A DNA stretch of 45,537 nt from Nitrososphaeraceae archaeon (GTDB lineage Archaea; Thermoproteota; Nitrososphaeria; Nitrososphaerales; Nitrosopumilaceae): NCBI GenBank assembly GCA_025930495.1, contig JAICOU010000005.1, forward strand, positions 1-45,537. Direction: 5' to 3'. The notes below the pieces were generated by a model. It was not told the origin of the DNA, did no database searches, and saw nothing but the letters and a program-made list of their open reading frames with translations. The position numbers and the translations under genes are program-made. Shown in pieces: positions 1-45,537 of the stretch. Numbering within the stretch: the stretch's first letter is position 1; each line of letters opens with the position of its first letter.

Positions 1-82
1 AAAATATTTTGAGCAAGCTGAATATGGAAAGCACACACGAGCTGCATTATTAGGCTTAATTCTCAACGAAAATGGATTCTAA
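1..82 (+). CDS. C-terminal end of an unidentified protein (truncated by window edge)
   Basis: An open frame entering from the left edge (frame starting at base 2) encodes 26 residues ending in LILNENGF before a TAA at 80-82. It contains a charged stretch (EYGKHTRAAL) followed by a hydrophobic helix, typical of the C-terminal helix of a globular enzyme. No family can be named from so short a tail. It precedes the Lon-domain gene by about 75 bases in the same direction. The AT-rich gap 83-156 suggests that the next gene has its own promoter. Confidence 0.55.
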   Translation, partial: KYFEQAEYGKHTRAALLGLILNENGF

Positions 83-156
83 ATTTTAAAATTTAATTTT
101 TCCTTAAAATTGATTGCGTATTCCATATATCTAAAGACATATCAAATAACAACAGT

Positions 157-867
157 TTGACACAAACAAAAATTCTACCAATTTTTCCTCTAGATTTAGT
201 ATTGTTTCCTAGACAGGAACTACCGCTCAGAATTTTTGAACCACGATACAAGCAATTAGTTGATGACTGTATGCTAGGTGATGGTCAATTCGGTGTATGT
301 CTAATTGATGCAAATAATTTGATTAGTGGTTGGACTGCACCAAAATCAATAGGCACAATTGCAAAGATAATCAAATGCACTGATGTTGAATTAGATGGAA
401 TGCAGTTACATATTGAAACTGTTGGTCGCAATAAATTCAAAATCAATAAAATAATTCCACCATCATTAGAACAACCCTCTGATTATGATCCATATACTGT
501 AAAAGGCCATCAGAGCATTTCGGAGTTACATGAAAAATCAGGAGTTGGAGAAAAAATGTACATTCGTGCTGAGGTTGAACTCATTCCTGAAATTGATGAA
601 AATGTACCGTTAGATAAATGGGAAAAACTAGTAGTTATGTGGAAAAATAAAATTATCAGACAAGCATTACCAGAAATTGTTGAACTCCACGCATTAGATC
701 ATGTTTTAGAAAAATACTATCTTATTACAGACATGCCTACAATTGATTATGTCTATTCTTTATCTGCTCTTGGAGCTAAAGATCCAAATGAATTACAACC
801 AATACTGGAAGCTAATACCATGGATGATTTGATTCAAAAAGTTCAAGAATTACTGACAGTAAAATAA
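157..867 (+). CDS. Lon N-terminal (substrate-binding) domain protein, no protease domain
   Basis: The 236-residue protein opens with LPIFPLDLVLFPRQELPLRI, then FEPRYKQLVDDC, which is the hallmark of the Lon protease N-terminal (LON/PUA-like) substrate-recognition domain (PF02190). Neither the AAA+ module nor the Ser-Lys protease of full Lon is present, and the remainder is helical and acidic. The start is a TTG at 157; no in-frame ATG fits the family's beginning. Stand-alone LON-domain proteins are widespread and are thought to act as protein-binding adaptors, but the function of this one is unknown. The next gene starts 7 bases downstream, so they may be co-transcribed. Confidence 0.85.
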   Translation: MTQTKILPIFPLDLVLFPRQELPLRIFEPRYKQLVDDCMLGDGQFGVCLIDANNLISGWTAPKSIGTIAKIIKCTDVELDGMQLHIETVGRNKFKINKIIPPSLEQPSDYDPYTVKGHQSISELHEKSGVGEKMYIRAEVELIPEIDENVPLDKWEKLVVMWKNKIIRQALPEIVELHALDHVLEKYYLITDMPTIDYVYSLSALGAKDPNELQPILEANTMDDLIQKVQELLTVK

Positions 868-874
868 CCCCAAT

Positions 875-2260
875 ATGTCTAGAACTATATTGTTATTATC
901 AAAATTTGGAATATTTGCAATAGCTATATCTTTACTATTTCCAATATCTAGCGTTTATGGACATGGCTTAGGAATTGATACTATTAATTCAGTTGATGTA
1001 CAAGGAAAGAAAATTTCGATTTCAGTTGAACTCCCAATGTCTTTTGAGCAAACCAGTGAAAAACAAATTACAATTACAGCAACTGAAGATGAGACAAAAG
1101 AAAATGCAAAAAACGTTACATTTCTAATTGGTTTATTTCATGAAAATAAAATGATATTTAGAAACAATTTTTTCACATCTGATGGAGTTCTCCCAATAAA
1201 AGTAAATCCTACACAAGAAGGTGAGATTACAATTCATGGAGAACAGGATTCTTTGTTAGGTGCATGGCATGGAACAGCATCTGACCCAATAATGATTTCT
1301 GGCCCTATTTTCAATTCAGGTGGACTATATAATTTTGAAATCGAGGTAAGAACAATTGATGAACCAACAAACATAATTGAAAATTCTAGTGTTTACAATG
1401 CAGATCTAAGTATTGCAGATAGCACAGAATTTCTACAAAAAGATACCAAAAATCAGGATGTTCAGTTTAAAATAAAATCATACTTTGATAATATCTCTAA
1501 TTTTGAGTATGATCCTATTGCTAAACAAGTGACATTTGAGATGCCTTTTGATTGGAGTGAAACACAAATATCTCACATTCCAGTAGTGCATGAAGAGGTA
1601 CATTTTCCTAAGGATTTTGCCGAATTTTTATCTCCAAGTTATACAGGTAAAGCAAATGGAATTGACTTGTTTAAAGCATCAGTTACAATCGATGATTACA
1701 CTGAAGATGATGAAAGAATAGTTCATTTTGTTTTGTTGCAGGATCATCTCAGATTCATAAGGAATCAACTGCAAAAATCTGGAGAATCATTACCTGATAC
1801 AATTACTTTTACTCTTTCTAGATCTGAAACTATAGGATTTCCATTAACTGCATTTACAAAAAGTGAAGACTTTCAAGTAAATCTTTCATGGGATCCAATA
1901 GAAATTGTACCTGGACAAAATACAAATTTTATCTTTACAATCAGAGATGGTAAAACTGGAGAACCACTGCGTAATTCTGATTATACTTTTGTAATTATAC
2001 AAAATGGTAAGGAAATTCATAGAACAACTGGAACGGCACAAGTTGGTGGAGAATTTGAACGATACGAATTTGCTGAAGATCAAACAGGTCCTACAATTAT
2101 TAGATTAGATAACATTAGAAATACAGGTCAAGAAACTGATTTTGGAATTGTTGTTGTTCCTGAATTTGGAGCTATTACAATAATGATCCTATCTTCTACA
2201 TTATTGGTAGTTGTTTTGGCATCAAGAAATCGCTTTTCAAAAAATCTAATTTCTAATTGA
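875..2260 (+). CDS. Exported PEFG-CTERM surface protein, thaumarchaeal
   Basis: The 461-residue protein has an N-terminal signal peptide (hydrophobic residues about 4-28, probable cleavage after VYG at 29, leaving His30 as the mature N terminus). A beta-rich ectodomain follows, then a C-terminal VVVPEFG motif, a hydrophobic helix and a short basic tail. PEFG plus helix plus basic end is the PEFG-CTERM sorting signal, recognised by an archaeosortase and expected to give a processed, surface-attached protein. The ectodomain (about 30-340) is clearly related to the protein at 11428-12891: both have an ISxPIxxxxGLYxFEIEI-like stretch, an MPFxW segment and an EVHFPxxF/EIHFPxLF segment. Residues 340-420 resemble an Ig/CARDB-like beta sandwich. 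Ligand or role unknown. Confidence 0.8.
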   Translation: MSRTILLLSKFGIFAIAISLLFPISSVYGHGLGIDTINSVDVQGKKISISVELPMSFEQTSEKQITITATEDETKENAKNVTFLIGLFHENKMIFRNNFFTSDGVLPIKVNPTQEGEITIHGEQDSLLGAWHGTASDPIMISGPIFNSGGLYNFEIEVRTIDEPTNIIENSSVYNADLSIADSTEFLQKDTKNQDVQFKIKSYFDNISNFEYDPIAKQVTFEMPFDWSETQISHIPVVHEEVHFPKDFAEFLSPSYTGKANGIDLFKASVTIDDYTEDDERIVHFVLLQDHLRFIRNQLQKSGESLPDTITFTLSRSETIGFPLTAFTKSEDFQVNLSWDPIEIVPGQNTNFIFTIRDGKTGEPLRNSDYTFVIIQNGKEIHRTTGTAQVGGEFERYEFAEDQTGPTIIRLDNIRNTGQETDFGIVVVPEFGAITIMILSSTLLVVVLASRNRFSKNLISN

Positions 2261-2262
2261 TT

Positions 2263-2646
2263 TTATAATGTTACTAATTTTACAGTATCCATGTTTTTAT
2301 TTACTTGAAAATCTTTTGTAATAGTTGATACTCTTTCTGCATCACCATCAATTACAAATAATTCCATACACTTCTCTCCCTCAATTTTACTGTGGAGATG
2401 TGTTGTGATCAGATCTTCAAAATTATGTTTTATTCCAGATACAACATGATCAAATTCATCATTATGAACAACTAAAAGAATCGCATGAACATTTCCTGTT
2501 AATTGAGATTTTTGTTTTTCTTCCGAAACAAAAGTTCTGATTCCTGCCCTTATTGCTTCAGACCTACCCGAAAAGCCCATAGTTTTTTGCAACTTGTCTA
2601 ATTCTGATAAAATCTCTTGATTCAATGAAATTGAAACTATTGGCAT
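2263..2646 (-). CDS. nikR: NikR-like ribbon-helix-helix metal-responsive regulator
   Basis: The 127-residue protein has an N-terminal ribbon-helix-helix DNA-binding domain (residues 1-45: VSISLNQEIL..., GFSGRSEAIRAGIR) and a C-terminal ACT-like metal-binding domain (52-127), the architecture and length of NikR. Aligned without gaps to E. coli NikR from memory, His74, His85 and Cys93 match the nickel ligands His76, His87 and Cys95. The fourth ligand (His89) is replaced by Lys87, with an extra His at 83, so the metal preference may differ. It is transcribed away from the Znu-type ABC operon, with a 92-bp palindrome-rich spacer between them. The context suggests metal-dependent repression of that transporter (inference). 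Confidence 0.85.
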   Translation of the reverse strand: MPIVSISLNQEILSELDKLQKTMGFSGRSEAIRAGIRTFVSEEKQKSQLTGNVHAILLVVHNDEFDHVVSGIKHNFEDLITTHLHSKIEGEKCMELFVIDGDAERVSTITKDFQVNKNMDTVKLVTL

Positions 2647-2650
2647 AAAT

Positions 2651-2670
2651 GATAATTGTTATTAATTATC
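2651..2670. promoter_or_regulatory. Inverted repeat next to the nikR-like start (candidate operator)
   Basis: Arms gataatt and aattatc are perfect inverse complements separated by 6 bases. The site lies 5 bases upstream of the NikR-like start on the minus strand, a position suited to autoregulation. This is AT-rich DNA, so chance palindromes are common and the functional claim is inference. Confidence 0.4.
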
Positions 2671-2690
2671 TTATAAGTTTAGCAATTAAA

Positions 2691-2721
2691 GTTATTAATA
2701 TTTTATAAAGTTATTAATAAC
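2691..2721. promoter_or_regulatory. Direct/inverted repeat before the metal ABC operon (candidate operator)
   Basis: The 10-mer gttattaata occurs at 2691-2700 and again at 2710-2719. The second copy extends to the perfect palindrome gttattaataac (2710-2721). A related gttattaatta sits at 2658-2668 inside the neighbouring inverted repeat. The repeats end 17 bases before the GTG start of the substrate-binding protein and overlap the expected promoter position. They are the best candidates for binding by the divergent NikR-like protein. Confidence 0.45.
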
Positions 2722-2738
2722 TCATATCAAAATTATGC

Positions 2739-3659
2739 GTGAATAACCAAGTAAAACTAGCAATAATTACAATTGTAATTACAATTCCCCTAACCTCATT
2801 TGCTGTTTTTTCAAGTGATTCGAACCAAGTCAAGAAAACAAACGAATCAAAATTACAGGTTATGGCATCATTTTACCCACTACATGAATTTTCACAAATT
2901 GTTGGTAAAGAAAAAGCTGATGTAAAATTGTTAGTTCCAGTTGGAATTGAACCACATGATTGGGAACCAACAATAAAAGATGTGCAGCAAATGCAAAAAT
3001 CTGATCTTATCGTAATTAATGGAATTGGATTTGAAAGTTGGGTTGATAAATTAAATGAAATGAATTACCAAGGAGTGGTAGTTGATACAAGTAATGGAAT
3101 TATTATAAAAAATATGGATGAAGAATCTTCAGTGTATGAAGAACATGTTGATGAATCTGGAGACCCTCATATTTGGTTAAATCCTGTTTTTGCAAAAATT
3201 CAAGTCCAAAATATTGCAAATGCATTTTCTAATTCAGATCCTGAAAATCGACAATATTTTCAAGAAAATGCTGCAAATTATATATCTGAATTAGATTTAC
3301 TTGATTCAAAAATTCATAACGAATTATCTGGTTGTAATCATGATTTCATTGCATTTCATCGTGCCTTTTCATATTTTGCGGATGAATATGATCTTACCCA
3401 ACACACTATAATTTCCTCATCTGCATCACATGCAGAACCTACTGCCATGACTTTAGAAAATGTAATTAATAAAGCCAAACAGCTTAATCTCAAAGTTATT
3501 TTTACTGAAGAAATGGCTGATCCTAAAACTTCTCAAGTGATTGCAAATGAAATTGGAGGAAAAATACTAGTTTTATCTCCATTAGAAATTGGTGATGATG
3601 GAACTTACATTTCTAGAATGACTGAGAATCTGAATCATCTAAAGGAGGCATTATGTTGA
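2739..3659 (+). CDS. znuA: Metal ABC transporter substrate-binding protein (ZnuA/TroA family)
   Basis: The 306-residue protein has an N-terminal hydrophobic signal/anchor (about residues 5-25) and the cluster A-I metal-binding fold. Expected metal-site segments are present: GIEPHDWEPT, GDPHIWLNP, FHRAFSYFADEY, and a late acidic TEEMADP segment. These match the three His plus one acidic residue of ZnuA/MntC-type proteins. The loop before the second His is short and only mildly His/acid-rich. The start is GTG at 2739; the upstream ATG at 2735 runs into a stop after two codons. The gene overlaps the ATPase gene by 7 bases. Zn, Mn or another divalent ion cannot be decided from sequence alone. Confidence 0.9.
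   Translation: MNNQVKLAIITIVITIPLTSFAVFSSDSNQVKKTNESKLQVMASFYPLHEFSQIVGKEKADVKLLVPVGIEPHDWEPTIKDVQQMQKSDLIVINGIGFESWVDKLNEMNYQGVVVDTSNGIIIKNMDEESSVYEEHVDESGDPHIWLNPVFAKIQVQNIANAFSNSDPENRQYFQENAANYISELDLLDSKIHNELSGCNHDFIAFHRAFSYFADEYDLTQHTIISSSASHAEPTAMTLENVINKAKQLNLKVIFTEEMADPKTSQVIANEIGGKILVLSPLEIGDDGTYISRMTENLNHLKEALC
3644..3648 (+). promoter_or_regulatory. Shine-Dalgarno site inside the 3' end of znuA
   Basis: A strong GGAGG lies 4 bases before the ATG at 3653 and 7 bases before a TTG at 3656. The 7-base spacing favours the TTG, which would give the classic 4-base TTGA stop-start overlap with the upstream gene. Either start implies translational coupling. Confidence 0.6.
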
Positions 3660-4375
3660 AGGTTGTTGAAATTGATCATCTTACAATTGAATATCCTGAT
3701 GTAAAAGCTATAGACGATGTTAGTTTCACGGTTAACCAAGGTGACTTTTTAGGCATAATTGGCCCTAATGGAGCAGGAAAATCTACACTTTTCGCTTCAA
3801 TGCTTAATCTTAATACAAAATACAACGGTACAATCAAATTTTTTGGTACTGATATTAGAAAATCAAAAAACTATCTTAAAGAGATTGGTTATGTACCACA
3901 GAAACCAATCTTTGAGAAAAACTTTCCTGCAACAGTTAATGATGTTGTTAAAATGGGATTACAAAAAGAATCAGATGAAAATAAAGTTGATGAAATTCTG
4001 CAGCAACTTTGGATACATGAGCTAAGTGAAAGAAGAATAGGTGAATTATCTGGTGGACAACAACAACGTGTATTTATTGCAAAAGCATTAGTTAACAATC
4101 CCAAAGTTTTGATTTTAGATGAACCTGTTACAGGTATTGATCAACAAAGTATAGATCTTTTTTACAGTATTTTAAAAGAGCTAAACTCCAAACAAAATAT
4201 TACAATAATTTGGTCTTCACATGATCTAGATGCTGTAAACAAATTAGCAAATCACGTAGCTTGTCTTAATAGAACGCTTTTCTTTCATGGAGAATCTGAT
4301 GATTTCTTTGAAAATGATGAGCTTGTAAAACAATATTCTGAAGCTTCAATGCAGGAACACATGCATCATCATTAG
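3653..4375 (+). CDS. znuC: Metal ABC transporter ATPase (ZnuC family)
   Basis: The 240-residue ABC ATPase has a Walker A (GPNGAGKST, about 38-46), a Q-loop (GYVPQKP), the signature LSGGQQQRV, a Walker B (VLILDEPVTG) and an H-loop (WSSHD). It closes with MQEHMHHH, a short His cluster often seen in metal-transporter ATPases. It powers import through the permease encoded 3 bases downstream. The start is ATG 3653 or, by ribosome-site spacing, TTG 3656. Confidence 0.93.
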   Translation: MLKVVEIDHLTIEYPDVKAIDDVSFTVNQGDFLGIIGPNGAGKSTLFASMLNLNTKYNGTIKFFGTDIRKSKNYLKEIGYVPQKPIFEKNFPATVNDVVKMGLQKESDENKVDEILQQLWIHELSERRIGELSGGQQQRVFIAKALVNNPKVLILDEPVTGIDQQSIDLFYSILKELNSKQNITIIWSSHDLDAVNKLANHVACLNRTLFFHGESDDFFENDELVKQYSEASMQEHMHHH

Positions 4376-4377
4376 AA

Positions 4378-5199
4378 ATGGCTTTTGAAATTTTTACTTT
4401 TAGTTTTATGCACAGAGCAATTATCTCAGGTATTGCAATTGCCATTTTATGTTCAGTAGTAGGTCTTTTCCTAGTCTTAAGACGCTATTCATTATTTGGT
4501 GACGCTATTGCTCACTCATCATTTGGTGGAATTGCATTAGGTTTGATGGCAGGAATATATCCACTTTGGACTGCATATGGTGTTTCAATAATTAGTGCAC
4601 TAATTATGACACGAATTAAAGATAGATTCAACATATCTGGAGATGCCTCTATAGCAGTTCTTTTATCATCAGGAATTGCCTTAGGTCTCGTAATCATTGG
4701 ATTATCTGGAGGATTCACTCTTGATATTTTCAGCTTTCTTTTTGGAAGTATCCTACTTGTTAGCGTTAATGATACAATTTTGATTTTATCGTTGACTGGA
4801 ATTATTCTAATTGTAATTCTTTTACTATATCGCCAACTTCTTTACTCTACATTCAACGAAGAACAAGCCAAAGTTAGTGGTATTCCAGTTGAAAAAATCA
4901 ATTATCTTATTGTCTTTATGGCAGGAATTACTGTTGTAACTTCAATCCAGTTAGTTGGTGTTTTACTAATTTCTGCACTATTTGTAATTCCAAATGTAAC
5001 TGCAATAATGTATGGAAAGGGTTTCAAACAAACTGTAATAATTTCAATGAGCTTTTCTATATTTTCTGTAGTTGCAGGAATCCTAGTCTCATATATTTTT
5101 GATATAACACCAGCAGGAACAATTGTGTTAATTGCAATTGGAATATTTGGATGCACAATAGGAATAAAGTCTGCTGGACTATTATCACGACATAATTAA
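4378..5199 (+). CDS. znuB: Metal ABC transporter permease (ZnuB/ABC-3 family)
   Basis: The 273-residue protein is almost entirely hydrophobic with about eight membrane segments. It carries the ABC-3 family landmarks: an early LRRYSLFGDAIAHSSFGGIALG stretch (coupling region, residues about 34-55), an FxxxDxxFxxLFGSILLV-like segment, and NEEQAKVSGIPVEKINYL. It forms the membrane channel of the transporter encoded with the two preceding genes. Its 3' end overlaps the convergent copper-protein gene by 15 bases, so no terminator separates them. Confidence 0.92.
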   Translation: MAFEIFTFSFMHRAIISGIAIAILCSVVGLFLVLRRYSLFGDAIAHSSFGGIALGLMAGIYPLWTAYGVSIISALIMTRIKDRFNISGDASIAVLLSSGIALGLVIIGLSGGFTLDIFSFLFGSILLVSVNDTILILSLTGIILIVILLLYRQLLYSTFNEEQAKVSGIPVEKINYLIVFMAGITVVTSIQLVGVLLISALFVIPNVTAIMYGKGFKQTVIISMSFSIFSVVAGILVSYIFDITPAGTIVLIAIGIFGCTIGIKSAGLLSRHN

Positions 5200-7968
5200 T
5201 TCATTTAATCTTCTTTTATCTTTTAGACTTTTGACAAAAAATAACGATGTTGCAATTATGCCCATTGCAATTAATGGCGATACAATCTCGGTATATTTTA
5301 GTTGAAAATCATCTGCATCTGGTATTTGAGATACTGTTACTGGAATTTCTGTGATCTTTATCATTGCTAATTTGTTTCCTTGTTGTTCAACAAACCACAC
5401 ATTATCTTTGTCATCTGACGTTGAAAATTGTGCAAATGATGTTGCAGTCGGAATTGGAACTTCGTTCAAATTTTTGTTATATGGATCATATGCAGCAATC
5501 TTGTCTATGGTATGTTGCAGAATCCAGATATTTCCATATCTATCAAATGACATCCCATAAGGTAATGCCTCTTGATCTGGTACTGTAATTCTCTCAAATG
5601 TTTCAAGAATTGGGTTGAATTTAGTAATTGCTGTACCTGTATGTTCTGCAATCCACAAATTTCCCTCATCGTCAAAAATTAGGGCCTCTGGTGACGCAAG
5701 AGGCTTTTCCGGTGTAAATTCTGAAATATCGTTATTTTTTGGATTGATAAATCCTATTTTGCCAGAGGCTGATTCAGTAAACCAAATTTTCCCCTCATCA
5801 TCAATTGTCAAGGCAAATGGTAGTGATTCTCTTACAGGCATCTTGATCTCTTCAAATGTATCAAATTCTGGTTGATATTTCAAAATTACATCTTTGTTAG
5901 TAATTGCAATCCAAATATTTCCATCAAAATCAGCTTGTATGAAAGTAGCTATATTTTCATAAATTACAGGATCTATTTTTGGTAAAGTTTTTGTGATGAT
6001 CTGCTGATCACTAGGATCAAAATATCCTATCTGATTTCTTGGCGTATCAGTAAACCAAATTTTCCCTTGATTATCTTGTGTAAGTAGCATGGTAGTTAAT
6101 CCATCAAATGAATATGAGGTAAATTCTTGTGTATCAAGTGAGAACTGCCATAATCTTGGAGAAGATGGATCACTTACCCAAATTGAATTCTTTCCATCAT
6201 ACAAAGGATAAAGAGGTTTTGAAGATTCAGGTAACTCATATTCTATGATTTCTGTTTTAAGATCTGTTAATCTTGGTTTAACTAGTAAATTCATAAAAAT
6301 TGATTCATTTACGCTCTGTTTTCTTTGAGTCTCTATTTCCATTTGCCACTGGCCTGAAAATCCAAATGTTAACTCTCCTTGAAATTCAACTGGTCTGTCT
6401 TCTTCTTGTTTTATAATTTTCATGGGAATTTCTATTGGAGAAATATTTTTCTGAGGATTGGAAATCTTTACTTTAATTTCATTGGAATCATTTAACGGTT
6501 TATTTTCAAAATCACTAACTTTGACTAGAATTGTGTTTGCGCCGCTAGAAAATGGTGTTATGTCTATGTTGAATTTTGTATTTTCTGAAAATTCTATTGT
6601 ACTAAAACCATATGAAATTTTTTGAGCATCGGCTTGTTTGATTTCTCCAGCAGGCAATGTTCCATTAGCAAGTAATGCAACAACACCTAAAAGAGTAATT
6701 CCTAACATTACATCAAATTTCAATGATCTTTTTAGTTTCTTATATACTGCAATAGAGCCTGATTGCAAATCTTTTTCAGCCTTTTCTTGAATTTTAAACT
6801 GGAAATATCCCCCAAATCCAACCAGAATTGCCGCAATTAAAATTTTTACAAGAATTAATTTTCCATATATTGATTCAGTGATCAAACCTACATCACTTTC
6901 CAAAAGCCACATCAATGTTGGTCCAGTAATTATTACAATTCCTATTGCAACGATAAACATAGTTGAAAATCTTGGAATTAAAACAAGGGTCATCTTCTCC
7001 CGTTTTGCTTCCTCCAACTGAGAAAACGTGGGTAATAATGTAAATACAAAGTAAATTATACCTCCAATCCAAACTGCAGCCACAAAATTGTGAATATAAT
7101 CTAGAATAACTGCAGGTGTTTCTCCACTGGCTGCACCGTGTCCAATCAAACTTGAAGTTCCAATTAATCCAAGCATAGCTGCAAGCATTGGAATTTTATT
7201 TTTTATAGACAGATTCTTTTTCCTATCCATACCAAACCACAAACCAAGAAGAATGATTGTGATTGCCATTCTAATTAACCACATATTTCCAAAATTAGTT
7301 TGAATTACATTCAAAACTGAAGTTTCTAATCTTATGGTTTGTACTACTAACATCAAAATATTTGATGCAAAAACAAGTACTAGTCCAATACCTGTAATTG
7401 TCATGAACTTTCCATGATGAAAAGATTCCAGTTTATCTAGTTCTTTTCTGATTAATTGTTTACTTTGAGTTCCCCAGATTAGTATTGAAGCAATTACAAC
7501 ACCTAAAATAATGGTTTGACCAACAATTCCTGGAAATCTTGCTCCTGCTTCAGGCAAAAATACTAGCTCAGAAACATTTTGGTTGTGACTTACACCAACA
7601 TCAATTTTGATATTACCTACTGCAAAAATAAATGCACTATCCACTAAATGTCCATCAATTTTTGATAGAACTTTACTAGTTACAGTATAAACCCCATCTT
7701 CTAATGGTGGTGTAGTTACAATTAGGGAATTATCATCATCAAAATATTTGGAATCTTTATTATCGATTTGTTCTCCATTACTATCTAATACCTTAAGAGA
7801 GCTAAAATCAATTTCAATTGGTTCAGAAAAATGAACAATAATCTCTGTAATTCCCACTTGTGCATTTGATACCGAATTTGGACTAGTCTCCATAGTAAAT
7901 GGATGAGCTGCAGCATATGGAATGTATATTGATAAAATGAGCAGTGAAATAATTAGAAATTTACTCAT
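5185..7968 (-). CDS. CopC-CopD copper protein fused to a Vgb-like beta-propeller
   Basis: This 927-residue fusion has a signal peptide (1-21), then a CopC domain (about 22-125) starting at His22 after the AAA cleavage site. A mature N-terminal His is a Cu(II) ligand in CopC. A CopD-like membrane domain follows (about 150-430) with many helices and an internal HGAASG/DYIHNFVAAVWIGG region. Next comes a beta-sandwich (about 445-570), then a virginiamycin-lyase/NHL-like propeller (about 590-880) with repeats of the DxxGxIWFTE/NLWIAEHT type. A final membrane helix lies near 895-915. Bacterial CopC-CopD fusions lack the propeller. A role in copper import or delivery on the outer face of the membrane is inferred; ammonia oxidisers need much copper. 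It is divergent from the gene at 8072. Confidence 0.85.
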   Translation of the reverse strand: MSKFLIISLLILSIYIPYAAAHPFTMETSPNSVSNAQVGITEIIVHFSEPIEIDFSSLKVLDSNGEQIDNKDSKYFDDDNSLIVTTPPLEDGVYTVTSKVLSKIDGHLVDSAFIFAVGNIKIDVGVSHNQNVSELVFLPEAGARFPGIVGQTIILGVVIASILIWGTQSKQLIRKELDKLESFHHGKFMTITGIGLVLVFASNILMLVVQTIRLETSVLNVIQTNFGNMWLIRMAITIILLGLWFGMDRKKNLSIKNKIPMLAAMLGLIGTSSLIGHGAASGETPAVILDYIHNFVAAVWIGGIIYFVFTLLPTFSQLEEAKREKMTLVLIPRFSTMFIVAIGIVIITGPTLMWLLESDVGLITESIYGKLILVKILIAAILVGFGGYFQFKIQEKAEKDLQSGSIAVYKKLKRSLKFDVMLGITLLGVVALLANGTLPAGEIKQADAQKISYGFSTIEFSENTKFNIDITPFSSGANTILVKVSDFENKPLNDSNEIKVKISNPQKNISPIEIPMKIIKQEEDRPVEFQGELTFGFSGQWQMEIETQRKQSVNESIFMNLLVKPRLTDLKTEIIEYELPESSKPLYPLYDGKNSIWVSDPSSPRLWQFSLDTQEFTSYSFDGLTTMLLTQDNQGKIWFTDTPRNQIGYFDPSDQQIITKTLPKIDPVIYENIATFIQADFDGNIWIAITNKDVILKYQPEFDTFEEIKMPVRESLPFALTIDDEGKIWFTESASGKIGFINPKNNDISEFTPEKPLASPEALIFDDEGNLWIAEHTGTAITKFNPILETFERITVPDQEALPYGMSFDRYGNIWILQHTIDKIAAYDPYNKNLNEVPIPTATSFAQFSTSDDKDNVWFVEQQGNKLAMIKITEIPVTVSQIPDADDFQLKYTEIVSPLIAMGIIATSLFFVKSLKDKRRLNELIMS

Positions 7969-8071
7969 TTACTTTTCAGATTATGTTTGACAATTTAAAC
8001 AGTTTTCATTTAATTCGAAGTTTGTACCAATTCACGTAAAGATAATAACATGTGACAATAAAATAACAGTC
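7969..8071. promoter_or_regulatory. Divergent promoter region of the copper island
   Basis: This 103-bp spacer separates two oppositely transcribed exported-protein genes and must hold both promoters. It is AT-rich, with possible TATA-like stretches (tttcatttaatt, gataataaca). I see no clear palindromic operator. Confidence 0.5.
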
Positions 8072-8698
8072 ATGAAAGTTGCTATTTTGGGATTAATTGG
8101 ATTGTTACTTTCTGTTGGATTTACATCTCAAGCTTTTGCTCATACTACAGTTGAGGTAGAGCCTTACAAAATTGAAGTAGGTTGGGGACTTGAACCCCCA
8201 GTTGTAGGTATACGAAATGATTTTGTTTTTAAAATAACTGAACCTGGAGATACTCCAAATTCATACACAGGAGTTACAAATGCATTCAAAAATGTAGAAG
8301 CTACTGCCTTATTTGGCGGCATTTCTAAAAAAATTGATATCAACTCAGATCCAAAAATAGGATACTATTTCTCACCTGTCATCCCAACAAAAACTGGAAC
8401 GTATATCATGGATTTGAAAGGAGAAATTAATGGAGTTACAATTGATGTGCAAATTCCAGTTGAAGACGTAGAAAGTACTGCAATCTTGGACTTTCCTCAA
8501 ACTATTGGATCCTCATCAGATCAAGATGTAACTGCACTCAAAAATGCAATTTCATCATTACAAAGAGAAGTTTCCTCTATGAAAGACGGTTCAGAAAATG
8601 TTAGCGGTGGTGCAGCATATGACTTTGCAATTTTTGGATTATCTATTGCAGCAGCTGCAATAATCTTGGCAATAGTTGCTTTAATAAAAAGAAAATAG
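8072..8698 (+). CDS. Exported, C-terminally anchored protein with predicted N-terminal His
   Basis: The 208-residue protein has a signal peptide ending AFA (residues 21-23), so His24 would be the first mature residue. A beta-rich domain (24-140) follows with YKIEVGWGLEPPVVGIRNDFVF and a TYIMDLKGEINGV segment. A short coiled coil (about 150-172) and a C-terminal membrane helix (about 185-203) end with a basic RK tail. No named family is recognised with confidence. It is divergent from the CopC-CopD fusion and precedes a convergent blue copper protein gene. The mature N-terminal His and this context suggest an extracytoplasmic copper-binding role (inference). Confidence 0.7.
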   Translation: MKVAILGLIGLLLSVGFTSQAFAHTTVEVEPYKIEVGWGLEPPVVGIRNDFVFKITEPGDTPNSYTGVTNAFKNVEATALFGGISKKIDINSDPKIGYYFSPVIPTKTGTYIMDLKGEINGVTIDVQIPVEDVESTAILDFPQTIGSSSDQDVTALKNAISSLQREVSSMKDGSENVSGGAAYDFAIFGLSIAAAAIILAIVALIKRK

Positions 8699-8712
8699 AA
8701 AAAAGTTAATTC

Positions 8713-9555
8713 CTAAAATCTTGGAATTACTTTAGATTTTGCAGTAACGGCAACAATGCTTATGATTGCAACAGCTAGTATCATCATTGCAACTGTTCCA
8801 AATTCTGGAACAATGTTTGAGAATACTACTTGTTCACCGATAGGTCCTGTTTTTGGATCATTTATTCCATAACCTTGGAAGGTAATGGTGATCTCTACTG
8901 GATCTGATGAGCTAAGTGGTGCTGTTTCATGCATACCTTCTCCCTCATGAGCATGTGCAGCCATATCATTTAGTACTTCTGCACCATTTTGTGTTACCAT
9001 GACGTCATAGTTTGCATGTTCTGAATCTTCAAAGTCAACTGTGATTTCCATTTTTTCACCTGAAGTTGGTGCGGAAGTCATAATTGAAACTTTTGTGCCA
9101 TCAGATAACATTCCAGATGCTGTTGCATCTGTGTGTATTTCTTCACCGTCATCTTCTGTTCCTGCTTCTTGCACTACAATTAATCCTACCATCCATGGAT
9201 GAACCATACAAAAGTATGGGACTTCACCTACGGTTGTTGGTGTCCATTCATATGAACTTCCAGCCATTACTAAGCTGGAATTAAACACTTCACCTGGTGT
9301 CTCATCTGTTGCAGCACCTGAAGTAAATGTATGTGCAGCAGTATCTGTGTTAGAAAATATTACTTTTCCACCAACATCTACAGTTGCTTCTTTTGGAATG
9401 TAACATCCTTCTGCTGTTTCTTCACATCCTGGTGCACCAGATCCTGATGCTGGAATAACTGTAACTTCGCTATGATCTGCAAATGCAGCTGGTGTAATTG
9501 CAACTAATCCTGCTACAATGGCAAATAATACGAAGAGAGAGCTTATAGTCTTCAT
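8713..9555 (-). CDS. Blue copper (plastocyanin-like) protein with PEFG-CTERM anchor
   Basis: The 280-residue protein has a signal peptide (1-26, ending AAFA), then a cupredoxin domain (about 30-130). Type-1 copper ligands are visible: the His in DTAAHTFTSG and the YFCMVHPWM cluster supplying Cys, His and Met. A second beta-domain (about 140-245) resembles an Ig-like fold rich in acidic residues and His. The C terminus has a VPEFG motif, hydrophobic helix and basic end, the archaeosortase sorting signal. Thaumarchaea use such proteins in place of cytochromes for extracytoplasmic electron transfer. Gene spacing to the convergent neighbour is only 14 bases. Confidence 0.92.
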   Translation of the reverse strand: MKTISSLFVLFAIVAGLVAITPAAFADHSEVTVIPASGSGAPGCEETAEGCYIPKEATVDVGGKVIFSNTDTAAHTFTSGAATDETPGEVFNSSLVMAGSSYEWTPTTVGEVPYFCMVHPWMVGLIVVQEAGTEDDGEEIHTDATASGMLSDGTKVSIMTSAPTSGEKMEITVDFEDSEHANYDVMVTQNGAEVLNDMAAHAHEGEGMHETAPLSSSDPVEITITFQGYGINDPKTGPIGEQVVFSNIVPEFGTVAMMILAVAIISIVAVTAKSKVIPRF

Positions 9556-9614
9556 TGACTCAAGTACTTATTGGCATAAATAAAAACCTGACTGGAAATT
9601 CCATATTGTGAACT

Positions 9615-10427
9615 CTATTTTCTTTTAAACTGATATATTTTTAGAATTCCAAATATAGGAATCCCAATATACATTCCAATATTTAGTAAAACTATAGAGA
9701 TTCCATAACTTAGCATTTCTTGTTCTGAGTCAATATTGACATGATTTAGTATGGATAGTGATGTCAGCATTGGTGTTAGTGTTATTTTAACAGCTTCTTT
9801 GAAAATTGGATGTTCTCTTTCAAAGTCTGCAACTGTTGGTGAAAATGAATAATAAAATTGATTAAATGTTGTCATGAATGCCATTCCAGATTTTGTATTT
9901 AGAATCGTATTGTCTCTTAATTCTCTGAGTTGTTGTACTTGAGGGGATAATTCTGAACCAAATGTTGCAGTAGCAATTAGACAACCATTATCATTATTAT
10001 CTTTAGGGATTTCTGTAGGTTGCGCATAAGATTCTCCAACTGCAACATCAAATGAAACCTTTTCTAAAGGAATTGGTTGGAATAATATTCCCTCGATTCC
10101 AAATTCTACAGAATAAACTCCTTCATCAACAAATGGAACTGGAATTTTTACTGAACCTATTGAAGTATGAGTAAGTGGTATTGGTCCAAATATAGATTCG
10201 CCATCTTTTGAAACTGTTATTATATAATCTATGTGCTCTTGTATTTTTTTTGTTTGAGGATTGATAAAATCAATATTTAGTTTAGTTTGTTGTCCTGGAA
10301 TAATTTTATCATATGATAGTTTGACATCCAGTGTTCCTTTCTCTGTAGGTAAAGTCTGTGAATTTGTTTGTGCAAATGCTGGAGTAATCAATAATGGTAT
10401 TAAGAATAATGCGATTAGAAATCTCAC
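9615..10427 (-). CDS. Exported protein with CFI-box C-terminal domain
   Basis: The 270-residue protein has a signal peptide (1-19, ending AFA) and a beta-sandwich ectodomain (about 25-135). It then has the CFI-box-like motif CLIATATFGSELSPQVQQLR (starting near residue 148), followed by an FxxxFNQFYYSFSPTVADFE segment. A C-terminal hydrophobic helix (about 238-262) ends FKRK. The CFI-box domain recurs in thaumarchaeal exported proteins and is thought to be a C-terminal processing or attachment module. The binding partner is unknown. It lies 60 bases behind the blue copper gene start, in the same direction. Confidence 0.75.
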   Translation of the reverse strand: MRFLIALFLIPLLITPAFAQTNSQTLPTEKGTLDVKLSYDKIIPGQQTKLNIDFINPQTKKIQEHIDYIITVSKDGESIFGPIPLTHTSIGSVKIPVPFVDEGVYSVEFGIEGILFQPIPLEKVSFDVAVGESYAQPTEIPKDNNDNGCLIATATFGSELSPQVQQLRELRDNTILNTKSGMAFMTTFNQFYYSFSPTVADFEREHPIFKEAVKITLTPMLTSLSILNHVNIDSEQEMLSYGISIVLLNIGMYIGIPIFGILKIYQFKRK

Positions 10428-10554
10428 AAATTCTCTTTTTTGAGACCATGAATAAAAATTACACGCTTACTAAATCTAAAACAACTATTTAATTTCATTT
10501 TTATACAATAGTAACAGAGATTAATAACCAAATAATATCATCTTACATTATATC

Positions 10555-11379
10555 TTGAACCGTTTTTCTATCTACAATTATGCAATTTTAATTTTCACTA
10601 TTAGCTTTCTCGCTATTTCTCCAATTTATCTGGATACAGTTTTTGCCGAAGATAAAGCAGTTTCTGATCATAGTAATAAGGACATAACATATGTAGCAAA
10701 ATTTGTATGCGGTTCTATTATAGACGGTAATGGTCCATTACGACCAGGACATTATAATACTGATATCAGTATTACTAACAAACAATTATCTAAACTATCT
10801 TTCTTATGGACTGTATCTGTAAATGATGGACCAACATCTCATTCAACTTTAATGACACTAGATCATCAAAAATCAACAGGACTTGATTGTAGGGATATTA
10901 AAAAAGTAATAGGCTTAGAAAATAATACTTCTCATGTAGGAGGATTTGTATTTGTTACAATCCCACAAAATTATAATCCTGCTAATCCAAATGCTGTAAT
11001 TCAGTATTCATCAGATGACATAAACTTGTTAGACGTTCAGGTTTTCTTTACTGCAAATGCCTTAGATACATTACCACATGAAGTAGTTCTTGAAAAAATA
11101 TCATTTTATATAATTAATGATGAAACTGGTAAAATTCCAAAACATATGATCAAAACTACATTGGATGTTACACTGGAATCAAAACTAAATGTGATCTCTG
11201 ATACGGAAAGAAAAATAAAAGAAATTTTATCTTCAACATATGATATTTCTGAAAATGAATTTGATAAAATGGAGATTAGGATAAAAAATGTCTCAATAGG
11301 AGTTGGTTCTATGATAGATGATCATGCAATTTCTCTAAGTGTAGTAAAACCACAAGTGTATCCGCAAGATGAAAAATAG
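10555..11379 (+). CDS. Exported protein of unknown function
   Basis: The 274-residue protein starts at a TTG (10555). Its hydrophobic N-terminal segment (about residues 5-29) ends before VFAED, a likely signal-peptidase site. The body has mixed beta character with one YVAKFVCGSI segment and a second Cys in GLDCRDI, which could form an extracytoplasmic disulfide. There is no C-terminal membrane helix or sorting signal, so it may be released. No family recognised. It is divergent from the CFI-box gene and followed after 48 bases by the next surface-protein gene. Confidence 0.6.
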   Translation: MNRFSIYNYAILIFTISFLAISPIYLDTVFAEDKAVSDHSNKDITYVAKFVCGSIIDGNGPLRPGHYNTDISITNKQLSKLSFLWTVSVNDGPTSHSTLMTLDHQKSTGLDCRDIKKVIGLENNTSHVGGFVFVTIPQNYNPANPNAVIQYSSDDINLLDVQVFFTANALDTLPHEVVLEKISFYIINDETGKIPKHMIKTTLDVTLESKLNVISDTERKIKEILSSTYDISENEFDKMEIRIKNVSIGVGSMIDDHAISLSVVKPQVYPQDEK

Positions 11380-11427
11380 AGATATTTTTAAATTGTTAAG
11401 CCATAGGTATCCAAATTAGGTAATATT

Positions 11428-12891
11428 ATGAATAATTCTAAAATTTTGATTTTTTCTATAGTTCTGTTAATGATTTCACAAATTCCTTTATACGTTTATG
11501 GTGATGGATTAACACAAGAAAATCTTCCACCAGCAAGCGTAGGTGACAGAGATGCCAGTCTATTTATCAAAATCAGTCCACCCATACTTACCAAAGATAC
11601 AGCTGGTGACAAATTTTTAGAATTACGCCTTTTTGATGCCAAAACAGGGCAAACAATCCAACACACATCATTTCTTGTGTCAGTTGACAAAGAAGGAAAA
11701 CTTTTGATGAGAGATTTGTTTCATACACATTCTGGCAATTTAATAATTAAAATTCAATCTGAAGATCTAGATGTAAATGACGTTGTTGTATACGGTGATG
11801 AAGAACCATTTCAAGGAGGATGGACTTCAGTAAATGATAAAATCACTGTAAGGGCTCCGATCCTACTTGATGCAGGATTGTACCACTTTGAAATAGAAAT
11901 TTTTGGAATAGATAATGACAGAATTATATTTGTTCCATCAGAAGCCCCAAGATTTGATTCTTGGCTTAGTGTTGGAGATATTTTTAATCAAATGATTTCC
12001 ACTGGAGGCAAATCTTATGATTTGTCTGTTACCTCATATTATGATAAAATAAATAATTTTAATTATGATGAAACCAAAAAGACAGTCTCATTTTCAATGC
12101 CATTTAACTGGGATACATCAAGACTAGAAACACAAAATGTTTTTGTTCACCAAGAAATTCATTTTCCAACTTTGTTTAAAGAATTTTCACAAGCCGGAAC
12201 ATACAAAGCAACTGTAAACGGATTTCCTATTACCGGAAGAATGTTAATTGCTGATCCATACTCTATGGATGATACGTTAATTCTTCACTTTCTGTTAAGT
12301 AAAGAAAATATTTTAGATATTGCAAAAACTCTCAAACCTGCAACAGAAACAATGGAATTTAGTCTATCTCCAGATAGTGGATTGACTACAGAAAAAAATT
12401 CATTTGACATTAAATTTGATAGTGGCGCATTTGCTAGAGTACAATATGACTCTAAATTGGTTTCAGGTGAAAAAATACCATTTGAAATAACTTTTTTTGA
12501 TAAAGACAGCAAATTGCTAAAATGGACCACGTATGGTTACAGAATAGAAGATTCTTCAGGAACTATAATTTATGAATCAAAAAACACTGATCCTAATTCA
12601 CCTGGTATACTTGTTACAGAAGGTATTGACAAACCAGAATTTAATTTCAAATCTACAGGTAAATACAAGATGACCTTAGCAATTTTCAGTCATGGATTAG
12701 ATAATTTACAAACATTTTCTGGAATATCTAGTACATCATTTGATATCGGTTCAGGTTCAGTAACAAATCAAATCCCATCTTGGATTAAAAATAATGCAGG
12801 ATGGTGGGCAGATGGCTCAATTGATGATAATTCTTTTGTTCAAGGCATACAATATTTGATCAAAGAAGGTATAATGAAAATTGAGAAATAA
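11428..12891 (+). CDS. Exported surface protein, paralogue of the 875-2260 product, with Trp-rich C-terminal module
   Basis: The 487-residue protein has a signal peptide (1-26, ending VYG) and an ectodomain (27-about 330) similar to the PEFG-CTERM protein at 875-2260, including GLYHFEIEIFG, MPFNWDTS and HQEIHFPTLFKEF segments. A second beta-sandwich (about 330-435) follows. Instead of a membrane anchor it ends in IPSWIKNNAGWWADGSIDD... , a roughly 40-residue Trp-rich module common at the ends of thaumarchaeal exported proteins. The module probably mediates attachment or interaction, but this is not established. The following small gene begins 22 bases later. Confidence 0.75.
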   Translation: MNNSKILIFSIVLLMISQIPLYVYGDGLTQENLPPASVGDRDASLFIKISPPILTKDTAGDKFLELRLFDAKTGQTIQHTSFLVSVDKEGKLLMRDLFHTHSGNLIIKIQSEDLDVNDVVVYGDEEPFQGGWTSVNDKITVRAPILLDAGLYHFEIEIFGIDNDRIIFVPSEAPRFDSWLSVGDIFNQMISTGGKSYDLSVTSYYDKINNFNYDETKKTVSFSMPFNWDTSRLETQNVFVHQEIHFPTLFKEFSQAGTYKATVNGFPITGRMLIADPYSMDDTLILHFLLSKENILDIAKTLKPATETMEFSLSPDSGLTTEKNSFDIKFDSGAFARVQYDSKLVSGEKIPFEITFFDKDSKLLKWTTYGYRIEDSSGTIIYESKNTDPNSPGILVTEGIDKPEFNFKSTGKYKMTLAIFSHGLDNLQTFSGISSTSFDIGSGSVTNQIPSWIKNNAGWWADGSIDDNSFVQGIQYLIKEGIMKIEK

Positions 12892-12913
12892 TTTTACTGA
12901 TCTGTGATAAAAT

Positions 12914-13120
12914 ATGAAAGACATTAACGATATTCTTCCAAAGGTACCTAACATGAGATGGGGAGCTTTAATGAACAAAGCACCAACTAATGTAAAAGTA
13001 GAAGAAATGAATAAAATTTTTCCTCATAATGGAAAATGGCATACTGTCTTTGAAGAAAAAGATCAAGTAACTATTGATGGTAAACAAATTTGGAAAAAAG
13101 ATCCAAACAAATGGACTTGA
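12914..13120 (+). CDS. Small conserved-looking protein, function unknown
   Basis: The 68-residue protein is cytosolic by composition: no signal peptide and no Cys. It starts MKDINDILPKVPNMRWG and contains FPHNGKWHTVFEEKDQVTIDGK. Codon use resembles its neighbours. The next gene's first possible ATG overlaps its end by 31 bases, and the more likely starts overlap less or not at all. No family is recognised. Confidence 0.6.
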   Translation: MKDINDILPKVPNMRWGALMNKAPTNVKVEEMNKIFPHNGKWHTVFEEKDQVTIDGKQIWKKDPNKWT

Positions 13121-14415
13121 CTACCATTCTCTCTATCAACATTGAGAAACAACTTTCAGGTTTGAAAATATCATCAACTCTTTTTAGTCTATTACAATCA
13201 AAAATAATATTTATTGTAATTGGATTCATGTTTACTACATTACTTATTTCTCAATTTACATTTGCTGAAGTTTTCATACCACCACAAGAATATCTTGGAT
13301 ATTTTGATTATGAAGGTGTATATACAGTTGGAGGCAATGTAAAAAACCAAAACGATTATGCAGTAATCCCAACCATTTTAATTTCTGTAATTGATGGAGA
13401 AAATACATTTACCAAAACAATATTGCATGTTCCAATTCCACCAAGAACAGATATTCCATTTAAGATAAAATTTCCTGAAGTTACAGGAAATGCTCCTATC
13501 TTACTAGAAGCTGAACTCAAATTTGTAAAAACACAAAAAGATCCAATATCAATTGAGATTCTTTATGATAAAACGCTAATCAAACATGATGACGGTCATG
13601 TTACAGGGAGAATCCATAATAATGGAAACCAAACCGTCTTCAACCCAAAAATTCTCGCAATAGCTCATGGTAATGGAACAGTACTTGATATTGTTCACAA
13701 TATTGAATATATTGATAAAATAGAACCTGATCAAATTCTAGAATTTTCAATGTATCCTGATCCTTCAATAACTGATGATGTTTTTTTCTATAGCTGCTTT
13801 GCCCCTGTGGATAGTACTGTTGTTCCAGTTACCACAAAGAAAAATGGAGGCGATTTTGATTTTAGATATGATTCTGGTGCGTGGTATTCTGCTGCTAAAT
13901 TCAATGAAGAGGGAACAACTCTTACAATACGTGGATACAATAGTTACCCACTTGAGACTTATGCAAACTTTGAATTTCCACAAATTTCAGGTAAAGAAAA
14001 ATTTGATGTCACTCTAAATGATGAACCTGTAAAATTTATTCAAAGTATAGATGATACTGGGTTTTGGCATGTTGCATTTACTGTAGAGCCAACATCACAA
14101 GGAATTCTAAAGATTACTGGTTTTGACAAAGGCTTACCTCCTGAAACCTCTAAAATTCCACAATGGGTAAAGACAAATGCAAATTGGTGGTCTACAGATC
14201 AAATATCTGATTCAGAATTTCTTGAAGGGATAGATTTCTTGTTTGAAAAAGGAATTGTTGTAGTAACATCAAAAGAAATGACTGCTCAATCAAATTGGAA
14301 ACTACCGTCATGGATTAAAATAACTGCATCTTGGTGGTCTGAAGATAAAATTTCAGATGATGATTTTCTAAACATGATTGAAAATCTTGTGAAACGAAAA
14401 ATAATTATAATTTAA
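13111..14415 (+). CDS. Membrane-targeted surface protein with two Trp-rich C-terminal modules
   Basis: The frame is open from an ATG at 13090, but a start at ATG 13111 (MDLTTILS) or a TTG near 13159 better places the hydrophobic signal (IIFIVIGFMFTTLLISQFTFAE) and reduces overlap with the preceding gene. The exact start is uncertain. The ectodomain is beta-rich, with repeated FN3/CARDB-like segments. The C terminus carries two copies of the Trp-rich module, IPQWVKTNANWWSTDQISDS and LPSWIKITASWWSEDKISDD, each followed by an FLxxIxxLxxKxI helix. The same module occurs once at the end of the upstream 11428-12891 product. Function unknown; surface location inferred. Confidence 0.7.
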   Translation: MDLTTILSINIEKQLSGLKISSTLFSLLQSKIIFIVIGFMFTTLLISQFTFAEVFIPPQEYLGYFDYEGVYTVGGNVKNQNDYAVIPTILISVIDGENTFTKTILHVPIPPRTDIPFKIKFPEVTGNAPILLEAELKFVKTQKDPISIEILYDKTLIKHDDGHVTGRIHNNGNQTVFNPKILAIAHGNGTVLDIVHNIEYIDKIEPDQILEFSMYPDPSITDDVFFYSCFAPVDSTVVPVTTKKNGGDFDFRYDSGAWYSAAKFNEEGTTLTIRGYNSYPLETYANFEFPQISGKEKFDVTLNDEPVKFIQSIDDTGFWHVAFTVEPTSQGILKITGFDKGLPPETSKIPQWVKTNANWWSTDQISDSEFLEGIDFLFEKGIVVVTSKEMTAQSNWKLPSWIKITASWWSEDKISDDDFLNMIENLVKRKIIII

Positions 14416-14469
14416 TTTACTTGATACGATAAATCTTATTATACGAACTTCAATTAATCTTAATATCTA

Positions 14470-15240
14470 ATGTTACCATTACGAGATGAAAATCCACATC
14501 CTCCAGGATACAAACCAAAAGTAACTTATGCTTTAATTGCAATTAATGCTATGGTATTTCTTATTGAAATTGCATATACTGGACAATTTATAGAATTTAC
14601 AAATCAAAATGCATTTTCATTATTTTATAATTGGGGCGCAGTACCAAACTGTGTTACAGGCGGATCTGTATCGAACATAGATTTTGGTGAGGGTCCATTA
14701 CGAGTTGCATGTCCTGCTGAACCATACGTTTCTCTTCTAAGTTCTATTTTCTTGCATGGCGGTGCAATGCATCTTGGTGGTAACATGTTGTTTTTGTGGA
14801 TATTTGGTGATAATATCGAGCTAAAGTTTGGTAAAATAAAATATCTAGCAATTTATCTGATATGGGGAATAAGCGCAGGCTTGATCCACATACTTGGTGA
14901 TCCTTCAAGTGTGATTCCAGCAGTAGGTGCATCCGGTGCAATATCTGGAATACTTGGTGCATATCTTGTAATTTTTCCAAGAGCTAAAATTCAGACTGTT
15001 ATGATGATGGGATTCTTTATGAGAATGATGCACATTCAAGCAAGATGGTTTTTGCCATTTTGGCTTGTTTTCCAAAACTTACTTCCATTTTTCATAGGTG
15101 GATTTGGTGTTGCAGGAGGTGGCGTTGCCTATCTTGCTCATATTGGTGGCTTTGTCGTGGGACTTGCCACAGGTTATCTATACAAGAAAACACATAGCTC
15201 TGAGTTTACTTATGGAACAAGATACGGATACAAGGCCTAA
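14470..15240 (+). CDS. Rhomboid-family intramembrane serine protease
   Basis: The 256-residue protein has at least six membrane segments and the rhomboid signatures: FLHGGAMHLGGNMLFLWIFG (residues about 95-113), the nucleophile motif GASGAISG with Ser155, and His224 in AHIGGFVVG. Ser and His form the catalytic dyad that cleaves transmembrane helices. A hydrophilic insertion between helices 1 and 2 (about 42-85) carries two Cys (61 and 81) that may form an external disulfide. The start ATG at 14470 leaves a short leader after an AT-rich promoter-like stretch. Substrates unknown. Confidence 0.93.
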   Translation: MLPLRDENPHPPGYKPKVTYALIAINAMVFLIEIAYTGQFIEFTNQNAFSLFYNWGAVPNCVTGGSVSNIDFGEGPLRVACPAEPYVSLLSSIFLHGGAMHLGGNMLFLWIFGDNIELKFGKIKYLAIYLIWGISAGLIHILGDPSSVIPAVGASGAISGILGAYLVIFPRAKIQTVMMMGFFMRMMHIQARWFLPFWLVFQNLLPFFIGGFGVAGGGVAYLAHIGGFVVGLATGYLYKKTHSSEFTYGTRYGYKA

Positions 15241-15279
15241 GTCTAAAGAATAAATCAATGAAACTTTTTCAAACTAATC

Positions 15280-15456
15280 ATGCCGTTGATTACAGTATCA
15301 ATGTATCCCGGAAGAACTCAACAACAAAAAGATGAATATGCAAAAGCAATCACAAAATCAGCCGTAGAGATTCTTAAAACAAAAGAATCTCATGTGATTG
15401 TAGTTTTTGAGGATAATCCAAAAGAAAATTGGTTTCTAGCAGGAAACCAACTTTAA
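15280..15456 (+). CDS. 4-oxalocrotonate tautomerase family protein (58 aa)
   Basis: A short ORF starting MPLITVSMYPGRT and ending LAGNQL encodes 58 residues. The catalytic Pro follows the initiator Met, as required for the tautomerase superfamily (Pro1 after Met removal). The length and the VIVVFEDNPKENWFLAG segment match 4-OT-like enzymes, which work as hexamers. The physiological substrate is unknown. It follows the rhomboid gene by 39 bases and is followed by a hairpin. Confidence 0.85.
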   Translation: MPLITVSMYPGRTQQQKDEYAKAITKSAVEILKTKESHVIVVFEDNPKENWFLAGNQL

Positions 15457-15474
15457 TTATTTTTTAAAAAGAAA

Positions 15475-15497
15475 GACTGGAATATTCCCTTCCAGTC
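15475..15497. terminator. Hairpin downstream of the tautomerase gene
   Basis: gactggaa (15475-15482) and ttccagtc (15490-15497) form a perfect 8-bp stem with a 7-base loop, 18 bases after the tautomerase stop. A shorter palindrome ggaatattcc (15479-15488) is nested within it. It could be an RNA 3'-end structure or an operator for the next gene. No long T-run follows directly, so terminator function is uncertain. Confidence 0.4.
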
Positions 15498-15624
15498 AGA
15501 GGGATAGACATACACACATTATAGTCGGTTACATTGATTGCAACCAATTTACATAATAACAAAATGGTACATTTCATGTTTGTACCACTTTATCCTTTTA
15601 TTCTCATGTGTAACTACAAATTTT

Positions 15625-16431
15625 ATGAAAGTTGCAGTTGTACAATTCAAAGCTTCTACTGATAAAGGAATTAATCTAAAAAAAATTATCAACTATATTT
15701 CAAAAGCAGCAGAAAAAAAAGCAACACTTGTTGCATTTCCAGAATTTATGATGTTTTATACAAATTCATCGCAAACATCAAAACAACTTGCAAACCTCGC
15801 TGAAACAATTAATGGAAACTTTGTAAATACTATTGCAAAGACAGCTAAAGAAAACCACATCCAAGTTGTAGGATCATTTTATGAAAAAAGCACAAAAAAA
15901 AATCGAGTACATGACACTTCGTTTGTTATTGATAAATCAGGCAAAGTAATCTCAACATATAGGAAAATTCATCTCTACGATGCCTTGGGATTCAGAGAAT
16001 CAAATAAAATGGTACGAGGATCAAAGATTGCAAAACCCGTAAAGACTTCAATTGGAAAAATAGGAATGATGATTTGTTATGATTTGAGATTTCCAGAGAT
16101 GTCAAGATCATTAGCTGTTGCAGGTTCTGAAGTTTTGATTGTACCGTCAGCATGGGTAAAAGGTAACATGAAAGAAGAGCATTGGATAACATTTAACAAA
16201 ACACGAGCAATTGAAAATGGTTGCTATGTAATAGCACCAGATCAAGTAGGAAATATTTACTGTGGAAGAAGTATTGTAGTTGATCCATATGGAAAAATTT
16301 TACTTGACATGAAAAAGAAACAAGGAATTGGATATGTTAACATTGAATTAAAAAATGTAAAACAAATTCGTAAAGTTTTACCGTTGCTAAAAAATAGACG
16401 AACCGATATCTATCCTACTTTGAAGGCTTAG
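15625..16431 (+). CDS. Carbon-nitrogen hydrolase (nitrilase/Nit superfamily amidase)
   Basis: The start is set at ATG 15625 (MKVAVVQFKAS), because the family begins here; the 29 codons upstream look like leader read-through. The 268-residue protein has the Glu-Lys-Cys catalytic triad: Glu40 (AFPEF), Lys114 (YRKIHLYD) and Cys151 (MMICYDLRFPE). DxxFVIDxxGKVISTYRKIHL is typical of omega-amidase/Nit2-like enzymes that hydrolyse deaminated glutamine-type amides. Substrate is not certain. Its last 17 bases overlap the convergent zinc-finger gene. Confidence 0.9.
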   Translation: MKVAVVQFKASTDKGINLKKIINYISKAAEKKATLVAFPEFMMFYTNSSQTSKQLANLAETINGNFVNTIAKTAKENHIQVVGSFYEKSTKKNRVHDTSFVIDKSGKVISTYRKIHLYDALGFRESNKMVRGSKIAKPVKTSIGKIGMMICYDLRFPEMSRSLAVAGSEVLIVPSAWVKGNMKEEHWITFNKTRAIENGCYVIAPDQVGNIYCGRSIVVDPYGKILLDMKKKQGIGYVNIELKNVKQIRKVLPLLKNRRTDIYPTLKA

Positions 16432-16870
16432 ATTTTCTGCTGTCACAATTAAAATTGGAACATTGTTTTGTCCATTTCTGTTTTCTTGAATAACGAAAAA
16501 TTACCATTGGCCACTTGCATACATCACATGACATCTTTATTGCTCTGAGTTTTGCTTTTTGTAAAAGTGGTGATGATGCCTTACATCCCCCATAAAAATT
16601 TGAACATCCCATAAATCGCTTTTTAGTAGTTCTAGATCTGATCACCATCAACTGACCTAATCTACATTCTGGACATTCCACTAGTCCATTTTTTGGAGAA
16701 TTTGTTCCAAGAATCATATATTTTCTCTCTTTTGATGACCAAGATAGGTATCCATTAACGTCCAAATATTGTATGATCTCTTTTTTGAAAATGTCTGTTT
16801 TTGACTTTGTAGCTTTTACAACATGTCTTGTTGCTTGCACAATTTGAAGATCTATTTTCTTTGAGGGCAT
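16415..16870 (-). CDS. Stand-alone topoisomerase-type zinc-finger protein
   Basis: The start at 16870 (MPSKKIDLQIVQ) is preferred over an upstream ATG at 16924, which would run through the divergent thiolase promoter. The 151-residue product carries a C4 zinc finger of the type I topoisomerase C-terminal class, CPECRLGQLMVIRSRTTKKRFMGCSNFYGGC, and a second CDVC...C...C cluster near the C terminus. The topoisomerase catalytic part is absent. Likely a nucleic-acid-binding protein. It overlaps the nitrilase gene tail-to-tail and is divergent from the thiolase gene. Confidence 0.75.
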   Translation of the reverse strand: MPSKKIDLQIVQATRHVVKATKSKTDIFKKEIIQYLDVNGYLSWSSKERKYMILGTNSPKNGLVECPECRLGQLMVIRSRTTKKRFMGCSNFYGGCKASSPLLQKAKLRAIKMSCDVCKWPMVIFRYSRKQKWTKQCSNFNCDSRKSKPSK

Positions 16871-16895
16871 TTTTTGTAATGAATTTACTAAAACA

Positions 16896-16904
16896 ATTTT
16901 TATA
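16896..16904 (+). promoter_or_regulatory. TATA-like box of the thiolase gene
   Basis: tttttatag lies 22 bases before the GTG start at 16927, the spacing expected for a near-leaderless archaeal transcript. Position and composition are the only evidence. Confidence 0.4.
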
Positions 16905-16926
16905 GGGAATCTGGTCAGCGACATTA

Positions 16927-18081
16927 GTGGAAAAGGTCTGTGTTCTTGGTGCTGGTAGCACGAAATATGGAAAATTAGCTGATAGTATAGCCGATATTAC
17001 TACTCAGGCATCAGTGGCTGCCATAGAAAGTGCAGGAATTGACCCTAAAGATATCAAAGCGGGATACATTTCAAATGTTTTTGGGATTGCTGACAAACAA
17101 GTTCACCTTGGACCTGTCTTGATGAGTAATCTGGGAATTTCAGATAAACCCTCATTATCAATAGAGTCAGCTTGTGGAAGTGGCTCCGTAGCATTTAGAG
17201 AAGCTTTTGCAAATGTTGCAGCTGGTTTTTACGATTGCCTTGTAGTGACAGGAGTTGAAAAAGTAACTCATACTGGAACAGAATGGACAACAACTTACTT
17301 TTCATATTGCTCCGATTTCTTCTATGAAGGACAAGCTGGCGCATCATTTCCTGGACTATTTGCATCAATGGCAAGAGCATACCTGACAGAATTTAATGCA
17401 ACAGAAGAAGACTTTGCTAGAGTTGCAGTAAAAAATCATGACAATGGATTTTTAAATCCAAAAGCCCATTTACAAAAAAAGATCACAATTGATGATGTAA
17501 TGAATTCAGCAGTTGTTGCAAGTCCACTAAAACTTTATGATTGCTGTCCTTTCTCTGATGGTGCAAGTTCTGTAATTCTATGCTCTGAAAAATTTGCAAA
17601 AGAAAATGGTAATGATTACATTGAAGTTATTGGTTCTGGCAGAGGTGGTTCACCTGCTGCATTACAAGGTCGTGAGCATTTGACTACAATTCCAAGTACA
17701 AAGATTGCAGCTGAGAGTGCTTACAAAATGGCAGGAATCACTGCAAAAGATATTGATTTTGCAGAAGTTCATGATTGTTTCACAATTGCAGAAATTGTTG
17801 ATACTGAAGATTTAGGATTCTTTGAGAAAGGAAAAGGAGTTCAAGCTGTTCGTGAAGGCAGAACAAAATTAAATTCTGACATTTCAATTAATCCCTCAGG
17901 TGGTCTCAAGTCAAAAGGACATCCGATTGGAGCTACAGGTGTTGGACAAGTAGTAGAAGTATTCGATCAACTAACTGGCAAAGCTGGAGCACGAACTGTC
18001 AAAAATGCAAAAATTGGCTTAACTCATAATTTTGGTGCAACTGGAGCTAGTTGCGCTGTTCACATATTCCAAAGTGTATAA
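16927..18081 (+). CDS. Thiolase (acetyl-CoA C-acetyltransferase, SCP-x type)
   Basis: The 384-residue thiolase starts at GTG 16927. The acylated nucleophile is Cys83 in SIESACGSGS. The C-terminal active-site motifs are EVHDCFTIAE and GGLKSKGHPIGATG. It belongs to the archaeal SCP-x-like branch, which works as a complex with a small DUF35 zinc/OB protein, encoded immediately downstream. The reaction is condensation of two acetyl-CoA to acetoacetyl-CoA or the reverse cleavage. In thaumarchaea it could serve isoprenoid precursor supply or the final cleavage of the 3-hydroxypropionate/4-hydroxybutyrate CO2-fixation cycle; sequence does not decide. Confidence 0.92.
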   Translation: MEKVCVLGAGSTKYGKLADSIADITTQASVAAIESAGIDPKDIKAGYISNVFGIADKQVHLGPVLMSNLGISDKPSLSIESACGSGSVAFREAFANVAAGFYDCLVVTGVEKVTHTGTEWTTTYFSYCSDFFYEGQAGASFPGLFASMARAYLTEFNATEEDFARVAVKNHDNGFLNPKAHLQKKITIDDVMNSAVVASPLKLYDCCPFSDGASSVILCSEKFAKENGNDYIEVIGSGRGGSPAALQGREHLTTIPSTKIAAESAYKMAGITAKDIDFAEVHDCFTIAEIVDTEDLGFFEKGKGVQAVREGRTKLNSDISINPSGGLKSKGHPIGATGVGQVVEVFDQLTGKAGARTVKNAKIGLTHNFGATGASCAVHIFQSV

Positions 18082-18082
18082 A

Positions 18083-18448
18083 ATGTCTGTAAAAGAACAA
18101 CTTATTGAAAAAGCAAAAGAAGGTAAAGTCCTTACCCACAAATGTACACAGTGTGGTCATCTGCATCTCTCTAATGTTTACTACTGCCAAAATTGCGGTA
18201 GCAAGGGATTCCAAGATGAGATTTTGGAGGGTACAGGTTCAGTAGCCACCTATACTATAATCACAGTTCCGCCAGCAGGCTTTGAAAAATACACGCCATA
18301 TGCCTTTGTTGTATTACAGCTTGATAAGACTAATCTGCGGATTTCTGGATTTATGGCAGGAATAGCGACTCCTAAAGATCTTCCAGTTGGAACTAGAGCA
18401 AAAATCACTGGTTTTGATGAACGTGGCATTATCATCGAAAAACAGTAA
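18083..18448 (+). CDS. DUF35 zinc-ribbon/OB-fold partner of thiolase
   Basis: The start is ATG 18083 (MSVKEQLIEKAKEGK), one base after the thiolase stop; an upstream in-frame ATG lies inside the thiolase gene. The 121-residue protein has a rubredoxin-like zinc ribbon (Cys21, Cys24, Cys35, Cys38) followed by an OB-fold (about 50-118: TGSVATYTIITVPPAGF...PYAFVVLQLDKTNLR). DUF35 proteins bridge thiolase and HMG-CoA synthase in the archaeal channelling complex. Adjacency supports the same assembly here. Confidence 0.92.
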   Translation: MSVKEQLIEKAKEGKVLTHKCTQCGHLHLSNVYYCQNCGSKGFQDEILEGTGSVATYTIITVPPAGFEKYTPYAFVVLQLDKTNLRISGFMAGIATPKDLPVGTRAKITGFDERGIIIEKQ

Positions 18449-18506
18449 AATTATTTGTTTGAATTATTAAAAAAAATCAAAATCATTTCTTAATAATTTT
18501 GTAAAG

Positions 18507-18680
18507 ATGATCACTTTGATGTCTGTAGAAATTACATGTGGTAAATGTGGAGAAAAGATCGCTAACATGAAAATGCTAAAATCTATAAAAGATGTGATGA
18601 ATCCATATAATGGAAAGTGTCCGTCATGTGGCCAAAAGTTATCAACATCTGAATTTTCTCTGGATGTACAAGAAAACTAA
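18507..18680 (+). CDS. Small zinc-ribbon protein (57 aa)
   Basis: An ORF of 57 residues contains ITCGKCGEKIA and GKCPSCGQKLS, two CxxC knuckles 25-30 residues apart, so a single zinc ribbon is expected. The start is ATG 18507 or the in-frame ATG 18519 (MSVEITCGKC), which gives a tighter family-like beginning. It sits between the thiolase pair and the RNR-linked regulator. Function unknown; nucleic-acid or protein binding is plausible. Confidence 0.7.
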   Translation: MITLMSVEITCGKCGEKIANMKMLKSIKDVMNPYNGKCPSCGQKLSTSEFSLDVQEN

Positions 18681-18724
18681 ACTAAGATCTAAAAATCTTT
18701 ATAACTTTTTATTTTTTTGTATAT

Positions 18725-18738
18725 TTGTAATATTACAA
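18725..18738. promoter_or_regulatory. Palindrome ttgtaatattacaa upstream of the NrdD-like regulator gene
   Basis: This is a perfect 14-bp palindrome 88 bases before the start codon at 18826, in a 145-bp AT-rich spacer (18681-18825). It could be an operator; equally, it is AT-rich enough to arise by chance. Confidence 0.3.
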
Positions 18739-18825
18739 TAATATCTAAATTTTATTTTAATGAGAAAACTGATCCAAAAATAATCTAGTCATAAGTCTTA
18801 TTTACTCCTTTTTTAGTGAAATAGT

Positions 18826-20919
18826 ATGGAATTAGATGAAGAGCTAGAAGAGCCAAAGCGAAGTGGAATTCTTCAATCTACATCAAAGCGTGTACGAATG
18901 ATCTTTTCTGTAATGGCAAGTCCAAACAGAATAGATATTCTAAGAATTTTAAACTCCAAAGGTCCATTAACCTATTCTGAATTAAAGTCACTAGCAGGGT
19001 TCAAATCCAAAAAGGAGAGTGGCAAATTCGCATACCATCTAAGAAAATTATTGAGACAATCTCTTGTAGCCCTAAACAAATCTGAAAGACGTTATACAAT
19101 TACAAATCTTGGAAAGCTTGTCTTAAGCTTGGCAAGACAAATTGAAGAACGATCAATTATTGAAAGTGGAAAGATGTATGTTAGAACATCACATGAATCA
19201 ATTGAAGAATTCAATTCCCATAAAATTATTCAATCACTTGTACGTGAAGGTAGTCTTCCATTGGAATTAGCTCAAAAAATTACTGAAGAAGTTGAAAATA
19301 GAATTTACAAATATCAAACAACCTACCTTACTGGATCACTTATCAGAGAAATGGTAAACTCTGTTCTTTTAGAACATGGTCATGAGGAATACCGCAATAA
19401 ACTAGCACGCCTAGGCCTACCTGTATATGACATTCAAGAAATGCTCACAAATCTAGATAATGTAGATAATGGCGCAGAAGGCCTCCTTTTCAATACTGGT
19501 CAGAAAGTGTTTGCAGAACATTTACTCACAAATGTATTACCAAAAGACGTTGCTGATTCACATCTTTCTGGTGATATGCATATTTCAAATCCAGGAATTT
19601 GGTCAATGATACCTGATACCATATTTGTTAATGTAAAAGAACTGATTGAAGATGGAGTTATTCTTGGTGGAAAATATCTTGATGTATCAAGAATTACATC
19701 ATCAAAATCAATTGATGATATTGCATCTTCTTTGTCAATAATCATATCATTACTTTCCAAAGAAGCTTCGCAAGAAATTGTACTTGATGGATTGATTCCA
19801 CTCTTTACAAAATATTCAAAAAATATTCCAGAACTTGAACAAAAACTAACAGATGCCTTTGCTACTGCATCTACTACATCAAAATACAATAGAAAAGCCA
19901 CTAATGTTTCAATTAGACTTCAGTTAGGTTCTGATCTAAAAATTATTAATGCAATAATTAATGCATACAAGAATTATACAAAGATAACTCCAATTCCAAA
20001 AATTGGTTTGATTGTAGATTTCGATAAAGGAAAAGTATCTGATGTTTCCGAAGCATTAGCAGAAATAATTTCAATTGGTGGAAAAGTGATGTTTGCAAAA
20101 GGTGAAGTATCTAGTTATGGCATTACAAATGGTACAACTAAAAATTCTGGTCCACTTGCAATAACACTACAATCTGTTTCAATTAATCTTCCAAGACTTG
20201 CATTTGAATCCAATAAAGATGAAACATACTTTAGAGCAAGACTTGCATTACTTATGAAACCTGCATTATCTTCTATGGCATTAAGAAAGAAAGATATCTC
20301 TGATCTTACTAGAAGAGGACTAAATCCAATTCTTGCAAAGAATACACAATACATGCAAAGAAGTTCTGTGTCACTTATTGTTAATCTCGTAGGCCTAAAG
20401 GAATCTGTTTTCAATATTCTTGGATTCCAAGATAATAAGGAAGGAAGAGAGATACTCAATAAAGTAATAGAGACTGCAGTTGATGTTGCGGCTAAAAAAG
20501 GCAAGGAACTAGGAGATACTGTGGCTATATCCATGACTGAGACTGAGGGATCTAGTAGATTTGCAAACCTAGATGGTGAGAAATATGGTAAAAATTCTGC
20601 TCTTAGTTCTATGGATAGTGACTCTTACTCACAAGGAATAGTTCTTAACGCCTCTGAAATAGGCGATTACACAAGCAAAACCGAGATTATATCTGAATGT
20701 AATAAACTATCTAAACTACTTAATGGTGGTTTACTAGTCAGACTTGATATTGATCAGAACGCCACTCAAATTGATATCAAAAAATCAATTGAGAAAGCAG
20801 CAGAACTAACATCTTCATTCAAGCCTGTAAAGAAAGTAGCGCTTTGTGGTGAATGTGGATTCAAAGATGAACACTTTGTAGACAAGTGTCCAAAGTGCAA
20901 GTCTTCATATGTAATCTGA
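18826..20919 (+). CDS. Predicted RNR regulator: winged helix + ATP-cone + catalytically dead NrdD-like domain
   Basis: The 697-residue protein has three parts. Residues about 20-110 are an ArsR-like winged helix (ASPNRIDILRILNSKGPLTYSE..., then FAYHLRKLLRQSLV). Residues about 117-205 are an ATP-cone (MYVRTSHESIEEFNSHKIIQSL), the allosteric ATP/dATP sensor of ribonucleotide reductases. Residues about 215-660 resemble anaerobic NrdD (HLSGDMHISN, SINLPRLAF, NLVGLKESVFNILG, ETEGSSRFANLD). The end is a zinc ribbon with Cys674, 677, 688 and 691. Only one other Cys exists (about 625), and there is no glycyl-radical motif, so reductase chemistry is ruled out. It precedes the class II RNR gene in the same direction. 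I infer a nucleotide-responsive transcription regulator. The domain calls are motif-based. Confidence 0.85.
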   Translation: MELDEELEEPKRSGILQSTSKRVRMIFSVMASPNRIDILRILNSKGPLTYSELKSLAGFKSKKESGKFAYHLRKLLRQSLVALNKSERRYTITNLGKLVLSLARQIEERSIIESGKMYVRTSHESIEEFNSHKIIQSLVREGSLPLELAQKITEEVENRIYKYQTTYLTGSLIREMVNSVLLEHGHEEYRNKLARLGLPVYDIQEMLTNLDNVDNGAEGLLFNTGQKVFAEHLLTNVLPKDVADSHLSGDMHISNPGIWSMIPDTIFVNVKELIEDGVILGGKYLDVSRITSSKSIDDIASSLSIIISLLSKEASQEIVLDGLIPLFTKYSKNIPELEQKLTDAFATASTTSKYNRKATNVSIRLQLGSDLKIINAIINAYKNYTKITPIPKIGLIVDFDKGKVSDVSEALAEIISIGGKVMFAKGEVSSYGITNGTTKNSGPLAITLQSVSINLPRLAFESNKDETYFRARLALLMKPALSSMALRKKDISDLTRRGLNPILAKNTQYMQRSSVSLIVNLVGLKESVFNILGFQDNKEGREILNKVIETAVDVAAKKGKELGDTVAISMTETEGSSRFANLDGEKYGKNSALSSMDSDSYSQGIVLNASEIGDYTSKTEIISECNKLSKLLNGGLLVRLDIDQNATQIDIKKSIEKAAELTSSFKPVKKVALCGECGFKDEHFVDKCPKCKSSYVI

Positions 20920-20978
20920 AATTCGTAAATCAAAAACTAGTTCCGATCATTTTAGAAAACATTTTGATCAGTTTTAGA

Positions 20979-21006
20979 CATACGATCATTACACTGAATT
21001 CATGAC
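20979..21006. repeat. 28-bp direct repeat, copy 1 (candidate RNR operator)
   Basis: Matches copy 2 at 21168-21195 in 25 of 28 positions. The last 15 bases, cactgaattcatgac, are identical, and both copies share cgatcat near the start. Copies are 189 bases apart in the same orientation. Confidence 0.7.
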
Positions 21007-21167
21007 GGCTTAAGACAAATGCGTTAGGTGTCAACAAATCATAATTATAGCCTAACGATTCTCGCTCTTACGTTGATGACTATATTGACTTCTTTAAGTG
21101 TCTATATACAAAATCATAAACAGTATGAGCTAACAAAAATTCACTAATGGTTATACTATAAATTTTT

Positions 21168-21195
21168 CATGCGATCATCGCACTGAATTCATGAC
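21168..21195. repeat. 28-bp direct repeat, copy 2 (candidate RNR operator)
   Basis: This copy contains the perfect interrupted palindrome tgcgatcatcgca (6-bp arms, one central base), which copy 1 has in a decayed form. It is followed by tgactggttgatcag, giving another GATCA site 3' of the repeat. It lies 127 bases before the nrdJ start. Confidence 0.7.
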
Positions 21196-21309
21196 TGGTT
21201 GATCAGAAAAACCATTCCAACATCAATTGGACCGTTGTCAATATTATTGAACTGAAATTTTAGAAAAAACTGCCAAATCATTTATACCATCTTATTTCTT
21301 ACCTCTTGC

Positions 21310-21315
21310 GGGGAG
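21310..21315 (+). promoter_or_regulatory. Ribosome-binding site fixing the TTG start of nrdJ
   Basis: GGGGAG sits 7 bases before the TTG at 21323. This supports the TTG as the real start and shows that the transcript has a 5' leader rather than being leaderless. Confidence 0.6.
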
Positions 21316-21322
21316 ATTATAA

Positions 21323-23974
21323 TTGGATAAATCACAAATAGAAAGTACTATCAATGAGATCCGTAAGCGCAGTGGCGCTGTAACGGCTTTCAATCAAGAT
21401 AAAATTTCAAACGCTATATTTAGAGCGTTGGCAGCCACCTCTAAAGCCGACCGTGCGCTAGCCGATCAACTTGCAAATAAAGTCGTGCAAAAATTAGTCG
21501 AACAAGGATTCACAAGTTCTAGAACTCCCACCGTTGAGGATATTCAAGATATTGTGGAATCAACCCTTATTGATTGTGGTAACAGCGACATTGCAAAGGC
21601 GTATATCGTTTACAGACATGAACGAAGAAAATTAAGAGACGAAAAAATGAAAGTCTTAAACACAAAATTTTTAGATACTGTCTCAAAGAATTTTGATCTA
21701 AATTGCTTGAGAGTATTAGCATCTAGATATCTTTTCAGAAATAGTAAAAATGAAATCACTGAATCTCCAACTCAAATGTTTGAAAGAGTAGCAATTCTAG
21801 TTGGAATTGGCGATATTCTATATGATGCACAAGTATTTGATAAATCTGGAAATATCACCCAAAATACTGAAGAAGCACGTACATATCTTGAGAAATTAGA
21901 CAATTTTGATTACAAATTCAAGATTGGAGAATACTTTCTCAACAAGTGGCACTTTAGATCTTTAATCAATCACTATGTAACACTTGCAAACAAAGGCCAG
22001 ATGAAAGTTAACTTTAAAGATCTTCTGACATTACTTGCAGCCAAAAAATTTGATAACTATGCAGACAAGATTACAGAATATTTTGAATTGATGACTGCAC
22101 AAGATTTCCTGCCAAACTCACCAACAATGATGAATGCTGGTGGTAGATTGGGTCAGCTTTCTGCATGTTTTGTTCTTGGTATGCCCGATGATATGGAACA
22201 AATCATGAAATCAACTTCTGATGCAGCACTAATTTTCAAGTCTGGAGGAGGAGTGGGAATCAACTATTCTGATCTTCGTGAAGAAGGCGATATTGTTGCA
22301 TCAACATCTGGTGTAGCATCAGGTCCCGTCTCTTTTATGAATATTATCAATACTGTAACTGAAGTTGTAAAACAAGGTGGAAAAAGAAGAGGAGCTAATA
22401 TGGGAATCATTGAAGCCTGGCATCCTGATGTTGAAAAATTCATTACAAATAAAACCGAGCCTGGTGTATTGGAGAACTTTAATGTCAGTGTAGGCATATG
22501 GGAAGACTTTTGGAATGCACTTGTAAATACAGATGATGGCAAGTACATGTTACGTAGTCCACGTGACAGAAAACCAGTAAGAGAAATCAATGCACATCAA
22601 TTAATTGATTTGATAGCTATGTCTGCATGGAAGAGTGCCGAGCCTGGATTGATCTTCTTTGATCAAATTAACAAATACAATGTATTTGCCAAAGCAAGAC
22701 AATCTCCACTAAGAGCTACAAATCCATGTGGCGAACAAAGTCTATATCCATACGAATCATGCAATCTTGGTTCCATCAATTTGGTGAATCTTGTAAAAAG
22801 AAAAGCTGATGGAGAATACGAATTTGATTGGCAAAGATACGAAGAAACAATCAGAAAGACAACCAGATTCTTGGATAACATCATTGATGTGAATAATTAC
22901 CCCGTAAAAGATATTGACATTGCATCTAAAGATTCTAGAAGAATTGGATTGGGTGTGATGGGAGTTGCAGATCTATTATACAAATTAAAAATTCCATACA
23001 ACTCCAAGGAAGGCTATGAACTACAATCAAAACTATCTGAAGCATTAACCTATTATTCCATGGAGGAAAGTGTAGCACTTGCAAAATCTCGAGGTGAATT
23101 TCCACTTTGCTCAAAGACAGAATATCCAGAAGGAAAGATTCCAATTGCAGGATATTATGAGAAACCTAAAGAATCACATTGCTATGAATGGGATGCACTA
23201 ATTGAGAAAATTAAGAAGCATGGAATAAGAAATGTCTTGACTACTACCGTAGCTCCAACTGGAACATTATCTATGATTGCTGATTGTTCAAATGGAATGG
23301 AACCAGCATTTGCTTTAGTATTTGAAAAGAGAGTAACTGTAGGCAGGTTCTTCTATACCAACAAGATTGTTGAAGAAGTACTCAAAGAACATGGTCTATA
23401 CAGCGATGAACTACTTGCAAAGATTGCAGACAATTATGGATCTCTAAAAGGAATTCCTGAAATCCCACAATGGATGCAAGATGTCTTTGTTACTGCAATG
23501 GATATTCACTGGGCAGATCATCTAATGGCTCAAGGTGTATGGCAAGATTGGATAGGAAATGCAATTGCCAAGACAATTAACATGCCCTATGATGTTACTG
23601 CAGATGATGTGAAATCTGCATATCTACTAGCACATGAATTGGGATTAAAGGGAATCACCGTATATCGTGATGGCTCTAGACACAAGCAAGTACTTCATAT
23701 GACAAGTGAAAATGCACAAAAAACATTTGATGTTACACCAAGCGAATATGTTACTGGATATGTAACAACTATGATTTCAAACCCATACATCAAATCTCAA
23801 GTACATAGTGCACTTGAACTCAAAGTGCATGATGAAGAAATCACATCTGAACCTATGAGACAAGAAGAGGTATCTGAAGATCGTCTATGTCCAACATGCA
23901 AAAACAATCTTGTATTTGTAGAAGGATGCAGTATCTGCATAGAATGTGGATTCAGCGGTTGTACTTCTGGATAA
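21323..23974 (+). CDS. nrdJ: Class II (adenosylcobalamin-dependent) ribonucleotide reductase
   Basis: The 883-residue enzyme reduces ribonucleotides to deoxyribonucleotides. An N-terminal ATP-cone (about 10-100: VTAFNQDKISNAIFRAL) is the overall activity switch. The catalytic barrel carries LSACFVLGM (first redox Cys near residue 281), NPCGEQSLYPYESCNLGS (radical-transfer Cys and Glu near 468) and TVAPTGTLSMIA. The tail has a CPTC...CSICIECGFSGC zinc/redox cluster that could regenerate the active site. The start is TTG with a good ribosome-binding site. The B12 dependence fits thaumarchaea, which make cobalamin. The preceding gene encodes a dead NrdD-like regulator and the intervening 403 bp hold repeats, so dedicated control is likely. 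Confidence 0.95.
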   Translation: MDKSQIESTINEIRKRSGAVTAFNQDKISNAIFRALAATSKADRALADQLANKVVQKLVEQGFTSSRTPTVEDIQDIVESTLIDCGNSDIAKAYIVYRHERRKLRDEKMKVLNTKFLDTVSKNFDLNCLRVLASRYLFRNSKNEITESPTQMFERVAILVGIGDILYDAQVFDKSGNITQNTEEARTYLEKLDNFDYKFKIGEYFLNKWHFRSLINHYVTLANKGQMKVNFKDLLTLLAAKKFDNYADKITEYFELMTAQDFLPNSPTMMNAGGRLGQLSACFVLGMPDDMEQIMKSTSDAALIFKSGGGVGINYSDLREEGDIVASTSGVASGPVSFMNIINTVTEVVKQGGKRRGANMGIIEAWHPDVEKFITNKTEPGVLENFNVSVGIWEDFWNALVNTDDGKYMLRSPRDRKPVREINAHQLIDLIAMSAWKSAEPGLIFFDQINKYNVFAKARQSPLRATNPCGEQSLYPYESCNLGSINLVNLVKRKADGEYEFDWQRYEETIRKTTRFLDNIIDVNNYPVKDIDIASKDSRRIGLGVMGVADLLYKLKIPYNSKEGYELQSKLSEALTYYSMEESVALAKSRGEFPLCSKTEYPEGKIPIAGYYEKPKESHCYEWDALIEKIKKHGIRNVLTTTVAPTGTLSMIADCSNGMEPAFALVFEKRVTVGRFFYTNKIVEEVLKEHGLYSDELLAKIADNYGSLKGIPEIPQWMQDVFVTAMDIHWADHLMAQGVWQDWIGNAIAKTINMPYDVTADDVKSAYLLAHELGLKGITVYRDGSRHKQVLHMTSENAQKTFDVTPSEYVTGYVTTMISNPYIKSQVHSALELKVHDEEITSEPMRQEEVSEDRLCPTCKNNLVFVEGCSICIECGFSGCTSG

Positions 23975-24024
23975 ACGATTACAGCATAGGAAACGAATTA
24001 CAGTTATCGGAATATTACGATGAC

Positions 24025-24102
24025 CGACGAGTGGTAAAAGTCCACATGTTAAGGCTTGGTAAGCCGGGTGTGGATTCATCTGCACCACAGAGCCACTCGT
24101 CG
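24025..24102. ncRNA. Structured 78-nt element, candidate non-coding RNA (strand uncertain)
   Basis: cgacgagtgg (24025-24034) and ccactcgtcg (24093-24102) form a perfect, GC-rich 10-bp closing stem in an AT-rich genome. Inside, tccaca (24041-24046) pairs with tgtgga (24069-24074), enclosing a ggctt/aagcc hairpin (24053-24057, 24061-24065). The tgtgg segment can instead pair with ccaca at 24085-24089, and gtgg at 24031-24034 with ccac at 24042-24045, so two folds compete. It is 50 bases past the nrdJ stop. It does not fit a tRNA on either strand, and no known RNA family was recognised. Confidence 0.55.
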
Positions 24103-24212
24103 TATCTTAACCTAATTAATTAAGAATCAAAATTAAGACATAATAAAAGTTCCCACGATCGATGATGATCTTTTTGTAAACTTTTTTACTCTCATTTAGT
24201 GATGTTCATGAT

Positions 24213-25331
24213 GTGAATAAGAAGATTCTAGGAATATCTATTGGTGTTGTATTAATTGCTATAATTGTGGCAGTACTCTTAACACTGAACTTAGAATCAA
24301 CTCCTCTTCAAAAACACAATGAGAAAATTGGTCTTGTGATTAACACACCAAATCTATCCATATCTTTACAGGACTTGAATCAAATTTACTCTGATGCCGC
24401 TTCTACTGGAATTGGAAGAAGTAATGTGTATCTATTTTGGAATATTGTTGAGCCTGTACGAGGTGAATTCAACTGGGAACAATCAGATGTTTTGATGAGT
24501 TTTAATAAAAACAATGATCTTAAAGTTACATTGTTTTTTTCTGTGATTAATGGAGAAACACTAGGGCCTTTCCCAGACTGGATTGGAAAACCATCTCTTA
24601 ACGCAATTAGAGAAGATAGACTAGTTACCGTTCTTGATGCAATATTGTCTCGTTATGATATTATAGATACGGTTGTAATTGCTGGTGAAACAGAATCACA
24701 ATTTCGTTATTATGAACAAAACATTCCTGTGTACAAAGAGCTTTTCAACGGAGTATACACCAAACTAAAAGAAAAATACCCTGATGTAAAGATAGGAAAC
24801 ACATTTGCCTTACATAATGTATTAAATAAAAATTTGGAACATGTTGTAACTGATCTAGCACTTGGTGACTTTGTTGCTTTTTCATATTTTCCAGTTGATA
24901 ACTTGAATGATATAATTAAAACTCCACAAGAGGCTAAAGAGGATTTGCAAAAAATATTTGAAATCATACCTGATAAAAAAATTGGACTTTTTGAGATTAG
25001 TTGGAGCACATCTGATTTTATAGGAGGAAATAATACCTCTCAAAAAATGTTTTTGGAAAAATCATTTGAATTTTATACAGAAAATGAATCCAAAATAGAA
25101 TTTCTTACATGGTATAGACAATATGATAGACCTGATGGTACATGTGTTATTGAAAAACCAGAAATCGGAGATGAAAGTATCGATATAGGCGGTGGTTCTA
25201 GTTTAGGAAGTAGTGAGTATGTAATTGAACGATTAAGCCATTATATTTGTAGTTCTGGATTAGTGGATGTTAATGGAATTCCAAAACCTAGTTGGAATGA
25301 ATTTAAAAATCAAATTGAAATGATCAACTAA
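24213..25331 (+). CDS. Membrane-anchored TIM-barrel glycosidase-like protein
   Basis: The 372-residue protein begins at GTG 24213; the two ATGs just upstream hit stops at once. An N-terminal membrane anchor spans about 5-27. The rest reads as a clan-A-type glycoside hydrolase barrel: LFWNIVEPVRGEFNWEQSD (about 74-92) is the typical W...EP..G.FNW..D pattern. GETES (Glu159/161) and LFEISWST are candidate acid/base and nucleophile positions. No exact GH family is assigned, and a non-catalytic relative is possible. It would act outside the cell. The Nep1 gene follows immediately (1-base gap). Confidence 0.65.
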   Translation: MNKKILGISIGVVLIAIIVAVLLTLNLESTPLQKHNEKIGLVINTPNLSISLQDLNQIYSDAASTGIGRSNVYLFWNIVEPVRGEFNWEQSDVLMSFNKNNDLKVTLFFSVINGETLGPFPDWIGKPSLNAIREDRLVTVLDAILSRYDIIDTVVIAGETESQFRYYEQNIPVYKELFNGVYTKLKEKYPDVKIGNTFALHNVLNKNLEHVVTDLALGDFVAFSYFPVDNLNDIIKTPQEAKEDLQKIFEIIPDKKIGLFEISWSTSDFIGGNNTSQKMFLEKSFEFYTENESKIEFLTWYRQYDRPDGTCVIEKPEIGDESIDIGGGSSLGSSEYVIERLSHYICSSGLVDVNGIPKPSWNEFKNQIEMIN

Positions 25332-25332
25332 A

Positions 25333-26001
25333 ATGATCTCTCTAGTTTTAGCCGAATCTGCGTTAGAACTTGTTCCTTTAGAACTACAAGATCATCCTTC
25401 AGTATTATCACATGCACAAAAACTAGGAAAAGATCCATCTGAAATCTTACTTGATAATTCCTGGCACTTTGCTGCCATGAAAGGAATCAATAATGAAATC
25501 AAACGAGGAAGACCAGATCTAGTTCATTTTTCTATATTAGAAGCAACTACAATTCCATTGTATTTACAAAATAAAATTAAAATCTATATTCACACAATTG
25601 ATGATAAAGTAATTTACATTGGAGAAAATGTTCACATTCCAAAATCATATCATAGATTTGAAGGTTTGATTGAAAAATTGTTTCTGGAAAAAACCATACA
25701 ATTTGATACTAGTATATTACTAGAAATCAAAGAAAAATCGTTTTCTGAATTAATTAATGAAATAAAGCCATCAAAAATTATTGGTTTTTCAACAAAAGGG
25801 GAACTTAGTTCATTTGAAAAAATCAGCTCTGAAATCTTAGATAATGCATGTCTAGTTATCGGTGGATTTCAAAAGGGTCATTTTTCCGAATCAACAAAAA
25901 ACAAAATAAATCACTTGTTTTCAGTTGATAACTTGTCTTATGAGGCACACGTGGTAATTGCACGCATACTGTATGAGTATGAAAAAACCGTTTTTATGTA
26001 G
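25333..26001 (+). CDS. nep1: Nep1/Emg1 rRNA pseudouridine N1-methyltransferase
   Basis: The 222-residue SPOUT methyltransferase shows the Nep1 landmarks: ALELVPLEL near the N terminus, ILLDNSWHFAAMKG, RGRPDLVHFSILEA (about 58-71), and a C-terminal IGGFQKGHFS segment forming the knotted SAM site. It methylates a pseudouridine in helix 35 of 16S rRNA and assists small-subunit assembly. A tRNA gene, RNase P subunit and S19e follow, forming an RNA/ribosome neighbourhood. Confidence 0.93.
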   Translation: MISLVLAESALELVPLELQDHPSVLSHAQKLGKDPSEILLDNSWHFAAMKGINNEIKRGRPDLVHFSILEATTIPLYLQNKIKIYIHTIDDKVIYIGENVHIPKSYHRFEGLIEKLFLEKTIQFDTSILLEIKEKSFSELINEIKPSKIIGFSTKGELSSFEKISSEILDNACLVIGGFQKGHFSESTKNKINHLFSVDNLSYEAHVVIARILYEYEKTVFM

Positions 26002-26023
26002 GAAATTAAGTTTGTTTTCTTGT

Positions 26024-26097
26024 GCAGTCATAGTATAGCCTGGTTAGTATTCGGGGTTTCCAACCCTGTGACGCGGGTTCGAATCCCGCTGACTGCA
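26024..26097 (+). tRNA. tRNA-Gly (anticodon UCC)
   Basis: Acceptor arms gcagtca (26024-26030) and tgactgc (26090-26096) pair perfectly. The anticodon stem cggggtttccaaccctg gives loop TTTCCAA with anticodon TCC. The T arm gcgggttcgaatcccgc is canonical. The discriminator is A at 26097 and no CCA is encoded. No intron is present. The D stem is weak (two wobble closures), as in some archaeal glycine tRNAs. Confidence 0.93.
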
Positions 26098-26148
26098 TTT
26101 TTCTAATCTAAAGAGAATCAATTTTTAGGTGCACTATGAATAGTCATT

Positions 26149-26451
26149 ATGAAACCAGCTCTTAGAAAAATTGCATTAGAAAGAATACAAATTTTAATTA
26201 ACAGTGCAATCTCTAACGCAAAAATAAATCCAGATCTTTCTCAACGACAAGCATCACTTGCACAACGAATTTGTACTAGATACAAAATTCGCATGCCTTA
26301 TGAGTTAAGAATTGTTTTTTGTAAAAAATGCAAGTCATTTATTGCACCAGGAATAAATTCCAAAATTCGTCTGGGTAGAGCATCAGTAAAGTCGATCAGA
26401 ATTTCATGTAATCTATGTGGGCATACTTATCGTAAAATAATATCTCAATGA
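26149..26451 (+). CDS. rnp4: RNase P protein component 4 (Rpp21/Rpr2 family)
   Basis: The 100-residue protein has two N-terminal helices (IALERIQILINSAISNAK) and a zinc ribbon: FCKKCKSFIAPG and ISCNLCGHTYR supply four Cys. RLGRASVKSIRISC is the family's RNA-contacting stretch. It binds the specificity domain of the RNase P RNA with the Rpp29 homologue. It is located between a tRNA gene and ribosomal protein S19e. Confidence 0.92.
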   Translation: MKPALRKIALERIQILINSAISNAKINPDLSQRQASLAQRICTRYKIRMPYELRIVFCKKCKSFIAPGINSKIRLGRASVKSIRISCNLCGHTYRKIISQ

Positions 26452-26482
26452 TTTATAAGACGATTCTCAATTTTTTCACTTT

Positions 26483-26935
26483 ATGGCAAAGGTATACGAT
26501 GTACCATCTGATGTATTGATTAGTAGGTTAGCAGGTATTCTAAAAAATGAAGATATTCCTGCTCCCACTTGGGTTCCATTTGTAAAAACTGGTGCGCATG
26601 CAGATAAGCCACCTCAAGATAGAGAATGGTGGCATACAAGATGTGCATCATTAATGAGAAAAATTTACCTTCACGGTCCACTTGGAATTAATGAATTAAG
26701 AAAAATTTATGGTGGTGGAAGACCGTCTGGATATGGTGCAGCTCATCATAAAGACGCCGGTGGTGCAATAATTCGTAATGCAGTTCAAGGATTAGAAAAA
26801 CTTGGATATGTAGAAAAAGTTGAGAAAAAAGGCCGTGTTATTTCAAAACAAGGAATGCAAAAACTAGATAGATTATCAACAGAAATTCTAAATGAACTTA
26901 TCACTGAAAATCCTCAGCTGAAAGTATATTCTTAG
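26483..26935 (+). CDS. rps19e: Small-subunit ribosomal protein eS19 (S19e)
   Basis: The 150-residue protein has the S19e signatures: VYDVPSDVLISRLAGIL, APTWVPFVKTGAHADKPPQDREWWHTRCASLMRKIY (residues about 28-65) and YGGGRPSGYGAAHHKDAGGAIIRNAVQGLEKLGYV. It is part of the 30S head and is needed for late pre-16S processing. Seven bases separate it from the PDCD5-like gene. Confidence 0.97.
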   Translation: MAKVYDVPSDVLISRLAGILKNEDIPAPTWVPFVKTGAHADKPPQDREWWHTRCASLMRKIYLHGPLGINELRKIYGGGRPSGYGAAHHKDAGGAIIRNAVQGLEKLGYVEKVEKKGRVISKQGMQKLDRLSTEILNELITENPQLKVYS

Positions 26936-26942
26936 ATTTAAA

Positions 26943-27221
26943 ATGAGTTTTCCTGAATCAACTGATCCTCACAATAAACAAAATCATGATCTAGCTGCAC
27001 AAAAGGAACAAATCCTCAAACAGATACTTTCGTCAGAAGCAAGAATGCGATTAAATAATATTAAAATGGTTAAACCTGAATTATCTGATCTTGTAGAGCA
27101 ATATCTTATTGGAATGGCTACACAAGGAAAAATGAATTCCCAGATTGACGACAATCAACTCAAACAAATTTTGTTATCAATTCAACAACCAAAACGTGAT
27201 TTTAAGATAAATCGTATCTGA
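26943..27221 (+). CDS. PDCD5/TFAR19-family DNA-binding protein
   Basis: The 92-residue protein has an N-terminal disordered segment and the three-helix core typical of PDCD5 homologues: LKQILSSEARMRLNNIKMVKPELSDLVEQYLIGMATQGKMNSQIDDNQLKQILLSIQ. It commonly sits next to S19e in archaea, as it does here. Role uncertain; nucleic-acid or chaperonin binding has been proposed for the family. Confidence 0.92.
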   Translation: MSFPESTDPHNKQNHDLAAQKEQILKQILSSEARMRLNNIKMVKPELSDLVEQYLIGMATQGKMNSQIDDNQLKQILLSIQQPKRDFKINRI

Positions 27222-27261
27222 TCTAAGAAAATATAATTAGGGGTTAGACTCGAAATTATTC

Positions 27262-28341
27262 ATGAAAGGCGTAGTTTATGAAGAATATTCACCTGATGAT
27301 AATTTTGCAAAAATTCTAAAAGTAAAAGAGGTACCTGATCCAAAGCCTAAATCTGATGAAGTAGTTTTCAAGGTCAAGTCTGCTGCTCTAAATTACAATG
27401 ATATCTGGGGAATGAGGGGATCACCGGTACCAGTTCCATTACCACATATTTCTGGTTCTGATGCAGCTGGAGATGTAATTGCAGTTGGTGAAGATGTAAA
27501 AAATATCAAAGTTGGTGATAAAGTAGTTTCACATTCTAACATGTCATGTAGAGTATGCAAAGCATGTACTGATGGTAGAGAATTTGATTGTGTTAATAGA
27601 ATAATCTGGGGATTTCAGACAGGTCCAAATTGGGGTGCGTTTTCTGAAATTACACATCTTCCAGAAGTTAATATTTCAAAAATTCCACAAGGCGTAAGTT
27701 ATGATGAAGCAGCTGCTGCTTCAATGACTTTGTTGACATCTTGGCATATGCTAGTTGGAAGAGCAAAGATTCGACCAGGACAAACCGTCTTAATTATGGG
27801 TGGTGGTTCAGGAGTCGGAAGCTTTGGAATTCAAATTGCAAAGTTATACAATTGCGATGTTATTGCAACCGCTAGTCCTGATAAATTAGATAAATGTCTA
27901 GAACTAGGCGCAGATTTTGCAGTAGATCACAGAAAAGAAGACTGGTATAAAGAAGTAAGAGCAATTTCAAAGGAATTAGCAAAGAAAAAAGATGAAGCAC
28001 CAGGAATCGATGTATCATTTGATCACATTGGTCAAACCCACTGGAATCAACAACTTACACTACTCAAGTATGGTGCAACATTGGTATCATGCGGTGCAAC
28101 AACTGGATATGATGCAAAAACTGATCTTAGACATGTATTCTTTAAAGGAACAAATATTCTTGGTTCAACACAGGGAACTAAAGCAGAATTAGATCAAGGG
28201 TTGTACTGGATGGGTCAAGGTAAAATCAAAGCAGCAATAGACTCGGTCTATTCATTTGAGCAAGCAGCTGAAGCTCATACTAAAATGTTAACTGGAAAAG
28301 GACTCTTTGGCAAAATCTTAATGAAGCCAGAATCTGCCTAG
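27262..28341 (+). CDS. MDR-family zinc-type alcohol dehydrogenase / enoyl reductase
   Basis: The 359-residue medium-chain dehydrogenase has a GroES-like N domain (HISGSDAAGDVIAVGEDVKNIKVGDKVV, about 65-92), a structural-zinc-like CRVCKACTDGREFDC cluster (about 97-111), and an NAD(P) Rossmann motif (VLIMGGGSGVGSFGIQIAK, about 174-192). It may act on alcohols, quinones or enoyl-CoA thioesters. MDR acryloyl-CoA reductases operate in archaeal 3-hydroxypropionate/4-hydroxybutyrate cycles, so that is one option, unproven here. The next gene, 7 bases away, encodes a CitE-like lyase, suggesting a shared CoA-ester pathway. Confidence 0.85.
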   Translation: MKGVVYEEYSPDDNFAKILKVKEVPDPKPKSDEVVFKVKSAALNYNDIWGMRGSPVPVPLPHISGSDAAGDVIAVGEDVKNIKVGDKVVSHSNMSCRVCKACTDGREFDCVNRIIWGFQTGPNWGAFSEITHLPEVNISKIPQGVSYDEAAAASMTLLTSWHMLVGRAKIRPGQTVLIMGGGSGVGSFGIQIAKLYNCDVIATASPDKLDKCLELGADFAVDHRKEDWYKEVRAISKELAKKKDEAPGIDVSFDHIGQTHWNQQLTLLKYGATLVSCGATTGYDAKTDLRHVFFKGTNILGSTQGTKAELDQGLYWMGQGKIKAAIDSVYSFEQAAEAHTKMLTGKGLFGKILMKPESA

Positions 28342-28348
28342 TTATTTA

Positions 28349-29218
28349 ATGACACATCTTTTTAGAAGTCTTATTTTTGTTCCTGGAAACAATTCTAGAT
28401 TTTTAGAAAAGGCAAAAAAACTTCAGGCAGATATAGTATGTTTTGATCTGGAAGATTCTGTACCTGATGAAGAAAAAAAAAATGCTAGAAAACTAATTCA
28501 AACTGCACTAAAGTCTCGCACATCTTATCTCGCTTCAATTTTTATTCGCACAAATTCCCCAAAATCTGGAAAAATTCCAGATGATCTCAAAGAAGTAATT
28601 CAAAAAGGAATTGACGGAATTGTAATTCCAAAGGTCAACAATGTTAATGAAATCAAGAAAATTGAAAAAAATCTTTTGTTATTAGAAAAAAATCGTAAAC
28701 TAAAACCAATTCAAATAATTCCTTCTATTGAATCAGCAGAAGGTGTAGTCAATACATACAACATTGCATCTTGTAGTAAGCGAATACCTGCAGTTGTTTT
28801 TGGAATTTTTGATCTTTTAAATGATTTAGGAATTGAATACACAAAAGATGCTGAAGGTGGGAAATACTCTAGAGCAAAGATTCCTGTGGATGCCAAAGCA
28901 GCAGGAATACATGCTATTGATGCTATTTGGCAGGATCTTAATGACATTAAAGGACTTGAGAAAGATTGTAAGACTGGAAAAAGTCTAGGATATGTTGGAA
29001 AAAGTATTATCCATCCTGATCAAATTTCTACAACCCATAAAATTTTCTATCCCAGTAAAACAGAAATTCAATGGGCAGAAAAAGTCTGCAAATATTATTT
29101 AAAATCTACAAAGAAAGGAAAAGGTGCAACAACTATAGATGGAAAAATGATCGATGAGGTTCATTTCAAACAAGCTAAGGTAATACTTGAAATTATAAAA
29201 AATCATTCTATAATCTAA
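28349..29218 (+). CDS. CitE/HpcH-HpaI family CoA-ester lyase
   Basis: The 289-residue protein has the citrate lyase beta-subunit/malyl-CoA lyase pattern: RSLIFVPGNNSRFLEKA, DIVCFDLEDSVPDEEK (metal-binding Glu/Asp), IFIRTNSP, IVIPKVNN, QIIPSIESAEGV and YVGKSIIHPDQI. CitE-like proteins outside citrate lyase cleave or form malyl-, methylmalyl- or citramalyl-CoA. Its partner subunits are absent. The tight spacing to the MDR gene suggests co-transcription. Confidence 0.9.
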   Translation: MTHLFRSLIFVPGNNSRFLEKAKKLQADIVCFDLEDSVPDEEKKNARKLIQTALKSRTSYLASIFIRTNSPKSGKIPDDLKEVIQKGIDGIVIPKVNNVNEIKKIEKNLLLLEKNRKLKPIQIIPSIESAEGVVNTYNIASCSKRIPAVVFGIFDLLNDLGIEYTKDAEGGKYSRAKIPVDAKAAGIHAIDAIWQDLNDIKGLEKDCKTGKSLGYVGKSIIHPDQISTTHKIFYPSKTEIQWAEKVCKYYLKSTKKGKGATTIDGKMIDEVHFKQAKVILEIIKNHSII

Positions 29219-29253
29219 TGTCTTAATAAAATTATTTACAATGGATGATTTAT

Positions 29254-29853
29254 CTAATTGATTATATTGATGCTAGTACTTTCATCAAATATTTTTTTGT
29301 TTATCACTACTTGAATCATGATATCATTTTTTTCCATTCCTATTTTAATTTTATCAAAAACACATCTATATTTTGAAATTCTTTTACTTTCACTAAGAAT
29401 TTTTCCTGATTCTAAAATTAACCCATTTATTATTAAATTTTCAATTTTTCTATATCCTGATGTTTTTGGAACTTTGGATTCCTTTAGAATTTGAGGAATA
29501 GTTAAATCATTATCAAAAAGACAAATGAGTATCTTTCTAGTTTCAATATCACCACATAATTCTAATATTAAATCTTTTAATTTTTGATCAATTATTTTCA
29601 TAGAATAATTCTTGTCTATTTTTTTAATTTTAATAATTTCATTAATACATTCGTTTTCAAATTTTTTTTTATCTATGTTAGAAATATTTTTTAATACTTC
29701 ACGAAATTTATGAAAATGCTCTATTGATAGTTTTATTGACATTCCATGTTCTAAGAATAATTTTCTTTCTAAGTTTTTTCGTTCATCCGAATTCAATTTC
29801 TTTTTAATTATATGAGATAATGATGTGGAAATCAATCTGTCAATGCCCGTCAT
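29254..29853 (-). CDS. Thaumarchaeal winged-helix regulator
   Basis: The 199-residue protein has an N-terminal helical region (1-about 95) very rich in Lys and Ile, and a probable winged helix at about 100-165: DIETRKILICLFDNDLTIPQILKESKVPKTSGYRKIENLIINGLI, followed by a YRCVFDKIKI beta wing. The base use is more AT-rich than its neighbours. It is divergent from a CheY-like receiver 51 bases away, so a shared promoter region and functional link are plausible. Target unknown. Confidence 0.65.
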   Translation of the reverse strand: MTGIDRLISTSLSHIIKKKLNSDERKNLERKLFLEHGMSIKLSIEHFHKFREVLKNISNIDKKKFENECINEIIKIKKIDKNYSMKIIDQKLKDLILELCGDIETRKILICLFDNDLTIPQILKESKVPKTSGYRKIENLIINGLILESGKILSESKRISKYRCVFDKIKIGMEKNDIMIQVVINKKIFDESTSINIIN

Positions 29854-29904
29854 TATTACATTAAGAAATAATACAAAATATTAAAGCCTGTTTCATTAAA
29901 CCTG

Positions 29905-30261
29905 ATGGATATGCAACGTTCAGTTATTGTAATTGATGATGATGAAGATACTGTTCGTCTATTTAGTGAATTTTTAGAAGAAAAAGGTATCAAAGTAGTA
30001 GGAAATGGTTATGATGGTATAACTGCTATCAAACTTTACAAAGAAAAAAAACCCGATGTTGTACTAATTGATATGATGATGCCTAACGGGAGTGGATTTC
30101 ATGCAATTAAAAAAATCCGAGATATCAATCCTAAAGCAAAAGTCATTGCTGTTAGTGGGGATAGTAGTTATTCAACCGAAGATAAACTAGAAAAATTAGC
30201 TATTCCATTTATACGTAAACCGTTTAACATGGAACAAATTCTTTCTATTATTAACGCCTAA
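29905..30261 (+). CDS. Stand-alone CheY-like response regulator receiver
   Basis: The 118-residue receiver domain has the acidic pair Asp11/Asp12, phospho-acceptor Asp56 (VVLIDMMMP), Ser84 (AVSGDSS) and Lys105 (RKPF). It has no output domain. No histidine kinase is encoded in the window, so the phosphodonor and partner are unknown. It may signal by protein-protein contact, perhaps with the divergently encoded winged-helix protein (inference). Confidence 0.93.
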   Translation: MDMQRSVIVIDDDEDTVRLFSEFLEEKGIKVVGNGYDGITAIKLYKEKKPDVVLIDMMMPNGSGFHAIKKIRDINPKAKVIAVSGDSSYSTEDKLEKLAIPFIRKPFNMEQILSIINA

Positions 30262-30272
30262 TATTTCCCATA

Positions 30273-30305
30273 TTTGGAACATTTCATATAATGTTATATT
30301 CCAAA
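30273..30305. promoter_or_regulatory. Nested inverted repeats before the RHH gene (candidate operator)
   Basis: Outer arms tttggaa (30273-30279) and ttccaaa (30299-30305) enclose inner arms aacatt (30278-30283) and aatgtt (30290-30295). The element ends 29 bases before the RHH start codon, covering the expected TATA position. This suits repression by a dimeric RHH protein. It is 11 bases behind the receiver gene. Confidence 0.45.
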
Positions 30306-30334
30306 CTTCATACAATAACTTTGAAGATATTATT

Positions 30335-30478
30335 ATGAGCAAACGTGTAACAATAATGATTGATGAAGATCTAGACAAAAAAATAAGACTTCGTCAAGCA
30401 AAACTAATTCAACAAGAACAAACTTCATACAGCTATTCTAAAGTATTGAATGAAACGCTTAGAAAAGCTTTAAAATAA
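30335..30478 (+). CDS. Ribbon-helix-helix (CopG/Arc-like) micro-regulator, 47 aa
   Basis: An ORF of 47 residues, starting MSKRVTIMIDEDLDKKIRLR and ending TLRKALK, has one beta strand (RVTIMID) followed by two helices, as in CopG/MetJ/Arc DNA-binding proteins, with the typical SYSKVLNETLRKAL second helix. There is no partner toxin gene next to it, so it is probably a simple regulator rather than half of a toxin-antitoxin pair. A nested palindrome sits just upstream. Confidence 0.75.
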   Translation: MSKRVTIMIDEDLDKKIRLRQAKLIQQEQTSYSYSKVLNETLRKALK

Positions 30479-30561
30479 TTTTTGTATCTCTTATTACTTA
30501 TTCATTCTTCAATTTTTCGAATAGAATAAAGACTTGATATTACATTACATAGTGATCTAAA

Positions 30562-31278
30562 TTGATTAACTTACTTGATCCAACTGTTGTAATTACCAGA
30601 ATGTTTGAATCTGGAAAATTTGATGATATGTACAATTATTGTACAAAGTTACTCGAAACTAATCCTGATGATATGGTAGCCTTGCAAAACTCGGCATTGG
30701 CTTTATTGCATTTAGAAAAATTTGAAGATTCAATCATTTACTGCGATAAAGTTTTAAAAATAAAAACTTTTGATATTTATGCTTTAAAAAATAAAATCTA
30801 TTCGCTTGAAAAGTTAAAACTATATGATGATGTTTTAACATGCTGTAAAATTATTCTTGATGTTGATGATAATGATGTATGGACACTCAATAGTATGGGT
30901 TTGTCATTAAACGAATTAGATAGACCTCAAGAAGCTATAGAATTTTATGATAAAGCACTAAACCTTGATAACAAAGACATCACAGCATTGATGAATAAGG
31001 CTATTTCTCTAAATCATTTAAGAAATTATAGAGAATCCATAGAATACTATGATAGAGCACAAATGATAGATCCTAGTTTACATGAAGCATCAATTGCTAA
31101 ATCTCAAGCATTTGAAAAATTAGATATGGAAGATGAAGCATTTTTAGCTGCACAGGGGGTTTTAGTTAAAAATATGGAGAAAATTAAAACTGACGCAAAA
31201 AAAAATAAATGTTCTGTTTTTCATCAATACTGTCAAAATGAATTTGAAGAATTAAAAAATAAAAAACCAACTTCATAA
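30562..31278 (+). CDS. Tetratricopeptide-repeat protein
   Basis: The 238-residue protein starts at TTG 30562. It has about five 34-residue TPR units, e.g. DMVALQNSALALLHLEKFEDSIIYCDKVL, DVWTLNSMGLSLNELDRPQEAIEFYDKAL and DITALMNKAISLNHLRNYRESIEYYDRAQ. It has no signal or membrane segment. TPR solenoids are protein-protein interaction scaffolds, and the partner is unknown. A C-terminal Lys-rich tail follows the repeats, with two Cys (KNKCSVFHQYCQ). Confidence 0.88.
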   Translation: MINLLDPTVVITRMFESGKFDDMYNYCTKLLETNPDDMVALQNSALALLHLEKFEDSIIYCDKVLKIKTFDIYALKNKIYSLEKLKLYDDVLTCCKIILDVDDNDVWTLNSMGLSLNELDRPQEAIEFYDKALNLDNKDITALMNKAISLNHLRNYRESIEYYDRAQMIDPSLHEASIAKSQAFEKLDMEDEAFLAAQGVLVKNMEKIKTDAKKNKCSVFHQYCQNEFEELKNKKPTS

Positions 31279-31320
31279 TAACAAGAAAATCAATTTATAC
31301 AAAGAAATTTTATACAATAA

Positions 31321-31908
31321 ATGATGTTTACTGGAATAATTGAAGGTATTGGAAAAATTGAAAAAATTTCAAAAAATACAAAAAATAGAAGTGCTATTCA
31401 AATGACTGTAAATTTAGGAAAACATGCCAAAGGTTTGAAAATTGGGCAAAGCGTATCTTTGAATGGTGTTTGTCTTACTGCTACAAAATTAGCTAAATCT
31501 AATTGTATTTTTGAAATGATAGAAGAAACTACCAATAAAACCGATTTAGGCAATCTAAAACCTGGTGACATTGTTAACATTGAGCGAAGTCTAAAGACAG
31601 GTGACAGACTGGAAGGGCATTTTGTTTTAGGTCATGTAGATGGAGTTGGTATAATCAAAAAAATACAAAATAAGCCTAAAGAAGTGCAAGTTTGGTTTGA
31701 AATTCCAAAAAAATTATCAAAATATGTTGTAAAAAAAGGTTCAATTGCAGTTGATGGAATCAGTTTGACCGTAGTAGATATTCAAAATAATCTTGCTTCT
31801 GTATGTTTGATTCCACATACCATAGAAATAACTAATTTCAAAACAAAGAATGTCGGAGATAAGATTAACATTGAAACTGATATTCTTGGAAAATACATTT
31901 TGAAATAA
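31321..31908 (+). CDS. ribE: Riboflavin synthase, bacterial/eukaryotic type (alpha subunit)
   Basis: The 195-residue protein has two lumazine-binding repeats: MFTGIIEGIGKI...GQSVSLNGVCLTAT (about 2-90) and HFVLGHVDGVGIIKKI...GSIAVDGISLTVV (about 97-185). It dismutates two 6,7-dimethyl-8-ribityllumazine molecules into riboflavin. Many other archaea use an unrelated, pentameric synthase, so this bacterial-type enzyme is notable. It heads a riboflavin gene cluster, with an 80-bp gap before ribB that may contain a second promoter. The preferred start is 31321 or the ATG one codon later. Confidence 0.93.
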   Translation: MMFTGIIEGIGKIEKISKNTKNRSAIQMTVNLGKHAKGLKIGQSVSLNGVCLTATKLAKSNCIFEMIEETTNKTDLGNLKPGDIVNIERSLKTGDRLEGHFVLGHVDGVGIIKKIQNKPKEVQVWFEIPKKLSKYVVKKGSIAVDGISLTVVDIQNNLASVCLIPHTIEITNFKTKNVGDKINIETDILGKYILK

Positions 31909-31930
31909 AATTGTTCTTCTACCACTTTTA

Positions 31931-31972
31931 TGGTAATTACCAATTTTATAGTAAACTTTATAATTAGTTTAC
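31931..31972. promoter_or_regulatory. Two palindromes between ribE and ribB (candidate riboflavin operator)
   Basis: tggtaattacca (31931-31942) is a perfect 12-bp palindrome. gtaaac (31951-31956) and gtttac (31967-31972) are inverse repeats around the TATA-like tttataatta. The position, 17-58 bases ahead of the ribB start, suits promoter control. Archaeal riboflavin genes can be regulated by RbkR, but no such regulator is in the window. Confidence 0.4.
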
Positions 31973-31988
31973 AGATGATTTTTCATAT

Positions 31989-32654
31989 ATGTCACTTGAA
32001 TCAGGACTTGAATCACTAAAGCGAGGCGAGTTTGTATTGTTATTTGATTCTGCAGGAAGAGAAAATGAGATAGATATGGTAGTTGCTGCAGAATTTGTAA
32101 CACCTGAACATGTTGCAAGAATGCGTCAACATGCAGGAGGTCTTTTATGCATTGCAATTGATCATAATTTTGCAAATTCTTTAGAATTAAAATATATGCA
32201 TGAAATTTTAGCAGAATCGCCAATATCAAATAAAGAAATGATCATGGGACTTGCTCCATATGGCGATTATCCAACATTTTCAATTTCTGTTAATCATTAC
32301 CAAACTTATACTGGTATAACAGATAAAGACAGATCACTAACTATAAGAGAAATGGCAAATATTTTTAGTGTTGAGAACAAACAGAAAAAATTTGCTTCTT
32401 CTTTTAAAACTCCTGGACATGTTCCGTTATTGATTGCATCAAAAGGATTATTAGCAAAAAGACAGGGTCATACTGAAATGTCTGTTTATCTTACTCAAAT
32501 TGCAGGCTTAACTCCTGTTACTGCAATTTGTGAAATGATGGATGCTGAAACTTATACTGCACTATCTATTGATAAAGCAGAAAAATATGCAAAACAAAAT
32601 GCAATTCCACTGATTGATGGTAAAGAATTATTAGAATTTGCTAAGGTGCATTAA
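31989..32654 (+). CDS. ribB: 3,4-dihydroxy-2-butanone 4-phosphate synthase
   Basis: The 221-residue protein has RibB motifs: FDSAGRENEIDMVVAAEFV (acidic metal-binding loop, about 20-38), MRQHAGGLLCIAID, and YTGITDKDRSLTI. It converts ribulose 5-phosphate to the four-carbon unit of lumazine. It is the single-function form, with no GTP cyclohydrolase II fusion, consistent with ArfA in the same cluster. Two bases separate it from ribH. Confidence 0.95.
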   Translation: MSLESGLESLKRGEFVLLFDSAGRENEIDMVVAAEFVTPEHVARMRQHAGGLLCIAIDHNFANSLELKYMHEILAESPISNKEMIMGLAPYGDYPTFSISVNHYQTYTGITDKDRSLTIREMANIFSVENKQKKFASSFKTPGHVPLLIASKGLLAKRQGHTEMSVYLTQIAGLTPVTAICEMMDAETYTALSIDKAEKYAKQNAIPLIDGKELLEFAKVH

Positions 32655-32656
32655 TT

Positions 32657-33073
32657 TTGAATATTGCTATAGTGGTTTCGGAATTTAATGAAGGAGTGAC
32701 ATCTAGGATGCTTTCTATAGCTGAAGAAAAAGCAAAAATTATGAAATTGAAAATAAACTATACCTGTAAGGTACCAGGTGCATATGATATGCCAATAATA
32801 GTTGATGCATTGTTACAAAAAAAAGATGTTGATGGGGTAGTTACTCTTGGTGCTATAATTAAAGGGCAAACAAAACATGATGAAGTAATTGCTCATTCTA
32901 CAGTACAAGCATTAACTGCTTTATCCACTAAATATCAAAAACCAGTCTCTTTAGGAATAACTGGTCCTGGAATGCAGGAAAGACATGCATATGCTAGAAT
33001 ACGACCTGTAGCAGAACGTGCAGTTGAATCAGTTGTAAAAATTTTCAACGAATTACAGAGAATTAAAAAATGA
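32657..33073 (+). CDS. ribH: 6,7-dimethyl-8-ribityllumazine synthase
   Basis: The 138-residue protein starts at TTG 32657 (NIAIVVSEFNEG). Family motifs are KVPGAYDMPIIVDALL (about 37-52), VVTLGAIIKGQTKHDEVIAHS and GITGPGMQERHAYARI. It condenses the RibB product with the ribitylamino-pyrimidinedione to make lumazine, the substrate of RibE. It overlaps the arfA start by 4 bases, indicating translational coupling. Confidence 0.95.
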   Translation: MNIAIVVSEFNEGVTSRMLSIAEEKAKIMKLKINYTCKVPGAYDMPIIVDALLQKKDVDGVVTLGAIIKGQTKHDEVIAHSTVQALTALSTKYQKPVSLGITGPGMQERHAYARIRPVAERAVESVVKIFNELQRIKK

Positions 33074-33822
33074 TTCAACTTAGCATATTGAAAATAAATG
33101 GCTATGGACCTTGGACTTTAACCCTAGGCAGTGATAGAGAACATGCACTTCAAATGCTTCAAGCATCACTATACAAAGAGATTCAAAAATTATTTTCAGA
33201 AAAAAATTGTCTTGTTTTCTTAAATAGAGCCGATGAATTTTTTGTAGTTTCTAATGGATTAATCCTAGAGGATCATATTGAAATTCAAAAAAATCTTGAA
33301 AAATCTTTTGATATCAGACTATCTATGTCAATTGGCTATGCTGATTCTCCATTTGAAGCAAATCTTAAAGCATATGAAGGAAAAAAGAATGAGATTTTTC
33401 TAAGTAAAGAATATGCCATTTTTGGTTTTATTAATGGAAAGTTTGAACAACAAGTTTCAATAATGCATTTTGATGTAGACAATCTTACTTCTAGGAAGAA
33501 ACTAAATTCTCCATATGAGATTACTACAACAATTTTTGATTTATACGCAAAAATGTCAAAATTCTTTTTAACAAAAAATTCTCTTACATTTTTTATGGGT
33601 GGAGATAATTTTATGGTCGTTGCAAACGATGATGCTAAAAACTCTGTAAATGATTTCATTAAATTAATTGAAAAAGAAGATAATATTACTTTGAATTGTG
33701 GAATAGGTAATGCAAAAACTGCTAGAGAAGCTGTAAAACTTGCGACTAAATCTCTTGATACAATAAGAGAAATTAGAGATTCGGGAAAAGAAAAACCTAA
33801 TGTTTATGAATTATCATGCTAA
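33070..33822 (+). CDS. arfA: GTP cyclohydrolase III / IIa (archaeal ArfA)
   Basis: The 250-residue protein begins MIQLSILKINGYGPWTLTLGSDREHALQM, as ArfA does. It has two GGDEF-related palm domains, one degenerate (NRADEFFVVSNG) and one with the metal motif MGGDNFMVVAND (about 178-189). It produces 2-amino-5-formylamino-6-ribosylaminopyrimidinone 5'-phosphate, keeping the formyl group, so a separate formamide hydrolase (ArfB) is needed. No ArfB-like creatininase-family gene is in this window. Overlaps the amidohydrolase gene by 7 bases. Confidence 0.94.
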   Translation: MIQLSILKINGYGPWTLTLGSDREHALQMLQASLYKEIQKLFSEKNCLVFLNRADEFFVVSNGLILEDHIEIQKNLEKSFDIRLSMSIGYADSPFEANLKAYEGKKNEIFLSKEYAIFGFINGKFEQQVSIMHFDVDNLTSRKKLNSPYEITTTIFDLYAKMSKFFLTKNSLTFFMGGDNFMVVANDDAKNSVNDFIKLIEKEDNITLNCGIGNAKTAREAVKLATKSLDTIREIRDSGKEKPNVYELSC

Positions 33823-35006
33823 TCAAAAATGCAAGTATTCTATTAGGTAAAGAGTTAGATTTTATTTCAAATACTAACATAAAGATTCAAGATCAAAGAT
33901 TCAAACGAATCCAACCCAATCTAGGAGCTAGTGCAAAAGAAGAATCACTAGATTGTGAAGGATTATTGTTAATTCCAGGATTTGTAAATTGTCATACACA
34001 CATAGGTGATTCTATTGCAAAAGATATTACACTGAACAGTTCAGTTGACAAACGAATTCATCCTGTTTCTGGTGCTAAACCAATAATTCTAAAAAATACC
34101 GATAAAAACTATCTTGCAAGTTTTATGAAAAATTCTTGTCATTCCATGTTAAATAAAGGAATTACAACTTTTGTCGATTTTAGAGAGGGTGGAATTGAAG
34201 GAGTTTTACTACTAAAACAAGTTCTGTCTGAATTACCACTGCGTTCATTTATTCTTGGAAGATTAGAATTCTATCAAGGACCAATTGAAATTAAAAAAAA
34301 CATTCCTTTACCTAGACATAAAATGGATGAACTAACGGAATTACTAAAGAAATGTGACGGTATTGGAGTAAGCGGGGCAAATGAAAACAGTTCTTCTGTG
34401 CTAAATTATTATTCTAATACCCCTAAAATTAGAGCCATTCATTCATCTGAGACAAAGCAAAGTGTTTCTATATCAAAGAAACTTACTGGAAAATCTGAAA
34501 CTATACGTGCATTGAATCTAAAACCCCATTTTCTGGTACACATGACTCACGCTTCATCAGGTGATATACATGCTGCAACAAAAAGAACTCATGGAATTGT
34601 GATTTGTCCTAGAGCAAACGCTGCACTTGCTGAAGGAATTCCTGACATTGAATTGATGAAGAAAGCCGGTTGTACAATAGCATTAGGCACTGATAATGTA
34701 ATGATAAATTCTCCAGATATGTTTAGAGAAATGGATTATTTGTGGAAAGTAACTATGGGTATTCACAAGAAAAGAATCAACCCAAAAGAAATTCTAAAAA
34801 TGGCAACTGTGAACGGTGGAAAAATTTTGAGAAAAGATATTGGAGTAATTGAAAATGGTAAATTTGCAGATTGTATTTTCATAGATAAACATGCATTGGA
34901 TTTAGAGCCAATGCATAGTCCACATGCATCTATTGTACATAGAGCATCTGAATCTACGATTAGAGCTGTAATGATTGGAGGTAAAATAGTCCATGGAAAA
35001 ATCTAG
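33816..35006 (+). CDS. Amidohydrolase-superfamily deaminase in the riboflavin operon
   Basis: The 396-residue protein has the ordered metal and catalytic residues of the cytosine/methylthioadenosine-deaminase group: His60 and His62 (NCHTHIGDS), His209 with Glu212 (RAIHSSETK, matching the HxAET motif), His242 (LVHMTH) and Asp293 (LGTDN). ICPRANAALAEGIPDIELMKKAG is the CPxSN-type segment of the same group. It is wedged between arfA and arfC, overlapping both (7 and 14 bases), so it is translated with them. The pathway needs a pyrimidine deaminase, and the RibD-type deaminase domain is missing from the neighbouring reductase. This is a strong candidate for that step; ArfB replacement is the alternative. 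Confidence 0.85.
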   Translation: MLIKNASILLGKELDFISNTNIKIQDQRFKRIQPNLGASAKEESLDCEGLLLIPGFVNCHTHIGDSIAKDITLNSSVDKRIHPVSGAKPIILKNTDKNYLASFMKNSCHSMLNKGITTFVDFREGGIEGVLLLKQVLSELPLRSFILGRLEFYQGPIEIKKNIPLPRHKMDELTELLKKCDGIGVSGANENSSSVLNYYSNTPKIRAIHSSETKQSVSISKKLTGKSETIRALNLKPHFLVHMTHASSGDIHAATKRTHGIVICPRANAALAEGIPDIELMKKAGCTIALGTDNVMINSPDMFREMDYLWKVTMGIHKKRINPKEILKMATVNGGKILRKDIGVIENGKFADCIFIDKHALDLEPMHSPHASIVHRASESTIRAVMIGGKIVHGKI

Positions 35007-35649
35007 ACCACATGTAATTCTAAGTGCTGCAATTTCAATAGATGGAAAAATTGCTACACGTTTAGGTGATTCAAAACTGTCTTCTAAAAAAGATAAAATT
35101 AGACTTCATAGACTTCGTTCAAAAGTTGATGCAATACTGGTAGGAAAAAATACAATACATAGAGATGATCCATTACTTACTGTAAGATATGTGAAAGGAA
35201 AAAACCCTACAAGAATAATTTTAGATTCTCAAGGAACAATACCTGTCAATTCAAAAATTTTACAAACATGTAATAAAGTTCCGACTATTATTGCAGTTTC
35301 TAAAAAAATTAGCAAAGTAAATTTACAAAAATTAAAAAAATTCCCTGTTGAAATAATCATGACTGGTGAAAATTCAGTCAACATAAAATCCTTAATGAAT
35401 AATCTAAGTAAAAGAAAAATTAATACAGTTCTGGTTGAAGGAGGTGGAACCGTTAACTGGCAATTTATTCAAAATAACTTGTTTGATGAAATTCTGATAA
35501 CTATTACTCCATTTATCATTGGAGGTATTGATGCGATAACATTTGTTCAAGGACGAGGTTTTGATAAAATCATAAAATCGCCTAGACTTCGATTAAATAC
35601 AATAAAAAGACTCGAAAATTACCTTGTTTTACATTATACAAAAGTGTAA
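34993..35649 (+). CDS. arfC: Riboflavin-pathway reductase (RibD C-terminal domain, ArfC)
   Basis: The 218-residue protein has a DHFR-like RibD C-domain fold: RPHVILSAAISIDGKIATRLGDSK (1-30), LRSKVDAILVGKNTIHRDDPLLTVRYV, TRIILDSQG, NTVLVEGGGTVNWQFIQNNLFDE. It reduces the ribosyl side chain of the pyrimidine intermediate with NAD(P)H. The N-terminal cytidine-deaminase domain of bacterial RibD is absent. It overlaps the amidohydrolase gene by 14 bases. Confidence 0.93.
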   Translation: MEKSRPHVILSAAISIDGKIATRLGDSKLSSKKDKIRLHRLRSKVDAILVGKNTIHRDDPLLTVRYVKGKNPTRIILDSQGTIPVNSKILQTCNKVPTIIAVSKKISKVNLQKLKKFPVEIIMTGENSVNIKSLMNNLSKRKINTVLVEGGGTVNWQFIQNNLFDEILITITPFIIGGIDAITFVQGRGFDKIIKSPRLRLNTIKRLENYLVLHYTKV

Positions 35650-35682
35650 GTTATTATACTTAATTCAAAATATAACAAGAAA

Positions 35683-35934
35683 TTGGCAGCAAAAAAGAAA
35701 GCTACAACAAAAAAGAAAACTACAACTAAAAGCACTAGTAAAAAATCAAAGACTAAAGCAAAATCATCAGGCAAATCCAAGTCTAAAAAACCAGCATTTG
35801 GTGGTTATGCAATTAATTTTGCAGGTCGTCAAGAAACTGTAGAACAAGTTTTTGGTAACAAACCTATTGCACCAAGTGAAATGACAAAAAAGATTTGGAC
35901 ATTTGTTAAAGCAAAAAGCCTTTCTAATCGTTAG
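35683..35934 (+). CDS. Lys-rich protein with SWIB-like C-terminal segment
   Basis: The 83-residue protein starts at TTG 35683. Residues 1-40 are mostly Lys, Thr, Ala and Ser (AAKKKATTKKKTTTK...), like a histone-tail or H1-type nucleic-acid-binding segment. Residues about 40-83 (FGGYAINFAGRQETVEQVFG..., IAPSEMTKKIWTFVKAKSL) have features of a truncated SWIB/MDM2-type helical unit. A DNA-binding role is inferred. It follows arfC by 33 bases and is followed by a strong hairpin. Confidence 0.7.
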   Translation: MAAKKKATTKKKTTTKSTSKKSKTKAKSSGKSKSKKPAFGGYAINFAGRQETVEQVFGNKPIAPSEMTKKIWTFVKAKSLSNR

Positions 35935-35942
35935 ACACAAAA

Positions 35943-35967
35943 TTGTTAACGAGTAATTCGTTAACAA
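35943..35967 (+). terminator. Strong hairpin after the Lys-rich gene
   Basis: ttgttaacga (35943-35952) and tcgttaacaa (35958-35967) form a perfect 10-bp stem with loop gtaat. The hairpin begins 9 bases after the stop codon and is flanked by A-rich and T-rich bases, so the duplex extends by further A-T pairs past one mismatch. It probably ends the transcript. Confidence 0.55.
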
Positions 35968-36039
35968 ATTTCCCATCTTTTAATTATTTATCTGAAAATT
36001 TGAATAAGATATAGATATTGGATTTCATTTGTAAATGTC

Positions 36040-36597
36040 ATGTCAACTGCATCTTTAAGACGAGATCATGATCTAATAGAAAAAGTCATCAAAGCAATGG
36101 AATCCACAATTCAACTTTTAAGTGATGGTAAACAAATTCCTGAATCTATATTATTACCTGTTATTGATTTTTCAAAAAATTTCACTGACGTTTGTCATCA
36201 TAGTAAAGAAGAGAACTCACTATTTCCTGCATTAGAGCAAGCAGGAATGCCACGTAATATGGGTCCAATAGCAATGATGTTAATAGATCATGAACGTTCA
36301 AGAGAAATTGGAAAAGAAATGGAAAATTCTGCTAAGGATTACATTTCATCTGGTAATTCCACAAAATTGATTAGTGATATGCAACAATATGTAGAACACA
36401 TAACAGAACATCTGTGGAAAGAAAATAATAGATTGTTTATGATGGCTGAAGCACGTTTGCAATATGTTGCAAAAAAAGTTGATAAAGAACTAAATGACAT
36501 TGAGGAATTAAAACTAAAAGAAACTGGAAAAACTAGAGAACATTATGAACAATTAGCTGAAACACTAATCCGAGATGTTTCTCAATCCAGAAATTAA
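36040..36597 (+). CDS. Hemerythrin HHE-domain protein
   Basis: The 185-residue all-helical protein has the His/Glu iron ligands of hemerythrin-like domains: RRDHDLI, VCHHSKEENSLFPAL (about 58-72), LIDHERSREI and HITEHLWKENNRLF (about 125-138). The expected diiron site binds O2, NO or iron, with sensing or storage functions. A C-terminal helix-rich extension is charged. Two bases separate it from the following small gene. Confidence 0.9.
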   Translation: MSTASLRRDHDLIEKVIKAMESTIQLLSDGKQIPESILLPVIDFSKNFTDVCHHSKEENSLFPALEQAGMPRNMGPIAMMLIDHERSREIGKEMENSAKDYISSGNSTKLISDMQQYVEHITEHLWKENNRLFMMAEARLQYVAKKVDKELNDIEELKLKETGKTREHYEQLAETLIRDVSQSRN

Positions 36598-36599
36598 AT

Positions 36600-36866
36600 T
36601 TGTCTTACAGTATATTTGGTCAAGTGGTTGGAGTCAGAAAATACGCCAATGGGGATATTGAGCTAGATTTCTATCATGATGATGAACTTACTGAATACAA
36701 ATATTCCTCAAATTCTAATCTGTTAGGTAACTTTCCTAAGGAATTAGCTGAAACTTTAGCCTCAACTCTAGCATCTGACATATGTATTGAAATTTACTTT
36801 AATGAGAGTGGAAGCCCAACTCATATTGAGTTAGAAGAATGTGATTATGATGATGAAGAAAACTAA
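36600..36866 (+). CDS. Small acidic protein, function unknown
   Basis: The 88-residue protein starts at TTG 36600. It is cytosolic and acidic, with a DIELDFYHDDELTEYKYSSNSNLLGNF stretch and a tail ending EECDYDDEEN. It has mixed alpha/beta character and one Cys in DICIEIYF. The 2-base gap suggests co-translation with the hemerythrin gene. No family recognised. Confidence 0.6.
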   Translation: MSYSIFGQVVGVRKYANGDIELDFYHDDELTEYKYSSNSNLLGNFPKELAETLASTLASDICIEIYFNESGSPTHIELEECDYDDEEN

Positions 36867-36906
36867 CAAACTTGGGATAAATTCTAATTCTAATGATTAA
36901 GAGAAC

Positions 36907-38308
36907 TTATTCCACATAATGATGGTGGCTTAGATTGTCATAGAATCTAACTGATTTAATGTTCACAAATTCAAGCATTCCATATCTTGATAATTCTCTT
37001 CCAAATCCACTATGTTTTATTCCCCCAAATGGAATTCTTGGATCTGATATTACCACATTATTGACACTAACTATTCCAGATTCTATTCGCCTCGACATTT
37101 TTTCAGCTTTTGCTAGATCTTTAGTCCAAATACTTGCTCCTAATCCAAATTCTGTATCATTTGCTAACTTTACAGCTTCGCTTTCATTTTCAACTATTGT
37201 TATAGGGGCAACTGGACCAAATGTCTCTTCTTTTGCAATTCTCATATTTGGTTTAACATTTGTAAGAATCGTGGGTTGGTAGAAGTATCCATTTCTATCA
37301 ATTTCTGAACCTCCTAAAAGAATTTCAGCACCATTCTTTCTTGCATCTTCTACAATTCCTGAAATAGTTTCTAAACCACTTTTACTTGATAAAGGTCCTA
37401 TATCAGTTTCAATTAAAGTAGGATCACCAACTTTTAATTGAGATACTTTTTTGATAAATAATTCAATGAAATCTTTAGCAATATTTTTACCAACAAAGAA
37501 TCTTTTGGATGCGACACAACTTTGACCACAGTTGATGAATCTGCCTTTAACTGCTCCTTCTACAGCTTTTTCAATAATTGCATCATCTAATACAATAAAT
37601 GGATCACTTCCTCCAAGCTCCAAAACACATTTCTTTAAATTCATTGCAGCTCTTTGGCCTACCTTAGCACCTGCATCTGTACTGCCTGTAAATGTCACCG
37701 CATTAACATCAGAATCTATAAGATGATTGGCAGATTCTACACTTCCTATTACTGTTTGAAATATTCCATCTGGTATGCCTGATTCAGTAAATGCTTTTTC
37801 AATCTCAATACCTGATTGCATTGTAACTCTAGATGGTTTCATTACTATGACATTGCCTGCCATTAAACATGGTGCAGCAAATCTCAGAGCTTGCCAATAA
37901 GGAAAATTCCATGGCATAATTGAACCAATTACCCCCAGTGGTTCAAAAGTAAGAAAACTTTTTCTTGCATCTGTGTTTAATACTTCATCAGCAAGAAAAC
38001 TATCTCCATGATCTGCATAAAATTCCAATGCCCATGCACATTTTTCAACTTCACCAATTGACTCTTTGATTGATTTTCCCATTTCCGAGGTTTCAATTTT
38101 TGCCATTTCCATTTTGTTCTTTTTTAAATATTCGACTAAATGGTAAATGTAGCTTCTACGTTTTTCATAATCTTTTTTCCATTCTGGAAAAGCTCTTTTT
38201 GCCTTTCCAACTAACTGGAATACTTGCTCTTTATCCATTGTTGTGTATTTTGCAATTTCTTCCTCAGTTGCTGGATTTATTGTGGTTATTTGATTCAGGA
38301 TTTTTCAA
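36907..38308 (-). CDS. Succinate-semialdehyde dehydrogenase-like aldehyde dehydrogenase; 5' end apparently frameshifted
   Basis: From ATG 38238 the product is 443 residues with all ALDH motifs: MPWNFPYWQ (about 108-116), VTFTGSTDAG (181-190), Glu207 (LELGG), Cys241 (NCGQSC) and GIVSVNNVVISDPRIPFGG. That product lacks the usual first strand. The same frame upstream encodes QITTINPATEEEIAKYTT, a standard ALDH beginning, but no ATG, GTG or TTG precedes it in frame. A TTG at 38308 with a Shine-Dalgarno site (38316-38320) is out of frame by one base in an A5 run (38301-38305). Deleting one A would join them. NADP-dependent oxidation of succinate semialdehyde is likely. Confidence 0.85.
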
Positions 38309-38315
38309 CTGAATT

Positions 38316-38320
38316 CTCCT
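38316..38320 (-). promoter_or_regulatory. Shine-Dalgarno site of the aldehyde dehydrogenase gene
   Basis: AGGAG on the minus strand lies 7 bases before the TTG at 38308, ideal spacing for initiation. It supports this TTG, and not ATG 38238, as the ancestral start. Confidence 0.6.
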
Positions 38321-38452
38321 ATTTAATTTAGTAACTTCTTTCTCAAATTTTTAGATGCTTTGAAAGTATTTTTGTATATAATTTAATGATAATGTGATTG
38401 AATTCTTCATATGTTCATTCTGAATTAGTATTTTTTCTAAATAGTTGTAATA

Positions 38453-38968
38453 CTAGAATGTCTGTTGCATATCTTTTTTAATTTCATCAATTTTTTTTGA
38501 GTATGCTTTTTTTGATTTGTCATTCTTTTTTAAATTTAATACATTTCCACATGATGGACACTTGAACATTCCTTCTAATGCATCCTCAAATGTAACTCTG
38601 TGGCAATCTTCGTTTCCACAATGATAAAAATCTGAATAATTTTCGTAATCAAATCTTTGTTGTAGTCTTTCTGTGATTTTCTTTTTTTGACTCTCTATGA
38701 AATGTTCTACTTCTTCCCTACGTGTTCTCCATCTATATACAAACCATCCTTTGCGTTCATCTTTGACTCTAATTCCAGTGATGAGTGATTTTCCAAATAG
38801 ATCATACAAAACTTTTCTAACCATGTTGATCCTCAAACCCGTGGAACTTGCAATTTCCTCATCTGTCGCATCTTCTGCCTTCAAAAGCGATCTTGCAACC
38901 TTAAGATACTCATCTCCTCCTATCATGGATGCAATTCTAACAAAAGGGTCTTCGTATTTGTCTACCAA
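38453..38968 (-). CDS. tfe: Transcription initiation factor TFE (alpha subunit)
   Basis: The 171-residue protein has a winged-helix N domain (ATDEEIASSTGLRINMVRKVLYDLFGKSLI, about 33-62) with the YRWRTRREEVEHF coiled region, then a zinc ribbon HCGNEDCHRVTFEDALEGMFKCPSCGNVL (about 115-143). TFE stimulates promoter opening with TBP and TFB. A Lys-rich tail follows. It lies 26 bases downstream of the trm56 stop, in the same minus-strand run. Confidence 0.93.
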   Translation of the reverse strand: MVDKYEDPFVRIASMIGGDEYLKVARSLLKAEDATDEEIASSTGLRINMVRKVLYDLFGKSLITGIRVKDERKGWFVYRWRTRREEVEHFIESQKKKITERLQQRFDYENYSDFYHCGNEDCHRVTFEDALEGMFKCPSCGNVLNLKKNDKSKKAYSKKIDEIKKDMQQTF

Positions 38969-38994
38969 CTCTAGTCACTACTGATTTTCTATTA

Positions 38995-39525
38995 TTAATC
39001 CCTTGTTCCGCTTACTAGGACATTTTTGCCTTTTCTTGTAGGTATGATCTTTCTTTTAGCCCCTGGGAAACTATTCTTAAATTGCTCTCCTTTTTGAATA
39101 CGATCAAGAAGTATAGCTAAGGCACTAATCTCTGAATGAGGTTGGTTCCCTATTCCTATATTGTAATCCGCAAGTTCATAGATTTCTCTAGGTACTTTTT
39201 CTGCACCTACCACAATTAGTAAATTTTTCTCTTTTCTAAGTTGGTCATCTACATCATTGATACTTTCTCCATACATAGTGAGATGTACTATTTTATATTC
39301 TTCTTTTTTCTTTTTTACAATTGACTTCCAATTATCAATAAATTCTACAACAAAATTCCCGCCCCACGTATTATTGATTTTTTCTAAAGTATCTCTAATT
39401 TCTGGATTTATCTCAGTCATGAATATTTTGGCACAACCAAAAGCTCTTGCAACTAGAGCTACATGTGTAGTTACTCTATCGTCTCTAACAAGACGTTGTC
39501 CAATCCTTACAACTTCAATTACCAT
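38995..39525 (-). CDS. trm56: tRNA ribose 2'-O-methyltransferase aTrm56 (SPOUT)
   Basis: The start at 39525 ([17 protein letters not shown]) fits the family better than ATG 39537, although both are possible. The 176-residue SPOUT protein has [65 protein letters not shown]. It methylates C56 in the tRNA T loop using SAM. It overlaps the 3' end of hflX by 11 bases or more. Confidence 0.93.
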
Positions 39526-40636
39526 ATGTATTGTCAAACTCCTTCGGAGTCTCTTTTTTGAATTCCGGTGATTTTTGACTTTGAATAATATCTTTGATTA
39601 GATCTTTTAACTCATTAACATTATATCCTGTTTTAGCTGACACTGCAATCCTTTTTTTATAATCTTTTAAATTAAGAATCTCTATTTTTTCTTCAATTTC
39701 ATTAGTTATCAATAAATCTGATTTATTTAAAGCGAAAATTATTCTATCCATTTCAACTCTTAATTCACTTAAAGTTCGCATACAGCTTGCAAATTTCTTT
39801 CTTAATTCAAACAATGAATCACTAATATCAACTACAACTATTATAACATCAGTATGAATCAATTCTTCTAATGTAGATTTGAATGCATCAATCATGTACG
39901 CAGGTAACTTACTGATAAATCCAACAGTATCTGCAATTAAAAATGGTTCATGATCAATGGAAAATCTTCTTGTAGTTGTAGAGAGAGTTGTAAACAAACT
40001 TTTGCTTTGTTCTTTAGACTCTCCTGTAATTTTATTAAACAATGTAGTTTTTCCAGACGAAGTATATCCTGCAAGAGATATGGTCTTAAACCCAAGTCTT
40101 TTCCTTCCCTGTCGATGAAGCTCTCTTTGTTTTCCAGCTTTTTCAAGTTTTGATTTTACAGATTGCATTCTATGTTTGATATCATCATGGTAAACATCGA
40201 TCTCAAATTTTCCTATTCCCATAAACCCTGGTTGTTCTCCCATGCTAGAGAGACGTACTTTTTCTTTAGCTCTGACCAGTTCATATCGTAGTTGAGCCAA
40301 TTTCACTTGCAATTTAGATTCAGCACTTGATGCTCTACTTTCAAAAATCTCTAGAATTAATGCTTCTCTATCTAAAATTTCTCTATGTAATACAGATGCT
40401 AAGTTATAATTTTGACTTGGCTTTAATATTTCATCAAAAACAATAACGTCTGGTTTGAGTTTTTCTGCAATTTCTTCTAATTTCTCTAAAACTCCTCCAC
40501 TAATTCCATATTTTGGTTTCTTTAGAAAATGTTGTTTTATTGTATGTATGACTTGTATTCCTGCAGCATCGCATAATCCTACAGCTTCAGTCACAGCATC
40601 TTCTTTATCATATGTAATTAGTATTGCAGAATTCAT
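39515..40636 (-). CDS. hflX: HflX-family ribosome-associated GTPase
   Basis: The 373-residue GTPase has an N-terminal HflX domain, a Gly-rich linker region ([15 protein letters not shown]) and a G domain: G1 [16 protein letters not shown] (about 191-206), G3 DTVGF and G4 NKSDLL. HflX binds the 50S subunit and can split or rescue stalled ribosomes. Genes for TFE and Trm56 follow in the same direction, and a PhoU-type gene precedes. Confidence 0.95.
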
Positions 40637-40765
40637 TTTATTTACAATATTCTCACGTATTACTCAAGTTAAAGCTTCACTAATTTTTTCATTACAACAA
40701 AGGATCTTGATAAATTATTTGATTAATGTATCTTTTATCCTGGTATACTCTGTTCTCACGCGTAA

Positions 40766-41809
40766 TCATGCTATTTTCTTTAATGATTTTTCTATATTCA
40801 TATTAAGAACAATTTCTGCTATGTCGCTAGAATATTCTGAAATCCTTCTGATGTTTTCTGTCATTCTTCTAATTCTGTAGATTTCTTCATCATCTTTGAG
40901 TGATTTTGATGCATCTCTTACTCTTTTTTCATATTTTATGATCTCATTTGTCTTCTCAATTGTTTTTTCAGCTTGTACATAGTCTTCTTTGAATAATGCC
41001 AAGCATGCATCATCTAAAACAGATAATGCAAATTCATTCATTTCTTCAATTTTCTCTACTATTTCTTTCTTTACTGGTTTTTTGAATTCTAATACATCTT
41101 TTGCAATAAATGCTGCATGATCCCCAGTTCTTTCAATATTTTTTACAACTAATCTATATCCAAGACAATCTCTAGCATTTCTAAAGCCCATCTCTTTTAA
41201 CATGTGTTCATTTTGAATTGCAATCTTTAACTGTCGAATAATATAAAATCCGAACCTGTCTACTTCATCATCCGTGTTGATTACTTCCTGTGCAAGCTCC
41301 AAATTGTTTTCTCTCATTGCTAAAATTGCATCATTTGACATTGATTTAGCAAGATGAATCATTCGTTTGAATGCACCATCAACAGACAATTCCAGTAGGT
41401 TGACAAGAACCTGAACAGTAATTCCTCCACTAGAATCTGAAATGATTTCAGATCCCATTAGCATTCTTTTTACAGCTTCTTTTACAGTATTTCTTTGGTT
41501 TGGACTTAATCTTCCAGTTTTTGGTTTGATATTGATTGTTTTATAACCTAAAAAATACAAAGAAATTAATTTTCTTACAATCGATGCTGTTTCCTCATCA
41601 TCTATCTCAATTGTAGCATCTTCTTTCTTTTGAGATCTTGTTTCGAATTTTGGTGGATAAATCTCTAATGTAGATGAATCTTTTCTTCTCATTCTAATTT
41701 GATCTCCTTGTTTTAGCCCAAGATCCATAACCCATTGTTTAGGTAGTGAAACTATGTATGATGACTTGCCTGTAAACTGAATTTTTCTTGTTTCCTCTCT
41801 TTCTTCCAT
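40766..41809 (-). CDS. Phosphate regulator: SpoVT/AbrB + two PhoU domains
   Basis: The 347-residue protein has an N-terminal AbrB-like DNA-binding domain (RKIQFTGKSSYIVSLPKQWVMDLGLKQGDQIRM, about 6-39) and two PhoU three-helix domains (about 110-215 and 220-330) with FGFYIIRQLKIAIQNEHML and AAFIAKDVLEF helices. Archaeal AbrB-PhoU proteins are thought to regulate phosphate uptake. No Pst transporter is in this window. Confidence 0.92.
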   Translation of the reverse strand: MEEREETRKIQFTGKSSYIVSLPKQWVMDLGLKQGDQIRMRRKDSSTLEIYPPKFETRSQKKEDATIEIDDEETASIVRKLISLYFLGYKTINIKPKTGRLSPNQRNTVKEAVKRMLMGSEIISDSSGGITVQVLVNLLELSVDGAFKRMIHLAKSMSNDAILAMRENNLELAQEVINTDDEVDRFGFYIIRQLKIAIQNEHMLKEMGFRNARDCLGYRLVVKNIERTGDHAAFIAKDVLEFKKPVKKEIVEKIEEMNEFALSVLDDACLALFKEDYVQAEKTIEKTNEIIKYEKRVRDASKSLKDDEEIYRIRRMTENIRRISEYSSDIAEIVLNMNIEKSLKKIA

Positions 41810-41824
41810 AATCTACATTAAAAA

Positions 41825-41836
41825 ATCCAATCTATA
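41825..41836. promoter_or_regulatory. TATA-like element between phoU-like and PUA genes
   Basis: ctatatag sits in the 31-85 bp divergent region and is itself palindromic, so it could act as the TATA box for either gene. Distance to the plus-strand ATG at 41895 implies a leader of about 40 bases. Confidence 0.35.
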
Positions 41837-41894
41837 TAGTTTGGTTCTAATAGTATATACTAACATTGAACTAATATTTAGAAAAGATCGTGAT

Positions 41895-42374
41895 ATGCAT
41901 GTGGACCAAGTTTTAAAATTAAAGTATACGCTTGATGCATTATTTGGAAATGGTGTTTCAAAGTATTTACCCAAAAACATTGAAATGACTTTCTCAAGAA
42001 AAACTGGCAGAATTAGAACTGTAACACATCAAGGAAAATTATTGTGTACATTGAGAATTGATGGCGGTCTTGCTATTAGTCCTTATTTTGCTCAGATTTT
42101 GTTGAAAAGTAAGAAATTCAAAGAAAATTGTTTAGAAATTAATCAAGACGCAGCACCATTTGTTGAAGAAGGAAAATCTGTATTCTGTAAACATGTTGTA
42201 TGGTGTGGTAAAAATATACGAATTGCCTCTGATACCCCAATATTGTATAAAGATAAAGTGATTGCAGTAGGAAAAGCCATTTTATCATCTGAGATGATTT
42301 CTGACTTTAATAGGGGAATGGCCATTAGAGTCAGAGATAGTTTAAAAAGTCGTAGCGGAGAATTATCATCATGA
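41895..42374 (+). CDS. PUA-domain RNA-binding protein
   Basis: The start at ATG 41895 (MHVDQVLKLKYTLDALFG) is chosen; 18 earlier codons lie in the promoter. The 159-residue product has an N-terminal domain (1-80) and a C-terminal PUA domain (about 85-159: LEINQDAAPFVEEGKSVFCKHVVWCGKNIRIASDTPILYKDKVIAVGKAILS). PUA modules bind structured RNA, often beside tRNA- or rRNA-modifying enzymes. It overlaps the NAC gene by 4 bases (ATGA), showing translational coupling. Confidence 0.9.
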   Translation: MHVDQVLKLKYTLDALFGNGVSKYLPKNIEMTFSRKTGRIRTVTHQGKLLCTLRIDGGLAISPYFAQILLKSKKFKENCLEINQDAAPFVEEGKSVFCKHVVWCGKNIRIASDTPILYKDKVIAVGKAILSSEMISDFNRGMAIRVRDSLKSRSGELSS

Positions 42375-42712
42375 TGCGTGGCGGTAATCGTGAAATGCGA
42401 AGAATGATGGATAAGATGGGACTTGATATGAAAGAGATCCCAAATGTCCAAGAGGTAATTATTAAGACTGACAAAAAAGAGATCATCGTATCAAAACCAT
42501 CTGTTACAGAGATGAAAGCAAAGGATAATTCCATTTTTACAGTTACTGCAGATAGCTATGAGGAACGAGAATTAGACGTTCCCATATTTTCTGATGAGGA
42601 TATCCAGTTAGTTAGTCAACAAGCTGGTGTAGATAAAGAAAAGGCCAAAAATGCGCTAGAAGAAGCCAAAGGCGATCTAGCTAGAGCAATTCTACTTTTA
42701 ACTTCTGGATAA
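42371..42712 (+). CDS. nac: Nascent polypeptide-associated complex protein (NAC)
   Basis: The 113-residue protein has a NAC domain (about 20-70: EIPNVQEVIIKTDKKEIIVSKPSVTEMKAKDNSIFTVTADS) and a C-terminal UBA domain (about 75-113: DIQLVSQQAGVDKEKAKNALEEAKGDLARAILLL). It shields nascent chains at the ribosome exit as a homodimer. The start may be ATG 42371 or the next ATG at 42374. Confidence 0.95.
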   Translation: MMRGGNREMRRMMDKMGLDMKEIPNVQEVIIKTDKKEIIVSKPSVTEMKAKDNSIFTVTADSYEERELDVPIFSDEDIQLVSQQAGVDKEKAKNALEEAKGDLARAILLLTSG

Positions 42713-42789
42713 TCTTTGTCCCTATTTGTTCCTAAAAACACATCTAAATTGAATGATTTAAGTAATGGATTTGAAGAAATTGAAGTGTC

Positions 42790-43125
42790 ATGAGCAGTAT
42801 GGCTGAATCCAAAGTCACCGTAATCATTCAATCATTAAATGGATTAGAAGATGATCTGGATTCACTTAACAGTAAAGTTACAGATATGAAAAAACAGCTA
42901 TCAGTAAAGGCATTAAATGAAATTGACAAACTTTTAGACAAAACACGAGAAATGGCCACAAAAGAAGCTGAAGTAATCATAAATGCCTCTAAAGCAAAAG
43001 CAACTGCAGAATCTGCAAAAATTGCCAAAGAAGGCCAATTGAAACTATCTGAAATTCAATCAAATATTGACGCACATTTTGATGAAGCAGTGAAACACGT
43101 CATGTCAACTGTTTTGAAAGCATAA
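42790..43125 (+). CDS. Coiled-coil protein resembling A-type ATP synthase subunit H
   Basis: The 111-residue protein is almost entirely helical, with heptad spacing and an Ala/Lys-rich middle (ATKEAEVIINASKAKATAESAKIAKEGQLK), similar to AhaH/E-type stator subunits of archaeal ATP synthases. No other ATPase subunits are nearby, so the assignment is tentative. A start at the fourth codon (ATG 42799) is possible. Confidence 0.5.
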   Translation: MSSMAESKVTVIIQSLNGLEDDLDSLNSKVTDMKKQLSVKALNEIDKLLDKTREMATKEAEVIINASKAKATAESAKIAKEGQLKLSEIQSNIDAHFDEAVKHVMSTVLKA

Positions 43126-43153
43126 ACCTAAATCACATATTTCACTTCTTTAA

Positions 43154-43807
43154 AATATCGATCCACTACTTAATGCTCGTATTGGAATTGCGACTACATA
43201 TGGCAAACCATACTATAGATTTTCAACTTCACTTAAAACTCTGAAATTATCTTTTGATTCTATATTTCCAGAAGATATTCCAACTTATGATGGACATTTG
43301 ATCTTAACCACAAGAAGCGAAGCTCCTATAGAATGTGAAAAACCGATGTTACATGAGGATATTTTTGAGCACCATCCTACAGTTATCATGGGGCTGATGA
43401 TTCAAAAACTATCTCTAGGTTATGAGCAGGATCTAATAATCGGAGTCGATCCTGGGCAACGAATAGGCCTTTCTATATTTTATTTTGGACGAGAGATTGA
43501 GAGTTCCTTTAATTCATCTGTTGAAGAACTAGTATTACATATTATCAAAATTTTAGGTGGTTTAAGAGCCAAACGCAAGATAGTTAAAATTGGAAATGGT
43601 AACATGAATATTGCAAAAGAAATAGTAACAATGCTTAATCTGAGATTTTGTTCTTCTTTTGAGTTGGAATTTGTTGATGAACGTAAAACTAGTCTCAAAA
43701 TTAAAAATTTTAATCAGAGAGGAAAACGTGATATGCTTTCAGCAAAATATATCTCACAAAGAGAAGGTTACCGACATTTTGTTTTACCACTTTCTATAAC
43801 TGGATAA
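43154..43807 (+). CDS. RNase H-fold (YqgF/RuvC-like) protein with no standard start codon
   Basis: The frame is open from the TAA at 43151 to the stop at 43807. The first in-frame TTG is at 43298, but the preceding codons encode RIGIATTYGKPYYRFSTSL and further coherent sequence, so coding begins upstream. The C-terminal half has the RNase H-fold pattern: IIGVDPGQRIGLSIF (first catalytic Asp), VDERKTSLK (YqgF-like DER motif) and GKRDMLSAKYI. A Holliday-junction- or RNA-processing-type nuclease fold is inferred. The start could be a rare ATT/ATC codon, or there may be an indel near ATG 43173. Confidence 0.7.
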   Translation, partial: NIDPLLNARIGIATTYGKPYYRFSTSLKTLKLSFDSIFPEDIPTYDGHLILTTRSEAPIECEKPMLHEDIFEHHPTVIMGLMIQKLSLGYEQDLIIGVDPGQRIGLSIFYFGREIESSFNSSVEELVLHIIKILGGLRAKRKIVKIGNGNMNIAKEIVTMLNLRFCSSFELEFVDERKTSLKIKNFNQRGKRDMLSAKYISQREGYRHFVLPLSITG

Positions 43808-43820
43808 TTTTTCCTAAATT

Positions 43821-43836
43821 TTATAATTAATTATAA
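43821..43836. repeat. 16-bp perfect palindrome
   Basis: ttataattaattataa begins 14 bases after the stop of the RNase H-fold gene. It may be a 3'-end structure or simple AT-rich sequence. Confidence 0.35.
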
Positions 43837-44070
43837 TTTGTATACGTCAACGTTTTCTCATATATTGTAATTAGTGCTAATTATTTTCTACAAATTTAAT
43901 CAAACAACTATTTGATACATAATATTTTTTTAAAAAATTCATTTTAAACTAGCTATACATATTTATTGAAGTTTTTCTGTTTTTCTTGCAAACAAATGAT
44001 ACAGATCGCATTATAACTTAAAATTATTTCATTATTTATGTTAATATTTTGAATATTTTATCGATCCATA

Positions 44071-44079
44071 CTTATATAG
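44071..44079 (+). promoter_or_regulatory. TATA box of the zinc-finger/Lys-Ala protein gene
   Basis: cttatatag is centred about 32 bases before the ATG at 44107. This spacing predicts a transcript with a leader of only a few bases. Confidence 0.5.
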
Positions 44080-44106
44080 TTATGAATTCTATAATAATTA
44101 ACTAAG

Positions 44107-44562
44107 ATGACTTGTAAAGGAATTTGCGTTAGATACAAGGCTCAAAAGCCTGTTGGAACTGGAAGGTATGCTTCTGGACAACGACGATGTCAAATTTGCG
44201 AAATATTCATCAAATGGGAAGGTCTTTGGTGTCCATGTTGTGGATACAGATTAAGAACAAAACCACGAAACCTAAAGTACAAAGCAAAACTTCGTGCAAG
44301 AGTAGAAGCTGATTCTATTGAAGCAAAAGCAATTGCTGAAACTCAACCCGAAGTTGAAGAGGTTATAGTAGTTAAAGCAAAGCCTAAAGCAAAAATTGCT
44401 AAAGCACTAAAAACTGCCAAAACACCAAAAGCTACAAAAACAGCAAAAATTGCTAAAGCACTAAAAACTGCTAAAACATCAAAAATCGCCAAAACACTGA
44501 AAGCTGCAAAAATAAAAGTGGAATCTATCCCAGAAACTGAATCAATAGCAATAAAAGCATAA
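44107..44562 (+). CDS. Zinc-finger protein with repeated Lys/Ala-rich tail
   Basis: The 151-residue protein has a conserved-looking N domain with eight Cys-rich positions (MTCKGICVRYKA, QRRCQICEIFI, LWCPCCGYRLRTKPR), so one or two zinc sites are expected. From about residue 60 the chain becomes Lys/Ala-rich, with an 18-residue unit KIAKALKTAKT(P/S)K... repeated, resembling a histone H1-type tail. A DNA- or RNA-binding role is inferred. Tail-coding DNA contains a recent tandem duplication (44389-44484). Confidence 0.75.
   Translation: MTCKGICVRYKAQKPVGTGRYASGQRRCQICEIFIKWEGLWCPCCGYRLRTKPRNLKYKAKLRARVEADSIEAKAIAETQPEVEEVIVVKAKPKAKIAKALKTAKTPKATKTAKIAKALKTAKTSKIAKTLKAAKIKVESIPETESIAIKA
44389..44484 (+). 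repeat. 54-bp tandem duplication in the Lys/Ala tail
   Basis: The 42-bp segments 44389-44430 and 44443-44484 match at 40 of 42 positions, offset by 54 bases (18 codons). Both differences are C/T: one is silent and one changes Pro to Ser. A more decayed third unit follows to about 44518. Confidence 0.85.
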
Positions 44563-44579
44563 GATTTGTTCATAGCTCA

Positions 44580-44918
44580 TTGAACTCTCCGAGTGGGTTT
44601 TCACAGAAAACCGTTAATTTGGAGAGTCGCAGTTTTTCTTTACAGATTCTTAAATTTGAGAATGGATATTTTGTTTCTATAACTGAAGGAATTAACAAAT
44701 TAGGATCAATGGTCGTTTCATTGGCTACTGGTCCAACTGCTATTACTACAACTATAATCCCATCCAGATCAGAATCTCTGTTTCTAAAATTAACTGCAGA
44801 AAGAATTAGTACCAGAATGAAAGGCATTGCAGTTGTTACAGCATTTATTCAAAAAGAATTAGAACCAGATACTGCAAAAGCTATAATGACAGAAATTATG
44901 GAGATGGTTCAGAATTGA
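44580..44918 (+). CDS. Conserved small protein, possible PAC3/PAC4-type proteasome assembly chaperone
   Basis: The 112-residue protein starts at TTG 44580, with no signal peptide or membrane segment. Its strand pattern resembles small proteasome-assembly chaperones: FSLQILKFENGYFVSITEGINKLGSMVVSL, then ITTTIIPSRSESLFLKLTAERIS and a final helix EPDTAKAIMTEIMEMV. This is by eye and not certain. It overlaps the UbiD gene by 4 bases (TTGA), so the two are translated together. Confidence 0.5.
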   Translation: MNSPSGFSQKTVNLESRSFSLQILKFENGYFVSITEGINKLGSMVVSLATGPTAITTTIIPSRSESLFLKLTAERISTRMKGIAVVTAFIQKELEPDTAKAIMTEIMEMVQN

Positions 44919-45537
44919 CTGATTTACGAAATTATCTTTCACTAATAAGAAAGAGTGGTGATCTTAAAATTATTAAAACAAAGGTTTCAACAAAATATGA
45001 AATTGCAGGAATCACTGCAAAAGTTGATGGTTCTAATGCAGTTTTATTTGAGAATATTGCAGAAAGTGATTTTAATTTAGTTGCTAATCTTGTTGGTACT
45101 AGAAAAAGATTTGCTCAAGCAATTGGCAGCACAGAAGAAAAAATACATGAAAATATGATCTCTGCCATTAAAAAAGCAAAAAAACCTAAAGTTGTTTTCT
45201 CTGGGAAATTCATGGAAAATAAATCAAGAAACATATCAATCATGCCTATTGTTACCCATTTTGAAAAAGAATCTGGACCTTTCATAACCTCTTCAATTGC
45301 GTATGTCAAGAATCCTGAAACTGGAGAGCAAAACTCATCATTTCATAGGATGATGCCAATTGATAAAACTCATTTTTCAATTAGAATGGTTGAAGGAAGA
45401 CATCTACATCGATGTTTTATTGATGCAAAAGAACACCATGAAGATCTCAAAATTGCAGTAACTATAGGTGTACACCCAGCAATATCAATCGCAGGTGCAT
45501 ATCAAGCTGAATGGGGTAAAGATGAAATCAATATTGC
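44915..45537 (+). CDS. UbiD-family decarboxylase (N-terminal part, cut by window edge)
   Basis: A frame starting at TTG 44915 (TDLRNYLSLIRKSGDLKII) stays open to the window end, giving 207 residues. The family pattern is clear: VLFENIAESDFNLVANLVGTRKRFAQAIG, SSFHRMMPIDKTHFSIRMVEGRHLHRCF (prenyl-FMN/metal region), and VTIGVHPAISIAGAYQAEW. UbiD enzymes use prenylated FMN. In archaea, members decarboxylate quinone precursors or trans-anhydromevalonate 5-phosphate in the modified mevalonate pathway; the thiolase genes at 16927 are compatible with the latter but do not prove it. Confidence 0.92.
   Translation, partial: MTDLRNYLSLIRKSGDLKIIKTKVSTKYEIAGITAKVDGSNAVLFENIAESDFNLVANLVGTRKRFAQAIGSTEEKIHENMISAIKKAKKPKVVFSGKFMENKSRNISIMPIVTHFEKESGPFITSSIAYVKNPETGEQNSSFHRMMPIDKTHFSIRMVEGRHLHRCFIDAKEHHEDLKIAVTIGVHPAISIAGAYQAEWGKDEINI

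Follow-up and report, generated by a model that had tools for sequence, protein, structure and literature searches.

Our data describe a family of archaeal proteins in which a catalytically dead NrdD, the class III (anaerobic) ribonucleotide reductase (RNR), is joined to a winged helix and an ATP-cone. We consider it probable that these proteins act as nucleotide-sensing, DNA-binding regulators of the adjacent RNR gene and of their own gene. The protein examined most closely is encoded in a stretch of DNA of 45,537 nucleotides, hereafter the window, from a Nitrosarchaeum-like ammonia oxidiser of the Nitrosopumilaceae (family f1; f2 and f3 are other families of the same order). The first-pass annotation had taken it for an analogue of the bacterial repressor NrdR that controls nrdJ. 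Descent from NrdD, dead catalysis, the domain fusion, the constrained cone and the linkage to RNR genes all speak for this proposal, while the control of nrdJ itself is weakened by the lack of a conserved element upstream of nrdJ in f3.

In the mechanism that we favour, a duplicated class III RNR would have become a DNA-binding nucleotide sensor. The winged helix would bind DNA, the ATP-cone would read the ATP/dATP state, and the dead NrdD body would be chiefly a scaffold, holding two subunits together and linking cone to winged helix. Targets would be the neighbouring RNR gene (nrdJ here, where direct action is presumed, and nrdD or another nrdJ elsewhere) and the gene of the regulator itself. 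By analogy with NrdR (PMC9110341) and with NrdD, in which the cone drives changes in oligomeric state (PMC11226230), the protein is probably a dATP-dependent repressor, so that high dATP would lower RNR expression.

Table 1. Positions of the features discussed; coordinates refer to the window unless another locus is named.
Sequence	Feature	Positions	Strand	Remarks
Window	Regulator gene, 697 aa: winged helix, ATP-cone, inactive NrdD body, zinc ribbon	18826-20919	+	Start codon ATG
Window	Winged-helix domain, putatively DNA-binding, residues 18-110	18877-19155	+	Pfam DUF7347/HTH_20; identity by domain
Window	ATP-cone, residues 111-200 (Pfam 117-189)	19156-19425	+	Pfam; family signature
Window	NrdD-like body, residues 201-671	19426-20838	+	Catalytic motifs lost, structural residues kept
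Window	C-terminal zinc ribbon of NrdD type, CxxC...CxxC (C674, C677, C688, C691)	20839-20916	+
Window	nrdJ, class II (B12-dependent) RNR, 883 aa, with N-terminal ATP-cone	21323-23974	+	Only functional RNR found in the genome
Window	Intergenic region, regulator gene to nrdJ	20920-21322	.
Window	AGTCATAAGTCTTATTTA, candidate autoregulatory operator	18787-18804	+	Holds palindrome ATAAG-T-CTTAT; overlaps TATA-like box of regulator gene
Window	CGATCATCG, palindrome upstream of nrdJ	21172-21180	.
Window	TTTATA, conserved TATA-like box of nrdJ	21281-21286	+
Window	33-nt direct repeat before nrdJ	20979-21011 / 21168-21200		85% identical, 189 nt apart
Window	927-aa protein with joined CopC, CopD and Vgb-lyase/SMP-30-like beta-propeller domains	5185-7968	-
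L113	CdvB-like gene	10033-10644
L114	CdvB-like gene	10380-11003
L115	CdvB-like gene	7446-8057
L118	Cluster of dead NrdD regulator, glutaredoxin-like gene and intact nrdD (f26)	5025-9979
L189	Same cluster (f26)	4986-10005
L160	Homologue with zinc ribbon seemingly lost	1423-3516
L117	Homologue with zinc ribbon seemingly lost	1986-3908
L129	Homologue with zinc ribbon seemingly lost	8056-9903
L131	Homologue with zinc ribbon seemingly lost	8567-10357

The combination of winged helix, ATP-cone and NrdD-like body that had been read from the sequence is borne out by Pfam. Both winged-helix profiles match residues 26-100 above cut-off (DUF7347 with 40.9 bits versus 27.6, HTH_20 with 32.9 versus 27), the ATP-cone profile PF03477 gives 35.7 bits versus 25.8, and NRDD (PF13597) covers residues 442-693 with an E-value of 1.9e-27. 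None of the NCBIfam NrdD equivalog cut-offs is reached (86.8 bits versus 326 for TIGR02487), the NrdR profile TIGR00244 does not match the window protein, and the ArsR/SmtB metalloregulator profile NF033788 stays below its cut-off (23.7 versus 55 bits). As had been noticed, a single cysteine lies outside the ribbon; it is in the body, and the other four of the protein's five belong to the ribbon. Since the chain stops six residues past the ribbon, the glycyl-radical loop is absent. A structural match to NrdD was also found: with an AF2 model of the whole protein (mean pLDDT only 54.6, close orthologues only, hence of modest confidence and used solely for the fold search) the first 36 Foldseek matches are anaerobic RNRs, with E-values down to 1.2e-11. 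A model of the N-terminal 215 residues (pLDDT 44) was uninformative for or against a winged helix or cone and was set aside, so the assignment of these two domains rests on profiles and conservation.

That the architecture is not a chance product follows from 42 Nitrosopumilaceae orthologues, which align over their full length with 76–94% identity to the window protein; its closest loci are from Nitrosarchaeum. Many marine orthologues (e.g. L040, L055, L064) carry a long acidic D/L/S repeat in the start region, N-terminal to the winged helix, which is missing in the window's species. Two contigs labelled Phycisphaerales and Proteobacteria bacterium (L027 and L064) hold the archaeal regulator gene at 85–87% identity and are probably mis-binned. 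As to other features of the window, Rfam found only a tRNA, and the joining of CopC, CopD and beta-propeller domains in one long reading frame is listed in Table 1.

The gene had been placed directly upstream of a class II RNR, and this holds: nrdJ, identified by TIGR02504, starts 403 nt 3' of it on the same strand. The same order is seen at all 77 Nitrosopumilaceae loci with enough contig and at 19 of 22 testable loci of f2 and f3 (no nrdJ was found within the 1.3–1.6 kb examined at L204, L206 and L216). Several other lineages show the predicted linkage with a different partner on the same strand. Directly downstream of the regulator lies an intact nrdD in f36, a frameshifted nrdD in f28 and a different, cone-less NrdJ type (PRK08665) in f17, while in the two f26 genomes an intact nrdD follows with a glutaredoxin gene between them, whose product may reduce that NrdD. 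A constant neighbour beside a partner of changing class points to a functional link with RNR, and we regard this as the strongest argument. As the gene is followed by nrdD in some lineages and by nrdJ in others, and NrdR was not found in ammonia oxidisers, the idea of a regulator is now stronger than when it was first proposed. Neither of the two outcomes named at that time as fatal to it, a failure to match NrdD or ATP-cone structurally and a lack of conserved linkage in relatives, was obtained.

How widely the family is spread was surveyed in 300 Thermoproteota genomes. Matches at E ≤ 1e-5 occur in 212 of them. In 38 of these the best match is weaker than 1e-30, and some of those matches are intact NrdDs; without the 38, a count by hand leaves 174 genomes with a match at E ≤ 1e-30, among them every one of the 50 from the window's own order. 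Further samples add 40 of 41 f3 genomes and six of seven from f2, the misses being incomplete genomes. NrdR (TIGR00244) exceeds its cut-off in only 22 of the 300, all from family f4, which has the fusion regulator as well, so the two are not mutually exclusive; in one f4 genome (G285) NrdR adjoins nrdD. It was found neither in the window's genome nor in the ammonia oxidisers surveyed. In the window's genome PF02867 finds one RNR (nrdJ), PF13597 only the window protein, and PF03477 just two cones, those of the window protein and of NrdJ. We found no description of the family in the literature searched, which consisted of open-access papers, so novelty is unproven; orthology databases may hold it as an unnamed cluster.

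Control of the regulator's own gene is suggested by its promoter. AGTCATAAGTCTTATTTA, with its palindromic core, is conserved there in Nitrosopumilaceae; its f3 counterpart, TACAAAGTAGTTTTAAT, is kept across f3 genera, and a related element is present in f2. The f3 motif reaches 21.4 bits versus about 10 for shuffled sequence. Such conservation suggests autoregulation, but the element could also be an unusually conserved core promoter. Six f3 genomes were scanned for it and gave no second strong match except in G283, an AT-rich genome with two sites at 2 mismatches each; weaker matches were about as frequent as with the reversed pattern. The outcome of scans in Nitrosopumilaceae was similar (one 2-mismatch site in G021).

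These scans bear on a wider possibility, in which RNR is only one target of a protein that regulates nucleotide metabolism or the cell cycle more broadly, acting on pyrimidine synthesis as well as RNR and perhaps on division. The pyrB gene lies convergent and no more than 60 nt downstream of the regulator in eight families (f4, f20, f22, f27, f41, f46, f48 and f51); in f2, f3, f26 and f28 it is a few kb away at most. Such proximity suggests that the role of the regulator extends further into nucleotide metabolism, and that pyrB, not an RNR gene, is the neighbour in many families counts against our main reading. Three f3 genomes have a gene of CdvB type (ESCRT-III, division) directly upstream on the same strand, giving the order CdvB-regulator-nrdJ. 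Moreover, the winged helix is 93–95% identical between f1 and f3, as expected under constraint by many sites, and a domain so nearly frozen seems excessive for a regulator of a single target. However, the pairing with pyrB may go back to a single ancestral arrangement, shared control does not follow from convergent orientation, and hardly any second strong site of the promoter element exists in the twelve genomes scanned. A broader role is thus a serious possibility, though on balance an unlikely one.

One can go further and suppose that both allosteric logics of RNR were kept. The cone would read ATP/dATP, a remodelled site in the body or at its dimer interface would read another nucleotide, and the size and composition of the pool would together set how strongly RNR, pyrB and perhaps division genes are transcribed. 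The family would then go back to a master regulator that arose from an RNR and was already present in the ancestor of much of Thermoproteota. This is speculation, to which we give little credence.

Upstream of nrdJ, CGATCATCG is present in 52 of the 77 Nitrosopumilaceae loci, with no further copy in about 880 kb of locus sequence, and TATGAA-N-TTCATA in 40 of the 77, although these loci are related and the counts not independent. In f3 neither palindrome is found upstream of nrdJ, and a motif search of that region returned no conserved element besides the start of the coding sequence. CGATCATCG and the GATCA elements were therefore dropped as an nrdJ operator, being absent in f3 despite the nearly identical winged helix. 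For the main reading this is a difficulty: with a winged helix 93–95% identical, a missing nrdJ operator in f3 counts against it. Control of nrdJ could instead come from co-transcription with the regulator gene, for which f2, with a gap of 85 nt, is the most plausible case; in Nitrosopumilaceae, however, nrdJ is preceded by a separate conserved TATA-like box and probably has its own promoter. The direct repeat before nrdJ (Table 1) is built around CATxCGATCATxxCACTGAATTCATGAC.

Overlap with the TATA region is typical of repression. The Nitrosopumilaceae palindromes are located about 70–105 nt before the nrdJ TATA-like box, where activators more typically bind, which would fit a regulator that activates nrdJ instead of repressing it. 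We think this rather unlikely, as the palindromes are missing in f3 though the winged helix is the same, and the element in the regulator's own promoter overlaps the TATA region. Repression is the mode we prefer.

Identity by domain shows where constraint lies. Within Nitrosopumilaceae its mean is 99.5% for the winged helix, 95.7% for the cone and 74–83% for most of the body, segment 446-520 being an exception (93%). Between Nitrosopumilaceae and f3 the winged helix keeps 93–95%, the cone 68–85% and body segments 21–57%, and when ammonia oxidisers are compared with other families, identity is 34–61% for the cone, 26–39% for the winged helix and mostly 11–28% for the body. The fused cone proposed at the outset is thus strongly constrained, and no other domain is kept so well from one distant family to another. 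Judging from these values, selection is holding the sensor and the DNA-binding part, with the body free to drift. The signature of the cone (V-R-T-S / E-x-F-D/N / K-I / Y-L-T / R174 / Y-R / R195-x-G-x-P) is nearly invariant, and R120, R174, G197 and P199 are invariant in all 40 homologues aligned. The usual phosphate-binding pair of ATP-cones is K-R. In this family T-S stands in its place, which counts against a nucleotide sensor, an objection tempered by some intact NrdDs of the same archaea that vary there too.

Conservation spans the whole winged-helix domain, beyond the recognition helix, as might be expected of a protein-interaction module. The protein would then be a pseudoenzyme subunit acting on RNR by contact, in line with the NrdD structural residues retained in its body and with the regulatory oligomers that RNR subunits form (PMC11226230). 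But its partners vary in type (two kinds of NrdJ, and NrdD), which makes a single contact surface unlikely, and the winged-helix profiles match above cut-off. We find action by contact very doubtful and keep to a DNA-binding regulator.

Loss of catalysis was followed in an alignment of 12 intact Thermoproteota NrdDs and 24 fusion proteins, later widened to 40 loci from 32 families. In Prevotella copri NrdD the radical residues are Cys171, Cys416 and Gly711 (PMC11226230), and HxHD is the triphosphate-substrate motif of NrdD (PMC4493059). In the alignment the positions lost from the family are the counterparts of these three residues. The Cys of the first barrel strand is lost in 40 of 40 homologues, the finger-loop positions hold Cys in one and two of 40, and none has the full catalytic set; the glycyl-radical motif R-[VI]-x-G-Y (R-V-x-G-Y) and the tail, present in the intact NrdDs compared, are absent at the C-terminus of all 40. 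The second His of HxHD is found in no homologue (Ser254 takes its place in the window protein), and the NxN flap is lost too. What had been noted for one protein, namely that catalytic Cys and glycyl-radical motif are missing, therefore applies to all 40. That the regulator is itself an active class III RNR, as its Pfam NRDD match might imply, can be practically dismissed, given the lost Cys/Gly radical positions and HxHD and scores far below the NrdD equivalog cut-offs.

Other features of NrdD persist. N-x-P-R, G510, E513 and D573 (numbering of the intact L118 NrdD) are kept in 37–40 of 40 homologues and the zinc ribbon in 37–38, although its seeming loss in several homologues (Table 1) means that it may be dispensable. 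In a maximum-likelihood tree of 42 proteins, root untested, one branch with support 100/99 splits dead from intact NrdDs, which is consistent with a single loss of catalysis; in L118 the two stand side by side. Domains, tree and retained structural residues together support the origin first suggested, by retooling of an anaerobic RNR. Sensing at the specificity site of the dead body was considered and demoted, the Gln/loop-2 positions of NrdD being largely lost.

As far as the papers searched show, regulation of deoxynucleotide supply in archaea without NrdR is undescribed, and the family offers a concrete candidate regulator for it in ammonia oxidisers and across Thermoproteota. It would be a case of an enzyme recast as regulator of its own pathway, a dead class III RNR placed beside a working RNR, even one of another class. 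There is also a practical side for annotation: since members match NRDD profiles, an organism without any anaerobic RNR could be credited with one.

Among known systems the closest in design is NrdR, the bacterial RNR repressor, which likewise joins an ATP-cone to a DNA-binding domain, often adjoins RNR genes, as in the nrdRJ arrangement of Streptomyces coelicolor (PMC9110341), and often controls its own gene. The DNA-binding part of NrdR, however, is an N-terminal zinc ribbon, whereas the regulator has a winged helix there and its ribbon at the C-terminus; NrdR has about 150 residues versus about 700, which include a whole dead NrdD body. On our main reading the regulator is best seen as NrdR-like in function, non-homologous and not a member of NrdR. 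With active NrdD (class III, PF13597, TIGR02487) it shares descent, body fold, ATP-cone, zinc ribbon and many structural residues, but it is without the catalytic Cys set, the glycyl radical, HxHD and NxN, and has gained a winged helix. HTH_20/ArsR-type regulators and DUF7347 proteins match its N-terminal domain by profile, and it differs from them by the fused ATP-cone and dead RNR. The only other ATP-cone in the genome, that of the neighbouring NrdJ, belongs to an enzyme, and in enzymes cones control activity, not transcription.
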